Made by a program: the position numbers and the translations under genes. A DNA stretch of 54,127 bases from an uncultured Clostridia bacterium (GTDB taxonomy: Bacteria > Bacillota > Clostridia > Oscillospirales > Acutalibacteraceae), in NCBI GenBank assembly GCA_945787805.1, contig CALZID010000013.1:1-54127 (forward strand). The letters run 5' to 3'. The notes beneath the pieces were generated by a model. It was not told the DNA's origin and searched no databases. It saw nothing but the letters and a program-made list of their open reading frames with translations. This document shows positions 1 through 54,127 of this stretch, in pieces (positions within the stretch are counted from its first letter, which is position 1; every line of letters begins with the position of its first letter).

Positions 1-66
1 GACGATGTGGGCATCTGCGGGACGATGTGGGCATCTGCGGGACGATGTGGGCATCGTCCCCTACTA
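1..66. repeat. Tandem 20-bp repeat ending in a palindromic hairpin
   Basis: Two full 20-bp units beginning GACGATGTGGGCATC and ending TGCGG are followed by a third whose end changes to CGTCCCCTAC. That change makes the last unit a perfect palindrome (GACGATG, TGGG loop, CATCGTC). The array reaches base 1, so it may continue to the left. The closing CCCCTAC, read GTAGGGG on the minus strand, is shared with the hairpins at 85-108, 40636-40660 and 42749-42773. No spacer-repeat alternation is present. Confidence 0.85.
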
Positions 67-84
67 ATTCACCTAATTGTTTCA

Positions 85-108
85 GGCGATTCATGAATTG
101 CCCCTACG
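85..108. repeat. Palindromic element with a CCCTACG tail
   Basis: GGCGATTCATGAATTGCC is a near-perfect palindrome followed at once by CCTACG. It resembles the palindrome that ends the first repeat array in layout (stem, then CCCTAC) but not in stem sequence. I read it as a second member of the same dispersed hairpin family. Confidence 0.6.
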
Positions 109-380
109 ATTATAAAAGAAAATCATACAAAAACATAAGGGGTTGTAAAAAAAGTGTAGACCGCATAAAACACCATATATAAAGGCTTTTTAATACCCAA
201 AACAGCATTTTATCAAATAAAAGTAATAAAAAACAAAAAACAGATAAAAAATAATGTTTTATGCTATGAGCAAACTTCGCCGCTCGGCGTACCTTTGTAC
301 GCCATCGGGTAACCGATAACAAGGCAACAGGCTTGTTATCGCTCAGTTTGTACATTCTACGCATTTTTTCCTAACCCCAC
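109..380. other. Non-coding, AT-rich stretch with two hairpins
   Basis: I see no credible gene here. Reading frames are short, with no ribosome site or recognisable protein. Two perfect inverted repeats stand out: GGCGTAC-CTTT-GTACGCC at 286-303 and CGATAACAAG-8 nt-CTTGTTATCG at 314-341. Around 140-158 there is a half copy of the GGGGTTGTAAAAAAAGTG sequence found in the terminator at 47981-48022. The stretch lies downstream of rpoD (minus strand). Confidence 0.55.
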
Positions 381-424
381 AAAATGGGCTGTAAAAAAAC
401 TTTCGTTTTTTTACAGCCCATTTT
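381..424 (-). terminator. rpoD operon terminator
   Basis: A long perfect inverted repeat, AAAATGGGCTGTAAAAAAAC, with a short TTCG-type loop lies 17 bases past the rpoD stop. A TTTT run closes it on the minus strand. The A/T-rich lower stem makes it look bidirectional. Its stem sequence resembles the terminator behind the EIIC-like gene at 48029. Confidence 0.85.
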
Positions 425-440
425 AATTCAGCATAATTTA

Positions 441-1532
441 TCAATCAAGGAAATCGCGGAGTTTTTTGCTTCTGCTTGGGTGACGGAGTTTTCTAAGTGC
501 TTTCGCTTCGATTTGACGGATGCGCTCACGGGTAACATTAAATTCTTTACCGACTTCTTCGAGAGTTCTTGGGTGTCCGTCTTCAAGGCCGAAACGAAGT
601 GAGAGAACTTTTTCTTCTCTCGGTGTGAGAGTTTTAAGTACTTCTGAAAGCTGTTCTTTCAAGAGTGAAATAGATGCGGCATCTGCAGGTGAAAGTGCGT
701 CATCGTCAGGAATAAAGTCGCCTAAATGGCTGTCTTCTTCTTCGCCGATTGGTGTTTCAAGAGAAACGGGCTCTTGCGCAAGACGAAGGATTTCACGAAC
801 CTTATCAGGTGACATATCAAGCTCTGCTGCAATTTCTTCTGCCGACGGGTCATGACCGTTCTTGTGAAGCAACTGACTGCTTGTCTTTTTAACCTTATTG
901 ATTGTTTCAACCATGTGAACAGGAATACGGATTGTTCTTGCCTGGTCAGCGATTGCACGGGTAATTGCCTGTCTAATCCACCAAGTTGCATAAGTTGAAA
1001 ATTTGAAGCCCTTTGTATAGTCAAACTTTTCAACTGCTTTAATAAGACCTAAATTGCCTTCTTGAATCAAGTCAAGAAACTGCATTCCCCTGCCCACATA
1101 ACGCTTTGCAATGCTGACAACAAGACGAAGATTTGCTTCGGCAAGTCTTTGCTTTGCTTTTTTATCGTCATCGGCAATACGAATAGCGAGTTCGATTTCT
1201 TCTTCTGATGTTAAAAGCGGAACACGGCCGATTTCTTTAAGATATACACGCACCGGGTCGTCCATGGCGATACCCTTGTTTTCGCCTAATCCGCCGTCGT
1301 CGCTTTTTGCAAGGTCTGATTCATCGGTTATGGCTTCTCTCGCCATATCGCCGAGGTCATCGATAAGTTCGATATTGTTCGCTTCAATGAGTTCATAGAG
1401 CTTGTCCAGCTCTTCCATTTCAATATCGAGTTCAACGATAGCATTATCAATTTCCTGTGTTGTGAGTTTACCGACAGCCTTACCTTTTTCAATCAAGGCT
1501 TTAATAGCACCTTTTTTATCAATTGTTTCCAT
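441..1532 (-). CDS. rpoD: Primary RNA polymerase sigma factor (sigma-A/RpoD)
   Basis: Housekeeping sigma factor that directs core RNA polymerase to TTGACA/TATAAT promoters. The 363-residue protein is the short Gram-positive form, without the long non-conserved insert of proteobacterial sigma-70. In order it has a short region 1.1, region 1.2 ([18 protein letters not shown]), the region 2 core-binding and -10 helix ([18 protein letters not shown], then [13 protein letters not shown]), region 3, and region 4 with the -35 helix-turn-helix ([20 protein letters not shown]). I chose the ATG at 1532, preceded by GAAGGAG. A TTG one codon upstream is possible but poorly spaced. It is the last gene of a dgt-dnaG-rpoD unit, a reduced macromolecular-synthesis operon. 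Confidence 0.98.
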
Positions 1533-1555
1533 CAAAAAATCTCCTTCACATTACC

Positions 1556-3304
1556 TTAATTTTTAAAAAACTTCAAAAAGTCCTCATCACTGATATTTTC
1601 CACATTCACATCTTTAAGGCTTTTTTTATTTTTTTCATTTAAAATTACTTTTATACAATCGGTGCACTCATCGCTACTGTTATTCAGTGTGTGCGAAATT
1701 GTTTGAATTTTTGCAACCGCACTGATTTCTTCGTCTGTGAGCTCACCGTATAAAAACGATATTTCAGCAGATTTTCCTTCTCTCAATCTGCCGGTAACAG
1801 CTTTAAATATTCTTTTATTGAAATCTGTTACAAAATCTTCTGCACTAAGCTTTCCGTCAACCAAATTCAAGTGTTCGGGATTTGACATAAGAATTGCAAT
1901 AAGCATTTCTTCAGCCTTTGCACCCGCAAGATACTGTTGACGCTGAGGATTAAGCTTATCAAGAATGTCGCCTTGGCGCTGAATTTGGGTAAACTCTTTT
2001 TTATGATTGGAATATACCTTTTTCTTTGCCATACGCTTTGCTTCGTCAACAATCACACTTTTCGTAACCGACAGTTCATCTGCAATTCTTGAAGCATAGA
2101 TGTCAAGTTCAACGGCGCCGACTGTTGACAATATATCAATTGCGTTTCTGATGTATTGCCTTTTACCGTCGTCAGTTGTCACATCAAATTTTGAACGCTC
2201 CCGCAAAAGTGCAAATTCAACTTCGTTAGCGGCTCCCGTAATTATGGCTTTCATTTTTTCAACGCCGTAATTCTTTATAATTTCATCCGGGTCCTTGCCG
2301 CCGCTTAATCTCAACACCTTAATTTTCGCAGGCGTATTCTTGAAAATCTGTAACGCTCTTGCCGCCGCCTTTTGCCCCGCTTCGTCCGCATCATAAGAAA
2401 GCAGAATTTCAGACGCATAGCGAGATAATAAGCTTGCCTGTTCAGTCGTCAGCGCCGTGCCCAGACCTGCAACCGCATTTGTAAATCCCGCCTGGTGAAG
2501 TGCGATAACATCCATATATCCTTCACAGAGAATAAGACTGTCTTTGCCGCTTTTTTTCGCAAGGTTAAGTGCAAATACACCCTGACTCTTTTTATAAACC
2601 AATGTATCGGATGTATTTAAGTATTTCGGTTTTGAGTCATCCATAACACGACCTCCGAAAGCGATTACACTGCCCTTTACATCTATTATGGGAAACATTA
2701 TTCGATTTCGGAAATTGTCATATATGTTTGCCTCGTTCTTTTGTGAACGCCTTGCAAGATTTGCCGCCACAAGCTCGTCCTTTGTAAAGCCTTTATCCTG
2801 TAAATAACTTATCAACGCATCATAAGCATCGGGAGCAAAGCCCAAACCGAATTTGCGGATTGTTTCGTCGGTAAGTCCGCGGTTTTTGAAATACTGATAA
2901 CCGACAGCGCCTTCCGGTTTACTAAGACAACTGTGAAAAAACTTGGCGGCTTCACGGTTGGCTTCTAACATTCGAAGCCGTCTTTTATTCATTGTGTTAT
3001 CGAATGTATTTTCCTGTGGAATATCCATTCCCACACGGTCGGCAAGGAATTTGACTGCATCAAGATAATCGAGATTTTCAATGTTCTTGATAAAGGTTAC
3101 AACATCGCCGCCGTTACCGCAACCGAAACAAAAATATGACTGTGTATCGGGATAAACAGTAAATGACGGAGTTTTCTCACCGTGAAAGGGACACAAGCCC
3201 TTGCTTATTCGCCCTGCTCTTTTAATGTTTACATAAGATGAGATTATAGTTTCAATATCGGCACGACTGCGAAGTTCTGTTAAAAAAGCATCATCGAACC
3301 GCAC
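1556..3304 (-). CDS. dnaG: DNA primase
   Basis: Synthesises RNA primers for lagging-strand and origin replication together with the replicative helicase. The 582 residues show the CHC2 zinc site (C38, H41, C59, C62), then the TOPRIM catalytic core with the conserved EGYMDVI glutamate and the LSYDADEAG acidic motif, then a C-terminal helical region for helicase binding. The start is GTG with an upstream GGGAGGG ribosome site. It begins 1 base after the dgt stop, so the two are probably translationally coupled. rpoD follows 23 bases downstream. Confidence 0.98.
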   Translation of the reverse strand: MRFDDAFLTELRSRADIETIISSYVNIKRAGRISKGLCPFHGEKTPSFTVYPDTQSYFCFGCGNGGDVVTFIKNIENLDYLDAVKFLADRVGMDIPQENTFDNTMNKRRLRMLEANREAAKFFHSCLSKPEGAVGYQYFKNRGLTDETIRKFGLGFAPDAYDALISYLQDKGFTKDELVAANLARRSQKNEANIYDNFRNRIMFPIIDVKGSVIAFGGRVMDDSKPKYLNTSDTLVYKKSQGVFALNLAKKSGKDSLILCEGYMDVIALHQAGFTNAVAGLGTALTTEQASLLSRYASEILLSYDADEAGQKAAARALQIFKNTPAKIKVLRLSGGKDPDEIIKNYGVEKMKAIITGAANEVEFALLRERSKFDVTTDDGKRQYIRNAIDILSTVGAVELDIYASRIADELSVTKSVIVDEAKRMAKKKVYSNHKKEFTQIQRQGDILDKLNPQRQQYLAGAKAEEMLIAILMSNPEHLNLVDGKLSAEDFVTDFNKRIFKAVTGRLREGKSAEISFLYGELTDEEISAVAKIQTISHTLNNSSDECTDCIKVILNEKNKKSLKDVNVENISDEDFLKFFKN

Positions 3305-3305
3305 A

Positions 3306-4316
3306 CTATCCCTCCCATCCTATATCCACCCATGAATCGGGGATAAATATATTTTTATAAACCGAGACAAGATAGCGGTCACTCATACCCGCAATATAAT
3401 CGCAGGCGGCTCTGTGAACGCCCTCCTGTTCAATTATGTAATGATATGCTTGCGGAATTCTGTCGGGATTTTGAAGCAGATAATCATAAAGACGGATTAT
3501 AACATCCATAGCCTTTGTTTCTTCACCCTTGCAAACGGGGTTTGTGTAAACCTTTTCAAACATAAATGAATGAAGCTCGTCAAAGGGCTGTTGAATATCG
3601 GGTGAAAACCTGATTGTATCAACACTGCTTTCAACCGCATTTCTAACCATTGTATTTATTCTGTCGGACTTTGAAAAGCCCAACGCTTTTCTGAGTTCAA
3701 GGGGAATATCTTCTTCGCACATAACTCCCGCACGGGTAGCGTCGTCAATATCGTGGTTGATATATGCGATTTTATCGGCTAATTTTACAATTCTGCCTTC
3801 AAGAGTAAATGCTTCTTTGCCCCTTGTGTGACAAACGATACCGTCACGGACTTCATAGGTCAGGTTTAAACCCTTGCCGCCTTTTTCCAATTTGTCAACC
3901 ACACGAAGACTCTGGTCATAGTGACGGAATCCGCCGGGCACAACCTTGTCAAGCGCTCTCTCGCCTGCGTGACCGAATGGGGTGTGACCTAAATCGTGAC
4001 CTAACGCAATGGCTTCGGTCAAATCGGCATTTAAAAGCAAGCCGTTTGCAATTGCACGAGCCACTTGTGAAACTTCAAGTGTGTGGGTAAGTCTTGTTCT
4101 GTAATGGTCGCCTTCGGGGGACAGGAAAACCTGGGTTTTGTGCTTTAATCTGCGGAATGAATTTGAATGAATAATTCTGTCTCGGTCACGCTGAAAATCA
4201 GTTCTCAAATCGCATTTCGGCTCTAAAATTATTCGCCCCTTTGTCTTTGCGGAAAGACACGCTTTTTCCGAGAGAAAGCCTGCTTCTTTATTTTCAAAAG
4301 TTTCTCTAATATTCAT
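3306..4316 (-). CDS. dgt: dGTP triphosphohydrolase-like HD-domain protein
   Basis: HD-superfamily nucleotidohydrolase of the Dgt family, which removes triphosphate from dNTPs and so trims the nucleotide pool. The metal-binding HD pattern is visible: H in RLTHTLEV, then HDLGHTPFGHAGE, then a later D in KLADKIAYINHDIDD. The length of 336 residues fits the short Gram-positive (YpgQ/Dgt-like) group. The ATG follows an AAGGGGGG ribosome site. It is the first gene before dnaG and rpoD, an arrangement common in Clostridia. Substrate specificity (dGTP or other dNTPs) cannot be told from sequence. Confidence 0.93.
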   Translation of the reverse strand: MNIRETFENKEAGFLSEKACLSAKTKGRIILEPKCDLRTDFQRDRDRIIHSNSFRRLKHKTQVFLSPEGDHYRTRLTHTLEVSQVARAIANGLLLNADLTEAIALGHDLGHTPFGHAGERALDKVVPGGFRHYDQSLRVVDKLEKGGKGLNLTYEVRDGIVCHTRGKEAFTLEGRIVKLADKIAYINHDIDDATRAGVMCEEDIPLELRKALGFSKSDRINTMVRNAVESSVDTIRFSPDIQQPFDELHSFMFEKVYTNPVCKGEETKAMDVIIRLYDYLLQNPDRIPQAYHYIIEQEGVHRAACDYIAGMSDRYLVSVYKNIFIPDSWVDIGWEG

Positions 4317-4352
4317 TCAAATGCCCCCCTTTTTTCAGTTGGATTTTTGTCT

Positions 4353-4381
4353 TCTATATACTTATACGACAAAAAGAACAA
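4353..4381 (-). promoter_or_regulatory. Sigma-A promoter for dgt-dnaG-rpoD
   Basis: On the minus strand TTGTTC is separated by exactly 17 bases from TATAGA, about 37 bases upstream of the dgt start. The -35 is imperfect, so this is a moderate-strength prediction. Confidence 0.55.
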
Positions 4382-4407
4382 AATCCCTTTATTTTTTATT
4401 AAAAATT

Positions 4408-5031
4408 TTAAAATTCGCAAAAGTTTTCGCAAACAACCGTTGCGGTGACTTTTCCGTTACTTAATTCGGTAAGCTTTTTTGAAAGCTCATTATGAAAATC
4501 GCTCTTTATTCTGAAAGTCACTTTTACTTCGTCGGTGAATTGAGTATCAAGAATTACTGCGCCTTCGTTTGCTAAAAAAGCCCCCAATTTACCGTAGAAT
4601 GTATAGTCGCAGTTTATTTCTAAATCAAGGCAGAGCGCCATCGTGATAATTTTTGCACTATCCACTGCAATCTTAGCGCTGTGAGAATAAGCACGAACCA
4701 ATCCCCCGCCGCCTAAAAGAATTCCGCCGAAATATCTTGTAACAACAACCGCCGTGTCAACAAGACCTTCTTTTTCGATGACATCCAACACGGGCACGCC
4801 TGCCGTACCCTGAGGCTCGCCGTCGTCGGAATATCTTTTTATTCCGCCGTTACGCAATATGTAAGCATAAACATTATGAGTTGCGTCCCAATGCTTTGAT
4901 TTAATCTCATTTATAAATTCGTTCGCTTCATCGGCAGTTGTTACGGGTTTTGCATAGCCAATGAATTTGGAACGCTTGACTGTATATTCATCACTGTTAT
5001 ATTCTTTTATTGTTCTGTATTCATTTGCCAT
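4408..5031 (-). CDS. yigZ: YigZ/IMPACT family protein
   Basis: Member of the UPF0029/IMPACT family (YigZ in E. coli, YvyE in Bacillus). The N-terminal half carries the signature YSDDGEPQGTAGVPVLDVI and the glycine-rich VTRYFGGILLGGGGLVRAYS, typical of the IMPACT fold. The C-terminal part is the ferredoxin-like UPF0029 domain. The length of 207 residues is normal. Biochemical function is not firmly known; the fold is related to ribosomal protein S5 domain 2 and eukaryotic IMPACT, so a translation-linked role has been proposed. The ATG follows GCGGTGA. It lies just past the rpmE terminator, and no separate promoter is obvious. Confidence 0.92.
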   Translation of the reverse strand: MANEYRTIKEYNSDEYTVKRSKFIGYAKPVTTADEANEFINEIKSKHWDATHNVYAYILRNGGIKRYSDDGEPQGTAGVPVLDVIEKEGLVDTAVVVTRYFGGILLGGGGLVRAYSHSAKIAVDSAKIITMALCLDLEINCDYTFYGKLGAFLANEGAVILDTQFTDEVKVTFRIKSDFHNELSKKLTELSNGKVTATVVCENFCEF

Positions 5032-5050
5032 TTAATTCACCGCTTTCCGC

Positions 5051-5081
5051 AAAAAACAAAAGGTGGCACATTTGTACCACC
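5051..5081 (-). terminator. rpmE terminator
   Basis: GGTGG...CCACC stem with one internal C-A mismatch, followed on the minus strand by TTTTGTTTTTT, immediately behind the rpmE stop. Confidence 0.8.
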
Positions 5082-5094
5082 ATAATTGCTTTGA

Positions 5095-5298
5095 TTATTT
5101 TGAGAGATTGTAACGCTTGTTAAATCTGTCAACACGACCGCCTGTATCAACAAGCTTTTGTTTGCCTGTGAAGAATGGGTGGCAATTTGAGCAGATATCA
5201 ACTTTTAAATCATCTTTAGTTGAACGAGTTTCAAATGTTGCACCGCAAGCGCATTTAACTGTTACTGTTTTATACTCTGGATGGAGTCCCTGTTTCAT
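5095..5298 (-). CDS. rpmE: 50S ribosomal protein L31 (zinc-binding form)
   Basis: Ribosomal protein L31, 67 residues. The cysteines of CACGATF and [14 protein letters not shown] form the zinc ribbon of the C+ type. HPFFTGKQ and [13 protein letters not shown] are diagnostic of the family. A longer frame upstream is not used: the ATG at 5298 has an AGAGGTG ribosome site and matches the usual N-terminus (MKQGLHPEY). It has its own promoter inside the end of addA and its own terminator. Confidence 0.98.
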
Positions 5299-5341
5299 GA
5301 CAATTGTCACCTCTTTCAGTCCATATTTACATAGCCTAATG

Positions 5342-5370
5342 ATTTTAGCACAAGAAAATGCAAAAATCAA
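5342..5370 (-). promoter_or_regulatory. rpmE promoter
   Basis: TTGATT, 17 bases, TAAAAT on the minus strand, overlapping the last codons of addA. The -10 ends 43 bases before the rpmE start. Confidence 0.7.
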
Positions 5371-8300
5371 GTGTTTTTTTCAAGTTTTACAGAAATTTCT
5401 TTTGAAAGTGCAAATGAGTAGAGTGTAACCTTAACATCGGTTAAGCCAAAGCACTGTTCGGCAGCCGTTTTATATATTCTCATCTGCTCTTTATACCGAC
5501 TGACGATTTCTTCTTCATTGGAAACCTTATCGGTTTTATAGTCGATAATCTCTCCGCTGCTTCCGTTTATGATGAGTCCGTCAATTATGCCTTGAACAAC
5601 CGCTTTTTCATCTGCTGCAATTTCGGGCAGGTCATCAATTATCTTTGCTGCGGGTACGCTCATAGAAAATTCCTGCTCTTTCAAGAAACGCTCTGCCGAG
5701 CAAATTCGTTTGTACATATCGCTGTTAAAGAATTTTTCAAGCTTATATATGTCAACGGCGTCTGCTTCTGTTTTTGTAAACTGTTCATTCTGAACTAATC
5801 TTTCAAGCTCTGCGCCCACATTTTCACTCGCATTTTTCATATTGCAAAGCTCCATAAAGCGATGCATAAGTGAACCGCGCTGAGCCGGTGTTAATTCATT
5901 CTTACCCATAAATGCCGGGCGTTCGGTGGCAAGATAAGTTAGATTTTCGTCTTGCTTTATGGATGACGCAGCATATTTAATCGGGATTTCCGACAGAGCG
6001 GAATATGGGTATTCATAAGACAATTTTTCTGAAATGTCTTTCAAAATATCTTTGTCAATCTCAAATGCTTTTTGTTCTTCAATGTTTTCGGTAATACTCA
6101 CAACGCCGTCAATTATTTTAAAATCAATTGGTGGACTTTGTTGATTCTTAGTGCAATAAAGCAAATTTGCCATATTAAGTGACGGATGATTAAGCATTGA
6201 AAGGACTATCCATTGCATAACATTTGAGCACATAGACAAAGGCACTGCAGGTTCAATGAAATTGCCGTAATAAGTATAATATAAATCCGTTATTTTATTT
6301 TCTGTATCGTGCATTGAACCCACAATATAGAGTTTTTCTTCCGCACGGGTCATTGCGACATATAATACCCTTATTTGCTCGGCAAGCTCTTCTTGTGCAT
6401 CATAGAGTTTTACGGCACTTACGGGTAAAGTCGTAAAATCTTTATGCTGTTTTGAAAAGTATCGAGATGTTGCCACGCCCAAATGTCTGTTCACTTTAAC
6501 CTTGCTTGAATCGGCAGGGCTGCCCGACGAGCAGTTTGCAATAAACACAACCGGAAATTCAAGTCCTTTACTTTTATGAATTGACATAATTCTGACTACA
6601 TCATCATTTTCGGTCAGCTCGTTGGCGCCTTCTAAATCCTTATTACTTTTACGGATTTTATCAAGATAACGGATAAATCCCGAAAGTCCCGAACCGCCCA
6701 TTGCTTCATAATTCTCGGCATAGTTTATTAAAAGTTCAAGATTTAGAATTCTCTTGTCCCCATTATCCATAGCTCCTACAATTGAGTCATAAGAAGTCAT
6801 TTCAAATATGCGACGGATTAAGCTGCCGATATCCATAGTTACAGACAAAGTTCTGAGAATATAAAGCATATCTAAAAATTCTTTTACTTTATTGTCTTTT
6901 TCGTATTGGCTTTTTATAATATTATAGATATTGCCTTTTCTGTCATCAATTCTGTATCTTACAAGGTCGTCTTCGGTAAAGGGACAAAGCGGTGACAGCA
7001 TTACCGACACAAGCGGTACATCTTGCACGGGGTTATCGATTATTTTGAGCATTGACACCATTGTTACGATTTCTCGGCTTTCAAAAAATCCCCCCTGCTT
7101 TGTATAATGAGCCGGAATTCCCATTTCGCCCAAAATTCTCGCAACAATCTGTGCTTTGCCCGAAACCGCACGCATAAGAATACAGATATCGCTGTATTTT
7201 ATGGGGCGTTCTTCGCCTTTTTTGCCCACAAGAGCTTTTGAAGAAATCAGTTCATTGATTATTGTACCGATATGACAAGCCTCAGCTTCTAAATCGGAGC
7301 CCCTTGTCTTTTCGGTTTCAACAATATGCACCGCTACATTCGGCGATGTATCTTCACAATAATCTCCGCCGAATTCAAGGCGCTCGCTCTTTCGGTAATC
7401 AATTCCGCAGGTTTTTCTCGTCATTAAGAAATCAAAGAAAAAGTTGATTGAATCAACAACACCCTTTCGGCTTCTGAAATTCTTATCAAGATTTATAGTT
7501 GCAGGATAATTTTTACCGTCATAAGAGCCAAATGTATCTTTATAGTTTAAAAAGATTTCGGGCATAGCCTGACGGAAACGGTAGATGCTTTGTTTGACAT
7601 CCCCTACCATAAACTTATTGTTATTGTCCTTTGATACGGCTGAAAAGAGTGTATCCTGTGCGTCATTAGTATCTTGAAATTCGTCAATGTAAATTTCTTT
7701 AAAGCTTTCGGACAATTCCTTTGCCAAATCAGTTTTTTTATAACTTCCGTCTTCATTAAACTCCACAAGCATTTTTAACGCAAAATGAAGAATATCTGAA
7801 AAATAATATGTATTATTTTCTTTTTTACGCTCCCCTAAAAGTTCAACAAATCGCACTACACTTTTTTGAATTACCGACATAATCGGGCGAAGATAGTTGA
7901 TATCATCTGCATATTCTTCTTCGGTACATACAAGAAATTTAGAGATTAAAGCAAAGTATTTTTTAATACTGTCTCTGCGGCCTTTAAGCTCGTCATAATA
8001 ACAGTCTTTTTCTGCTTTCGGCACAGTCGGAAATCTGTTAAAGCAAAGTGAATCGCATAAATATTTGATTTCGTCCCATTTTTGCGGGGTTTTCTTAATC
8101 GTTTCAAGAATAACATCAAGAGAAGCGATAACGGGTGACAAATCATTACAGAGCGCTCCTGCAAGAGTTGTATTTTCAGGTGCGTCGTCAATTATATCTT
8201 GTGCCTTTATTTTTGTGTATTCAACCACTTCGTAAAGCCGTTCCAATGAGTATTTTCCCCATTCGGTTTCGTGAATTGCCAAGTTGTTATGATAATCGGA

Positions 8301-8888
8301 GAAAGTATTTTCAATCCACATTTTCGGGTTTGGCGATGCGATTGCAAATTCATAAAGAGAGAGAATTGAATCAGCAAGGCTCATATCCGATTTACCCGTT
8401 GTAAACAGATTTAAAAGCTCTTCTGTTTCTTCTTTGGGCAAAGCATAAATCTCTTCAAGGACTTCATTTGCAACTTCCCGTTTCAGCATATCGTGTTCAA
8501 TGTCGGAAAGCATTGTGTAGTCGGGCGCTATGTCAAGCTCTTCAAAATTATCTTTTACCAAACGGGAGCAAAAACTGTCCATTGTGGAAATTTGCGCATT
8601 CGGCAAATACATTTTTTGTCTTTTAAGATATTGATTGTCCGGTTGCTCTTTTATCAGCTCCGAAAGCCGTTTTGAAATTCTTTCTCGCATTTCGGCAGCA
8701 GCGGCTTTTGTAAATGTAACTATAAGCAGTTTTTCAATGTCGATGGGGTTATTTTTATCTGTTACTCGCTGAATTACCCGTTCAACGAGAACGGCAGTTT
8801 TGCCCGAACCTGCGGCAGCAGAAACAAGAACAGTTCCGTTTTTAGATTCAATTGCCTGTTTTTGAGCGTCAGTCCATATTCTCGCCAT
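5367..8888 (-). CDS. addA: ATP-dependent helicase/nuclease subunit A (AddA)
   Basis: UvrD-type helicase plus RecB-type nuclease subunit of AddAB, which processes double-strand breaks for RecA-mediated repair. The 1173 residues show Walker A AAAGSGKT near residue 24, Walker [11 protein letters not shown], helicase motifs [17 protein letters not shown] and [14 protein letters not shown], and a C-terminal nuclease with GIIDGL and DYKTDK. I chose the ATG at 8888 (AAGGAG, 8-base spacing) over an upstream GTG that overlaps the ribosome site. The start lies inside the end of addB (20-bp overlap), as expected for co-translated subunits. Confidence 0.97.
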
Positions 8889-11800
8889 CTTTATCACTCC
8901 TTAACATTGAAATTGCATCATCAAATGCCGGAATTTCCAATTCTTTTATGGGGTCGTCTTCTTCTCTTTTGCAAATGTCTTTATATTGACACCATGCGCA
9001 ACCGTCTTCTATCGGTAATGCAGAGATTTTTCCCATTTGCAATTCTTCTGCCATATTTTTAATTGACCTATCCACTCTCTCTTTTAAAGAAGCGAGAGAA
9101 TCAAGAGAAATGATTTTGCCCTTTAACGAGCCTGTTTTTTTATCGTATTTGGCGGGGAGAAATGCGCCGTCTAAGTTTTTATCCATGGCTTCAAAAGCTT
9201 GTAAATTATTAAGCAAAAGCCCGTCCATTGCAAGCTCTGAATAAGATGATGACAGCACCGCTTCTTCCCCTGAATTTTTATCAATTTTCGCAGATGAAAC
9301 CTTGGGATTTTTTGCTTTAAAATACAGTACGCCCGCCGGGGTTATATTGTCGCCGTAATATTCCTTGCCGTTTTCCCAAATTGCAAAAAGGTATATGAGC
9401 ATTTGCATATTGAGTCCGTAAAAAACTTCGCCGATTTCAAACTTTTTTTTGCCTGTTTTATAGTCAACCACTCGCAAAAAATGATTGTCATCGGTTTTAA
9501 AGGAATCAACACGGTCAATACTGCCCGTAACTCTAACCGTGCCGCCGTTTGAAAGGGGCACCTCGTAGGGTGGAATATTACCGTCAAAGCCTATTTTAAG
9601 TTCAAAATCAACCGGTGTGAATTCGCAGACTTTAAATTCTGTTATAATGCGAATCAAAACTCTATATGCCGTTTCTTTAATCAAATTGACTGTTCTTTCA
9701 AATGTTTTGGTTTTGTTTTCAAACCCACCCATTTCATCTTGGATATAATCGTCAATTATTTTTTCTGTTTCTTTTTTTATCTTATCATTTGACATAGCAA
9801 TAATTGATGCTTTTGAATTTTCAAATAAGAAGGTTTCCAAAACATAGTGGATGAGTGTACCCGACAGCGCCGCATCAATTTCCGCTTCTTTTCGGGGCTT
9901 TGCTCTGAGCCCGTATTCGCAGAAATATTCAAAGGGGCATTTATAGAATTTTTCAATTTTCGACGCCGACATAAACAAGTCTTTGCCGAAAAACTCCGTT
10001 GCCAGATTTGAATCTTTAACAGAGAATTCTTTATTATTTGCCCTGTCTATTTTTAAAAGCTCATTTTCACCGTTATTGAGACGAAAATATTCTTTCAATG
10101 TTTCGCTCAAAACAGAGCCGTTGACAGATTCCCCCGCCATAATCGCAAATGCCGAATTGCGGCTTTCAATTCTGTCTGATTTTGAGTAGTCGTTTATTAT
10201 ATTACACTGTGGGAATATTTTTACTGTTTCATCAACAATTTCCGACTCAGTCATTGCGGACGAATCTCCGCTCATTGTGATATATGTGAGATAAAGCTTG
10301 TCGGTTGCCAAGGTTGCGGAATGATATGCAATAAAATTTTCGCTGACGCTGTTATATTCAAGATTACTGATAATTTGCATACCGATATCAATAAGCTCGC
10401 ACCGTTCAATATCATTAAAAAGTACACCCGATGAGCTTTCTGCCGGGAACACACCGGTATTCGCCCCCATAAGAAAAACTACTTTTGGAGCCGAAGCACG
10501 AATTCTGTCGGCGCTGCCTATTATTACTTCGTCCATTCCGTTTGGAATTACACCGATGTTTTTTGACGCAACGAACAAACCGAACAATTCCGCATACCGT
10601 TCGATTGAGATTTTCGTGTTGCCCAGTGCATAGTAAAGTCCGTCCAACACTTCGGTAACGATTTTCCAAATTCTTGCTTGTTCAAGGGCTAAATCAGTTT
10701 CGTCACTGTCTTTTAAAATTTGTGTAAACTGTTTTAGATTCTCGTCAATTTTATTCTTTTGCAAGAACATAAACAGTTCTTTTGACATGGTTTCTCCGTC
10801 AGAATCTTTCATTTTGTTTTTAAGAGCCAATAAAGGCTCAACAATTCTTTGACGGAGTAAATTTATTTTGCATAGTTCTTCGGCAGATTTATCCGTAACC
10901 AATTCGCCGAATCCGTCGGGGTGGTCAAGCCACATATTTTGCCATGCGGACGGACGAATTTTCCACATCAGGCAATAGTCCTCTAAAGCCCCGATTTCTT
11001 CAATCGTAAAACCGAAAAGCTGAGTTTTTAAAAGCCGCAAAATTCTCTCGGTTTCAAAGCCTTTAACGAGAATATCCAAAAGGCATTTTATAAACACAAT
11101 AAGCGGTTGATTATCAACGGGCTGACGGTTATCGCTAAAAGAATCTATATCATATTTTCTGAATGCGGACGCCAAATCTTTTTTATAATCTTCTTCGTGA
11201 CGAACAATTACCGCAATGTCACGGTAACGGACATTTTCTTCACGGGCAAGTCTTTTAATTTCGGATGCCACCACATTGCACTCGTCTGTTTTGGTGCGGC
11301 AAGGGATAACTGTGATTGCATCGGCTTTATCTTCATAAACTTGGCTTTCGTTAGAGAATAATTTTTCTTCAAGAAAGTTGAGTTCCGGCTTTTTATAGTC
11401 TTTATTTGCATAGAGCACCTTTTCGGGTGAAATTTTTACACCGATTTTATTTGCAATGGCTTTTAGTTTCTTTATTTCAACTGTTGAATTATAAAAAAGC
11501 TCATATCTTTGGTTGTTTTTAGATGTGTCGCAACAGAAAGTTACATACACTTCTTCTGCTTGGCGCAAAATTTCACCCAACACGCTGTATTCCTGACCCG
11601 AAAATCCCGAAAAAGCATCAAAAAACACTGTTTTTCCGCTGAAATATTTAACATCAATTAACAAATCTGCAAGCATATCCAGATTGAGATTACTGTCATT
11701 AAATCTCTTTGACATCAATGCGTCATAGCAAGTGAAAATCAATGAAAGCTCTGCTATCTTTGATGAAAAAGACGATTTTTTTACAAGCTTTGAATATTCT

Positions 11801-12216
11801 GCCAACTGTTCATTTGAGATTTTACACTTCTTTATTTCACGATGAAAGCTTAAGATTTCGTTTATGAGATCGGGATGCTTTTTATATCGGCTGTAAATTT
11901 TGAGTTTATCTTCAAGTGTTTCGATAGCACGGCTCATAAGCACCGCACGAACACCGTCGTCGGCGCTCTTCTTATCTAATTTACCGTATTGCGACAAAAG
12001 CCTTTCACTGAGTCGTGAAAAGCTTAAAATTTCAACATTATTTATTTTTTCATTACCTAATAAGCTGAGCATTCCCCTTTCGGTTTCAAAAGAAAACTGC
12101 TCGGGTACAATAATAACGGCTTTACCGATTTCATTTTTCGCAATTTCTGCTGCGAGATTTCTTATATATCTTGTTTTGCCGCTGCCTGTACGCCCTGTAA
12201 TAATGTTGAGCATCAT
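8869..12216 (-). CDS. addB: ATP-dependent helicase/nuclease subunit B (AddB)
   Basis: Second subunit of AddAB. The 1115 residues begin with Walker A GRTGSGKTR (lysine at residue 14), followed by a degenerate helicase body that serves Chi scanning. The C-terminal RecB-like nuclease contains LRVVDYKTGKKKF. Its iron-sulfur cysteines appear as C in FYKCPFEYFC and again in CAWCQYKDIC near the end. The ATG follows AAGGAG. It begins 10 bases after the alpha-galactosidase stop, so it is probably transcribed with that gene. Confidence 0.96.
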   Translation of the reverse strand: MMLNIITGRTGSGKTRYIRNLAAEIAKNEIGKAVIIVPEQFSFETERGMLSLLGNEKINNVEILSFSRLSERLLSQYGKLDKKSADDGVRAVLMSRAIETLEDKLKIYSRYKKHPDLINEILSFHREIKKCKISNEQLAEYSKLVKKSSFSSKIAELSLIFTCYDALMSKRFNDSNLNLDMLADLLIDVKYFSGKTVFFDAFSGFSGQEYSVLGEILRQAEEVYVTFCCDTSKNNQRYELFYNSTVEIKKLKAIANKIGVKISPEKVLYANKDYKKPELNFLEEKLFSNESQVYEDKADAITVIPCRTKTDECNVVASEIKRLAREENVRYRDIAVIVRHEEDYKKDLASAFRKYDIDSFSDNRQPVDNQPLIVFIKCLLDILVKGFETERILRLLKTQLFGFTIEEIGALEDYCLMWKIRPSAWQNMWLDHPDGFGELVTDKSAEELCKINLLRQRIVEPLLALKNKMKDSDGETMSKELFMFLQKNKIDENLKQFTQILKDSDETDLALEQARIWKIVTEVLDGLYYALGNTKISIERYAELFGLFVASKNIGVIPNGMDEVIIGSADRIRASAPKVVFLMGANTGVFPAESSSGVLFNDIERCELIDIGMQIISNLEYNSVSENFIAYHSATLATDKLYLTYITMSGDSSAMTESEIVDETVKIFPQCNIINDYSKSDRIESRNSAFAIMAGESVNGSVLSETLKEYFRLNNGENELLKIDRANNKEFSVKDSNLATEFFGKDLFMSASKIEKFYKCPFEYFCEYGLRAKPRKEAEIDAALSGTLIHYVLETFLFENSKASIIAMSNDKIKKETEKIIDDYIQDEMGGFENKTKTFERTVNLIKETAYRVLIRIITEFKVCEFTPVDFELKIGFDGNIPPYEVPLSNGGTVRVTGSIDRVDSFKTDDNHFLRVVDYKTGKKKFEIGEVFYGLNMQMLIYLFAIWENGKEYYGDNITPAGVLYFKAKNPKVSSAKIDKNSGEEAVLSSSYSELAMDGLLLNNLQAFEAMDKNLDGAFLPAKYDKKTGSLKGKIISLDSLASLKERVDRSIKNMAEELQMGKISALPIEDGCAWCQYKDICKREEDDPIKELEIPAFDDAISMLRSDKDGENMD

Positions 12217-12226
12217 TTTTGCTCCT

Positions 12227-13519
12227 TTATTTTAATTTATAAAGCTTTGCTCCGTGAGAATTCACCTTGCAAATGAAGCTATTGCTTACTTTTTCAAGGT
12301 CTTCCTTTTGCCACAAATCACGAAGAGTATATTCATTTGAGAGTTTAAGACTGTTTAAATCGACTGTGATTTCAGCGTCTTTTCCCGACACATTGAAGAC
12401 TGCTATAAGCGGTTTATTATCGCTTGAAACAGAAGTCCATATAATTGTATTTTCGTCGCGGTATGCTTGTTTGCCACCGCATGAATTTTGGTTCACATCA
12501 AGCACTTCTTCGTTGGTCATAAGCGATAATGTCCAATCGTCATTGTTTCTCATTTCACCGCCGAACATAAGCGGCGAACGGAAAATCGACCAAAGCGTCA
12601 TAAGTGTTATCTGCTCGTCTTTTGTGAATTGAGTATATCTGTCTTTCTCTCCGTGACAAGTGCCGTTTCTTGAAATATTACCGAGTGGCAGCATATCACA
12701 GTCGGGCCAACAGCCTTCACTTACATAAGGCGCCCATTTTTCGCATCTGTCAAACATTTCGTAGAGCTTTTCCCATTGGTCCCAGAAATCCCCTGTCAGC
12801 CGCCACATATTTGCATTTTGACACAAGTGGTCTGCCACCGACAATTCGGCAGGTCCGGGTGAAAGGCTGAGCACAATATCACGGCCTGTTTTATCAATGG
12901 CTTTTCTAATCATCTCTACTTCGTGGGGTGCTGAATAAGGTGTGTCCCACTTTCTGAACTCAGTAACACAGATGTCGTCAACCTTTACAAAATCAACGCC
13001 CCATTCTGCATACATCTTGAAAATCGAGTCATAATAGCTTTGTGCGCCGTCACAGTCATACATTCCGTACATATCGGTATTCCATGGGCAAACCGAAAAA
13101 TGGTGAGCAACTTGACGGGCAGTTTTGTCACTACCTAAAATAGGTGTATTTTGGTGCACTGCCTGACGGGGAATACCGCGCATAATATGTATTCCGAATT
13201 TAAGTCCCATAGCGTGAATTTTGTCTGCAATAGGCTTAAAGCCCATTCCGTTTGCCGATGAGGGAAAACGGTTTTCGGCAGGGATAAGGCGGGAGTATTC
13301 GTCCATGCAAAGCTCTGTGAAATTATTATAGTCATTATCCTTTGCTTTCGGCTCATACCATTGAATATCGCAGACTATATATTGCCAGCCGTAATTTTTA
13401 AGGTGCTTTGCCATATATTCGGCATTGCCTAAAAGCTGTTCTTCATTGACTGCGGCGCCATAGCAATCCCAACTATTCCAACCCATAGGCGGAGTTTTGG
13501 CAAGTTTGTTTTTATTCAT
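12227..13519 (-). CDS. Alpha-galactosidase, glycoside hydrolase family 27-like
   Basis: Releases terminal alpha-1,6-galactose from melibiose/raffinose-type sugars or galactomannan fragments. The GH27 (beta/alpha)8 barrel is recognisable: TPPMGWNSWDCYG at the N-terminus, YIVCDIQWYEP, the nucleophile aspartate region FVKVDDIC, the acid/base region RLTGDFWDQW, and CWPDCDMLPLG. An all-beta C-terminal domain follows. No signal peptide is seen, so it acts in the cytoplasm. I chose the ATG at 13519 (GGGGAGA ribosome site), giving 430 residues; the frame extends 29 codons upstream without a better start. It sits between a small membrane protein and addB, an unusual setting for a sugar enzyme. The related GH36 family is less likely. 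Confidence 0.92.
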   Translation of the reverse strand: MNKNKLAKTPPMGWNSWDCYGAAVNEEQLLGNAEYMAKHLKNYGWQYIVCDIQWYEPKAKDNDYNNFTELCMDEYSRLIPAENRFPSSANGMGFKPIADKIHAMGLKFGIHIMRGIPRQAVHQNTPILGSDKTARQVAHHFSVCPWNTDMYGMYDCDGAQSYYDSIFKMYAEWGVDFVKVDDICVTEFRKWDTPYSAPHEVEMIRKAIDKTGRDIVLSLSPGPAELSVADHLCQNANMWRLTGDFWDQWEKLYEMFDRCEKWAPYVSEGCWPDCDMLPLGNISRNGTCHGEKDRYTQFTKDEQITLMTLWSIFRSPLMFGGEMRNNDDWTLSLMTNEEVLDVNQNSCGGKQAYRDENTIIWTSVSSDNKPLIAVFNVSGKDAEITVDLNSLKLSNEYTLRDLWQKEDLEKVSNSFICKVNSHGAKLYKLK

Positions 13520-13532
13520 AATATCTCCCCTG

Positions 13533-13871
13533 TCAATCAGTGATGATTGATTTTTTCTTACCGTTCTTGTTGCGTGGGTATTCCCGTATTCTTGTAATAT
13601 ATTCACAGTTTACAATATCGGTTTCGCCGTTGCGTTCAATCTCAAGCCAACTGTCTTTGCAAGAAATAATTGTGCCTGAAATCTGTGAAGATGAATTACA
13701 GGTGTAAATAATACATTCTTTGCCCATATACTTTTCAATAAGCTCTGTCATATCTTTCTTTCCCCTTTTACTGCGAAGATGTTTTCTGATTACAGCGGTG
13801 TTTCTCTCTTTCAATGACTCAAAAGCAATGATAACTGCCATTATAAAAATTAACAACCATGTATGATTCAT
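13533..13871 (-). CDS. Small membrane-anchored protein, DUF6897-like
   Basis: A 112-residue protein of unknown function. One N-terminal hydrophobic segment (WLLIFIMAVIIAF) is followed by a basic stretch and a compact C-terminal domain (MGKECIIYTCNSS, SGTIISCKDSWLEIE, VNCEYITRIREYPR). The C-terminal domain resembles a short beta-rich family of Clostridia that I recall as DUF6897; the family name is from memory. The N-terminal anchor may be a fusion peculiar to this lineage. The ATG at 13871 has GAGGTGA. It lies 13 bases before the alpha-galactosidase gene and directly behind a promoter, so it heads the unit leading to addBA. Confidence 0.7.
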   Translation of the reverse strand: MNHTWLLIFIMAVIIAFESLKERNTAVIRKHLRSKRGKKDMTELIEKYMGKECIIYTCNSSSQISGTIISCKDSWLEIERNGETDIVNCEYITRIREYPRNKNGKKKSIITD

Positions 13872-13900
13872 AAAATCACCTCGCAAAAAATCTTTGATAT

Positions 13901-13929
13901 ATTTTATCATTTTTTATGTAAAAAGTAAA
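13901..13929 (-). promoter_or_regulatory. Promoter for the DUF6897-like/alpha-galactosidase/addBA unit
   Basis: TTTACT, 17 bases, TAAAAT on the minus strand, with the -10 about 30 bases upstream of the start at 13871. No other convincing promoter is seen before addB or addA. Confidence 0.55.
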
Positions 13930-13983
13930 CTGTATTAGGCACAAATTTATGGACACAAAATTAAAGGTTTTTCAAAAAATTAC

Positions 13984-14012
13984 TTGACATTATGTTTTGT
14001 ATATGTTAATAT
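13984..14012 (+). promoter_or_regulatory. Promoter of tRNA-Ser(UGA)
   Basis: A perfect TTGACA, 17-base spacer and TATAAT-like TAATAT. The tRNA starts 16 bases after the -10. It drives at least the first tRNA. Confidence 0.85.
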
Positions 14013-14027
14013 ATATAAGCCCAATAC

Positions 14028-14116
14028 GGAGAGATACCGAAGTGGTTATAACGGAACGGTCTTGAAAACCGTCGTACGGCAACGTACCGTGGGTTCGAAT
14101 CCCACTCTCTCCGCCA
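14028..14116 (+). tRNA. tRNA-Ser (anticodon UGA), CCA encoded
   Basis: Class II tRNA. Acceptor GGAGAGA pairs with TCTCTCC, G is the discriminator, and CCA is encoded at 14114-14116. The anticodon arm ACGGT-CTTGAAA-ACCGT presents TGA. The long variable arm (GTAC..GTAC) is typical of serine tRNA, and the T arm GTGGGTTCGAATCCCAC is intact. Confidence 0.97.
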
Positions 14117-14118
14117 CT

Positions 14119-14150
14119 GCGGGTTGTATTGTGAATACAGCCCGCTTTTT
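14119..14150 (+). terminator. Terminator behind tRNA-Ser(UGA)
   Basis: GCGGG-T-TGTATT stem, GTG loop, AATACA-G-CCCGC, then TTTTT. It sits between the two tRNA-Ser genes. No promoter is evident for the second tRNA, so read-through is likely. Confidence 0.8.
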
Positions 14151-14179
14151 AATTCAATAACGCTAAACACGTTACGCTT

Positions 14180-14270
14180 GCAGAAGTACTCAAGTTGGTG
14201 ACGAGGCGCCCCTGCTAAGGGCGTAGGCCGGGAAACCGGTGCGAGAGTTCGAGTCTCTCCTTCTGCGCCA
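14180..14270 (+). tRNA. tRNA-Ser (anticodon GCU), CCA encoded
   Basis: Class II tRNA. Acceptor GCAGAAG pairs with CTTCTGC, with a G discriminator and CCA encoded at 14268-14270. The anticodon arm CGCCC-CTGCTAA-GGGCG presents GCT. The variable arm GCCGGGAAACCGGT and T arm GAGAGTTCGAGTCTCTC are complete. Its last 23 bases recur at 14419 and 16174, marking it as the target of repeated insertions. Confidence 0.97.
14248..14270 (+). repeat. tRNA-Ser 3'-end repeat, copy 1 (in the intact tRNA)
   Basis: Last 23 bases of tRNA-Ser(GCU), from the T loop TTCGAG to the CCA. The identical 23-mer is present at 16174-16196, and 21 of its last 22 bases at 14419-14440. I interpret it as the attB/attL position of a site-specific insertion. 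Confidence 0.9.
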
Positions 14271-14313
14271 AATAATCTCATACACCTTTTGGTGTGTGGG
14301 ATTATTTTTTTTG
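14271..14313 (+). terminator. Terminator behind tRNA-Ser(GCU)
   Basis: AATAATC..CATACACC, TTTT loop, GGTGTGTG.GATTATT, followed by a run of eight T. The right half (GGTGTGTGG) is repeated in the hairpin at 14439-14478. Confidence 0.85.
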
Positions 14314-14418
14314 TAAAGAGACTCGAACTCGTTTCGTCCATGTGCGACGGTTCGCCGCAGGCGGAGGAGCACGGACACATAATACGATTTTGCGAAGCAA
14401 AGACAAGGCAAAGCCTTG
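14314..14418. other. Gene-free spacer between tRNA-end copies 1 and 2
   Basis: About 100 bases without a gene. It begins with AGAGACTCGAACTCG, a near reverse complement of the tRNA T arm, then TCGTCCATGTGCGACGG, and ends in a perfect hairpin GACAAGGC-AAA-GCCTTGTC (14402-14420) that abuts copy 2. The TCGTCCATGTGCGACGG motif returns after copy 2, so this looks like an empty or degraded cassette. Confidence 0.6.
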
Positions 14419-14461
14419 TCGAGTCTCTCCTTCTGTGCCAATAAAAGCCATGCATCTTTTG
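14419..14461 (+). repeat. tRNA-Ser 3'-end repeat, copy 2, with hairpin arm
   Basis: TCGAGTCTCTCC through a CCA end (one C-to-T change against the tRNA), continuing into ATAAAAGCCATGCATCTTTTG. The whole 43 bases match copy 3 at 16175-16217 except for that one base. Only the 3' part of the tRNA is present, so it is not a functional tRNA. Confidence 0.9.
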
Positions 14462-14478
14462 GTGTGTGGCTTTTATTC
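14439..14478 (+). terminator. Terminator-like hairpin after copy 2
   Basis: AATAAAAGCCATGCATC, TTTT loop, GGTGTGTGGCTTTTATT, with several G-T pairs. The left arm matches copy 3's hairpin and the right arm matches copy 1's, so it looks like a recombinant of the two. Confidence 0.65.
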
Positions 14479-14489
14479 GTTTTTGTTAG

Positions 14490-14523
14490 AGAGACGAGAA
14501 CTCGTTCGTCCATGTGCGACGGG
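14490..14523 (+). repeat. Shared left-end motif of the two cassettes (second copy)
   Basis: GAGA..GA.AACTCG.TTCGTCCATGTGCGACGG occurs after tRNA-end copy 2 and, with small changes, at 14319-14352 after copy 1. It lies at the same distance beyond the hairpin in both. This could be the conserved end of the inserted elements or recombinase arm sites. Confidence 0.6.
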
Positions 14524-14559
14524 ATGTCGAAAATATTTTGCATTGTGCCTTTTAAAATA

Positions 14560-14588
14560 TTGTAATTACTCACGCTATATGATATAAT
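14560..14588 (+). promoter_or_regulatory. Promoter of the sialidase-like gene
   Basis: TTGTAA, 17 bases, perfect TATAAT, 36 bases before the start at 14624. It lies inside the islet, so the cargo gene carries its own promoter. Confidence 0.8.
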
Positions 14589-14623
14589 TTTTGTATGGTA
14601 ATTTTATACGGAGAAGGTATTTT

Positions 14624-15976
14624 ATGAAAAAATTTTTATGTGTTATTTTGTGCGTCCTGCTCATTTTCACCATGTTCGCAGGATGCTCCCCAAAGAACAA
14701 ATTGCCCTTTACGGGCGGAGATTATTCCATACCGGAACTGGATTTGAGTGTTATGCCCGAGGAGTATGCGAATACACAATATGAATATCTTTATGACCTT
14801 GCTATTGTAGATAATTCAAAAGATTATATGGCGCACCCGGACTCCGTTTTGCTGAAAAACGGCAACATTCTCACTATGTATCCCGAAGGTCACGGCAAGG
14901 GTGCAGTCTGCACGAAAATCAGTGCTGACGGCGGTTTGAGTTGGAGTGACGGCGTAAAAAATGCGCCGTCCAGTTGGAAAAACTCCCGTGAAACTCCCAC
15001 TGTTTACCGTTTGCGGTTTTCCGATGGCATTACAGAGGATAAACTGATTATGATTTCCGCAAATCCAAAGTGGGGTGACGAACTGACCGACGGCGGATTT
15101 AATTGCTCCGTTTCTACCGACGAGGGCGAAAGTTGGACGGAGTTTGAAACATTTTATGATGTAAACAGCGATACACCTGTTATACCGATTGTCGCCATGT
15201 CAAGCCTAACACAAATTAAGGAAAACGGCAAGTTTGTTGACAAATGGATGGGACTTTTTCATGATGCGGATTTTTATAATTACAAAACAATTTTAACCTT
15301 TGACGAAGACGGAAATCCTAAGTGGAGCGCCCCTGAAAAATATTTTGCGCAATACCGTGAAATTGAGCGAAAATCTAACATGTGTGAAGTTGAAGTAATA
15401 AGAAGTGAACAAGGTCAAGGCGACAGACTTTGCCTTATTTCACGTAGCAACTCCAAACAGATGAATTCTCTTATTTCATTCTCTGACGATGAGGGAAAAA
15501 CATGGAGTCCGCCTGTTGAAGTTCCGGCGGCGCTGAACGGAGAGCGACACAAGGCGGAGTACACCCACGACGGCAGACTGTTCATTACTTTCCGTTCTAT
15601 TGAAAGAGGAAGCATCGCAGAACTTAATGCCTCAAAAGATGTTACAGGCGGTTGGGTGAGCGAAGGCTGGATTGCCTGGGTCGGAACCTTTGAGGATTTG
15701 GAACAGGGTAATGAGGGACAGTACCGGATTAAACTTGCTCACATCTATAAAGATAGGCAGAAAAATCCGGAATACTGCGCTAATGCAGACACCGGATATT
15801 GCGGAAATGTTGTACTTTCGGACGGTACTATTGTAACCACAACTTATGGAAAATTTGACCCAAAAGACAAAGTAACTATTTACGGCACATTACGAACATA
15901 TATATGTTCAAAACGCATTAACCTTGCCCATACGGACGCTCTTGTTGAAAAACTAAAAGAAGAAAAAAGCAATTAG
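14624..15976 (+). CDS. Sialidase-superfamily (BNR/Asp-box) lipoprotein
   Basis: A 450-residue exported lipoprotein with a six-bladed sialidase-type propeller signature. The signal peptide is MKKFLCVILCVLLIFTMFAG, with the lipid-attachment Cys in FAGC. Asp-box repeats (S-x-D-x-G-x-S/T-W) appear as SADGGLSW, STDEGESW and SDDEGKTW, and the C-terminal GYCGNVVLSDGTIVTTTYG is typical of the superfamily. Whether it cleaves sialic acid is uncertain: I cannot assign the full arginine triad and Tyr/Glu pair. Other glycan-binding or hydrolase roles are possible. The ATG at 14624 has GGAGAAGG upstream. It is the only plus-strand protein gene in this part, flanked by tRNA-Ser 3'-end repeats, with its own promoter and terminator, suggesting acquisition as cargo. 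Confidence 0.85.
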   Translation: MKKFLCVILCVLLIFTMFAGCSPKNKLPFTGGDYSIPELDLSVMPEEYANTQYEYLYDLAIVDNSKDYMAHPDSVLLKNGNILTMYPEGHGKGAVCTKISADGGLSWSDGVKNAPSSWKNSRETPTVYRLRFSDGITEDKLIMISANPKWGDELTDGGFNCSVSTDEGESWTEFETFYDVNSDTPVIPIVAMSSLTQIKENGKFVDKWMGLFHDADFYNYKTILTFDEDGNPKWSAPEKYFAQYREIERKSNMCEVEVIRSEQGQGDRLCLISRSNSKQMNSLISFSDDEGKTWSPPVEVPAALNGERHKAEYTHDGRLFITFRSIERGSIAELNASKDVTGGWVSEGWIAWVGTFEDLEQGNEGQYRIKLAHIYKDRQKNPEYCANADTGYCGNVVLSDGTIVTTTYGKFDPKDKVTIYGTLRTYICSKRINLAHTDALVEKLKEEKSN

Positions 15977-15980
15977 AAAT

Positions 15981-16033
15981 AAATCCGCTGAAAAATCCTT
16001 ATTTATCAATGATTTCAGCGGATTTGTTTTTTT
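15981..16033 (+). terminator. Terminator of the sialidase-like gene
   Basis: A perfect 13-bp stem AAATCCGCTGAAA/TTTCAGCGGATTT followed by GTTTTTTTT, directly after the stop codon. Confidence 0.92.
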
Positions 16034-16173
16034 GTTCAAATTTAATTTGCGGTTTATTTTTGTAAAATGTGGTTTGTTTGCGTGAAAGTTGATGAAAGGC
16101 AAAAGTGCTGAAACCGTTGATATATAAGGGTTTGTGGGACTTTGTGGAAGTTGGTGAAATCCCTTTACCATAT
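16034..16173. other. Gene-free right part of the islet
   Basis: About 140 bases, T/G-rich on the plus strand. I see no gene, promoter or strong hairpin. It runs directly into tRNA-end copy 3 and would be the right end of the inserted cassette. Confidence 0.5.
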
Positions 16174-16217
16174 TTCGAGTCTCTCCTTCTGCGCCAATAA
16201 AAGCCATGCATCTTTTG
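16174..16217 (+). repeat. tRNA-Ser 3'-end repeat, copy 3
   Basis: The first 23 bases are identical to the end of tRNA-Ser(GCU), including GCGCCA; 16175-16217 matches copy 2 over 43 bases with one mismatch. No 5' tRNA half precedes it. It is the candidate attR of the islet. Confidence 0.9.
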
Positions 16218-16236
16218 ACGCATGGCTTTTATTTTT
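16197..16236. terminator. Hairpin AATAAAAGCCATGC/GCATGGCTTTTATT
   Basis: A perfect 14-bp stem around a short loop, then TTTT on the plus strand. If copy 3 marks the original end of the tRNA locus, this was the original tRNA terminator. It also faces the 3' end of the clpE operon, but lacks a good T run on the minus strand. Confidence 0.65.
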
Positions 16237-16320
16237 CTGTCTTTTATTTTGTTTGCACAGGCGGATGCTTAAGACTCTCTCCTACAAGTTTTTATTATTT
16301 TTTGTGATTTTGTCACAATA

Positions 16321-18636
16321 TTACTCAAATGACACATCTATGCTGTTATCGGCTGAAGAAACAATGATTTTGCTTATTGTTGTGCCGATATTATCAATCA
16401 TAATTGTTGATACTTTATCTTCGATATTTCTACGGATTACATTTCTTAAATCACGGGCACCGCGAACATTACCGTCCATTTTTGAAACAATTGCAGACGG
16501 TGTTTTGTCGTCATAAACAAACTGAATACCCTTATCTTTAAGAACGGTTTCAATTTCAGAGAGCATAAGAATGGCGATATTCTTATAGTCTTCTTCCGAA
16601 AGCGGATTAAACACGACGATTTCGTCAACTCTGCCGATAAATTCGGGACGCAAGAATTCGTTCAATGCTTTAAGGACTTTTTCTCGTGAGATATCCTTAT
16701 CGGTTTTGCCGAATCCCAATGATGTTTCAGCATTGTGACTGCCCGCATTTGAAGTCATTATAATAACAGTATTTGCAAAGCTTACCGTTCTGCCGTGAGC
16801 ATCGTTTGTTTTGCCTTCATCAAGGATTTGAAGAAGAATATTCATTACATCGGGATGTGCTTTTTCAATTTCATCAAAGAGAATAATTGAATATGGCTTT
16901 CTTCTCACCTTTTCAGTAAGCTGACCTGCTTCGTCATAGCCTACATATCCGGGTGGTGAACCGATAATGCGGGAAACCGAATGCTTCTCCATAAACTCGC
17001 TCATATCAAGGCGGATAAGCGTTTCGGGTGTATCAAAAAGCTCGGTTGAAAGCTGTTTAACAAGCTCGGTTTTACCCACGCCTGTGGGCCCTACAAAGAT
17101 AAATGATGCCGGGCGTTTTTGAAGCGTCAACTGAATACGGCTTCTCTTAATTGCATTTGCAACTAATTTAACCGCATCGTCTTGACCGATTACTTTCTCC
17201 ATAAGTCTGTCTTCAAGACCTTTAAGTCTGTTAATATCGCCTTCAACAACTTTTGTTGCGGGAATACCTGTCCAAAGATTGATAACCTTTGCCAGGTCGT
17301 CTTCGATAACATTATTGTCCTTTGCTTTTTCTTGAAGCTCGGGGGCTTTGCTTTCGCAAAGGGCTAACTCACTCTTTGTTTTATAAAGCTCTTCATAAAC
17401 GGGATTTAAATCTTCATCGTTTTTAGGATTCGCAATGTTATCTTCAAGCTCTTCGAGCTCTTTTTTGAGTTCGGCAATTTTCTTTTCGTTGATTTCATTT
17501 TCGCTGATTGCTTTATTGCGGAGATTTGCACAAGTACAGGCTTCGTCTAAAAGGTCAATGGCTTTGTCGGGCAAAAATCTGTCAGTTATATATCTTTCTG
17601 AAAGAGTTACTGCCTTATAAACTAAATTATCGCTGATTTGCACTCTGTGGAAAAGCTCATAATAGCCTTTAATACCCACAAGCATTTTATAAGTATCTTC
17701 AATTGACGGTTCTTCAACCTTTACGGGCTGGAAGCGTCTTTCAAGAGCAGCGTCCTTTTCAATATGCTTTCTGTATTCATTGAAGGTAGTTGCGCCGATA
17801 ACCTGAATTGCGCCGCGGGACAATGCGGGCTTTAAGATATTTGCGGCGTTCATTGAGCCTTCTGCATCGCCTGTGCCCACAAGATTATGGACTTCGTCAA
17901 TAAAGAGAATTATATTGCCTTCGCTCTTCACTTCTTCAACAAGGCCTTTAATTCTGCTTTCAAACTGACCGCGGAATTGAGTGCCTGCAACAAGTGCTGT
18001 AAGGTCAAGAAGATGAATTTCTTTATCAATAAGCTTTGCCGGAACATTACCCTCTGCTATTCTTTGTGCCAAGCCTTCTGCAATTGCGGTTTTACCCACA
18101 CCGGGCTCACCGATAAGACAAGGGTTATTCTTTGTTCTTCTGCACAAAATCTGTATTGCACGGGCTATTTCTGTGTCACGGCCAATAATTCTGTCAAGCT
18201 CGTTGTTTCTTGCCTTTGCGGTCAAATCCGTGCAATACATTGAGAGCATTTTTCTCTTATCGTTTTTAGTACCTTGCTTTTTCTTGCCCTTCGGTGCATC
18301 TTTTTTATCGCCGTTAAGGTCTTTGATATTTTCTTCGGGAACATCCATCGGCATTAAGCCCATATTCTGCAAAAACGGGAATGTGCCCGCACCTCCGGGT
18401 TCAAAGCCGTCTTCTCCCATAGTTTCCATCATTTGCTCCATTTGGGCTGTCATATCTTCAATTTGCTCTTCGGTTATACCCATATTATCCATCATCTGTT
18501 TAATCGGACCGATATTCATTTCCATTGCACATTGAATACAATAGCCTTCATTTGTTGCTTTCTCGCCTTCCATCTTTGTAACAAAGATAACGGCGGGTCT
18601 TTGCTTGCATTTACAGCAAATCATATTTTTATTCAT
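16321..18636 (-). CDS. clpE: ClpE-type AAA+ unfoldase with N-terminal zinc ribbon
   Basis: Hsp100 ATPase that unfolds substrates, probably for ClpP. The N-terminus has no Clp_N repeats; instead it has a zinc ribbon (CCKCKQRPAV ... GYCIQCA), which defines the ClpE type. An unusual methionine-rich linker (about residues 40-100) follows. AAA module 1 has GEPGVGKTAIAEGLA and ILFIDEVHNLVGTG, then a coiled-coil middle domain. AAA module 2 has VGPTGVGKTELVK, RLDMSEFMEKHSVSRIIG, GSPPGYVGYD and SIILFDEIEKAHPDV. The length of 771 residues fits. It is the last gene of the long ruvC operon, 6 bases after pgsA. I see no CtsR-type operator, so regulation may differ from Bacillus clpE. Confidence 0.92.
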   Translation of the reverse strand: MNKNMICCKCKQRPAVIFVTKMEGEKATNEGYCIQCAMEMNIGPIKQMMDNMGITEEQIEDMTAQMEQMMETMGEDGFEPGGAGTFPFLQNMGLMPMDVPEENIKDLNGDKKDAPKGKKKQGTKNDKRKMLSMYCTDLTAKARNNELDRIIGRDTEIARAIQILCRRTKNNPCLIGEPGVGKTAIAEGLAQRIAEGNVPAKLIDKEIHLLDLTALVAGTQFRGQFESRIKGLVEEVKSEGNIILFIDEVHNLVGTGDAEGSMNAANILKPALSRGAIQVIGATTFNEYRKHIEKDAALERRFQPVKVEEPSIEDTYKMLVGIKGYYELFHRVQISDNLVYKAVTLSERYITDRFLPDKAIDLLDEACTCANLRNKAISENEINEKKIAELKKELEELEDNIANPKNDEDLNPVYEELYKTKSELALCESKAPELQEKAKDNNVIEDDLAKVINLWTGIPATKVVEGDINRLKGLEDRLMEKVIGQDDAVKLVANAIKRSRIQLTLQKRPASFIFVGPTGVGKTELVKQLSTELFDTPETLIRLDMSEFMEKHSVSRIIGSPPGYVGYDEAGQLTEKVRRKPYSIILFDEIEKAHPDVMNILLQILDEGKTNDAHGRTVSFANTVIIMTSNAGSHNAETSLGFGKTDKDISREKVLKALNEFLRPEFIGRVDEIVVFNPLSEEDYKNIAILMLSEIETVLKDKGIQFVYDDKTPSAIVSKMDGNVRGARDLRNVIRRNIEDKVSTIMIDNIGTTISKIIVSSADNSIDVSFE

Positions 18637-18642
18637 TACTAA

Positions 18643-19311
18643 TTAGTCCTCTTTCTTTGCCTTTGCGTTTTCAAGAATTTGTTTAACTGCACTTGGAAGA
18701 TAACTGAAAAATGCAACAAATGTAAGCACTACAGCTATTATCACAAGCACAAACATCACAGGTTCGGGAAGTGTATATTTTTCGAAGCCTGCAATATATG
18801 TAATTGCGCCGACTTCGGGCCCGAAACCGATAATTATTACCATTATTACATAGAATGCGCAGGTTGCAAGCTTGCCCCAGATTTCTGCCGCACCAGGACG
18901 GGTGCCCAATGCAATAAGAATAACGCTGCCGATGATCATAATGATATCTTTTGCGATAAAGAGCAGGAATACCCAAGAAAAGGCTTGCATTGATTCGCTT
19001 TGCGCTTCTCTGAACTGTAAGAAAAGTACAATTGCAATTGCAAAAATTGTGAGCTTATCTGCTACGGGGTCCAACATTTTACCTAAATTACTGACTTGAT
19101 TAAATCTTCTTGCGATTTTGCCGTCAAACATATCCGACAGTCCCGAAAGTGCCAAAACTATAAGCGACCACCAGATATAGCCTTTATAAAAAAGCACTGC
19201 AAAAACGGGAATTAAAGCAATTCTTATTACTGAAAGCAAGTTCGGGATTGTAAGACAACCGTCAAAAATCAGTTTTAAGTTTTCTTGTAATGTTAATTTT
19301 TCTTCACTCAT
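18643..19311 (-). CDS. pgsA: CDP-diacylglycerol-glycerol-3-phosphate 3-phosphatidyltransferase
   Basis: Membrane enzyme of phosphatidylglycerol synthesis. The CDP-alcohol phosphotransferase signature DG-x2-AR-x8-G-x3-D-x3-D is complete in DGKIARRFNQVSNLGKMLDP plus VADK. Several hydrophobic segments surround it. The length of 222 residues is slightly longer than average owing to a hydrophilic C-terminus. The ATG follows GAGGTG. It lies in the operon between cvpA and clpE with gaps of 6-12 bases. Confidence 0.93.
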   Translation of the reverse strand: MSEEKLTLQENLKLIFDGCLTIPNLLSVIRIALIPVFAVLFYKGYIWWSLIVLALSGLSDMFDGKIARRFNQVSNLGKMLDPVADKLTIFAIAIVLFLQFREAQSESMQAFSWVFLLFIAKDIIMIIGSVILIALGTRPGAAEIWGKLATCAFYVIMVIIIGFGPEVGAITYIAGFEKYTLPEPVMFVLVIIAVVLTFVAFFSYLPSAVKQILENAKAKKED

Positions 19312-19323
19312 AATTACACCTCA

Positions 19324-20040
19324 TTATTTAATAATAAATTCTTTAAGTGAATCCATAAGCGGATTGATTTTATCAAGTAAACCGATTACAAAAGATTCGT
19401 TAACGGCTGTTGACAACTCGCTTTCACCGTCGCCGAATATAAATCTAAGTGCTACGCAAATAATCAAAAGTGTGGCTGCGCCCTTAACTGCACCGAAAAC
19501 ACCGCCGAGCGTTCTGTTGATTGATTTTACAATTGAAATATCGAAAAGCTTTGAAATATATTTTGCGGCAATTTTAAGAATTACATTCAAAACTATTGAC
19601 AGCACAATAAATATCAACACCGTCAATGCGCCTGTAACTATCGGCTGGGCTATTGTATCGGCAAGGTTTTGCGCAAGGTTTGAAGATTCAAATTTCTGTG
19701 TCGAAATCTGCTCTTTTATATCAGAAATATCAACGCCTGCCGATGATGCAAATGTAACGGCAAAATCAGGAATTGAGTCTAAAACTGCGTTGGCCTTGTC
19801 GGCAACCGATAAAGAATCGACATTTTCGTCAATTTTTTCTTCAATGGCATTTACAATTTGTTTTTCAACAAATCCGTCATATGCGGTTTGTGCAATAACG
19901 GGACTGAACTGGAAGGACAAGAAAATCGCCGCAACAACCGCCACAAGCTCTAACAAGGTTCTGATAAAACCTTTTTTTGCCGCAAAGATTACATAAGCTG
20001 CAAAAATTGCAATGAGTATAACATCTAAAATCAATGACAT
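19324..20040 (-). CDS. CvpA family membrane protein
   Basis: A 238-residue integral membrane protein of the CvpA (colicin V production) family. The N-terminus has two to three hydrophobic helices (LILDVILIAIFAAYVIFAAK, then LLELVAVVAAIFLSFQF) with the family's KKGFIRTLLEL turn. A polar helical middle region of about 70 residues is followed by two more helices and a GGVFGAVKGAATLL motif. Function is poorly defined; family members affect envelope integrity and purine/phosphatidate-linked phenotypes. I chose the ATG at 20040 (GAGGTGA) over an upstream GTG. Confidence 0.85.
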   Translation of the reverse strand: MSLILDVILIAIFAAYVIFAAKKGFIRTLLELVAVVAAIFLSFQFSPVIAQTAYDGFVEKQIVNAIEEKIDENVDSLSVADKANAVLDSIPDFAVTFASSAGVDISDIKEQISTQKFESSNLAQNLADTIAQPIVTGALTVLIFIVLSIVLNVILKIAAKYISKLFDISIVKSINRTLGGVFGAVKGAATLLIICVALRFIFGDGESELSTAVNESFVIGLLDKINPLMDSLKEFIIK

Positions 20041-20057
20041 ATAAATCACCTCTTAAT

Positions 20058-21272
20058 TTAGTCTTTATCTTTATTATCCCCTACCGATGAGTAAAGGTTA
20101 ATTGCGTCGGACGAATAAATATATGTATTTCTTGAACTTACAAGCACCTTTTTTGCATCGGCATTGACTTCTGCACTGCCGCAGGGCTTGCCTTTCATAT
20201 TAAATGTTTGCATATTACTGTTTGTGAGTACCGCAACATATTTTCCGTCAGTCGATACGGATTTTACCATTCCGTCAATTTCTGTTGTAAAGAGTTCTTT
20301 GCCTGATTTATTATAAACTTTAATTATTTTCTGAGTTGTACTTGAATATTTTGAAAGGACAAGTATTGCGCTGTTGTTATCTGAAATAAAGAGTTGATAT
20401 GTTGTGTTTACCGATACATCAATTTTTTCTTTAACTTCGCCGCCTTTTATTATTTCACAAACATTATCGCCCATTACCATTACAGTTTCATTTGAGAGGA
20501 ACTTAACATTTGCAATGGCGGTATCTGTATATTCAAAGGTTGCAACAGGCTCTGTTTTTTTCTCATTTAAAATGTGAACCTTTGTATAAACCGAACCGTT
20601 ATCCACGCCTAAAACCGCTACTGCATAGTTTTTTCCGTTATCTGAAATATCGCAGGAAACTATATGCTCTTTTGCGCATTTCCATATAAACCTTTGTTCA
20701 CGGTTACTGTCATACACGGTCAACATGCTTTCTGCATTGTCGGCTCTTGTTGCAATTGCAACCGAACCGTCTTTTCCCATTTCGCCTGTCAGGATAATAT
20801 GCTCTGTTTCTTTTTCATAGAGCACTCTTGTTTTTGACTGTACTCTGAATTTTTTTGCGCCTTCGTCAAACAGAAGAATTCTGCCGCTGTTTGTACTGAT
20901 TACGGGATAATCGTAGTCATGTGCAATATTTGAAATCTCTTTAGCTGTTGAATTCAGCACTTTTATATTGGAATCATAGACTAAAACCAAGTCGGAATTA
21001 GTTAAACTCACATCATCAATATCAAAGCTGTTAACACTGTAAGGATAGCCGTCGCCGTTGCCCAGTTTAGCCATGGCTGTTGCAAAATAGTCGCCGACCG
21101 TTGAAAAGGTTACACCGCCGAACTGTGCCGCAGCAATTAAAATCAACAGTAAAACTACAAATACAATTGCTAATAATTTCATTGTTTTTACTGTTTTTGC
21201 GCTGACACTTTTGGGTATTTTTTTATTGAGTTTTATTGGTTTTTTGGCTTTTTTCTTTTTGTTTTCTGCCAC
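20058..21272 (-). CDS. Membrane-anchored beta-propeller-like protein (DUF5711)
   Basis: A 404-residue protein: a very basic N-terminus (KKKKAKKPIKLNKK), one transmembrane helix (KLLAIVFVVLLLILIAAAQF) and a long extracytoplasmic domain of repeating short beta strands (for example NGKNYAVAVLGVDNG, DGKYVAVLTNSN), suggesting a WD40/PQQ-like propeller. It matches what I know as DUF5711, found in Clostridia; no function is known. The start is GTG at 21272 with GGTG upstream, because an in-frame stop lies directly before it. It lies in the operon between truA and cvpA. Confidence 0.78.
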   Translation of the reverse strand: MAENKKKKAKKPIKLNKKIPKSVSAKTVKTMKLLAIVFVVLLLILIAAAQFGGVTFSTVGDYFATAMAKLGNGDGYPYSVNSFDIDDVSLTNSDLVLVYDSNIKVLNSTAKEISNIAHDYDYPVISTNSGRILLFDEGAKKFRVQSKTRVLYEKETEHIILTGEMGKDGSVAIATRADNAESMLTVYDSNREQRFIWKCAKEHIVSCDISDNGKNYAVAVLGVDNGSVYTKVHILNEKKTEPVATFEYTDTAIANVKFLSNETVMVMGDNVCEIIKGGEVKEKIDVSVNTTYQLFISDNNSAILVLSKYSSTTQKIIKVYNKSGKELFTTEIDGMVKSVSTDGKYVAVLTNSNMQTFNMKGKPCGSAEVNADAKKVLVSSRNTYIYSSDAINLYSSVGDNKDKD

Positions 21273-21287
21273 TCATATCACCACACA

Positions 21288-22022
21288 TCAATAGTAAACT
21301 TTATTGAGATATAATCCGCAGGCTTCTGCGGTTACGCCCGCATTATCACGGTTTTTGCTTTCAATTATCTGTGATACTGTTCCTTTCTCGATTTTTCCCC
21401 GTTGAATATCAAGAAGCGTACCCACAATAATCCGCACCATATTATATAAAAATCCGTTACCGCTGACTTTGATTTCAACTATATCCCCGTTTCTTGTTAC
21501 AGAGCAGTCATAAATTTCACGGACCTTATCTTTTATCTCACTGTCTGCACTGCAAAATGCCGAAAAATCGTGAGCGCCTATAAAGGATTTTGCTTCGGTA
21601 TTCAGCATTTCTGCATCTAACTCATAGGGGTAAAACATTGCTTTGTTTTCATAAAAAGGATTTCTGTATTTTCCGTTATAAATACGGTAGATATACTCTT
21701 TGCCCTTGCAATCGTATCGTGCGTGGAAGTCAAAATCAACTTCTTTGCAATCATAAACCGATATTTGAGGCGGAAGATAGAAATTAAGCGCATCGGGTAT
21801 TTTTTCGACAGGTATATTACATTCCGTTCGCACATTACAACAGAACATATTTGCGTGAACACCTGCGTCTGTTCGGCTGCACCCTATTATGTTTTCATCT
21901 TTTCCGCTGATATTTTTATATGCATTACACAATTCCTGCTGAATCGTCACTGCATTGGGCTGTATTTGCCACCCGTGAAATGAAGTTCCGTCATACCGTA
22001 ATACCAAAAGTAAATTCCGCAT
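21288..22022 (-). CDS. truA: tRNA pseudouridine(38-40) synthase
   Basis: Isomerises uridines 38-40 in the tRNA anticodon arm. The catalytic Asp lies in CSRTDAGVHA, preceded by the family's RYDGTSFHGWQ near the N-terminus; FLYNMVRIIVGTL near the C-terminus is also diagnostic. The length of 244 residues is normal. I chose the ATG at 22022 (GCGGTGA); a GTG three codons upstream is possible. The start overlaps the end of ecfT by 32 bases. The ecfA1-ecfA2-ecfT-truA order is conserved across Firmicutes. Confidence 0.96.
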   Translation of the reverse strand: MRNLLLVLRYDGTSFHGWQIQPNAVTIQQELCNAYKNISGKDENIIGCSRTDAGVHANMFCCNVRTECNIPVEKIPDALNFYLPPQISVYDCKEVDFDFHARYDCKGKEYIYRIYNGKYRNPFYENKAMFYPYELDAEMLNTEAKSFIGAHDFSAFCSADSEIKDKVREIYDCSVTRNGDIVEIKVSGNGFLYNMVRIIVGTLLDIQRGKIEKGTVSQIIESKNRDNAGVTAEACGLYLNKVYY

Positions 22023-22833
22023 TATATTCACCGCAATAAATATTGAGTAAGATTACAGACGCTATAACACCGGCCACCGAACCGAGCGCTATATAATCAC
22101 GATAAGAGAATTTTAACGCATTCATGGTCGTTTTGCCCTGACCGCCGTTATAGCAGCGGCAAGTCATAGCGTTTGCCAACTCATAAGCACGCCTTATTGA
22201 ATTGAAAAGCAAGGGAATAAACAAGGGAATAAGCGCTTTTGCACGCTTTATTATGTTACCCTGTTCAAAGTTTGCGCCGCGGCTCTTCTGCGCACTCATA
22301 ATTTTATCGACTTCTTCAATAAGAGTCGGAATGAAGCGGAGTGCGATTGTCATTATCATTGTTATGGTATGAAAATCAAGACCGATTTTCTTAAAGGGCG
22401 CAAAGATGCGGTCAAGTCCGTTTGTAAGGGAAGTGGGTGAAGTTGTGTATGTGAGCATTGTGCTCATTACAATAAGCAATGATATTCTCAATGCCATAAA
22501 TACCGCTGTCAAAACGCCGCCGCTTGTTATTTTTATTCTCCATATATCAACAAGCACAATTCCGCCCTCGTTATAGGCGATTTGAAGAATTGATGTAATT
22601 GCAATAATCAGAATAATCGGACGAAGCCCTTTCAGTACGGTTTTAAGGGGGATTTTTGAAATCGCAATCACAAAAGCCGTTACCAATAAGCAAAATCCGA
22701 GAGAAATAAAGTTATTTGAGAGAAATACCATAACAATGAACGATGTTACAAATAACAGTTTCATTCGCGGGTCCATTTTGTGAACAAATGAATGCATCGG
22801 AAAATACTGACCGAGAGTAATGTCTTTAATCAT
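21991..22833 (-). CDS. ecfT: Energy-coupling factor transporter transmembrane protein EcfT
   Basis: Membrane scaffold of the ECF vitamin transporter, linking the two ATPases to interchangeable S components. The 280 residues have about five hydrophobic helices and the two coupling-helix motifs, SRGANFEQG and a second ANAMTCRCYNG. It overlaps the end of ecfA2 by 8 bases and the start of truA by 32. No S component gene is in the window, as expected for a shared (group II) ECF module. Confidence 0.95.
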   Translation of the reverse strand: MIKDITLGQYFPMHSFVHKMDPRMKLLFVTSFIVMVFLSNNFISLGFCLLVTAFVIAISKIPLKTVLKGLRPIILIIAITSILQIAYNEGGIVLVDIWRIKITSGGVLTAVFMALRISLLIVMSTMLTYTTSPTSLTNGLDRIFAPFKKIGLDFHTITMIMTIALRFIPTLIEEVDKIMSAQKSRGANFEQGNIIKRAKALIPLFIPLLFNSIRRAYELANAMTCRCYNGGQGKTTMNALKFSYRDYIALGSVAGVIASVILLNIYCGEYNAEFTFGITV

Positions 22834-23692
22834 TGTTCACACTCCCCTCAAAAAGTCTTTTCAGTTCACGGTAACCCTGCTCGACTGTATAAATCTTTTC
22901 GCTGACGGGATATCCTTTTTTACGAAGTCTTATAAACACTTCGGTAATTTGCGGGACTGAAAGGCCGATTTCCTGAAGATGCGTACTGTTTTCAAAAATA
23001 CCGTCAACCGTACCCATCAAGTCAACTTTTGAGTCATTCATAACAATAACTTTTGTGGCAAAACGGGCAACATCATCCATGCTGTGTGAAACGATTATAA
23101 CAGTGCTGCCTGTTTTTTCACGGTAGTTTTTAATAAGGTCAAGAATTTGCTCTCTGCCCATTGGGTCAAGACCGCTTGTAGGCTCGTCAAGAATGAGAAT
23201 TTCGGGCTCCATTGAGATTACCCCTGCAATTGCAACTCTTCTTTTTTCGCCGCCAGACAGGTCAAAGGGTGATTTAGAAAGCATTTCGTCGGGAATTCCC
23301 ACATATTTTGCGGCCTTTCTCACTCTTTCGTCAATCTCTGCGGTTGAAAGCCCCATATTTGCAGGACCGAATGCGATATCTTTATAAACCGTGCTTTCAA
23401 AAAGCTGATATTCGGGATATTGAAAGCAAAGCCCGACTCTGAAACGGGTATCAAAAAGCTTTGACTTGGACTGATGAATATCTTCGCCGTCAAGAAAAAT
23501 CTTGCCGTCAGTTGGCTTCAATAAGCCGTTAAGATGTTGAACGAGTGTGCTCTTACCCGACCCTGTATGCCCTATTATTGCTACAAAGTCGCCTTTTTCA
23601 ATATTGATATTCACATTGTCGAGTGCGGTGATTTTGAAAGGAGTGCCCGCACCGTATATATATGTTAAATTTTCAGTTTTCAAGTGGGACAT
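22826..23692 (-). CDS. ecfA2: ECF transporter ATPase EcfA2
   Basis: Second ATP-binding subunit of the ECF module (288 residues). Walker A GHTGSGKSTLVQ, a Q-loop in LCFQYPEYQLFESTVYKDI, signature LSGGEKRRVAIAG, Walker B ILILDEPTSGLDPMG and a switch histidine in VIIVSHSMDD are all intact. The extended C-terminal helix that binds EcfT is present. It begins 3 bases after ecfA1. Confidence 0.95.
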   Translation of the reverse strand: MSHLKTENLTYIYGAGTPFKITALDNVNINIEKGDFVAIIGHTGSGKSTLVQHLNGLLKPTDGKIFLDGEDIHQSKSKLFDTRFRVGLCFQYPEYQLFESTVYKDIAFGPANMGLSTAEIDERVRKAAKYVGIPDEMLSKSPFDLSGGEKRRVAIAGVISMEPEILILDEPTSGLDPMGREQILDLIKNYREKTGSTVIIVSHSMDDVARFATKVIVMNDSKVDLMGTVDGIFENSTHLQEIGLSVPQITEVFIRLRKKGYPVSEKIYTVEQGYRELKRLFEGSVNND

Positions 23693-23695
23693 TTA

Positions 23696-24547
23696 TTATT
23701 TACCTTTCAATAAAGCATCTATATTTTCGACTAATTCGTCGATACTTAACAAGTCATTTTTAAGTTTTATTCCGTCTGCACGAAGCAATTCCGAAAGCTG
23801 ACAGGTTTGCGGCACATCAAGACCGATACTGCGTATTTTTGTGGCATCCGCAAACACTTCTTTGGGTGTTCCGTCCATTAAGAGCCTACTGTCGTCCATA
23901 ACCACAATTCTGTCTGCTTCAACCGCTTCTTCCATATAATGAGTGATGAACACTACCGTGATACCTAAATCACGGTTAAGCCGTTTTATAGCATTCATAA
24001 CATCCCGTCTGCCGATTGGGTCCAGCATTGCGGTGGGCTCATCAAGAATTATGCATCTCGGCTCCATTGCGATGATACCCGCAATTGCAACCCTTTGCTT
24101 TTGACCGCCCGACAGCTTATGGGGACCGTGTTTGCGGTATTCGTACATACCGACGGTTTTTAGTGCACTGTCAACCCGTCTGCGAATTTCAGTAGGCTCA
24201 ATTCCCAAATTTTCAGGACCGAATGCCACATCTTCTTCAACTATTGTTGCAACAATTTGGTTATCGGGATTTTGAAATACCACGCCGACTGTCTGTTTAA
24301 TTTTTATGTCGTCTTCTTCGTTTACCGTATCCATTCCGTCAACTAAAACTCTACCTTTTTCGGGAAGCAAAAGTCCGTTTGCAAGCTTTGCGAGAGTGCT
24401 TTTGCCCGAACCGTTATGACCGAGAATTGCCACGAATTCTCCTTTTTCAATTGAAAGAGAAAAATCCTTAACGGCGGGCGCCAAAGCTACGCCTTCTTCA
24501 TCACTTTCGTAACGGAATGTTACATTTTCAAATTTAATAATTGCCAT
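23696..24547 (-). CDS. ecfA1: ECF transporter ATPase EcfA1
   Basis: First ATP-binding subunit of the ECF module (283 residues). Walker [14 protein letters not shown]-loop [20 protein letters not shown], signature [13 protein letters not shown], Walker [13 protein letters not shown] and switch region FITHYMEEA are intact. Its ATG overlaps the stop of the upstream methyltransferase by 1 base (TAATG coupling). Confidence 0.95.
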
Positions 24548-25410
24548 TATTTACTCCAAATTGCAGATGCACCGCAAGGAAGTACAAGTCCGTTTTCGGC
24601 AGCACGAAGTCCGATTTCGCTGCCTGTAACCTGACCGCCGAAGCGTGTTTTTACAACTGCACCTAAAATATATTCCATAACTGATGGGCTAAGCCCTGTT
24701 GTGTATGAGTTTATAAGCATCATAAGCGGGTCATCACTTAACACCCCACTGCAAAGCTCAACAAATTCATAAACTTCGTTTTCAAGTTTCCAGACTTCGC
24801 CGCCGGGTCCCCTGCCATAAGATGGTGGGTCCATAATGATGATGTCATATTTATTGCCGCGGCGGATTTCACGCTGAACGAATTTAATACAATCATCAAC
24901 AATCCAACGCACCTTTTTGTCTGCCACTCTCGAGCTTACCGCATTTTCTTTTGCCCAGAGAGTCATACCCTTTGATGCGTCAACATGGCACACAGAAGCC
25001 CCTGCTTTAAGGGCTGAGATTGTAGCGCCGCCCGTATAAGCAAACAAATTGAGAACTTTTACTTCACGGTTTGCATTCTTAATAACTTCTGCAACCCTAT
25101 CCCAGTTTGTTGCCTGTTCGGGAAAAAGCCCCGTATGCTTAAATCCCATTGTTTTAATATTGAATGTTAAATCACGGTAGCCGATTGTCCAAAAATCAGG
25201 AATTTTGTTTTTGATTTCCCACTGACCGCCGCCTGACTGTGAGCGATGATAGACGGCATCCGCTTTTTTCCAAAGGGGATTTTTCTTTTCGGTTTTCCAG
25301 ATAACTTGCGGGTCGGGACGAATTAGAGTGATGTTGCCCCATCTTTCAAGTCTTTCACCGCAAGAGCAGTCAATAAGTTCATAATCTTTCCAATTATCTG
25401 CAACTCTCAT
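24547..25410 (-). CDS. Class I SAM-dependent rRNA methyltransferase, RlmI/RlmK-like
   Basis: A 287-residue methyltransferase of the SAM-dependent_MTase (RlmI/RlmK C-terminal) family. Motif I is [20 protein letters not shown], motif II-like [10 protein letters not shown], and the active-site motif [17 protein letters not shown]. The N-terminal PUA domain of RlmI is absent, so this is the short form. The exact rRNA base is unknown. It overlaps glmM upstream and ecfA1 downstream by 1 base each, so translation is coupled. Confidence 0.88.
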
Positions 25411-26765
25411 TATACTAACCGTTCCCTAATTACTGCCGCAACGGATTCACCGAGCTCGCAGATTCTATCGTAATCTTTGCCTTCAAGCATTACACGGATA
25501 AGAGGTTCTGTTCCCGAAAGGCGAACAAGAATTCTTCCTTCGTCGCCGAGCTTTTGTTCAACCTTTTTGATTGCATTCTGAACTTCTTTGTCTTTTTTAA
25601 ACTGTGCTTTACCGAAGTTTGAAACTCTTATATTGATGAGCACTTGCGGATAAACTTCCATTTCGTCGGCAAGGTCTTTAAGCGTTCTGCCCGTATCTTT
25701 TATAACTGCTAAAAGTTGGATAGCCGAAAGCTGACCGTCACCCGTTGTTGCATATTGCAAGAAAATAATATGACCTGACTGCTCACCGCCGATGCTGTAA
25801 CCGTTTGCACTCATATTTTCAAGGACATAACGGTCGCCTACATTTGTTTTTTCACATTTAATTCCGTTTTCTTCACAGAATTTGAAAAATCCCATATTAC
25901 TCATAACAGTAACGACTGCGGTATCTTTTTTGAGTTTGCCGATTTGTTTCATATGCTTTGCGCAAACTGCTATGCACTTGTCGCCGTCAACTACTGCGCC
26001 CGTATGGTCAACCGCCAACATTCTGTCAGCATCACCGTCAAAAGCAAAGCCTAAATCGCAGCCCTTTTCAACAACGCATTTCTGAAGCTGTTCAAGATGA
26101 GTTGAGCCGCAATCTTTGTTGATGTTCACTCCGTCGGGGCTTGCATTTATAACAACGACTTCTGCGCCGAGACGGGTGAAAAGCTCTTCTGCCGAAACAC
26201 TTGAAGAACCGTTTGCACAGTCCAGAGCAATTTTATAGCCTTTAAAGCTCATATTTGTTGCAGAGAGAAGATGCTCGATATAATCAGCCACCGCATCTGT
26301 TTTTATCGTAACTCTGCCGACTTCGCCGCCGATTGGTTCGGGGATTTCCGCAGCATTATCAAGTATGATTTCTTCAATCTCATTTTCCAACGCATCGGGT
26401 AATTTGTATCCGTTACCTTGGAAAATTTTAATTCCGTTATATTCACAAGGATTGTGCGATGCGGAAATCATTACACCTGCATCACAATCATATTTGCGAA
26501 CGAGAAAAGCCACTGCCGGCGTGGGAACAACCCCGATTTGCAAAACATCGGCGCCGACCGAGCACAGTCCCGCTGAAATTGCGCTTTCAAGCATTTGTGA
26601 AGATGCACGGGTATCCATACCGATTAGCACCTTCGGTCTGTTGTTATTTTTCGAGTTCTCTATGAGCACCATAGCCGCTGCACGACCGATTTGCATTGCC
26701 AATTCACAAGTAAGCTCTGTATTTGCAACGCCTCTTGCTCCGTCTGTTCCGAATATTCTACCCAT
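25410..26765 (-). CDS. glmM: Phosphoglucosamine mutase
   Basis: Converts glucosamine-6-phosphate to glucosamine-1-phosphate for UDP-GlcNAc and peptidoglycan synthesis. The phosphoserine loop is ISASHNP (second serine, residue 103). The metal loop is FDGDADRML, the sugar loop GGEQSGHI, and the phosphate-binding loop RLSGTEPLIRVMLE. The length of 451 residues and the N-terminus GRIFGTDGARGVAN are typical. It lies 13 bases after ruvB. Confidence 0.97.
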   Translation of the reverse strand: MGRIFGTDGARGVANTELTCELAMQIGRAAAMVLIENSKNNNRPKVLIGMDTRASSQMLESAISAGLCSVGADVLQIGVVPTPAVAFLVRKYDCDAGVMISASHNPCEYNGIKIFQGNGYKLPDALENEIEEIILDNAAEIPEPIGGEVGRVTIKTDAVADYIEHLLSATNMSFKGYKIALDCANGSSSVSAEELFTRLGAEVVVINASPDGVNINKDCGSTHLEQLQKCVVEKGCDLGFAFDGDADRMLAVDHTGAVVDGDKCIAVCAKHMKQIGKLKKDTAVVTVMSNMGFFKFCEENGIKCEKTNVGDRYVLENMSANGYSIGGEQSGHIIFLQYATTGDGQLSAIQLLAVIKDTGRTLKDLADEMEVYPQVLINIRVSNFGKAQFKKDKEVQNAIKKVEQKLGDEGRILVRLSGTEPLIRVMLEGKDYDRICELGESVAAVIRERLV

Positions 26766-26778
26766 TCTTTATTTCTCC

Positions 26779-27828
26779 TTAAAAAAGTGATGTTTGAGTA
26801 TTTGCTTTTTTATCTGTTTCGGGTGCTTTAAGCCCTAAATGTTCATAAGCCAACGGTGTTGCCACTCTGCCCCTTGGGGTTTTGGCAAGAAACCCGATTT
26901 GCATTAAATATGGCTCGTAAACATCTTCGATTGTAACCGCTTCTTCACCGATTGTTGCCGCAAGGGTTTCAAGCCCCACGGGACCTCCGTTGAAGTTTTT
27001 AATCATTGTTGTGAGCATCAATCTATCAATATTATCAAGACCGATTTCGTCAATCTCCATTCTGCCGAGAGCGATTTTTGCATTATCTTCACTGATTACA
27101 CCGTTGCTCATAACCTGTGCAAAGTCACGGGCACGCTTTAAAAGTCGGTTGGCAATTCTCGGTGTTCCGCGGGAGCGAGATGCAATTTCAAGCGCTCCGC
27201 CGTCGTCAGTATAAATGTCAAGAATACCCGCACTTCTTTTTACAATTTGTGACAATTCTTCTGGTGTATAAAGTTCAAGTCTTAAAATTACGCCGAATCT
27301 GTCACGAAGGGGTGCTGTAAGCTGACCGGCACGGGTTGTTGCGCCAACGAGAGTAAAGCGTGGCAAGTCAAGACGAATGCTTCGAGCCGACGGGCCTTTG
27401 CCGATAATAATATCAAGGGCATTATCTTCCATTGCGGGATATAAAACTTCTTCAACCGCACGGGAAAGGCGATGAATTTCGTCAATGAAAAGCACATCAC
27501 CGTCATTAAGATTTGTAAGCAGCGCTGCCAAGTCACCCGGTTTTTCAATGGCGGGACCCGATGTTACTCTAATCTGCACGCCCATCTCATTTGCGATAAT
27601 ACCCGCAAGAGTGGTTTTGCCAAGCCCGGGAGGACCGTATAAAAGCACATGGTCAAGTGTATCTCCTCGTTTTTTTGCGGCTTCAATATAAATCTTTAAA
27701 TTTTCTTTTGCTTTTTCCTGACCGATATATTCCGTCAAGATTTTAGGACGGAGTGAAATTTCAATATCTCTGTCCGTTTCGGTAAAATCAGGAGTAATTA
27801 TTCTGTTTTCGTCTTGAAAATCCATCAT
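26779..27828 (-). CDS. ruvB: Holliday junction branch migration ATPase RuvB
   Basis: AAA+ motor that drives branch migration with RuvA. Walker [16 protein letters not shown], Walker [16 protein letters not shown], sensor 1 [21 protein letters not shown] and the C-terminal winged helix ending LGLKAPE are present. The length is 349 residues. GGGAGA precedes a double ATG start. It begins 2 bases after ruvA. Confidence 0.97.
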
Positions 27829-27830
27829 TT

Positions 27831-28436
27831 TTATCTCCCTATCATAAGTTTAAGCGCCTGCTTAATGATTTCTTCAACAGAAAGTGAAGCATCAATTTTG
27901 CTAACCGCAACACTTGCGTCTGTTTGAGAATAGCCGAGCATTTCAAGTGCCGCAACTGCTTCGGCTGTATTGGAATTTTCCATTGTGGCTGATACGGTTG
28001 ATACATCAAAATCACTGTTTGAAGCTGTGTCAAGCTTGCCGACTTTATCTTTCAATTCCATAACTATTCTTTGGGCAAGCTTCGGACCCACACCGTTTGC
28101 TTTTGTGAGAGCCTTATAGTCCCCTGCGGCGATACTTAAAACAACCTTATCCGATGACATTTCGGAAAGAATTGCAAGTGCCATTTTAGGACCGACACCG
28201 TTGACTGTTATAAGCATTTTAAAGCAGTCCATTTCAGTTTTATCGTAAAATCCAAAAAGCTCAATTGCATCTTCACGGACATTCATATAAGTGTAAAGAG
28301 TGACCTTTGCGCCTATTGACGCACATTTTTGAGATGTTGTTAAAGTTGTGATACAATGAAATGCAACACCGTTTACATCAAGGGCTACCATTGATGTATC
28401 AAATGCCACCACATTGCCTGTTACCGAATAAATCAT
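27831..28436 (-). CDS. ruvA: Holliday junction DNA-binding protein RuvA
   Basis: Tetrameric junction-binding partner of RuvB and RuvC. An OB fold at the N-terminus ([11 protein letters not shown] ... VNGVAFHC), two helix-hairpin-helix motifs ([17 protein letters not shown] and [19 protein letters not shown]), a flexible linker and the C-terminal RuvB-binding helices (EALEMLGY-like [15 protein letters not shown]) are all visible in 201 residues. It lies 12 bases after ruvC. Confidence 0.97.
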
Positions 28437-28448
28437 AATATTTTTCCT

Positions 28449-28949
28449 TTATTTTAGTTTATTTAATCTTCCCATCAGCGAGCCGCTTGCGTGTGCATGG
28501 CAGATTGCCATTGCAAGAGCATCGGCAGTATCGTCGGGCTTTGGAATTTTTTCAAGTTTTAAGATAACTCTTGTCATCTCTTGCACTTGCTTTTTCTCTG
28601 CTCTGCCATAGCCCACCACACTCTGTTTTACTTGCAGGGGTGTGTATTCAAAAATTTCCAAATTATTTTTCTGTGCCGCAAGGTTGATAACTCCCCTTGC
28701 CTGAGCTACATCAATAACTGTTTTTGCATTGGTATTGTAGAAAAGCTTTTCAATAGCCATTGCTTCGGGTTTATATTTATTTATGATATCCTGTATTCCG
28801 TCATAAACGGTTTCAAGCCGCTCATTGAAGGGCGTTTTTGCCTCGGTCGTGACCGCACCGTAAGCCACCACTTGAAAGCGATTTGCCGTATAGTCGATAA
28901 CTCCCCAACCCACTATTGCATAGCCCGGGTCAATGCCTAAAATAATCAT
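28449..28949 (-). CDS. ruvC: Holliday junction resolvase RuvC
   Basis: Endonuclease that cuts Holliday junctions. The four acidic active-site residues are in ILGIDPGYA, AIEKLFYN and the C-terminal DDTADALAMAICHAH. The length of 166 residues is standard. It is the first gene of the long operon and directly follows a strong promoter; the start has GAGG nine bases upstream. Confidence 0.97.
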   Translation of the reverse strand: MIILGIDPGYAIVGWGVIDYTANRFQVVAYGAVTTEAKTPFNERLETVYDGIQDIINKYKPEAMAIEKLFYNTNAKTVIDVAQARGVINLAAQKNNLEIFEYTPLQVKQSVVGYGRAEKKQVQEMTRVILKLEKIPKPDDTADALAMAICHAHASGSLMGRLNKLK

Positions 28950-28978
28950 TGCATACTACCTCATTGTATAATCAATCA

Positions 28979-29007
28979 ATTATATCATATTACATTATAA
29001 ATGGCAA
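28979..29007 (-). promoter_or_regulatory. Promoter of the ruvC-to-clpE operon
   Basis: TTGCCA, 17 bases, perfect TATAAT on the minus strand, 30 bases before ruvC. It sits just after the der terminator. No internal terminator is seen between here and clpE, and gene gaps are at most 17 bases or overlaps, so 13 genes may be co-transcribed. Confidence 0.82.
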
Positions 29008-29008
29008 G

Positions 29009-29037
29009 AAAAAAAGGGACTAAAACAGTCCCTTTTT
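29009..29037 (-). terminator. Terminator of der
   Basis: AAAAAGGGACT, GTTTT loop, AGTCCC and seven T on the minus strand, 27 bases past the der stop. Confidence 0.92.
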
Positions 29038-29063
29038 GCACATTATTTTCAGTTTATTAACAA

Positions 29064-30395
29064 TTACTTTTTATTGTTTTTGTCCCGCTCACGGATTACA
29101 AAGCGTGTGGGAGTACCTTCAAGTCCGAAAACTTCACGGATTTGGTTATCAATATAACGCTGATAACTATAATGAAATAAGTCTTTATTATTTACAAAAC
29201 ACACGAATGTGGGAGGTCTTGTTGACGCTTGTGTCATATAGTAAATCTTCAAGCGCTTGCCTTTATCCGACGGCGGTTGAACACGGGCGGTCGCCGATGC
29301 CAAAACATCGTTAAGCTTGCCTGTTGAAATTCGCATTGCATTTTGTGTATCAACAAATTTAATAAGCTCAAAAAGTCGGTCAAGTCTTTGCCCCGTTTTT
29401 GCCGAAATGAAAATTATGGGCGCATAACTCATAAACGAAAAATCATTCATAAGTTTTTTGCGGTATTTATCCATTGTGTTACCGTCTTTTTCGACTAAAT
29501 CCCACTTATTGACTGCGATAATACAAGCCTTGCCCAATTCGTGAGCGATACCTGCAACCTTGGAATCCTGCTCTGTAAAGCCTTCAACGGCGTCAATCAT
29601 AATAACGCAGACATCAGCTCTTTCAACTGCCATTTGAGCACGGATTACCGAGTATTTTTCAATCTGGTCTTCCACTTTACTTTTACGGCGAAGTCCCGCA
29701 GTATCAATAAACATAAATGAACCGAATTCATTGTCGATATAAGTATCGGTTGCGTCCCTTGTTGTGCCGGCGATATTTGAAACGATTACTCTTTCTTCGC
29801 CTGCAATTTTATTGATAAGTGAAGATTTACCCGCATTGGGTTTGCCGATAACCGCAACCTTTACCGTATCGCTTTCGTCTTCAAGCCCTGCATCTTCGGG
29901 CAAATATTCGAGAATTTTATCAAGCAAGTCACCTGTTCCGTGACCGTGAGCCGCAGAAACCTGAATGGGGTCGCCGAGTCCTAAATTATAAAACTCATAA
30001 AACTCCGCCGGAGGTTCGCCCAAAGAGTCCGACTTATTAACGCACAAAATAATGGGCTTATTGCTTTTTATGAGCATTGTTGCCACTTCTTCGTCAGTTG
30101 CAACAACACCCGTTCTCACATCTGTTACAAATACAATTACATCTGCACTGTCAATGGCAAGCTGTGCCTGACGGCGCATCTGAGAAAGAATTATATCGTC
30201 TGAATACGGCTCGATACCGCCTGTATCAATAAGCAACATCTGTCTGCCCAGCCACTCGCAGTCACCGTAAATTCTGTCACGGGTAACACCGGGTGTATCG
30301 TCAACTATTGAAAGCCTTTTACCGATAAGTTTATTAAAAAGTGTTGATTTGCCCACATTGGGACGCCCCACAATTGCTATAACGGGTTTTACCAT
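29064..30395 (-). CDS. der: Ribosome biogenesis GTPase Der
   Basis: Double-GTPase needed for 50S subunit assembly. The first G domain begins with GRPNVGKSTLFNKL, has DTGG and NKSD; the second begins with GKPNAGKSSLINKI, has DTAGLRRKSKVED and NKWD. A C-terminal KH-like domain (KIYYMTQASTRPPTFVCFVN ... GTPTRFVIRER) completes the 443 residues. Its ATG overlaps the stop of the DUF512 gene by 1 base. Confidence 0.97.
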   Translation of the reverse strand: MVKPVIAIVGRPNVGKSTLFNKLIGKRLSIVDDTPGVTRDRIYGDCEWLGRQMLLIDTGGIEPYSDDIILSQMRRQAQLAIDSADVIVFVTDVRTGVVATDEEVATMLIKSNKPIILCVNKSDSLGEPPAEFYEFYNLGLGDPIQVSAAHGHGTGDLLDKILEYLPEDAGLEDESDTVKVAVIGKPNAGKSSLINKIAGEERVIVSNIAGTTRDATDTYIDNEFGSFMFIDTAGLRRKSKVEDQIEKYSVIRAQMAVERADVCVIMIDAVEGFTEQDSKVAGIAHELGKACIIAVNKWDLVEKDGNTMDKYRKKLMNDFSFMSYAPIIFISAKTGQRLDRLFELIKFVDTQNAMRISTGKLNDVLASATARVQPPSDKGKRLKIYYMTQASTRPPTFVCFVNNKDLFHYSYQRYIDNQIREVFGLEGTPTRFVIRERDKNNKK

Positions 30396-31708
30396 TATTT
30401 CACCCCCAAAATATCTCTTAAAAGCTGACCGCCACCGCCGACTGTCAACACAATTTTCACATTTAGTTTTTCTTCTAATTCTTCGACTGTCATATCGTCA
30501 AGGAATTTATTTTTGTTTTCGGTACGGTTTGTATAATCGCTAATCATTGAATGAGGCAACAACAAATAATCACCGAAATCTGTATCTTTCAACTGTTCAT
30601 GCAAGTCGATACCTGTGATGAGTCCTGAAACTGTTATAGTTTCACCGAAAAAGTTATTGATTATTTTTTGAACTTTTATTTCTATATTGTATTTTTCTTC
30701 TGCCTTTTTGCAAAGAGCCGAAAGGTAGGGATAAAAATCAACGCCCGTTGCCAAGGTTACTTTTTTATTGTTCGGCATTTCATCAGAATTTTCAAGCTCA
30801 TAAATGAAATCGTCGCAGAATGAACGGACTAATCCCACACCGTTATCAAGCTGCGGATAGTCATCATAATAATCACCGTTGGGCAATTCTCTTTCTGCCT
30901 TAATGAAAAACTCGTCGGCGGGATAAACAAGACCTGTTCCCAATTCTTTACGGAATTTTTGAGAATATTCTTCGATAATGTCAATAGTTTCCCCGGCAGT
31001 TTGCTTATTATAGGGTTCAAGCTTTTCTAAACCGTCACGGAATTTTGTGAGCCCCACGGGGACTGCCGCAATACTTTGCACCGACGGATACATTGCAGAA
31101 AGCTGCTCAATACTGTATTTCAATTCGTCACCGTCGTTAATACCGGGACACAACACAAGCTGAGTATTCATTTGAATTCCCGCATCTGCCAATCTCTTAA
31201 TGATTTCAAGGCTTTTGCCCGCATTTTTATTTTTCATCATCTGCACACGGAGTTCGGGATTCATTGTATGAACCGAAATATTCACAGGGCTTATATGCAT
31301 TTTTATTATACGCCTGATTTCGTGCTCTGAAATGTTGGTAAGAGTTATATAGTTGCCGAAAAGGAACGAAAGTCGGCTATCGTCATCTTTGAAATAAAGG
31401 CTTTCACGCATACCCTTTGGCATCTGGTCAATAAAGCAGAAAACGCATTTGTTTTTACAATGCTGTTGCTTGTCCATTAAAAAGCTTCCGAATTCAAGAC
31501 CGCAGTTTTGTGCATTTGCTTTTAAAACTTTATAGCTTGAATCGGCGCATTTAAAAGTTAGAGTGACATCACCGTCTGCCATATAAAAATCGTAATCGAG
31601 AATATCTAAAATCTCGTTACCGTTGATTTTTAAAAGCTCATCCCCCGCCATTATGCCTTTTTGGGCACATTTTGACAAGGCTTTTACTTTATTTATTTTT
31701 ACTGACAC
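30395..31708 (-). CDS. DUF512 protein with PDZ and radical-SAM-like domains
   Basis: A 437-residue conserved protein of clostridia and cyanobacteria. A short N-terminal PDZ-like domain (GIMAGDELLKINGNEILDIL) is followed by a radical-SAM-type Cys cluster CKNKCVFCFIDQMP near residue 84 and the C-terminal DUF512 region (TGVDFYPYL, ending LTVGGGGQLLRDILG). Function is unknown. Constant linkage to der suggests ribosome assembly or rRNA modification (inference). The start is GTG with AGGTGAT; no better ATG is in frame. It overlaps der by 1 base. Confidence 0.88.
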   Translation of the reverse strand: MSVKINKVKALSKCAQKGIMAGDELLKINGNEILDILDYDFYMADGDVTLTFKCADSSYKVLKANAQNCGLEFGSFLMDKQQHCKNKCVFCFIDQMPKGMRESLYFKDDDSRLSFLFGNYITLTNISEHEIRRIIKMHISPVNISVHTMNPELRVQMMKNKNAGKSLEIIKRLADAGIQMNTQLVLCPGINDGDELKYSIEQLSAMYPSVQSIAAVPVGLTKFRDGLEKLEPYNKQTAGETIDIIEEYSQKFRKELGTGLVYPADEFFIKAERELPNGDYYDDYPQLDNGVGLVRSFCDDFIYELENSDEMPNNKKVTLATGVDFYPYLSALCKKAEEKYNIEIKVQKIINNFFGETITVSGLITGIDLHEQLKDTDFGDYLLLPHSMISDYTNRTENKNKFLDDMTVEELEEKLNVKIVLTVGGGGQLLRDILGVK

Positions 31709-31743
31709 GGAATATCACCTGCCTTCGTTTTTATGCAAGACTA

Positions 31744-31774
31744 AAAGGCGGAGAGAAATCGTTCTTTCCGCCTT
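31744..31774 (-). terminator. Terminator of rpmF
   Basis: AAGGCGGA-stem around a short loop (CGAT) with TTTTAG on the minus strand, behind the rpmF stop. It separates rpmF from the DUF512-der pair. Confidence 0.85.
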
Positions 31775-31794
31775 GCTTTAATCAATAAAGAAAA

Positions 31795-31983
31795 TTAAGC
31801 TTCTTCTTTAACTGCAACAACTTGTCTGCCTTTATATTGTCCGCATTCGCCGCAAACTCTATGAGGTCTCTTGTAGCCGCCGCAATTCGGGCACTTAACA
31901 AGCTCAGGAGCTGTCATCTTCCAAACGTTTGAACGTCTCTTATCTCTTCTTGTTTTTGATACTCTTCTCTTAGGTACTGCCAT
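31795..31983 (-). CDS. rpmF: 50S ribosomal protein L32
   Basis: L32, 62 residues: MAVPKRRVSKTRRDKRRSN start and a zinc ribbon CPNCGGYKRPHRVCGECG (two CxxC). The ATG at 31983 has GGGAGGTG. It is paired with the yceD-like gene upstream, the classic yceD-rpmF arrangement. Confidence 0.98.
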   Translation of the reverse strand: MAVPKRRVSKTRRDKRRSNVWKMTAPELVKCPNCGGYKRPHRVCGECGQYKGRQVVAVKEEA

Positions 31984-32021
31984 TTGGGGCACCTCCCTTT
32001 AATATTTTAAATAAAATTTAA

Positions 32022-32516
32022 CTATTCATCAAGCAACGACAGTAACGCTGCCAATCGCGGGTCAACATCTTTCTTGCAATCACACTTGCCTTCGTTAAGA
32101 TTTTTACCGCACTTTGCACAAAGCCCTTTACATTCTTCATTACACAAAAAACTAAATGGCAATGAAAAAATGATATCTTCACAAACAAGTGAATCTAAAT
32201 CAAGCAACGAATTTTCGACTATTATATAGTCGTCATTTTCGTCGTCTTCAAGGCTTTTTGCCAGTAAATGCCCGAATTCAATCTCGAAGTCTTTCTTGAA
32301 GTCTTCTGCACATCGACTGCAAACCACGGTTGCTGAAAACTTAGCTTTTCCTGATAACGACACAATTCCGGTGTTATTCTCGATTTTACCACTAACCGCA
32401 ATACCCGGTGCGTCAAGTGAAATATCATCAGAAAGAGAGTATTCAGGTTCAAAAGAATAGTCGAACTGCTTTTTTGAGCCTTCAATATTAAAAATCTGTT
32501 CAAGTTGAATTTGCAT
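32022..32516 (-). CDS. YceD family protein (DUF177)
   Basis: A 164-residue protein of the YceD/DUF177 family, linked to 23S rRNA accumulation in plants and bacteria. It has a CSRC pair in the middle (VVCSRCAEDF) and a cysteine-rich C-terminus (CNEECKGLCAKCGKNLNEGK plus CDCKK), probably metal-binding. The ATG at 32516 has AAAGGTG; the GTG three codons earlier overlaps the ribosome site. It is co-transcribed with rpmF. Confidence 0.93.
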   Translation of the reverse strand: MQIQLEQIFNIEGSKKQFDYSFEPEYSLSDDISLDAPGIAVSGKIENNTGIVSLSGKAKFSATVVCSRCAEDFKKDFEIEFGHLLAKSLEDDENDDYIIVENSLLDLDSLVCEDIIFSLPFSFLCNEECKGLCAKCGKNLNEGKCDCKKDVDPRLAALLSLLDE

Positions 32517-32562
32517 TGCATTCACCTTTCGATGTGAACAACTTTACTTATTCACCCGAATT

Positions 32563-32591
32563 ATTATATATGTATATTTTGTTTTTGTCAA
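32563..32591 (-). promoter_or_regulatory. Promoter of yceD-rpmF
   Basis: Perfect TTGACA, 17 bases, perfect TATAAT on the minus strand, 47 bases before the start. This is one of the strongest promoters in the window, fitting a ribosomal protein operon. Confidence 0.92.
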
Positions 32592-32645
32592 CAATAAAAG
32601 TCAAAATATTTTGATAAAAGCGCAGAAAAAAGCGGTGAAGTCTTA

Positions 32646-32922
32646 TGCCGAGCACTGGTAAGGCAGTGTTTGTTTCTCGGGCAAAAATTCCCCGTATTAT
32701 TGCCAAAAAGTCTCACAAGGCGTTAGCCTTGCATCGTTTTTTGGCTTCAATACAAGAAATTTTGTGCTCCTACGAAACTGCGAAGCACTTTAAAATATAA
32801 ATTTTGGATGCAAGAAAAGGCAAATCCCCCCGATAATGCTGACGCATATCGTGGGGGATTTAACGCATTATTGCGCCAAAATTTCATGTTTTAAAGAAAT
32901 ACTTCCTTATCAGTGCTCGGCA
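32646..32922. mobile_element. MITE-like element with inverted ends
   Basis: A 277-bp element. The outer 18 bases, TGCCGAGCACTGGTAAGG (left) and CCTTATCAGTGCTCGGCA (right), are inverted repeats with one mismatch, and similarity continues to about 30 bases (AGT-TTT-TTT steps). TA flanks both ends, compatible with a TA target duplication as made by Tc1/mariner or IS630-type transposases. No open frame of note lies inside. Internal hairpins are CAAGGC-GTTA-GCCTTG (32716-32731) and a strong AAATCCCCC..GGGGGATTT stem (32822-32861). A structured RNA gene is the alternative. Confidence 0.6.
32822..32861. repeat. Strong hairpin inside the MITE-like element
   Basis: AAATCCCCC plus CGATA pairs with TATCG plus GGGGGATTT (one bulged T) around an 11-base loop. 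Confidence 0.75.
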
Positions 32923-32946
32923 TACTCCACCGCAGTTTTATTTTGA

Positions 32947-33375
32947 TTAGTTGATTTTTTCGCAATATTCAAACATTGCTTTCGGAAGATCTTCTAATTC
33001 ACTTGAAATTGTGAATGTGAACTTTGTATCGGAAATCTTTGAAAGAGCGTCAACCTTTTTAAGAAATGCAGCGAGTGCTTCGCCTGTTCTTTCACTGTCT
33101 TCTGCAATTCTGTATGTTGCATCAACAAAGATATCAGTAATATCATGGTCGCCTGCACAGATACCGCTTAAAAAGCCGTAGAAAGCATCATAACCGTTGA
33201 CTGCGAAAACATCTGTTGCAACGAGTCTTGCACGATAATTTACATCGTATGTAAGTTTTGTTTCTTTTTCAACGCAAACCACGTTTCCGCTGGATACGTG
33301 AACTGCGTCGTTAACTTTTTCTACGAGTACCTTTGTTTTTCCTGTTCCTTTTTTACCGATAATAAGAGAAATCAT
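32947..33375 (-). CDS. Small P-loop ATP-binding protein of unknown role
   Basis: A 142-residue protein starting MISLIIGKKGTGKTKVLVEK, an intact Walker A. A later ITDIFVDATYR could be Walker B-like. The rest has alternating strands and helices like a minimal P-loop NTPase with no extra domain. Databases often call such clostridial proteins 'PilT-like', but nothing here supports pilus function. AGGAGGA precedes the ATG. It follows pgi by 47 bases, with no terminator seen, so it is probably co-transcribed with pgi. Confidence 0.8.
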   Translation of the reverse strand: MISLIIGKKGTGKTKVLVEKVNDAVHVSSGNVVCVEKETKLTYDVNYRARLVATDVFAVNGYDAFYGFLSGICAGDHDITDIFVDATYRIAEDSERTGEALAAFLKKVDALSKISDTKFTFTISSELEDLPKAMFEYCEKIN

Positions 33376-33422
33376 ATTATCTCCTCCTATATATTTATTA
33401 TCCGCATAAAGCGGTTTTTCCC

Positions 33423-34760
33423 TTAATTTAATCTTGCTAAAAGCTCTGCTGCCTGTGCTTCGTAACCGGGCTTGCCGAGAAGCGCAAACATATTCTTTTT
33501 ATAACTTTCAACACCCGGTTGGTTAAACGGATTAACACCCAGCACATAGCCTGAAATTGCGCATGCTTTCTCGAAGAAATAAACGAGATAGCCGAATTCA
33601 TAAGCGTTCATTTCAGGAACTTCAATGCAGATGTTGGGCACACCGCCGTCAACATGGGCTAAAAGTGTTCCTTCATAAGCCTTACGGTTAACAAAATCCA
33701 TTGTTTTACCTGCAAGGAAGTTAAGACCGTCGGCATTGACTTCGTCTTCTTTTATCAAGACTTCTCTCTTTGGCTTTGAGAATACAACGGATGTTTCAAA
33801 AAGCATTCTCACACCGTCCTGAATATATTGACCCATTGAGTGTAGGTCTGTTGAACAAACAACACTTGCCGGGAAAATACCTTTGCCGTCTTTGCCTTCG
33901 CTTTCGCCGAAAAGCTGCTTAAACCATTCATTCATCATTGTATAGTCAGGCTCATAAGCAACCATAAGCTCAACTGCTTTGCCCTTGCCTAAAAGGATAT
34001 TACGGATTGCCGCATATTTATAGCAATCGTTCTTTTGGATATCGCATACGCTGTAATTCTCACGGGCATCTCTTGCGCCCTGCATCATTTTTTCAATGTC
34101 AATTCCCGCAACTGCGATTGGGAGAAGACCGACTGCAGTCAGCACTGAATATCTTCCGCCCACATCATCGGGCACTACGAATGTTTCATAGCCTGCTTTA
34201 TCAGAGAATTCTTTAAGTGTTCCCTTTGCCTTATCTGTTGTGACATATATTCTCTTTGCGGCTTCTTCTTCACCGTATTTTTCAATAAGAAGCTCACGGA
34301 AAATGCGGAATGAAATTGCGGGCTCGGTTGTTGTGCCTGATTTTGAAATAACATTGATTGAAAAATCAACATCTTTAACAAGGTCAACAAGCTCGCTTAG
34401 AGCCGCACCGCTTATTGAGTTACCGCTGAAATAAATATTCGGTGTATCTTTTGAAATTAAATTATAATTTTGTGAAGTGCAGAATTCTATCGCTGCACGG
34501 GCGCCGAGATATGAACCGCCGATGCCGATAACAACAAGAGCTTGTGAGTCGTTTTTGATTTTTTCTGCTGCTTTTTGAATTCTTGCGAATTCTTCTTTAT
34601 CATAATTCACGGGAAGGTCAACCCAACCTAAGAAGTCAGAGCCTTCACCTGATTTGTTAATGATTTTTTCGTGTGCATCTTCAACTGCCGGTGCCATTGC
34701 ACGAAGCTCTTCTGCACTGATAAAATTCTTGACATATTTGTCATTAAGCTTTAACGCCAT
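33423..34760 (-). CDS. pgi: Glucose-6-phosphate isomerase
   Basis: Interconverts glucose-6-phosphate and fructose-6-phosphate in glycolysis. The short Gram-positive form has 445 residues. Signature elements are [15 protein letters not shown], the sugar-phosphate loop [11 protein letters not shown], the catalytic region [19 protein letters not shown] and the C-terminal [16 protein letters not shown]. It has its own promoter and runs into the P-loop gene. Confidence 0.98.
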
Positions 34761-34798
34761 TTTTTATTAGTCCTCGCTTTGCCTATTGGTTTTATAAT

Positions 34799-34827
34799 AT
34801 TTTACCCTAATTTACGGCTTTTTTCAA
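34799..34827 (-). promoter_or_regulatory. Promoter of pgi
   Basis: TTGAAA, 17 bases, TAAAAT on the minus strand, 38 bases before the pgi start. Confidence 0.75.
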
Positions 34828-34848
34828 TAGATATTCAGTAAATTTATA

Positions 34849-36000
34849 TTATTTTTTTGCAAAACTTGACCATAAGGCACAGAACACAAAGAACCAATTT
34901 CTTCGCTCTACGGAATTTTCGCTTATTATGGGGCAGGTTGCCAAGGTTTCACCGTCTGCTTCGAAATAGACTGTTCCCAATTTTTGTCCTTTTTCGACGG
35001 GTGCTTCAACATCAATGCATATATCAACCCGTTGGGTTATCTTATCTTCCGTACCCTTTTTTATCAAAATGGGTTTAATATCTTTTGTAACGGGAACAAT
35101 CACATTTTCTTTTCCGTAAAGCACCGATACATCGGTTATGAGCGACGGGTCAACAGTTGGTTGATACACCGTATAATTGGCAAATCCCCAGTTAAGCAGC
35201 TTTTTTGCATCTTCAAACCGCTCCGTACTGTTATCACTGCCGAGCACAACTGCTACAAGCTCCATTCCGTTACGGTTAGCCGAGGCACTTACACAATATC
35301 CCGCTTTGCTTGTTGTTCCCGTTTTAACACCCGTTGTACCCTCATAAAAACGGACTAATTTATTTGTGTTTACAAGTTGAGTTTCCCCGCCCCGCAGAGA
35401 ATCCATCCAAGTGGTCGTGTATTCTTTTATTCTTTCGTGTTTCATAAGCTCACAGCTCATTATCGCCACATCACGGGCAGTTGAATAATGATTTTCGGCA
35501 GTGTCGTCAAGTCCCGAACAGTTTTCAAAATTTGTGTTATTCATTCCCAACTCTTTCGCGCGGTTATTCATCATAGCAACAAACTCGGCTTCACCGCCCG
35601 CTATATGCTCGCCCAAAGCGGTACAGGCATCATTGGCGCTTGCTATTGCGGTGGCTTTTATCAGTTCATGAACAGTCATTTGCTCACCTTCTTTGAGCCA
35701 AATCTGACTACCGCCCTTACTTGAAGCGTTTTTGCTTGCAGTTACGGTTTCTTCAAGGGTGATTTTTTCGCTGTCCAACGCTTCCGTAACAAGCAATAAT
35801 GTCATTATTTTTGTTATTGACGCAGGCGGTAGCTTTTCGTCGGGATTTTTTGAGAAAAGTATTTCTCCGCTTGTCATTTCCATAAGCACTGCCGATTTTG
35901 CGCTGAGTGACTCTGCAAGTGCATTATTTTCTGCGAAAGCTGTCACAGATAAGGATATTACCATTAAAAAGCACAATAAAACTGATATTATTTTCTTCAT
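34849..36000 (-). CDS. D-alanyl-D-alanine carboxypeptidase (DacF/PBP5 type)
   Basis: Exported low-molecular-weight penicillin-binding protein that trims D-Ala from peptidoglycan stems. Signal peptide MKKIISVLLCFLMVISLSVTAFA, then the active-site S-x-x-K (PASITKIM), S-x-N (ASANDA) and K-T-G (VKTGTTSKAG). The PBP5 C-terminal beta domain follows, ending in an amphipathic WFFVFCALWSSFAKK anchor. The ATG at 36000 has GGAGGG, giving 383 residues; a frame extension of six codons upstream is ignored. It is divergent from mtaB. Confidence 0.93.
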   Translation of the reverse strand: MKKIISVLLCFLMVISLSVTAFAENNALAESLSAKSAVLMEMTSGEILFSKNPDEKLPPASITKIMTLLLVTEALDSEKITLEETVTASKNASSKGGSQIWLKEGEQMTVHELIKATAIASANDACTALGEHIAGGEAEFVAMMNNRAKELGMNNTNFENCSGLDDTAENHYSTARDVAIMSCELMKHERIKEYTTTWMDSLRGGETQLVNTNKLVRFYEGTTGVKTGTTSKAGYCVSASANRNGMELVAVVLGSDNSTERFEDAKKLLNWGFANYTVYQPTVDPSLITDVSVLYGKENVIVPVTKDIKPILIKKGTEDKITQRVDICIDVEAPVEKGQKLGTVYFEADGETLATCPIISENSVERRNWFFVFCALWSSFAKK

Positions 36001-36064
36001 TATTATCCCTCCACACAAAAATATATGAATGGGACAAATTGTTATATGAAAAATCTGAAATATG

Positions 36065-36073
36065 TGTTATAAT
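36065..36073 (+). promoter_or_regulatory. Extended -10 promoter of mtaB
   Basis: TGT followed by a perfect TATAAT, 17 bases before the mtaB start, with no good -35. This is the extended -10 class. The mtaB leader would be very short. Confidence 0.65.
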
Positions 36074-36089
36074 GTATTTCGGTGATATT

Positions 36090-37370
36090 ATGAAAGTGTT
36101 TTTTCACACTCTCGGGTGCAAGGTTAATCAATATGAAACCCAAGAAATGCGGGAACAATTAAAGAAAAACGGATATGAAGTAACCGACGACGAAACAGAG
36201 GCATCTGTATTCGTCATAAATTCTTGCACGGTTACCGGTGAAAGCGACAGAAAAACAAGACAGTGTATTCGTCATTATAAAAAGAAATATCCCGAAAGCA
36301 CAGTTGTGCTCACGGGATGTATGCCACAGTCTTTTCCCGAAATGGCAGAAAATTTAACCGAGGCGGATATTGTTTTGGGTAATAAAAACAACAAAATGCT
36401 CGTTTCGTCTTTAGATGAATATTTTGGAGCGTCTTGCAGAGTTTTACATTTAGAGCAACATCAAAACGGTGAGTCGCTTGTTTCAAGCGGTATTTCAAGC
36501 TTTGAAGAACGAACGAGAGCAACGCTCAAAATTGAAGACGGCTGCGACAGATTTTGTTCATATTGTATCATCCCGAAAGCCCGCGGCAGAGTTCGTTGGA
36601 AAAGCATTGAAGATATTAAGGCGGAAGTCAACGCACTGTCGAGTAACGGATACCGTGAAATTGTGCTTGTGGGAATAAACCTTTCAGCTTACGGCAAAGG
36701 CTCTGACTTAAATCTGGCAGACGCAGTTTTTGCAGTCAGCGAAAATGAAAAGATTGAGAGAATTCGTCTTGGCTCATTAGAGCCCGACCATATTACGGAT
36801 GATTTGATTGAAAAGCTTTCAAAATGCGAAAAGCTGTGTCCGCAATTCCACATTTCACTTCAAAGCGGTTGCGACAAAACGCTGAAAAATATGAACAGGC
36901 ACTACACAAGCGACGAATATTTTTCTCTTTGTGAAAAGCTCAGAGCAAATTTTAAAGATTGCACACTCACAACGGATATTATGGTTGGATTTCCGAAAGA
37001 GAGCGAAGAGGATTTTGAAATCACTAAAAAATTTGCCGAAAAAGTGGGGTTTGAGAAAATTCACATTTTCCCCTATTCTCGCAGAAGCGGTACTGTTGCC
37101 GATAGAATGGACGGGCAAATTGAAAAAAGCGTGAAAGCACAAAGAGCTCGTGAGTTATCGCTTGTTGCCGATAAAATCAGAAACGAATTTTTAGTTTCTC
37201 AAATCGGCAAAACTCTTTCGGTGCTTATTGAAAGCCGACAAAGCGACGGCATGTATATCGGTTACACGGCAAACTACACTCCTGTTAAAATACGGGGCGA
37301 CGCTAAAATCGGCGATATTGTGAATGTAAAAATAATTAAAGCAGAAGATGATTTTTGCATTGGAGAATAA
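36090..37370 (+). CDS. mtaB: tRNA methylthiotransferase MtaB
   Basis: Radical-SAM enzyme that adds a methylthio group to t6A37 of tRNA (ms2t6A). The N-terminal cluster cysteines are in TLGCKVNQYE, VINSCTVTG and VLTGCMPQS. The radical-SAM CxxxCxxC is in DRFCSYCIIPKARGR, and a C-terminal TRAM-like domain follows. The length of 426 residues fits. The ATG at 36090 with GGTGAT gives the standard N-terminus MKVFFHTLGCKVNQ; a longer frame upstream runs antisense into the dacF-type gene and is rejected. It is one of two plus-strand protein genes. Confidence 0.95.
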   Translation: MKVFFHTLGCKVNQYETQEMREQLKKNGYEVTDDETEASVFVINSCTVTGESDRKTRQCIRHYKKKYPESTVVLTGCMPQSFPEMAENLTEADIVLGNKNNKMLVSSLDEYFGASCRVLHLEQHQNGESLVSSGISSFEERTRATLKIEDGCDRFCSYCIIPKARGRVRWKSIEDIKAEVNALSSNGYREIVLVGINLSAYGKGSDLNLADAVFAVSENEKIERIRLGSLEPDHITDDLIEKLSKCEKLCPQFHISLQSGCDKTLKNMNRHYTSDEYFSLCEKLRANFKDCTLTTDIMVGFPKESEEDFEITKKFAEKVGFEKIHIFPYSRRSGTVADRMDGQIEKSVKAQRARELSLVADKIRNEFLVSQIGKTLSVLIESRQSDGMYIGYTANYTPVKIRGDAKIGDIVNVKIIKAEDDFCIGE

Positions 37371-37410
37371 AAAAATGACGGTAGGCTCAAAAACCCGCCG
37401 TCATTTTTTT
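37371..37410. terminator. Bidirectional terminator between mtaB and the lipoprotein gene
   Basis: AAAAATGACGG...CCGTCATTTTTTT; A and T runs on both sides serve the convergent genes on both strands. Confidence 0.9.
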
Positions 37411-38026
37411 AATATTTAATTTCAAAAGAAACAGAATTCGCAACATCAAATGAATTGAACGAAACATTCAATTCGACCTTTCTGTTTTGTGAATTTTTGC
37501 CTTCATAAGTATATAAAACATCTTCAGATGTTTTGCCTTTGGGAATACCCAAGGCTTTTTCAACATCTTTACGGCTTGCACCCGGAGAAAGTGTTCCCGC
37601 TAATTTAATTTGTCTGTTACCCTCATTAGAACCGGTGAAATCATATTTGATGACCGTTGCGTCCATATAATTCAGCCCGTCTTCTTTGGTATTGTTTCTT
37701 ACCATAATCTTAAAATAAAGGTCTTCGCCCACAATATTCAACGAAAGAGTTTCGCCTGCTTTCAGTACTTTCTCACCTAAAGTGTCCTGATTGCTTATTT
37801 TAAGTCCGGTTTTCTCAATCAATTCACTGACCTTGCAAGGCATTTCTACAGATACATCGTTAATAACAAGCTCGCCTTTTTGCCAATCGGATTTTAAAGC
37901 TTCAACATCAACCTTAACCGTTTCTTTTAAGGCTTCGGTATCTTCGCTTGCAGTTCCGTTTTTATTGCAAGCCGCAAACGATAAAAGCAATAATGCAACG
38001 AGCATTATTGAAATGATTTTTTTCAT
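37409..38026 (-). CDS. Small lipoprotein with an SmpA/OmlA-like motif
   Basis: A 205-residue secreted lipoprotein of unknown function. The signal peptide MKKIISIMLVALLLLSFAA precedes the lipid-attachment Cys. After a KD-rich linker, the C-terminal half has LSPGASRKDVEKALGIPKGK followed by YTYEGK, reminiscent of the BLIP/SmpA fold (G-x-S-x-x-x-V-x-x-x-L-G-x-P). That is suggestive only. The ATG at 38026 has AGAGGTG. It has its own promoter and shares a terminator with mtaB. Confidence 0.78.
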   Translation of the reverse strand: MKKIISIMLVALLLLSFAACNKNGTASEDTEALKETVKVDVEALKSDWQKGELVINDVSVEMPCKVSELIEKTGLKISNQDTLGEKVLKAGETLSLNIVGEDLYFKIMVRNNTKEDGLNYMDATVIKYDFTGSNEGNRQIKLAGTLSPGASRKDVEKALGIPKGKTSEDVLYTYEGKNSQNRKVELNVSFNSFDVANSVSFEIKY

Positions 38027-38054
38027 AATGTGTGCACCTCTCTTTGTGACGATA

Positions 38055-38083
38055 ATTATACTATTTCTTTGCTGTTTAGTCAA
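38055..38083 (-). promoter_or_regulatory. Promoter of the small lipoprotein gene
   Basis: TTGACT, 17 bases, perfect TATAAT on the minus strand, 29 bases before the start. The -35 touches the end of the beta-mannosidase gene. Confidence 0.88.
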
Positions 38084-38085
38084 TA

Positions 38086-40542
38086 TCAGTTAACCGTATA
38101 ATAAAACCAATTAGCCAAGTTTTCGGGTTCAATAAAGAATTTTGCTCTGTATGCAAGAGTTTTGAATTTTGAGCCCTTCACCTTAATATCGCCAAGGGAT
38201 TTTACGGTTATAGCGTAATTTTTATCCGCTTTTACCGTTATGATTTTTTCTTCGTTCGGAAGTAAATCAAAATAGTTATCAGAAAACGGCTCTTTAAAAT
38301 TCTCAATATCAACCATTACACTGCGGCAGAATATCGGTGACACAAGTTTTACCGTAATTTCACCGTTTTCATAAGAAGCTTCGCTTTGAATTGTATTGGC
38401 TTTGAGATTCAAATCACGGTCAGGAGCAAAAATCTTTGTACGCTCTGAAATGAGATTATCGTTTTCATACATTTTAACCGACAGGAAAATATTGTTTTTA
38501 TTACCGCTGATTTTATCTTCAAATACACATTCGCTTTTAAGGGGGACAAGTGTTTTTTCTATTTGCTTTGAAGAAATAATTTTGCCGTCAAGTGTTGAGA
38601 GCTTAACCGAGATTGTGACATTTTTCTCTTCTTTTAAATCGTTGATTGCATAGATTTTATAATCATTATTTGTTTCTTGAACCGAAACGCAGACGGGCTC
38701 AAAGAAATGACGGGAAGCGTATTGAAGCGCCTTCCATTTGCCTGTATAGTCAACACTTGACCAGGACGGAGCCTGCCAGCAATCGTTATATTGCCAGAAA
38801 AGTGAACCGTGGCAACGCTCACGGTGACGGCGCCAATGCTCGGTAGCGTCCTGAATACATTCCTTTTGAATGAGATTAGTCATATAGATTAAATCTTCAA
38901 ACTTTTCGGGCTCATAATATTTTTCAAGCAAATAATAAAGCATTTTTCTGTTGCCGTTTTTGCATTTTTGATGAGAATTGAAAATATCACTTGTAATATA
39001 GAAGTCACTTTCTTCTGCAAACTGACGGACTGCGTCCATTGACGGCAATGATTCAAGACCGAATTCACTGCAAAAACGGGTTGGTCTTGTTCTGTAATAA
39101 TTAAGGGGCTTTTGACCGTGCCAAACAGTCCACATATGAGTATCGCCGTGGTCGTCGCCCGTAACGCCTTTACGGAATGACTCACCTATGGGCGAAGTTT
39201 CAATATAGGGTGTATCGGGGTCAAGCTCGGTGACTGTTTCCTTTAAAATTTCATAGAAGAATTTTTTATACCACTGAACAATTTTCATATTTTCGGGCAT
39301 ATAGGCAAACATTGTTTCAACCTCGTTATTGCCGCCCCAAAGGCAGAGTGAGGGATGGGATTTAATGCGCTTAATTTGATATTTGATTTCAGTTAATACA
39401 TTTTCACGAAAACCGTCTTCATAGAACGGATACATAAGGCAGGCAAACATAAAGTCTTGCCACAGAAGAAGCCCTTTTTCGTCGCACTGCTCATAGAAAT
39501 ATTCGGGTGCATAATAAGCGCCGCCCCAAATTCTGAGCATATTGAAATTCGCACTGAGTGCCGAATCTATGTAATAGTCGTATATATCGTTTGTTACTCT
39601 GCCCATTAAAGAATCGGGCAAAATCCAGTTAGCACCCTTTGCAAATATGGGTGTATCGTTGAGATAGAAACAGAAATTTGTTCCGTATTCATCTTTCTCT
39701 CGGTTCAAACGGATTGTGCGAAGACCGATTTTCTTTGTAACGCTTGTGTCATCAAGTGTTGCAACAACCGTATAAAGCGGTTGCTTTTCTTTGCCGGACA
39801 ATTCTCTCGTCCACCAAAGCTCAGGGTTTTCTATTGTGATTTCATTGTTTTCTATTGTATATTCCGCACCGTTCGGATATATGATTTTGGTTGTTACTTC
39901 ACCGTCGCCGTCAACAACGGGATTTGTTTTAATGATTACTTTTCCGTTTTCGTGGATTTGCTTAATTTCAACATCTTCTATTCTGTTGTCAAAGCATTCA
40001 ATCATAATATCGTCTGTAATGCCTGAAAGCGGAAGATGAGGTCCCCAGTCCCAACCGTAATGACAATGGGGCTTGCGGATATATGCGGCACCGTCGGTAC
40101 CGTTGCAGTTTTTTGGAATCGGATTTTCTTTTTGCTTTCTTTCAGCGTATGGAGTAGGTGCTGAAAATACGATTTTGAGAGTATTATCCCCTGCTTTTAC
40201 ATTTTCTTTTATGCTGAATTCATATTTAAGATGAGCATTTTCACCTTTGCCTATAAGCGTATCATTTACATAAACATCGCAAATAGTGTCAAGCGCTTTG
40301 CACACAAGCAAAATTTTTCTTTTTGCAAGGTCATTTTCTGTGAGTGTGAATGTTTTTTCATAAGTCCAGTCTTCACGGCCTACCCATTCAACTTTTTTTT
40401 CGTTATCTTTATAATAGGGGTCGGAAATTATGCCTAATTCAAGTAATTGAGTGTAGTTATCGCTTGGCACTCGGACGCTGTATTTTTCGCCCGTGCCGAC
40501 TCTTGTCATACTCCAATTTCCGTTAAGATTATATGTATTCAT
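38086..40542 (-). CDS. Beta-mannosidase, glycoside hydrolase family 2
   Basis: Cleaves terminal beta-mannose, for example from manno-oligosaccharides or N-glycan cores. The 818 residues show the GH2 order: N-terminal sugar-binding jelly roll (LNGNWSM ... VEWVGREDWTYEK), immunoglobulin-like domain, TIM barrel and C-terminal beta domains. The mannosidase signature KPHCHYGWDWGP is present. The acid/base Glu is in CLWGGNNEVE and the nucleophile Glu in RFCSEFGLESLPS. No signal peptide, so cytoplasmic. The ATG is at 40542; the GTG before it is less likely. With the alpha-galactosidase at 12227 it suggests galactomannan breakdown. Confidence 0.94.
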   Translation of the reverse strand: MNTYNLNGNWSMTRVGTGEKYSVRVPSDNYTQLLELGIISDPYYKDNEKKVEWVGREDWTYEKTFTLTENDLAKRKILLVCKALDTICDVYVNDTLIGKGENAHLKYEFSIKENVKAGDNTLKIVFSAPTPYAERKQKENPIPKNCNGTDGAAYIRKPHCHYGWDWGPHLPLSGITDDIMIECFDNRIEDVEIKQIHENGKVIIKTNPVVDGDGEVTTKIIYPNGAEYTIENNEITIENPELWWTRELSGKEKQPLYTVVATLDDTSVTKKIGLRTIRLNREKDEYGTNFCFYLNDTPIFAKGANWILPDSLMGRVTNDIYDYYIDSALSANFNMLRIWGGAYYAPEYFYEQCDEKGLLLWQDFMFACLMYPFYEDGFRENVLTEIKYQIKRIKSHPSLCLWGGNNEVETMFAYMPENMKIVQWYKKFFYEILKETVTELDPDTPYIETSPIGESFRKGVTGDDHGDTHMWTVWHGQKPLNYYRTRPTRFCSEFGLESLPSMDAVRQFAEESDFYITSDIFNSHQKCKNGNRKMLYYLLEKYYEPEKFEDLIYMTNLIQKECIQDATEHWRRHRERCHGSLFWQYNDCWQAPSWSSVDYTGKWKALQYASRHFFEPVCVSVQETNNDYKIYAINDLKEEKNVTISVKLSTLDGKIISSKQIEKTLVPLKSECVFEDKISGNKNNIFLSVKMYENDNLISERTKIFAPDRDLNLKANTIQSEASYENGEITVKLVSPIFCRSVMVDIENFKEPFSDNYFDLLPNEEKIITVKADKNYAITVKSLGDIKVKGSKFKTLAYRAKFFIEPENLANWFYYTVN

Positions 40543-40571
40543 CACAGTTCCCCTTTGCTTTTATTAACAAT

Positions 40572-40600
40572 ATTGTAACAGAATATTTGCTATATTTCAA
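40572..40600 (-). promoter_or_regulatory. Promoter of the beta-mannosidase gene
   Basis: TTGAAA, 17 bases, TACAAT on the minus strand, 30 bases before the start. I see no clear operator. Confidence 0.75.
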
Positions 40601-40611
40601 TACATAAAAAG

Positions 40612-40660
40612 CGGCGGGAGCAAGCCCCAAAAAAACGGCGGGAGCAAGCCCCCGCCCTAC
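40612..40660. repeat. Palindromic repeat with a half copy in front
   Basis: CGGCGGGAGCAAGCCCC occurs at 40612-40628 and again at 40636-40652, where it is completed by CGCCCTAC to form a hairpin. The complete form is 24/25 identical to the element at 42749-42773. The half-plus-whole layout is the same as in the tandem array at the left edge. Confidence 0.85.
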
Positions 40661-40718
40661 ATAGTTAAAATCGGTTTTTGTATGTTTATGTGGGACAATA
40701 ACGACATAGTCCCTCACA

Positions 40719-40741
40719 TTAAATTATCTCGCCGCCACCGA
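40719..40741 (-). repeat. Duplicate of the mnmA 3' end
   Basis: TTAAATTATCTCGCCGCC plus A/G-CCGA matches 40791-40813, the last codons and stop of mnmA, at 22 of 23 bases, 72 bases away. No mnmA-like reading frame runs into it. Confidence 0.85.
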
Positions 40742-40790
40742 AGATACTGCAAGGTGAAGACGAGGAAGCATAACGGAAAACTAAACAATT

Positions 40791-41810
40791 TTAAATTATC
40801 TCGCCGCCGCCGACAACCGTATCGCCGTCATAAAGGACTACCGACTGTCCTTTTGTTATGGCTCTTTGAGGCTCGTCGAATTTTACATGCAAAATTCCGT
40901 TTTCGTCTTGCCATGCCGTTGCAGGCTGTTCTTTATGTCTGTATCTGACACGGGCATTACAGCGAATCGGCTCTGTAAGTGTTTTTCCGCTGATTATATT
41001 CACATTTTTTGCGACTACTGTATCGGTAAATAAATCTTCATTATCGCCTAAAATTACATTGTTGGTTTCGGGGTCAATATTCAACACATAAAGCGGATTC
41101 TTATATGCAATTCCCAAGCCTTTTCGCTGACCGACCGTATAGTTTACTATTCCCTTATGCTCGCCCAATGAAAATCCGTCTTTGTGCATAAAAAGTCCCT
41201 TGGGATAGTCTTTTCCGTTATATTCCCTTATGAAATTTACATAGTCGCCATCGGGGACAAAGCAGATATCCTGACTGTCTTTTTTTCGTGCGGTAACAAG
41301 TCCGTTTTCTTCTGCAATTTCACGAATTTGCAGTTTTGTGTATTCACCCAGCGGAAATTTGATATGCTTTAACTGTTCTTGGGTGAGCATATGAAGAAAA
41401 TAACTCTGGTCCTTTGACTCATCAACTGCTTTTTTAAGTTTGTATTCACCGTTTTCAAATGTAACTTTTGCATAGTGCCCTGTAACAACAAAGTCAGCAT
41501 CTAATTCACGCATTTTATCCATCATTACACCGAATTTAAGTTTGCGGTTACATTCAATGCACGGATTTGGTGTTTTGCCTTGCTCATAGCACTCAATGAA
41601 TTTGTTGATTACTCGCTCTTTGAATTCTTCTTTTAGCGGAAAAATATAAAAAGGCATACCTAATTTGTCGGCAACTGATTTTGCATCTTTGCAATCCCCT
41701 TCGGAATATAGTTGCATTGTAGCACCGACACAGGTATAGCCTTCATTTTTCATAAGTAAAGCGGCGACGGAGCTGTCAACTCCGCCGCTCATTGCTATAA
41801 TTGCTTTCAT
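40791..41810 (-). CDS. mnmA: tRNA-specific 2-thiouridylase
   Basis: Adds sulfur to U34 of Lys/Glu/Gln tRNAs, taking persulfide from a cysteine desulfurase. The 339 residues show the PP-loop MSGGVDSSVAA, catalytic Cys84 in NPCIECNRKLKFG and Cys183 in DSQDICFVPDGDY, and a C-terminal beta barrel ending VGGGEII. I chose the ATG at 41810 with GGTGAA. It lies 1 base after nadA in the nifS-iscU-nadA-mnmA run, so its sulfur donor is encoded in the same unit. Confidence 0.96.
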   Translation of the reverse strand: MKAIIAMSGGVDSSVAALLMKNEGYTCVGATMQLYSEGDCKDAKSVADKLGMPFYIFPLKEEFKERVINKFIECYEQGKTPNPCIECNRKLKFGVMMDKMRELDADFVVTGHYAKVTFENGEYKLKKAVDESKDQSYFLHMLTQEQLKHIKFPLGEYTKLQIREIAEENGLVTARKKDSQDICFVPDGDYVNFIREYNGKDYPKGLFMHKDGFSLGEHKGIVNYTVGQRKGLGIAYKNPLYVLNIDPETNNVILGDNEDLFTDTVVAKNVNIISGKTLTEPIRCNARVRYRHKEQPATAWQDENGILHVKFDEPQRAITKGQSVVLYDGDTVVGGGEII

Positions 41811-41811
41811 T

Positions 41812-42729
41812 TTATTCACCGAGTTTTATCATCATATCAATGCATTTTTTAGCATCTGTTCTTGTTTTTTCGTCCATTATTATTTCTTCTCCGCCCTCGC
41901 CCGTTATTGTATTGTAAAGGTCAATAAGGGTTGTGGTTTTCATATTAGGACAGATAAGTTCTTTTGAAAGCGGATAAAACTTTTTGTCGGGGCATTCATA
42001 CTGCAAGGACTCTGCAATACTGATTTCAGTACCGATAATAAATTCTTTTGCCGAGCTTTCACGGGCAAAATTCATAATTCCCGATGTTGAACCGATATAA
42101 TCCGCTTCTTTTACCACTTCGGGTCTACACTCGGGGTGAACAAGGAAAAGTGCTTCGGGGTGCAGCTCTTTTGCTTTGTCAACATCCTTTTTGCTTATTC
42201 TTGCGTGAATAGGACAGCCGCCCTGCAACAGTTTAAATTCTTTTTCGGGAATTTGCTCTGCTACGAATGCGCCCAAATTACAGTCGGGAATGAAAAGAAT
42301 TTTATCGTTTTCGATTTTTTTGACTATTTTTACTGCCGATGAAGAAGTTACGCACACATCACAGACTGTTTTAAGGTCTGAAGTAGTGTTGATATAAGCC
42401 ACAACAGTATAATCGGGGAACTGTTTTTTTACCTGAGAGATAAGGTCTTTGTCCATTTGTTCTGCCATTGGACAGCCTGCAACGGGATTTGCAAGATAAA
42501 CCGTTTTTTCGGGAGAGAGTATTTTTACGGTTTCAGCCATAAAACGAACTCCGCACATAATTACGGTTTTTTGCGGTGCTTTTTGTGCCAGAACGCTCAA
42601 CTGAAAGCTGTCACCGGTAAAATCTGCGATTTCTTGAATTTCACGGGCAACATAACTGTGAGCAAGAATACAAATATCTTTTTCTTTTTTAAGCTGCAAG
42701 ATTTTATCCTGCATTTCTCTGACTGTCAT
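41812..42729 (-). CDS. nadA: Quinolinate synthase (NadA)
   Basis: Condenses iminoaspartate with dihydroxyacetone phosphate to quinolinate for NAD synthesis. It requires a [4Fe-4S] cluster held by three Cys, visible in VIMCGVRFMAE, DVCVTSSSA and HPECRPEVV. The length of 305 residues is the short form. No nadB or nadC is in the window. It lies 52 bases after iscU, with a hairpin repeat between, and overlaps the mnmA leader. NadA next to the Fe-S assembly genes fits its cluster need. Confidence 0.95.
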   Translation of the reverse strand: MTVREMQDKILQLKKEKDICILAHSYVAREIQEIADFTGDSFQLSVLAQKAPQKTVIMCGVRFMAETVKILSPEKTVYLANPVAGCPMAEQMDKDLISQVKKQFPDYTVVAYINTTSDLKTVCDVCVTSSSAVKIVKKIENDKILFIPDCNLGAFVAEQIPEKEFKLLQGGCPIHARISKKDVDKAKELHPEALFLVHPECRPEVVKEADYIGSTSGIMNFARESSAKEFIIGTEISIAESLQYECPDKKFYPLSKELICPNMKTTTLIDLYNTITGEGGEEIIMDEKTRTDAKKCIDMMIKLGE

Positions 42730-42748
42730 TTTAATCTTTCCTTATTAT

Positions 42749-42773
42749 CGGCGGGAGCAAGCCTCCGCCCTAC
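42749..42773. repeat. Palindromic repeat with CCCTAC tail
   Basis: CGGCGGGAGCAAGCCTCCG then CCCTAC, 24 of 25 bases identical to 40636-40660. It sits in the 52-base gap between iscU and nadA, where a stem-loop could affect expression of the downstream genes. Confidence 0.85.
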
Positions 42774-42781
42774 ATTATAAA

Positions 42782-43201
42782 TCAATGATGGTGTTCTTCG
42801 TTAAAATGAAACTCTGCTTCATCATATTCTATGCCGTTTTTATCATAGTAATCTTTTACCGCCGCTTTGATTGCCTGTTCTGCGAGAACCGAGCAGTGAA
42901 TTTTAACTGCGGGAAGTCCGTCAAGGGCTTCAACAACTGCTTTATTTGTGAGTTTAAGAGCTTCGCTTATAGGCTGACCTTTAATCATATCGGTGGCAAT
43001 TGAGCTTGTTGCGATTGCAGATGCACAACCGTAAGTATTGAATTTAACATCTGTAATGATTCCGTTCTCAATTTTGAGATACATTTTCATAATATCGCCG
43101 CATTTTGCATTACCTACTTCTCCCACTCCGTCAGCATCGTCAAGCTTGCCCACATTATGGGGATTTGTAAAATGTTCCATTACTTTTTCTGAATATTCCA
43201 T
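42782..43201 (-). CDS. Fe-S cluster assembly scaffold IscU/NifU-N type
   Basis: Scaffold on which NifS builds Fe-S clusters. The 139 residues have the three ligand cysteines C34 (NAKCGD, with the Asp of the family), C59 (TYGCASAIA) and C103 (KIHCSVLAEQAI). The C-terminus ends in a His-rich EEHHH. The ATG at 43201 overlaps the nifS stop by one base (TAATG). Upstream in-frame codons are inside nifS and ignored. Confidence 0.95.
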   Translation of the reverse strand: MEYSEKVMEHFTNPHNVGKLDDADGVGEVGNAKCGDIMKMYLKIENGIITDVKFNTYGCASAIATSSIATDMIKGQPISEALKLTNKAVVEALDGLPAVKIHCSVLAEQAIKAAVKDYYDKNGIEYDEAEFHFNEEHHH

Positions 43202-44379
43202 TATTTTGTTCTCTCTTTCTGTATTTTCTCCCAAAGCGGTGACATATCACGAAGTCTGTCAATAATTGGGGGTAATTTTTCTAAAATATATTCCATTTCT
43301 TCAGGGGTATTGTCTTCACAAAGACTTAAACGAAGTGAACCGTGTGCAACTTCGTGAACGAGTCCGATTGACAAAAGCACATGACTTGGGTCAAGGGAGC
43401 CCGATGTACAAGCAGAGCCCGATGATGCGCTTATTCCCATTAAGTCAAGATAGAGAAGAAGTGATTCCCCTTCAACACCTTCAAAGCATGCGCTCACATT
43501 ACCGGGAAGTCTGTGTTCACGGTCACCGTTAATTCGGCTTAAATCAATTTTGAGAATACCTTCAATAAGCTGTTCTCTCATTGCAATAAGCTTCTTTGTA
43601 TTTTCTTCCATATTATCGCAGGCATCTTTAAGGGCAGCCGCCATACCCACAATGGCCGGAACATTTTCTGTTCCTGCACGGCGGTTTTTCTCTTGTGCGC
43701 CGCCTTCAATAAGATTGGGAAGTCTTATACCCTTTTTGCAATAGAGTCCGCCGATACCTTTCGGTCCGTGAAATTTATGGCCTGAAAACGACATCATATC
43801 AATATTATCCGCTTGCACATCAATGGGAATATGACCCACCGCTTGAACGGCGTCCGTATGGAAAAGCACACCTTTTTCACGGCAAATTGCACCGATTTCG
43901 CCGATTGGCTGAATTGTGCCGATTTCGTTGTTTGCATACATAATCGTCACAAGTGCGGTATCTTCACGGATTGCATTTTTAACATCTTCAGGCTTTACAA
44001 TACCGTTTTCATAGACATCGAGCAAAGTGATTTCGAAGCCTTCTTTTTCAAGTGCATTGAGTGTGTGCAAAACTGCGTGGTGTTCAAACTTTGAACTGAT
44101 GATATGTTTTTTGCCTTTCTTTGCCATTAAATGTGCGGCGCCTTTAATTGCCCAGTTGTCACTTTCGCTGCCGCCCGATGAAAAATAGACATCGTCGGGG
44201 TCGGCATTTATGCACTCGGCAATTGTTATTCGTGCATCACGGACTGCGTGAAAAGCATCTTGACCTACACTGTGCAAGCTTGACGGGTTACCATAGATTG
44301 TTTCGAAGCACGGCATCATGGCTTGGAGTGCTTTTTTTGATATTTTTGTTGTTGCAGCATTATCTGCATAAACTTTCAT
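43201..44379 (-). CDS. Cysteine desulfurase (NifS/IscS type)
   Basis: PLP enzyme that moves cysteine sulfur to its active-site Cys for Fe-S assembly and tRNA thiolation. The 392 residues show YADNAATT at the start, the PLP lysine K202 in [12 protein letters not shown], and catalytic Cys324 in SSGSACTSG. It heads nifS-iscU-nadA-mnmA. Its promoter contains a perfect dyad. Confidence 0.95.
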
Positions 44380-44428
44380 ATATACATCTCATTTCTATTT
44401 CATAGTAAATTACTGTGAATTCGTATAT

Positions 44429-44457
44429 ATCATACTACCACAGTATGAATTTGTCAA
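44429..44457 (-). promoter_or_regulatory. Promoter of nifS-iscU-nadA-mnmA
   Basis: TTGACA, 17 bases, TATGAT on the minus strand, about 50 bases before nifS. The long AT-rich leader contains a GAATTC-centred sequence. Confidence 0.88.
44430..44448. promoter_or_regulatory. Candidate Rrf2/IscR operator in the nifS promoter
   Basis: TCATACT-5 nt-AGTATGA is a perfect inverted repeat spanning the -10 and spacer, where a bound regulator would block RNA polymerase. CAGTATGAAT (44441-44450) matches CAGTAGGAAT in the rrf2 promoter at 9 of 10 bases. Confidence 0.6.
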
Positions 44458-44480
44458 TTATAATATAGCCACAATTTGAC

Positions 44481-46838
44481 TTATTTTGCAAAGAATTTTT
44501 CGGCAATTCTGACGGACGACATTGCATCTTTACCGTAGAAATCTGCGCCGATGGTTTTTGCATAGTCTTCGGTCAACACCGCACCGCCTACCAAAACCGA
44601 TGTATCGGGGCACTTTTCGTTTAAAAGACGGATTGTTTTTTCCATTGACGGCACTGTTGTTGTCATAAGCGCCGAAAGTCCTACAAGCTTTATCTGCTCT
44701 TTTTCGGCTCTTTCCACAATTCTTTCGGGTGCAACATCTTTGCCCATATCAATAACGGAAAAGCCGTAATTTTCGAGCAATACTTTCACTATATTTTTGC
44801 CTATGTCGTGAATGTCGCCCTCGACTGTGGCTATTAGTATTCTGCCCTTTTCTTCGGTTTGAGTGCCGCTGTTTAAAATATGTTCTTTTATTACCGCAAA
44901 GCTCACTCCCGCAGTTTCGGCGCTCATTAAAAGCCCCGGTAAAAACACTGTGTTTTCTTCAAAGCCCTTGCCCACTACATTGAGTGCGGGAATTAAAATG
45001 CTGTCAATTATTTCAATGGGTGTTTTGGTTTCCAGCTCTTTTTTTGTGAGCTCCTGCGTCTGAGCTTTAAGTCCTTTTATTATTGCGGTTTTCAAATCAA
45101 CATCGACAGTTTTAACTTCGTTTTTTGTTTCGGTTACATTCTCTATATATTGCTCAAAATTGCCGTCCAATCCGTTTAATGCACAGAATGAATAATATGA
45201 ATTCATCATAGCGTCACTTTTCGGATTGATAATTCCTGCTGAAAGTCCTTTTTGCAAAGCAAGAGTAAAAAATGTTGAATTTAAAAGCTCCCGGTTCGGA
45301 AGCCCGAAGGACACATTTGACACACCTAAAACTGTTTTTACACCTAATTCATCAGTCAGTCTTCGGATACATTCAAGGGTGATTTTTGCGTTTTCCTTAT
45401 TTGTGCTGACAGTCATACAAAGGGGGTCAAACACAAGGCTTTCTTTTGAGATTTCATATTTTTCGGCTTTTGCGATTATTCTTTTTGCAATTTCAATTCG
45501 ACCGTCGGCAGTTTCGGGAATGCCCTTTTCGTCAAGAGTTAAGCAAACTAACACTCCGCCGTATTTTTTAACAAGGGGGAAGATTTCATCCATCACCTTT
45601 TCTTTACCGTTGACGGAATTCACCATGGCTTTTCCGTTATAAATGCGAAGCGCTTTTTCCATCGCAACTGTGTCGGAGGTATCAATTTGCAAGGGTGTAT
45701 CGAGAATACTTTGAAGTCCCGCAACTGCATTATACATCATTTGGGGTTCATCAATTTCGGGCAGTCCCACATTCACATCAAGAATATCCGCCCCCGCATC
45801 TGCCTGGGACACGCCTTCACGGTAAATGTAATCCATATCGTTATTGCGAAGCGCTTCTTTAAGCATTTTTTTACCTGTAGGGTTAATTCTCTCGCCGATG
45901 ATTACAGGCTTGTCGCCGAAAATAACCGACTTTGAATATGATGTGACAGCGGTAATATGTTTCTCGCTTATCTTCTCGATTTTCTCATTTTTGCAAAGGT
46001 CAATCATTGCCTTTATATGCTCGGGTGTTGTGCCGCAGCAACCGCCCAAAGCACAGGCACCGTTTTTAAGCATTTTCAGTTGTTTTTCTGCAAATTCCTG
46101 CGGAGATACATTATAGGTTGTAACACCGTTTACGCTTACGGGAAGCCCTGCGTTAGGCTGTATGAAAATCGGTGTGCTTGAATATTTTGTCATTTCTTTT
46201 AACAATTCAAGCATTTGGTCGGGACCTAATCCGCAATTCATACCTATTCCGTCAACGCCCAATGCTTCAAGGGTGATAACTGCGGTTTTTATATCTGCTC
46301 CTGTTAAGAGTATGCCCTTTTCGTCAAAAATCATTGACACGAGTATGGGTAATTCTGAATTTTCTTTTGCGGCTAATACTGCCGACTTTATTTCATATAA
46401 ATCTCCCATTGTTTCAATGAGAATTAAGTCTGCTCCCGCTTTTTCGCCGGCAACAACCTGTTCCTTATAAAGCTCATAGGCAGCTTCAAACTCTAAATCC
46501 CCATAAGGCTTCAAGAGTTTGCCGAGGGGACCTAAATCAAGAGCGACAAAGGCTTGTTTTCCGCTTTCTTTTACGGTGTTTTTTGCGATTTCAACTGCGC
46601 TTGTTACAATCTCTGTGACATTTTGAAATTTAAGTGAGTTTGCGCCGAATGTATTAGTTGTTAAAACACTGCACCCTGCGTCGAGATATGATTTATGCAC
46701 CCTTGCAACAATCTCAGGCGAATTTATATTAAGGTTTTCGGGCAACTCGCCTTTTTTAAGTCCGTTTTTTTGAAGTTCGGTGCCCATTGCGCCGTCAAAA
46801 AACAATATTCTATTGTTAAAATGTTCTTTGAATGTCAT
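44481..46838 (-). CDS. B12-dependent methionine synthase lacking the activation domain
   Basis: Transfers a methyl group from methyltetrahydrofolate through cobalamin to homocysteine. The 785 residues contain, in order, the homocysteine domain (FFDGAMGTELQ, zinc cysteines in GMNCG and GGCCGTTPEH), the pterin-binding domain (ERINPTGKKMLKEAL, DVNVGLPEIDEP), and the B12 cap and Rossmann domain with the cobalt-ligand histidine in EGDIHDIGKNIV. The C-terminal SAM reactivation domain of E. coli MetH is absent; it is encoded separately just upstream. I chose the ATG at 46838 (AAAGGA, 9 bases). Confidence 0.93.
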   Translation of the reverse strand: MTFKEHFNNRILFFDGAMGTELQKNGLKKGELPENLNINSPEIVARVHKSYLDAGCSVLTTNTFGANSLKFQNVTEIVTSAVEIAKNTVKESGKQAFVALDLGPLGKLLKPYGDLEFEAAYELYKEQVVAGEKAGADLILIETMGDLYEIKSAVLAAKENSELPILVSMIFDEKGILLTGADIKTAVITLEALGVDGIGMNCGLGPDQMLELLKEMTKYSSTPIFIQPNAGLPVSVNGVTTYNVSPQEFAEKQLKMLKNGACALGGCCGTTPEHIKAMIDLCKNEKIEKISEKHITAVTSYSKSVIFGDKPVIIGERINPTGKKMLKEALRNNDMDYIYREGVSQADAGADILDVNVGLPEIDEPQMMYNAVAGLQSILDTPLQIDTSDTVAMEKALRIYNGKAMVNSVNGKEKVMDEIFPLVKKYGGVLVCLTLDEKGIPETADGRIEIAKRIIAKAEKYEISKESLVFDPLCMTVSTNKENAKITLECIRRLTDELGVKTVLGVSNVSFGLPNRELLNSTFFTLALQKGLSAGIINPKSDAMMNSYYSFCALNGLDGNFEQYIENVTETKNEVKTVDVDLKTAIIKGLKAQTQELTKKELETKTPIEIIDSILIPALNVVGKGFEENTVFLPGLLMSAETAGVSFAVIKEHILNSGTQTEEKGRILIATVEGDIHDIGKNIVKVLLENYGFSVIDMGKDVAPERIVERAEKEQIKLVGLSALMTTTVPSMEKTIRLLNEKCPDTSVLVGGAVLTEDYAKTIGADFYGKDAMSSVRIAEKFFAK

Positions 46839-46843
46839 ATTTA

Positions 46844-47419
46844 TCATTCCTTTATTATGCCGATAAATGCGGTAACCGTTTTTGTGGGCGTCATTAAGTA
46901 GTTTTTTGAAAGCGTTACTCCCATTTGCTTTGTCATCGGTAAGAGTTTAAAGAAATCTTCTTGTGATGAAATGTCAAGTCCGCCGTAGCCCGGGCTGAAC
47001 CTTGGTCTGTGCTCACCTTTTATTATGTCTTTAAGTTCTTCACAGGCTTTATCGCAAAGATTTTCAACCAAAGATGCGCCCACACAGTGAGCAACGCTCG
47101 TCATTGCCGCATCTGTAACAGAGTATTTGCGGACAAGTGTATCTGCGCCCACACCGACAGTTGCGCCGAAAAGAATTATGCTTGTTGAGTTTCTTAAATG
47201 GTTTAACAGCTTTTTACTTTTAAATTCTGTTCCGTCAACGATTATTCCGTCCTCTGTTCTTGTAAACTCATATTCTTTATAGATGTATTTAGGGGTAATC
47301 ACCTTTAAAAGCTCTCTGTATGCTTTTTCACAGAGCTCGCACATCTCTTCGCTCGGCTCTGCGCCGTGCTTATAGCCCATATATCTTGCCGCTTCGTGTA
47401 AATCATATTCTAACAGCAT
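46844..47419 (-). CDS. Stand-alone methionine synthase activation protein
   Basis: A 191-residue relative of the MetH C-terminal activation domain that remethylates oxidised cobalamin with SAM. RPRFSPGYGGLDISSQ and LMTPTKTVTAFIGI match the domain's SAM-binding signature. As a separate polypeptide it pairs with the truncated MetH five bases downstream. The ATG at 47419 lies inside the end of rrf2 (10-base overlap), so it is translationally coupled to that regulator. Confidence 0.88.
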   Translation of the reverse strand: MLLEYDLHEAARYMGYKHGAEPSEEMCELCEKAYRELLKVITPKYIYKEYEFTRTEDGIIVDGTEFKSKKLLNHLRNSTSIILFGATVGVGADTLVRKYSVTDAAMTSVAHCVGASLVENLCDKACEELKDIIKGEHRPRFSPGYGGLDISSQEDFFKLLPMTKQMGVTLSKNYLMTPTKTVTAFIGIIKE

Positions 47420-47844
47420 CCGCAATTACCTTTTTCTTTCTGTTTGTCAACCAAATATTGCAAAGTGATTGAATCAACCACCTTATTTACTGCATCAAGT
47501 ACGCATTGCCAGATTTCAAGCGTTACACAGTCCATACAATTCTCGCAAGGGTTATCGTCGGTTTCAAGACAATAAACAGGGGCAAGGCTGCCTTCGGTCA
47601 CTCTTAAAATTTCGCCTACCGTATAGTCGCTCGGCTCTCTTGTTAAGCGATAACCGCCCTGTGCGCCTCGAGTACTTTCAACAAAGCTTTCTTTTGAAAG
47701 CATTTTAATAATCTGTTCAAGATATTTTTCGCTGATATTCTGCCTTGTTGCGATGGATTTTATTGAAATATATCCGTCTTCTTTATGAATTGCAAGGTCC
47801 GTCATAAGACGAAGCGCATATCTGCCTTTTGTTGAGATTTTCAT
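47410..47844 (-). CDS. Rrf2-family, IscR-like transcription regulator
   Basis: A 144-residue winged-helix regulator. MKISTKGRYALRLM and SEKYLEQIIKMLSKESFVES plus RGAQGGYRL are the Rrf2 helix-turn-helix and wing. C92, C100, C103 and C106 lie in the IscR cluster-loop region, so it probably senses Fe-S status; CymR-type cysteine regulators lack such cysteines. The C-terminus ends CGCC, an extra metal-like site. It is co-transcribed with the MetH activation gene and metH, and probably controls itself and nifS. Confidence 0.9.
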   Translation of the reverse strand: MKISTKGRYALRLMTDLAIHKEDGYISIKSIATRQNISEKYLEQIIKMLSKESFVESTRGAQGGYRLTREPSDYTVGEILRVTEGSLAPVYCLETDDNPCENCMDCVTLEIWQCVLDAVNKVVDSITLQYLVDKQKEKGNCGCC

Positions 47845-47896
47845 AATATCATAACCTTTAAAATCTTTATTTTTTATGTTTTGTAAGTTCTAAAAT

Positions 47897-47925
47897 AATA
47901 TACTACAAAATCAGTAGGAATTCAA
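47897..47925 (-). promoter_or_regulatory. Promoter of rrf2-metH operon
   Basis: TTGAAT, 17 bases, TATATT on the minus strand, 53 bases before rrf2. GTAGTAT occupies the same position relative to the -10 as in the nifS promoter. Confidence 0.78.
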
Positions 47926-47954
47926 GAGTTAATTCACATGAAAACAGTAGGAAT
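47912..47954. promoter_or_regulatory. Two CAGTAGGAAT boxes (candidate autoregulatory operator)
   Basis: CAGTAGGAAT occurs at 47912-47921, inside the promoter, and identically at 47945-47954, 33 bases (about three helical turns) upstream. This spacing would put two bound proteins on the same DNA face. Confidence 0.6.
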
Positions 47955-47980
47955 TAAAAACCCCATGAAAAAGGGGTTGT

Positions 47981-48022
47981 AAAAAAAGGGGTTGTAAAAA
48001 CACTTTCGTTTTCACAGCCCCC
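47981..48022 (-). terminator. Terminator of the EIIC-like gene
   Basis: GGGGGCTGTGAAAAC, short loop, GTTTTTACAACCCC and TTTTTTT on the minus strand, close to the stop at 48029. A second partial CCCC-AAAA-GGGG hairpin follows at 47961-47977. The stem resembles the rpoD terminator. Confidence 0.88.
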
Positions 48023-48028
48023 ATATGA

Positions 48029-49411
48029 TTATTTTGCTTTATTCAGTTTTTGTGCATATTTTCTCATTTCGAGAACAATGTCTCCGTCGGTTTCAATATT
48101 TGTTCCGCGCTTTTCTTGTGCCTTGAATGCAAGGTGGCGGAACACAAGAGTTGCAAATCCGCCCACTGCGGCGCCGCCTAAAATAATGAAGAAAAGAGGC
48201 AATCTGCAAGTGAGCCAATCACCTGAACGGAGTGGAAGTGTGAACGAGATATAATATTCACCCATTTTGAAAAGCTCTTCAAATGTATAACCGTTGCCGT
48301 ATTTTGGAAGCTCGTTGAGATATGCGGTATTTGTAATCTTGAAAAGTGCCGCTAAAAATCCTGTAACCCCCGCACCTATCATATAGCCGGGAATTATTGT
48401 GAGCGGACTTCTGAAAGCATTTGTCATTGAGAACGAAACCGTTAGCTTGATATTCTCAAAGAATGCGTTAATAGGGCCTGTTACTGCGATATTTGAGTCA
48501 TCGGTATCAAGCTTAAAGCTCTTTTTCTTGATGATACCGCGAAATATCATGGTGAAAAACGGCGTCCAACCAAGGCTTATAAAACAAGCGCCGTAGATTG
48601 TCATAAATCTTGCGTCCCCCGCCAAAAGCATTGCGATTGCAACTGAATATGCCGCCATTGAAACGGGGCCTATAAGGTCAAATCCGACCATAAGACCGAT
48701 AACTATACCGCAGAGTATAATACTGCTGTTTGCAAGGCTTGTGAGCGGTGCAACAAGGGCTTCGCCCAAAGCATTGAACGGTAACTGAATACCGTAACGG
48801 ATAAGCAGGAATGTAAGCGCACAGGAGGCTACGGGAAGAATGAGCACAAGCACGATTAAATCAACTTGTTCTAAAAGCTGTACTCCGCCGAAATCTTTCG
48901 GAATAAGCTTGATTTTGCTTAAAGGTTTATCAAGCTTTTTGCCAAGGTTTTCTTTGATTTTATCCCATGCGATATAGAGATATTTTATAAGTAATGCAAG
49001 TACTATCGCCATTATGTAATATCCCATATAGCCGATATTCACACCGCCGCCGTTGTTTATCGGCGTTGCAAAATATGCAACATACATTTGATTTGCAGGT
49101 ACGGGATTACCGGCAAAATGGCAGAAGTAAATACTTAATGCCATTGCGGGTGCCAATGCGGGCAGCCCTGCAATTAAATAGCAAGTCACTGCAACAAATG
49201 CTATAAAGAAAAAGTCGGTTGCCCAGAAAAGAATAAACCATAGAATCTGTTCGTTGCCCTTTTCTGCGGCATCAAGAATGTGTTCAACCCCGAAAATGTT
49301 TTGAATTACAAAGAAAAAGCCTGCGCCCAAAGCACCGAAAAGCTGAACTATGAACATTATTGATGTTGAACGGTAGATATTTTTCTTTAATGATATAATC
49401 TCGTTTTTCAT
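48029..49411 (-). CDS. PTS EIIC-like membrane permease, fructose-family related
   Basis: A 460-residue polytopic membrane protein with about nine hydrophobic segments. GLPALAPAMALSIYF, GGVNIGYMGYYIMAIVLALL and GLMVGFDLIGPVSMAAY echo the fructose-type PTS EIIC domain, as does AVTGPINAFFEN. No EIIA or EIIB is fused or adjacent, so it may rely on PTS components elsewhere or have left the PTS. The substrate is unknown. It follows a GtrA gene and nadE with short gaps. Confidence 0.7.
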   Translation of the reverse strand: MKNEIISLKKNIYRSTSIMFIVQLFGALGAGFFFVIQNIFGVEHILDAAEKGNEQILWFILFWATDFFFIAFVAVTCYLIAGLPALAPAMALSIYFCHFAGNPVPANQMYVAYFATPINNGGGVNIGYMGYYIMAIVLALLIKYLYIAWDKIKENLGKKLDKPLSKIKLIPKDFGGVQLLEQVDLIVLVLILPVASCALTFLLIRYGIQLPFNALGEALVAPLTSLANSSIILCGIVIGLMVGFDLIGPVSMAAYSVAIAMLLAGDARFMTIYGACFISLGWTPFFTMIFRGIIKKKSFKLDTDDSNIAVTGPINAFFENIKLTVSFSMTNAFRSPLTIIPGYMIGAGVTGFLAALFKITNTAYLNELPKYGNGYTFEELFKMGEYYISFTLPLRSGDWLTCRLPLFFIILGGAAVGGFATLVFRHLAFKAQEKRGTNIETDGDIVLEMRKYAQKLNKAK

Positions 49412-49429
49412 ACCCTATCCCCTAAATAA

Positions 49430-49876
49430 TTATTTTGTTTTTGCCTTATCTTTTTCTGCCAGTTTATTTGTATTCATTGAATTGCGATATACCACAAACC
49501 TACAGTAGAGATATTCACTTATTAAATTACAGCCCATTGTCACCGCTTCTACTATGTAGTTATTAACTCCGGCGTTTTCTGCCATTTGACCGAGATACAA
49601 TGAAACGGGTGTAAACACACAATAGAATAATGCTACTTTAAGCATTGCAATAGGCACATTATTTGCAGATTTGAATGTGAATTTTCTGTTTACCGTAAAG
49701 TTATAAAGAACCGACAGAATAAGCGACGGAAGATACGCTTTCCAATGGGCGCAATCTGTTAATTCGTGAATAATTGTATAGGACACAAGTTGAATTATGC
49801 CCGCACCCATTGAGAATGCAACAAATTTTGCAACCTGTATTACTGTTTCTTTTGCAGTCAGTTTTTGATTTGCCAT
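49430..49876 (-). CDS. GtrA family membrane protein
   Basis: A 148-residue protein with four hydrophobic helices; FVAFSMGAGIIQLVSYTII and SLILSVLYNFTVNRKFTF are the GtrA family signature (the N-x-x-x-N/R-K-F-x-F motif). The family moves or flips lipid-linked sugars in polysaccharide or teichoic acid modification. No glycosyltransferase partner is nearby, so the role is open. It begins 11 bases after nadE. Confidence 0.87.
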   Translation of the reverse strand: MANQKLTAKETVIQVAKFVAFSMGAGIIQLVSYTIIHELTDCAHWKAYLPSLILSVLYNFTVNRKFTFKSANNVPIAMLKVALFYCVFTPVSLYLGQMAENAGVNNYIVEAVTMGCNLISEYLYCRFVVYRNSMNTNKLAEKDKAKTK

Positions 49877-49887
49877 AATTTCACCAC

Positions 49888-50625
49888 TTATATTTCAGGC
49901 TTAAATGACGGCATAAGCTGTAGCTTGAACAAGTTCATTCTATGCTTTCTGTCAATAAGCTCTTTTGTATTTGTATCTTCAATTTCGCCTGTTCTGATAT
50001 ATTTATCAAGTACCGCATAAGTAAAGCCTAGATTATCTTCATCTGTTTTGCCGCAAAGCCCGTCAATAGGTGTTTTTTCAACAAGATTTTCGGGAAGCCC
50101 CAGCAAATGACCGATTTCTTTCACTTCGGCAACCGTTAAGTTTGAGCAAGGGCTGAAATCCCCTGCGCCGTCACCGTATCGGGTTGCATAGCCCACCCAA
50201 TCTTCCGACAAATTACAAGTATTTGCAACTCTGCCGTTTTCGGATTGACCGATTGCATATAATGTTGCCATTCTCACTCTCGGCGGAATATTTTGCACTG
50301 TTTGTGAAGTAACTTCTAAATCTTTCGGAAGATTATTCATAAGTCCGTCAACTGCATCTTTAATGTTGACTGTATAATTCTTTATTCCAAGATGTTCGAC
50401 AAGCTGTTTTGCGCAGTCGATATCGTGCTGCTCACCGCAGGGCATAAGCACGCCGACTACTCTGTCTTTTCCGAGTGCTTCAACGCAAAGTGCCGCAACG
50501 ACAGAAGAATCCTTTCCCCCTGAAATGCCTACAATAGCGTTGCAGTCTTTTCCGTTTTCATTAAAAAAGTCACGAATCCACTGAACACATTGGTTTTTGG
50601 TTTTAAGTGCATCAAACCGGTACAT
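49888..50625 (-). CDS. nadE: NAD synthetase (ammonia-dependent form)
   Basis: Last step of NAD synthesis: amidates deamido-NAD. The 245 residues have the PP-loop GISGGKDSSVVAAL and the deamido-NAD binding region TCNLSEDWVGYATRYGDGAGDFSP. There is no N-terminal glutaminase domain, so it uses free ammonia. I chose the ATG at 50625. With nadA it gives two NAD-pathway genes in the window. Confidence 0.95.
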   Translation of the reverse strand: MYRFDALKTKNQCVQWIRDFFNENGKDCNAIVGISGGKDSSVVAALCVEALGKDRVVGVLMPCGEQHDIDCAKQLVEHLGIKNYTVNIKDAVDGLMNNLPKDLEVTSQTVQNIPPRVRMATLYAIGQSENGRVANTCNLSEDWVGYATRYGDGAGDFSPCSNLTVAEVKEIGHLLGLPENLVEKTPIDGLCGKTDEDNLGFTYAVLDKYIRTGEIEDTNTKELIDRKHRMNLFKLQLMPSFKPEI

Positions 50626-50680
50626 ATATATCACACTCCAATAAGGTTATTTTATCACTGCTTTATGCAAGTTTGATTTT

Positions 50681-51406
50681 TTAATCTCCGCCAAGACTGA
50701 TATTTATTCCGCCGTCTTTACCGTTTGTTGCCGTTGGCATATACGGAATAAGCTCTTGAGCAATTTGCCAAACAGGCATTGACTGAATATAAACTTTACC
50801 GGGGCCTGTAACCCTTGTATTAAACAGACCTTCACCGCCGAAGAATATGTTTTTTGCACCTTTTACGGTTTCAATATCCATTGTACAAGTTGCGCTCATT
50901 GCGGCAAGGTAGCCCGTATCAACAATTATGCTTTCACCTGCACCCAAGGTGTATTCAACGCAGTGACCGTCAATTTCAAGAAAAATCAAGCCGTTACCCG
51001 ACACTTTTTGCATAATAAAGCCTTCGCCTCCGAAAAAGCCCTTGCCCAGTTTTCTTTGAAAATATATTGACAAATCAAGACCTTTTTCCATTGCGAGAAA
51101 GCCTTTTTTCTGCACAATAATCTCGTTGCCCGGAGTTACTTCATAAGGTATAATCGAGCCCGGAAATCTTGACGCAAAAGCAATCATACCCGTAGAGCCC
51201 TGTGCGGTATATTCGTTCATAAAAAGCGACTCGCCCGAAAAGAGTCTGCCGAGAGCCTTTTTCACTCCGCCGCCCGAATTAGTGTCCATATACATATTGG
51301 GGCTCATCCAACTCATTGCTCCGCTTTCACAGCAAAGCGTTTGACCGGGTTCGGGATAGCAGATAACAACGGGTAAATGTCCGCCTTCGATTTTATAATT
51401 CAACAT
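50681..51406 (-). CDS. AIM24 family protein
   Basis: A 241-residue protein of the AIM24/TIGR00266 family, a double-stranded beta-helix-like fold of unknown function. GAMSWMSPNMYMDT, GEGFIMQKVSGNGLIFLE and FFGGEGLFNTRVTGPGKVYI are characteristic. Weak relatives in Bacillus and yeast (mitochondrial AIM24) give no clear role. GGGGGAG precedes the ATG. It has a strong promoter of its own. Confidence 0.9.
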   Translation of the reverse strand: MLNYKIEGGHLPVVICYPEPGQTLCCESGAMSWMSPNMYMDTNSGGGVKKALGRLFSGESLFMNEYTAQGSTGMIAFASRFPGSIIPYEVTPGNEIIVQKKGFLAMEKGLDLSIYFQRKLGKGFFGGEGFIMQKVSGNGLIFLEIDGHCVEYTLGAGESIIVDTGYLAAMSATCTMDIETVKGAKNIFFGGEGLFNTRVTGPGKVYIQSMPVWQIAQELIPYMPTATNGKDGGINISLGGD

Positions 51407-51436
51407 AGTAACTCCCCCTAAAAAATCTATAAGTTA

Positions 51437-51465
51437 ATTTTATTATTATGAAATCTGTTTGTCAA
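51437..51465 (-). promoter_or_regulatory. Promoter of the AIM24 gene
   Basis: Perfect TTGACA, 17 bases, TAAAAT on the minus strand, 31 bases before the start. Confidence 0.88.
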
Positions 51466-51468
51466 TGA

Positions 51469-52398
51469 TTATATCGCCGATAATATGTGCATATTGCGAA
51501 TATTTCCGTCACATATTTTATCGTTGACGGAATATGCGTGTCTTTCAAGGTCTTCGCTGATTACCGATGTTAATTTTTGTCTTTGTAATTCTGCGATTAT
51601 TTCCGCTGAAATCTCTTCGATAACATTTATTTTTTCACTGTGATTATCACCCAAAAGCAAGATAGAAAGCTTGCTCACAAAATCAAAATCACTTTTAATC
51701 TGTTTCAATGCACGAAAACTCCATTTATAAAAGGGCATATATTTATTGTTTAAAAGAAATACAGTTTTCATTGCCGAATTTACAAATTCAACACAGGCAA
51801 GCTGGGCAGCTTGTGGCTCGTTATGTTTAAGACAACGGAAAAAATTATACTGGCCAGACTGCGCCATAATAAGAATATTACCTGCAAGTCGTTTAAGCTT
51901 AATATCTTTCGGCATATTCATCAGATTTTCACGAATTTTTGAAAATTCCCCGTATTCATCAAAATAGATTTCGCCGTTAGTGGCTTCTGCCAAGGCGTAA
52001 TCGGGAATATAAAGCCAACCCTCTGCTGATAAGTTACCGTCGGGAGAGCCGACAGCGTCTTCATAGAATTTTGCGGTTCTGATTACACCGTTTCGGTTTC
52101 CGCCTACGGGTGACATTTTAAGTCGATTTATGCCTTTATATTCTTTTGGAAGCTTAGCATAAGCCCGTTCAAGCAAAAACTCTTGCCTTATATCAACTAT
52201 GCTTTCATCGGGAAGAAAAATGCAAAATCCCGGTTCAAAATCGTGGTCACGGGAGATTTCATCGTCAAAGCCGAAATGTTCAGACCCTTTGCCCACAAAT
52301 CCGATTGCTAAAAAAGGTAATAAATCCGCAAAATCCTTTTCGAGCATGGGTTTTCCGTATTCTTCATAAAATTCTTTTGAAAGTTCAAGCCCGTTCAT
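51469..52398 (-). CDS. DUF4037 protein, predicted nucleotidyltransferase-like
   Basis: A 331-residue protein. GFVGKGSEHFGFDDEISRDH, then D, has the G-S...D-x-D pattern of nucleotidyltransferase folds, and the C-terminal half is helical, like the substrate-binding half of aminoglycoside nucleotidyltransferases. I recall the family as DUF4037; activity and substrate are unknown. The ATG at 52398 overlaps the end of the TPR gene by 14 bases. The ribosome site is weak (GAGAG), consistent with coupled translation. Confidence 0.8.
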   Translation of the reverse strand: MNGLELSKEFYEEYGKPMLEKDFADLLPFLAIGFVGKGSEHFGFDDEISRDHDFEPGFCIFLPDESIVDIRQEFLLERAYAKLPKEYKGINRLKMSPVGGNRNGVIRTAKFYEDAVGSPDGNLSAEGWLYIPDYALAEATNGEIYFDEYGEFSKIRENLMNMPKDIKLKRLAGNILIMAQSGQYNFFRCLKHNEPQAAQLACVEFVNSAMKTVFLLNNKYMPFYKWSFRALKQIKSDFDFVSKLSILLLGDNHSEKINVIEEISAEIIAELQRQKLTSVISEDLERHAYSVNDKICDGNIRNMHILSAI

Positions 52399-53206
52399 AG
52401 ATTTCTCTCGCTCTCTGTGCAAATTTTTGCTGCGCAAAGAAATAACCGTAATAGCCGAATGTGGGAGCGCATTTTTCGCAGACAAAGGCATAATATCCGT
52501 TTCTCGGCAGAGTGTCGTTATCAAGCAATTTTTCTGCTTTTTCTATGTATTCCCCTATTTTTTCTTCACTCGCTTCTGCGCCCAGTTCTGCATAATATAA
52601 ATCCGCAAGATTTAGATATGTAATTGCAATTTCCATTTCACCGTATTGCTGTTTTGACATAACTTCAATTGCTTTATAAAAAAGCTCTTCGGCTTCTCGG
52701 TATTTACCCATTTCGGTTAATGCCAATGCCATATTGTTGTAAAGTCCGCCAAGGCGGCTGTCATTTGAGTTTAACAATGCTTCATAAATACCCTTTGCCT
52801 TTTCGTAAAGAGAAAGCGCATCTTCATTTTTACCGAAAGACTTTTTACCTGTTGCGGCATTGACGAGAGTTGTGCCGAAAGATACGGTATTTTCAATCTT
52901 CAATGCGGACGAAAGGGATAATGCGGAGTCAATGGCAGTCATACACTCATTTTCTTTGCCCACTTTTCGGTAAAGCCCGATTTGCTCGTTGAGAATTGTC
53001 AGTTTTCCGCGCATATCATTTCCCGCATCTGCTTCTTGGAGCCAATAGCACAGATGCTTTTCGGCGGATACATAGTCATTACGGCTGAAATATTCATCCA
53101 ACTTTTCCATTATACGCTTAATCGGAACAGGTGTAACTTCGGGTTTCATATTTAAAGGACAGCAAGGCTCTTCGTAGTCTTCTTTTTGTAAAGGTGTATT
53201 GTTCAT
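52385..53206 (-). CDS. Tetratricopeptide repeat protein
   Basis: A 273-residue protein of about five TPR-like helix pairs (for example LYNNMALALTEMGKYREAEE, ITYLNLADLYYAELG). No signal peptide, so cytoplasmic. The ATG at 53206 has GGAGAG. It is followed by the overlapping DUF4037 gene; the pair looks like a protein-interaction partner plus a catalytic domain. Function is unknown. Confidence 0.8.
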   Translation of the reverse strand: MNNTPLQKEDYEEPCCPLNMKPEVTPVPIKRIMEKLDEYFSRNDYVSAEKHLCYWLQEADAGNDMRGKLTILNEQIGLYRKVGKENECMTAIDSALSLSSALKIENTVSFGTTLVNAATGKKSFGKNEDALSLYEKAKGIYEALLNSNDSRLGGLYNNMALALTEMGKYREAEELFYKAIEVMSKQQYGEMEIAITYLNLADLYYAELGAEASEEKIGEYIEKAEKLLDNDTLPRNGYYAFVCEKCAPTFGYYGYFFAQQKFAQRAREIYERA

Positions 53207-53236
53207 AGCAAAATCTCTCCTAATCAATATAGGTAT

Positions 53237-53265
53237 ATTTTAGCATATTGCGTCTGCAATTACAA
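53237..53265 (-). promoter_or_regulatory. Promoter of the TPR/DUF4037 pair
   Basis: TTGTAA, 17 bases, TAAAAT on the minus strand, 31 bases before the TPR start. Confidence 0.72.
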
Positions 53266-53543
53266 GATTGCAGAATCTGGCATATAAAGGCAAAGCGCCC
53301 GCTGATTTCTCAACGGGCTACTTTTAAATTAGTCTAAGGGTTTCATTGTCGGGACGATTTAGGACATCGTTTCAATTCTTGCTATAACCCAACATAGTTC
53401 AAAATAAGTCGCAAATCAGATTTTTTCAAAATCCTACTTTACTTTATTTTCGATTAGTTTCGTGGGGGCTTTGTGTAAGAATTGATGTAAATGATGTAAA
53501 TGCTTTTATCCACCAACTATGAAGTCCGTATCAATTTAATCTG
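53266..53543. other. Gene-free junction between chromosome and putative element
   Basis: No gene is seen. A hairpin GCCCG-TGA..TCA-CGGGC lies at 53297-53318 and may end the integrase transcript. GATGTAAAT is tandemly repeated (about 53485-53502), the kind of direct repeat used as an integrase arm site. The attachment junction should lie here, but no tRNA or duplicated core is visible in the window. Confidence 0.45.
53290..53325 (-). terminator. Possible integrase terminator
   Basis: A stem of about eight pairs with one C-A mismatch around a TTTC loop; the T tract on the minus strand is weak. Could equally be a junction feature. Confidence 0.4.
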
Positions 53544-54127
53544 TCAAACCGACACTTTATTATACTCATTTTTGAAGTAGGAGTCAAGACCTTCAAATTC
53601 GGACTTCCTCAGCTCCTTTGTTACATCGGTATAGATGTTGAGCGTAGTTGAAATATCCTTATGACCGAGCGTGTCCTGAATGACCTTAACATTTACCCCT
53701 GCTTCGCACATTCTTGTTGTGAAAGTATGCCTTAAAGAATGGCAGCTAAAATGCGGGAGCAATACTTCTGCATTTTCATCTTTCAACAACTGCTCATCGT
53801 TACAGTCACGAATAATACGGCGAATTGCTTTGTTGAGGGTTGCCTGATGTTGCGGCTGTCCGAAACGGTTGATGAAGATAAAATCGGTGTATCCGTCAAC
53901 AGTCGCTTCACAATGAAGGTCAAGTAATTCCTGTCTTTCTTTTTCCATTAAAAATGCTTCTTTGACGAAACCGAGCATAGGCACTTTTCTTCTTCCTGCC
54001 GGGGTTTTGGTCGTATTAACATTGAAGTAACAGCCACGCTTACTGCCCTCGGTACGATGGTCATAGTAAACCAGCGTGTGGTTCACATCAATGATACCTT
54101 CTTCCAAATCAATATCGCACCATCTTA
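53544..54127 (-). CDS. Tyrosine-type site-specific integrase, C-terminal part
   Basis: The gene runs off the right edge; the reading frame stays open to base 54127, so the start is outside. The catalytic domain shows HSLRHTFTTRMCEAG, LGHKDISTTLNIY (with the Tyr nucleophile) and a preceding VPMLGFVKEAF segment, typical of the Tn916/phage Int group. Arm-binding and core-binding N-terminal domains are cut off. It is likely the left end of an integrative element extending to the right. GC and style differ little from its neighbours. Confidence 0.88.
   Translation of the reverse strand, partial: RWCDIDLEEGIIDVNHTLVYYDHRTEGSKRGCYFNVNTTKTPAGRRKVPMLGFVKEAFLMEKERQELLDLHCEATVDGYTDFIFINRFGQPQHQATLNKAIRRIIRDCNDEQLLKDENAEVLLPHFSCHSLRHTFTTRMCEAGVNVKVIQDTLGHKDISTTLNIYTDVTKELRKSEFEGLDSYFKNEYNKVSV

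What the first reader, a model, noticed from the sequence alone, without database searches (positions are those of the whole stretch)
14248..16217. Three copies of a tRNA-Ser 3' end bracket cassette-like insertions
The last 23 bases of tRNA-Ser(GCU) recur exactly at 16174, and 22 bases of it at 14419 with one change. Copies 2 and 3 match over 43 bases, into the hairpin. Between them lies one complete unit: promoter, lipoprotein gene, terminator, in opposite orientation to the flanking protein genes. The right flanks of copies 1 and 2 resemble each other while the left flanks of copies 2 and 3 differ. This is what serial insertion of elements sharing one end would give. No recombinase is inside. 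tRNA-targeted, integrase-less cargo islets of this kind are little described in gut Clostridia.
Basis: partly seen in the sequence, partly recalled or inferred. Interest (0 to 1): 0.82.

Follow-up and report, generated by a model that had tools for sequence, protein, structure and literature searches.

The report
Self-matching insertions behind bacterial tRNA genes
Many genomes of one order of gut bacteria carry small folded DNA pieces, about 170 bases long, directly behind their tRNA and tmRNA genes; each piece holds a mirrored copy of its own host gene's arm and repeats that gene's end, which suggests an undescribed kind of insertion that spares the gene it enters.

Summary
It is a ~170-bp noncoding unit (14250-14419): tRNA tail, terminator, reverse complement of the host T-arm ("rc-arm"), folded core, then the next tail. 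The sialidase-like gene lies behind a second, truncated unit; the homologues examined elsewhere are not beside tRNAs. Six of 37 own tRNA genes have a tail copy; the same six have the rc-arm. Models of two core types match 36 of 398 and 115 of 300 family genomes. Hosts are 24 tRNA kinds plus tmRNA. Cores 92% alike occur behind different genes, each with that gene's own rc-arm and tail. Behind tRNA-Pro(GGG), type II units (4 of 4 with an identified host) mirror the anticodon arm and, where intact, repeat the tRNA from there; type I units (8 of 8) mirror the T-arm and repeat 22-23 nt. An empty and an occupied site with the same flank were found. Thirty tmRNA loci of other orders have no rc-arm. 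Best reading: integrase-less micro-elements inserting at arm sites used by tyrosine integrases, mobilised in trans, perhaps as a folded single strand. Mechanism inferred; no enzyme found; RNA versus single-stranded DNA undecided.

The parts
14180..14270 (+). tRNA-Ser(GCT), host gene of the array
   Evidence: ARAGORN
14243..14259 (+). T-arm of the host gene, the inferred insertion site (T-loop 14248-14254)
   Evidence: sequence; site inferred
14250..14270 (+). tail copy 1 (intact end of the gene)
14271..14312 (+). terminator-like hairpin of unit 1
   Evidence: sequence, by eye
14318..14331 (+). rc-arm 1: reverse complement of the host T-arm
   Evidence: 1 mismatch of 15 at +46
14336..14419 (+). 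type I core: H1 14336-14376, H2 14389-14401 (GCGAAGC mini-hairpin), H3 14402-14420
   Evidence: models and covariation; folds
14419..14440 (+). tail copy 2 (one change)
14441..14484 (+). terminator-like hairpin of unit 2
   Evidence: sequence, by eye
14488..14504 (+). rc-arm 2 (variant GAGACGAGAAC, also in several relatives)
14508..14522 (+). truncated core: 5' half of H1 only
14624..15976 (+). BNR/sialidase-like gene behind the truncated unit; not shown to be cargo
16174..16196 (+). tail copy 3, inferred to be the displaced native tRNA end
   Evidence: clpC side compared with G408
16197..16237 (+). terminator-like hairpin behind copy 3
   Evidence: sequence, by eye

Best explanation
The array is built from integrase-less micro-elements ("tRNA-tail units") that insert into an arm of a tRNA or tmRNA gene, usually the T-loop, sometimes the anticodon loop. 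SHOWN: a unit consists of host tail, terminator-like hairpin, reverse complement of the host arm and a conserved multi-hairpin core, followed by the displaced tail; units stack in tandem; sites are polymorphic; the rc-arm and the start of the repeat go with the arm used; closely similar cores occur behind different host genes. INFERRED: the unit is the recombining site of a mobile element. On one strand the rc-arm pairs with the next tail and closes a ring of hairpins, which rebuilds a double-stranded copy of half the chromosomal site, as folded attC sites do. A tyrosine-type recombinase acting in trans exchanges it at the arm. The gene survives because the unit brings, or copying creates, a second tail. 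How the rc-arm comes to match each new host is not explained by this alone; template switching between arm and rc-arm could correct it.
For: Own-genome census: 6 of 37 tRNA genes have a tail copy and the same 6 have an rc-arm at +46 to +53 (4 of the 37 had under 200 bp readable behind them). 92 of 101 type I matches in 64 fetched loci have a tRNA/tmRNA within 1500 bp upstream on the same strand; own rc-arm fit 13.95 of 17 vs 10.30 for other arms; own tail 16.22 of 18 vs 9.55. Pro(GGG): type II rc-arm maps to the anticodon arm in 4 of 4 units with an identified host, repeated suffix 38 and 42 nt in two; type I maps to the T-arm in 8 of 8, suffix 22-23 nt. Clean pair: 208 bp directly behind tRNA-Ser of empty G413 match (74.5%) the bases directly behind the second tail of G399. 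Cores 92% alike with each host's own rc-arm and tail: G371 tRNA-Ala and tmRNA; G422 tRNA-Ser and own tRNA-Ala. Covariation: type I 95.3% of cells paired vs 35-46% slid; type II 91.0% vs 31-43%. C-GNA-G triloops, very stable DNA mini-hairpins (PMC4686876, passages): 97 of 223 type I core hairpins vs 2 of 291 in the adjacent terminator region and 5 of 493 in shuffles; 135 on the tRNA strand, 0 on the other. Islander (PMC4383910, passages) names anticodon loop, T loop and T/acceptor junction as crossover subsites in tRNA genes.
Against: No recombinase was found in the units; only Y1 transposases and, in passing, PF05635 were searched for, not tyrosine recombinases or reverse transcriptases. The rc-arm is strictly best for its own host in 48 of 92 units, tied in 12, and another arm fits better in 32. 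Cores of one genome are not more alike (mean 0.475, different genes) than cores of different genomes of the genus (0.489, different genes), so recent spread within a genome is not the rule. The one 100% pair (G371 tRNA-Ala, G200 tmRNA) is with the inner half of a double core that has no rc-arm of its own. Type II cores carry GNRA-type tetraloops in P2 (30 of 38) and only 17 C-GNA-G of 114 hairpins, which looks more like RNA. Fold z-scores of the window unit: RNA -4.43, DNA plus strand -3.07, DNA minus strand -4.69. Phages, plasmids: no match; viral contigs: none with a tRNA. In Pro locus L356 no intact suffix is repeated and in L359 only 19 nt. A tmRNA pair that I first read as empty/occupied with one flank (G398/G426) has no blastn match beyond a few bases.
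Confidence: 0.45

Rival explanations
1. Passive model. No dedicated enzyme: an old structured sequence behind tRNA genes is copied between loci by gene conversion, multiplied or lost by slippage between tail repeats, and its inverted arms are kept perfect by template-switch correction.
For: Neighbouring units of an array are often nearly identical. Truncated last units recur. Template switching can make and maintain perfect hairpins (PMC8794818, abstract and start of introduction seen). In G200 the tmRNA T-loop carries the variant of its rc-arm, as if one had been copied from the other. Mean core identity is higher for the same gene within the genus (0.644) than for different genes (0.489).
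Against: Units would have to start anew behind 25 kinds of gene, each with matching rc-arm and repeat start. The anticodon-arm cases and the G413/G399 pair look like insertion. Clean loss by recombination between tails would, however, give the same pair.
Confidence: 0.3
2. Structured RNA. The units encode an RNA made from, or beside, the tRNA transcript (for example a processing decoy or regulator) whose closing stem must match the host arm.
For: Strong covariation, conserved unpaired blocks and GNRA loops in type II, G-U pairs at several positions, RNA z-score -4.43.
Against: The units read lie behind a terminator-like hairpin. 31 of 37 own tRNA genes show none. Type I loops are DNA-type triloops. 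No Rfam family covers the units searched. No expression data were available.
Confidence: 0.14
3. Relics of ordinary tRNA-targeted islands whose integrase and cargo were lost.
For: A tRNA gene plus a displaced 3' fragment is the island signature (PMC4383910, passages).
Against: The residue is the same folded core behind many kinds of gene, at about the same length, with an inverted arm. Ordinary relics would not share these.
Confidence: 0.05
4. REP-like elements moved by a Y1 (RAYT) transposase.
For: 23 of 39 genus genomes have a Y1_Tnp match, some of RAYT size. The units are hairpin-rich repeats.
Against: 10 of the 15 fetched Y1 loci were examined: two C-GNA-G hairpins, both over 1 kb from the gene, and no tRNA gene. 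Unit-bearing drafts G371, G327, G415, G417 and G422 have no match, though drafts are incomplete.
Confidence: 0.04

Closest known systems
tRNA/tmRNA-targeted genomic islands (tyrosine integrases; Islander, PMC4383910, passages seen)
   Same: Intact gene plus displaced 3' fragment; anticodon-loop and T-loop subsites; tandem arrays
   Different: About 170 bp, no integrase inside, related cores behind 25 kinds of gene, inverted copy of the host arm. Islander rejects candidates under 2 kb or without integrase, so such units would not be listed.
Integron cassettes, integrase-less cassette arrays (CALIN) and attC sites (PMC11641012 and PMC11389934, passages seen)
   Same: Tandem units, folded site with inverted arms, strand asymmetry, no integrase in the array
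   Different: Payload is a tRNA end and terminator; the tRNA gene would take the place of attI; site arms match the host gene; IntI was not searched for
Phage Ms6 integration in tRNA-Ala T-loops (PMC1762012, abstract and passages seen)
   Same: T-loop as site; small changes in the 7-bp T-loop of attP allow other tRNA-Ala T-loops, at lower efficiency
   Different: A phage vector that natively used one tRNA-Ala gene per species
MITEs (PMC11389934, passage seen) and REP elements (recall)
   Same: Short, noncoding, folded, presumably mobilised in trans
   Different: Found here behind tRNA/tmRNA genes, with a target-matched inverted arm
23S rRNA intervening sequences (recall)
   Same: Complementary arms that fit the host RNA; the PF05635 protein also occurs behind tRNAs here
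   Different: Not inside a mature RNA; complete short units code for nothing

Membership tests
tRNA-targeted genomic island | tDNA and cognate 3' fragment bracket the element | tested here: met
tRNA-targeted genomic island | integrase gene inside the element | tested here: not met
   units with the usual 150-200 bp spacing have no room for one; in the window's longer block the only long ORF on the plus strand is the BNR gene. Arrays with longer spacers were read by eye only
Integron cassette / CALIN | folded site with opposed arms in tandem array | tested here: met
   predicted folds and covariation; tandem arrays
Integron cassette / CALIN | attC boxes recombined by IntI | not tested
   no search for IntI and no recombination test
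Transposon with target-site duplication | fixed-length duplication flanking a constant element | tested here: not met
   repeat is 22-23 nt at Pro T-arms but 38 and 42 nt in two anticodon-arm cases, and the inserted part holds a host-specific rc-arm
REP/RAYT | linked Y1 transposase | tested here: inconclusive
   Y1 matches in 23 of 39 genus genomes; 10 loci examined, none with a tRNA gene
Known Rfam RNA | match to a curated family | tested here: not met
   no curated family over the units (window plus 18 loci); Gut-1 matches lie beside units or tRNA genes
23S rRNA IVS | lies within rRNA and is excised | tested here: not met
   units lie behind tRNA/tmRNA genes; excision not testable

The most novel reading that the evidence does not exclude
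tRNA and tmRNA genes of this order of gut Clostridia act as landing pads of a cassette system: folded single-stranded micro-elements recombine at the T-loop or anticodon loop of many tRNA genes through a recombinase acting in trans, and each restores the gene end it displaces. The tRNA gene plays the part that attI plays in integrons.
Probability: 0.3. Interest if true: 0.93.

Novelty: categorically new. Interest (0 to 1): 0.8.

Why it matters
If right, a large group of gut bacteria keeps an undescribed class of tiny elements at one of the most conserved gene sets, with insertions that rebuild their target. It would show how one kind of element can use some 25 kinds of target gene, explain 3' tRNA fragments in these genomes that island finders filter out, and offer a natural landing-pad system at tRNA genes. 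Even under the passive or RNA readings, two conserved folded families without an Rfam entry exist, one of them matched in over a third of the family genomes searched (115 of 300).

Tried and rejected
Sialidase gene as mobile cassette: set aside after the genus search and context check. Phage or plasmid carriage: no match in phages or plasmids and none to an exact type I pattern in viral contigs; the one viral match to a type II half-pattern (L366) has no tRNA gene. Faecalibacterium and Draconibacterium matches: no tRNA gene within 1.5 kb, read as chance. A ~90-bp target duplication (both terminators alike in L008 and L205): dropped, because many arrays have different terminators on the two copies and the Pro cases change the repeat length. 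RAYT/Y1 as mover: no association in the 10 loci examined. PF05635 as mover: behind tRNAs, but 11 of the 12 loci shown have no tail copy. Single-stranded DNA as certain: withdrawn. G398/G426 as empty/occupied pair: withdrawn after blastn and replaced by G413/G399. The 100% core pair as proof of host-specific flanks: withdrawn, because one partner is an inner core without rc-arm; the 92% pairs stand. Literature: ten answered searches of the held open library, only some aimed at the units, listed no paper that I recognised as describing them; I read passages of six papers and one abstract. Subscription papers and preprints are not covered.
Full report
WHAT IS THERE. tRNA-Ser(GCT) at 14180-14270 is followed by three copies of its 3' end: the gene's own end, 14419-14440 (one change) and 16174-16196 (exact). 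Shuffled downstream sequences gave no tail copy in 620 trials. Behind copies 1 and 2, after a terminator-like hairpin, lies the reverse complement of the host T-arm (14318-14331, 14488-14504), then GTCCATGTGCGACGG (14336 and 14508). Behind copy 1 the core is complete (hairpins H1, H2, H3). Behind copy 2 it stops after 15 bases and a sialidase-like gene follows (BNR_2). Behind copy 3 come a hairpin and the end of a clpC-like gene (its name is from reading the protein).

THE UNIT IS A FAMILY. The same core lies behind tRNA-Ala in the own genome and behind Glu, Lys, Thr, Ala and others in relatives, with an rc-arm and tail of that host. In the own genome 37 tRNA genes were examined (31, 6; 4 of them with under 200 bp readable behind). 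Six have a tail copy at +170 to +215 and the same six have an rc-arm at +46 to +53: Ser-GCT, Gln, Lys, Glu, Ala, Leu-GAG. The shuffle control of the 31 gave 0 of 620 tails and 4 of 620 rc-arms. A covariance model of 11 cores matches 36 of 398 family genomes at E <= 0.01, 18 of 135 genera. In 64 fetched loci it gives 101 matches at E <= 0.05; 92 have a tRNA or tmRNA within 1500 bp upstream on the same strand. Of the other 9, six lie in stretches that begin at a contig start, one (L064) has no tRNA gene upstream in the stretch fetched, and two are weak antisense matches in L068. Hosts are 18 tRNA kinds and tmRNA (printed before that script stopped).

SECOND TYPE. Own-genome arrays behind Gln, Lys and Glu carry another core. 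A model from 5 such cores matches 115 of 300 family genomes at E <= 0.001, 63 of 135 genera. Of 37 units counted (38 matches in 34 sources, one duplicate locus dropped), 29 have a tRNA or tmRNA upstream and 25 of these a tail copy directly after; 8 have no RNA gene found upstream in the stretch. This adds six tRNA kinds, so 24 plus tmRNA. A third type behind tmRNA was only read by eye (L266, L267, L148). Covariation is strong: type I 95.3% of cells paired against 35-46% when slid, 22 of 26 pairs with double changes; type II 91.0% against 31-43%, 31 of 39. Those alignments were fitted to the models, which leans towards such values; the alignment A3, made without a model, gave 91.2% against 37-47%. 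No curated Rfam family covers the units searched.

RANGE. tmRNA loci with at least 200 bp readable downstream: genus sample 4 of 18 with a tail copy and 4 of 18 with an rc-arm (three loci have both; L148 tail only, L149 rc-arms with degenerate tails); order-wide sample 3 of 24 with both (L253, L266, L267, all other families; 2 of the 24 are from the own family); other orders of the class 0 of 30 with an rc-arm and one distant weak tail match. tRNA-Ser(GCT) in the genus: 26 usable of 30 loci fetched (39 genomes searched), 11 with a tail copy, 7 with an rc-arm at a strict limit. Each search returns only its best-scoring loci, so these are not random samples. Of 19 loci with the exact type I pattern in named genomes, most are titled Clostridia, Oscillospiraceae or Ruminococcaceae MAGs.

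INSERTION. At tRNA-Ser, G413 has no unit and G399 one; 208 bp directly behind the tRNA of G413 match (74.5%) the bases directly behind the second tail of G399, so the extra piece is the 176 bp from tRNA end to tail end. Loss of a unit by recombination between tails would look the same. G408 (97% identical over the two tRNA genes) runs through one truncated unit into the clpC-like gene, which is 85% identical to that of the window; G422 has two whole units; G411 and G405 one whole and one truncated. So copy 3 of the window is most simply the displaced native end. The strongest single test is tRNA-Pro(GGG). In the four type II units with an identified Pro host the rc-arm is the reverse complement of the anticodon arm (12-14 of 14 bases); the repeated tRNA suffix is 38 and 42 nt in two, 19 in one, not recognisable in one. 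In the eight type I units the rc-arm is the T-arm and the suffix 22-23 nt. L345, without a tRNA gene in its stretch and so not counted, shows both kinds in one type II array, each followed by the matching start of repeat (by eye); so type II is not bound to the anticodon arm. Anticodon loop and T loop are crossover subsites in tRNA genes (PMC4383910, passages), and Ms6 shows that a T-loop attP can be redirected by small changes (PMC1762012, abstract and passages).

CORES ACROSS GENES. G371 tRNA-Ala and G371 tmRNA cores are 92% alike, as are G422 tRNA-Ser and own tRNA-Ala cores; each has its host's own rc-arm and tail. One pair is 100% alike (G371 tRNA-Ala, G200 tmRNA, shared from AGTCC to GCTTCG), but the tmRNA partner is the inner half of a double core without rc-arm. 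Mean identities: same genome, different gene 0.475; same genus, same gene 0.644; same genus, different gene 0.489; other genus, same gene 0.473; other genus, different gene 0.382. So inheritance by locus is clear, exchange between loci occurs, and cores of one genome are not more alike than cores across the genus. In G200 the tmRNA T-loop carries the variant of its rc-arm, which suggests copying between arm and rc-arm.

WHICH STRAND OR MOLECULE. Type I hairpins are dominated by C-GNA-G triloops: 97 of 223 core hairpins, against 2 of 291 in the adjacent terminator region and 5 of 493 in shuffles; all 135 counted with a lower stem limit are on the tRNA strand. GNA and GNNA loops make very stable DNA mini-hairpins (PMC4686876, passages). 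Against this, type II has 17 C-GNA-G of 114 hairpins (89 are triloops) and GNRA tetraloops in P2, 30 of 38. Fold z-scores: RNA -4.43, DNA plus strand -3.07, DNA minus strand -4.69. I leave the question open.

MECHANISM. Shown: discrete units at an arm of the gene, rc-arm and repeat start that go together, polymorphism, related cores behind many genes. Inferred: strand exchange at the arm by a recombinase in trans, with rc-arm and next tail closing a folded site that rebuilds half of the target, in the manner of attC sites (PMC11641012, passages). Not explained: how the rc-arm matches each host; template switching at inverted repeats (PMC8794818, abstract) could rewrite it. The passive model is the main rival. 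I did not search for tyrosine recombinases or reverse transcriptases.

THE GENE IN THE WINDOW. 36 of 39 genus genomes encode a homologue, 7 of them close (67-72%); none of 11 loci examined holds a tRNA gene, a Ser tail or the H1 motif. Other genes stand behind truncated units in relatives. These look like neighbours or hitch-hikers, not a defined cargo.

PF05635. A gene for a 23S rRNA IVS-type protein stands between terminator and rc-arm in L073. All 6 such matches in the own genome lie 198-391 bp downstream of a tRNA on its strand; 0.49% of strand positions lie within 600 bp. Of 30 family loci read, 12 lie so. Mostly there is no unit there, so I treat this as a separate, striking association.

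VERDICT. The reading as serial insertions sharing one end is partly right. The thing itself is larger and stranger than the finding: a family of self-matching, tail-restoring units behind tRNA and tmRNA genes.

Noticed in passing
own genome C3:83471, C5:497, C11:41087, C12:17376, C15:669, C18:21596; L073, L179-L184, L189-L192, L194, L195: PF05635 (23S rRNA IVS-type) genes stand about 190-400 bp behind tRNA genes: 6 of 6 in the own genome, 12 of 30 family loci read.
   Followed up: partly
L072:1314-1386 and L347:1382-1456 (over Rfam's cut-off); L266:1236-1310 and L341:1698-1768 (below it): Gut-1 RNA (RF01706) matches lie next to units or near tRNA genes. Hairpin arrays of similar look precede PF05635 genes; there C-GNA-G loops are mostly on the strand opposite the tRNA (15 of 18).
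   Followed up: partly
L066 (G200 tmRNA): The tmRNA T-loop carries the same variant as its rc-arm, unlike the relative G371 (L060); its last unit is a double core.
   Followed up: no
L070 (G271 tRNA-Glu): Array of period ~349 in which units also carry a second, long palindromic insert between tail and terminator.
   Followed up: no
L129 (G406 tRNA-Ser): Tail copies only at +1277 and +1463 with rc-arms at +1146 and +1334: about 1.1 kb lies between the tRNA and the first rc-arm, content not read.
   Followed up: no
L279, L285, L286: About 250-aa Y1 transposase of RAYT size; L285 is flanked by repeats resembling CACAAGGGGACGGTTCCTTGTGTT.
   Followed up: partly
G000:C5:69882-71168: Second BNR/sialidase-like paralogue of the window gene (60% identity, 1 stop in the frame).
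   Followed up: no
L366 (IMGVR_UViG_3300029305_011737): A viral contig carries repeated type II-like half motifs (TTAAGAAAACAG..CTGTTTTTAGC) without a tRNA gene in the stretch.
   Followed up: no
window 14488-14504 and G408, G411, G422, G426, G034: The rc-arm variant GAGACGAGAAC instead of GAGACTCGAAC recurs behind tRNA-Ser in several species, perhaps shared ancestry of the tRNA-Ser lineage of units.
   Followed up: no
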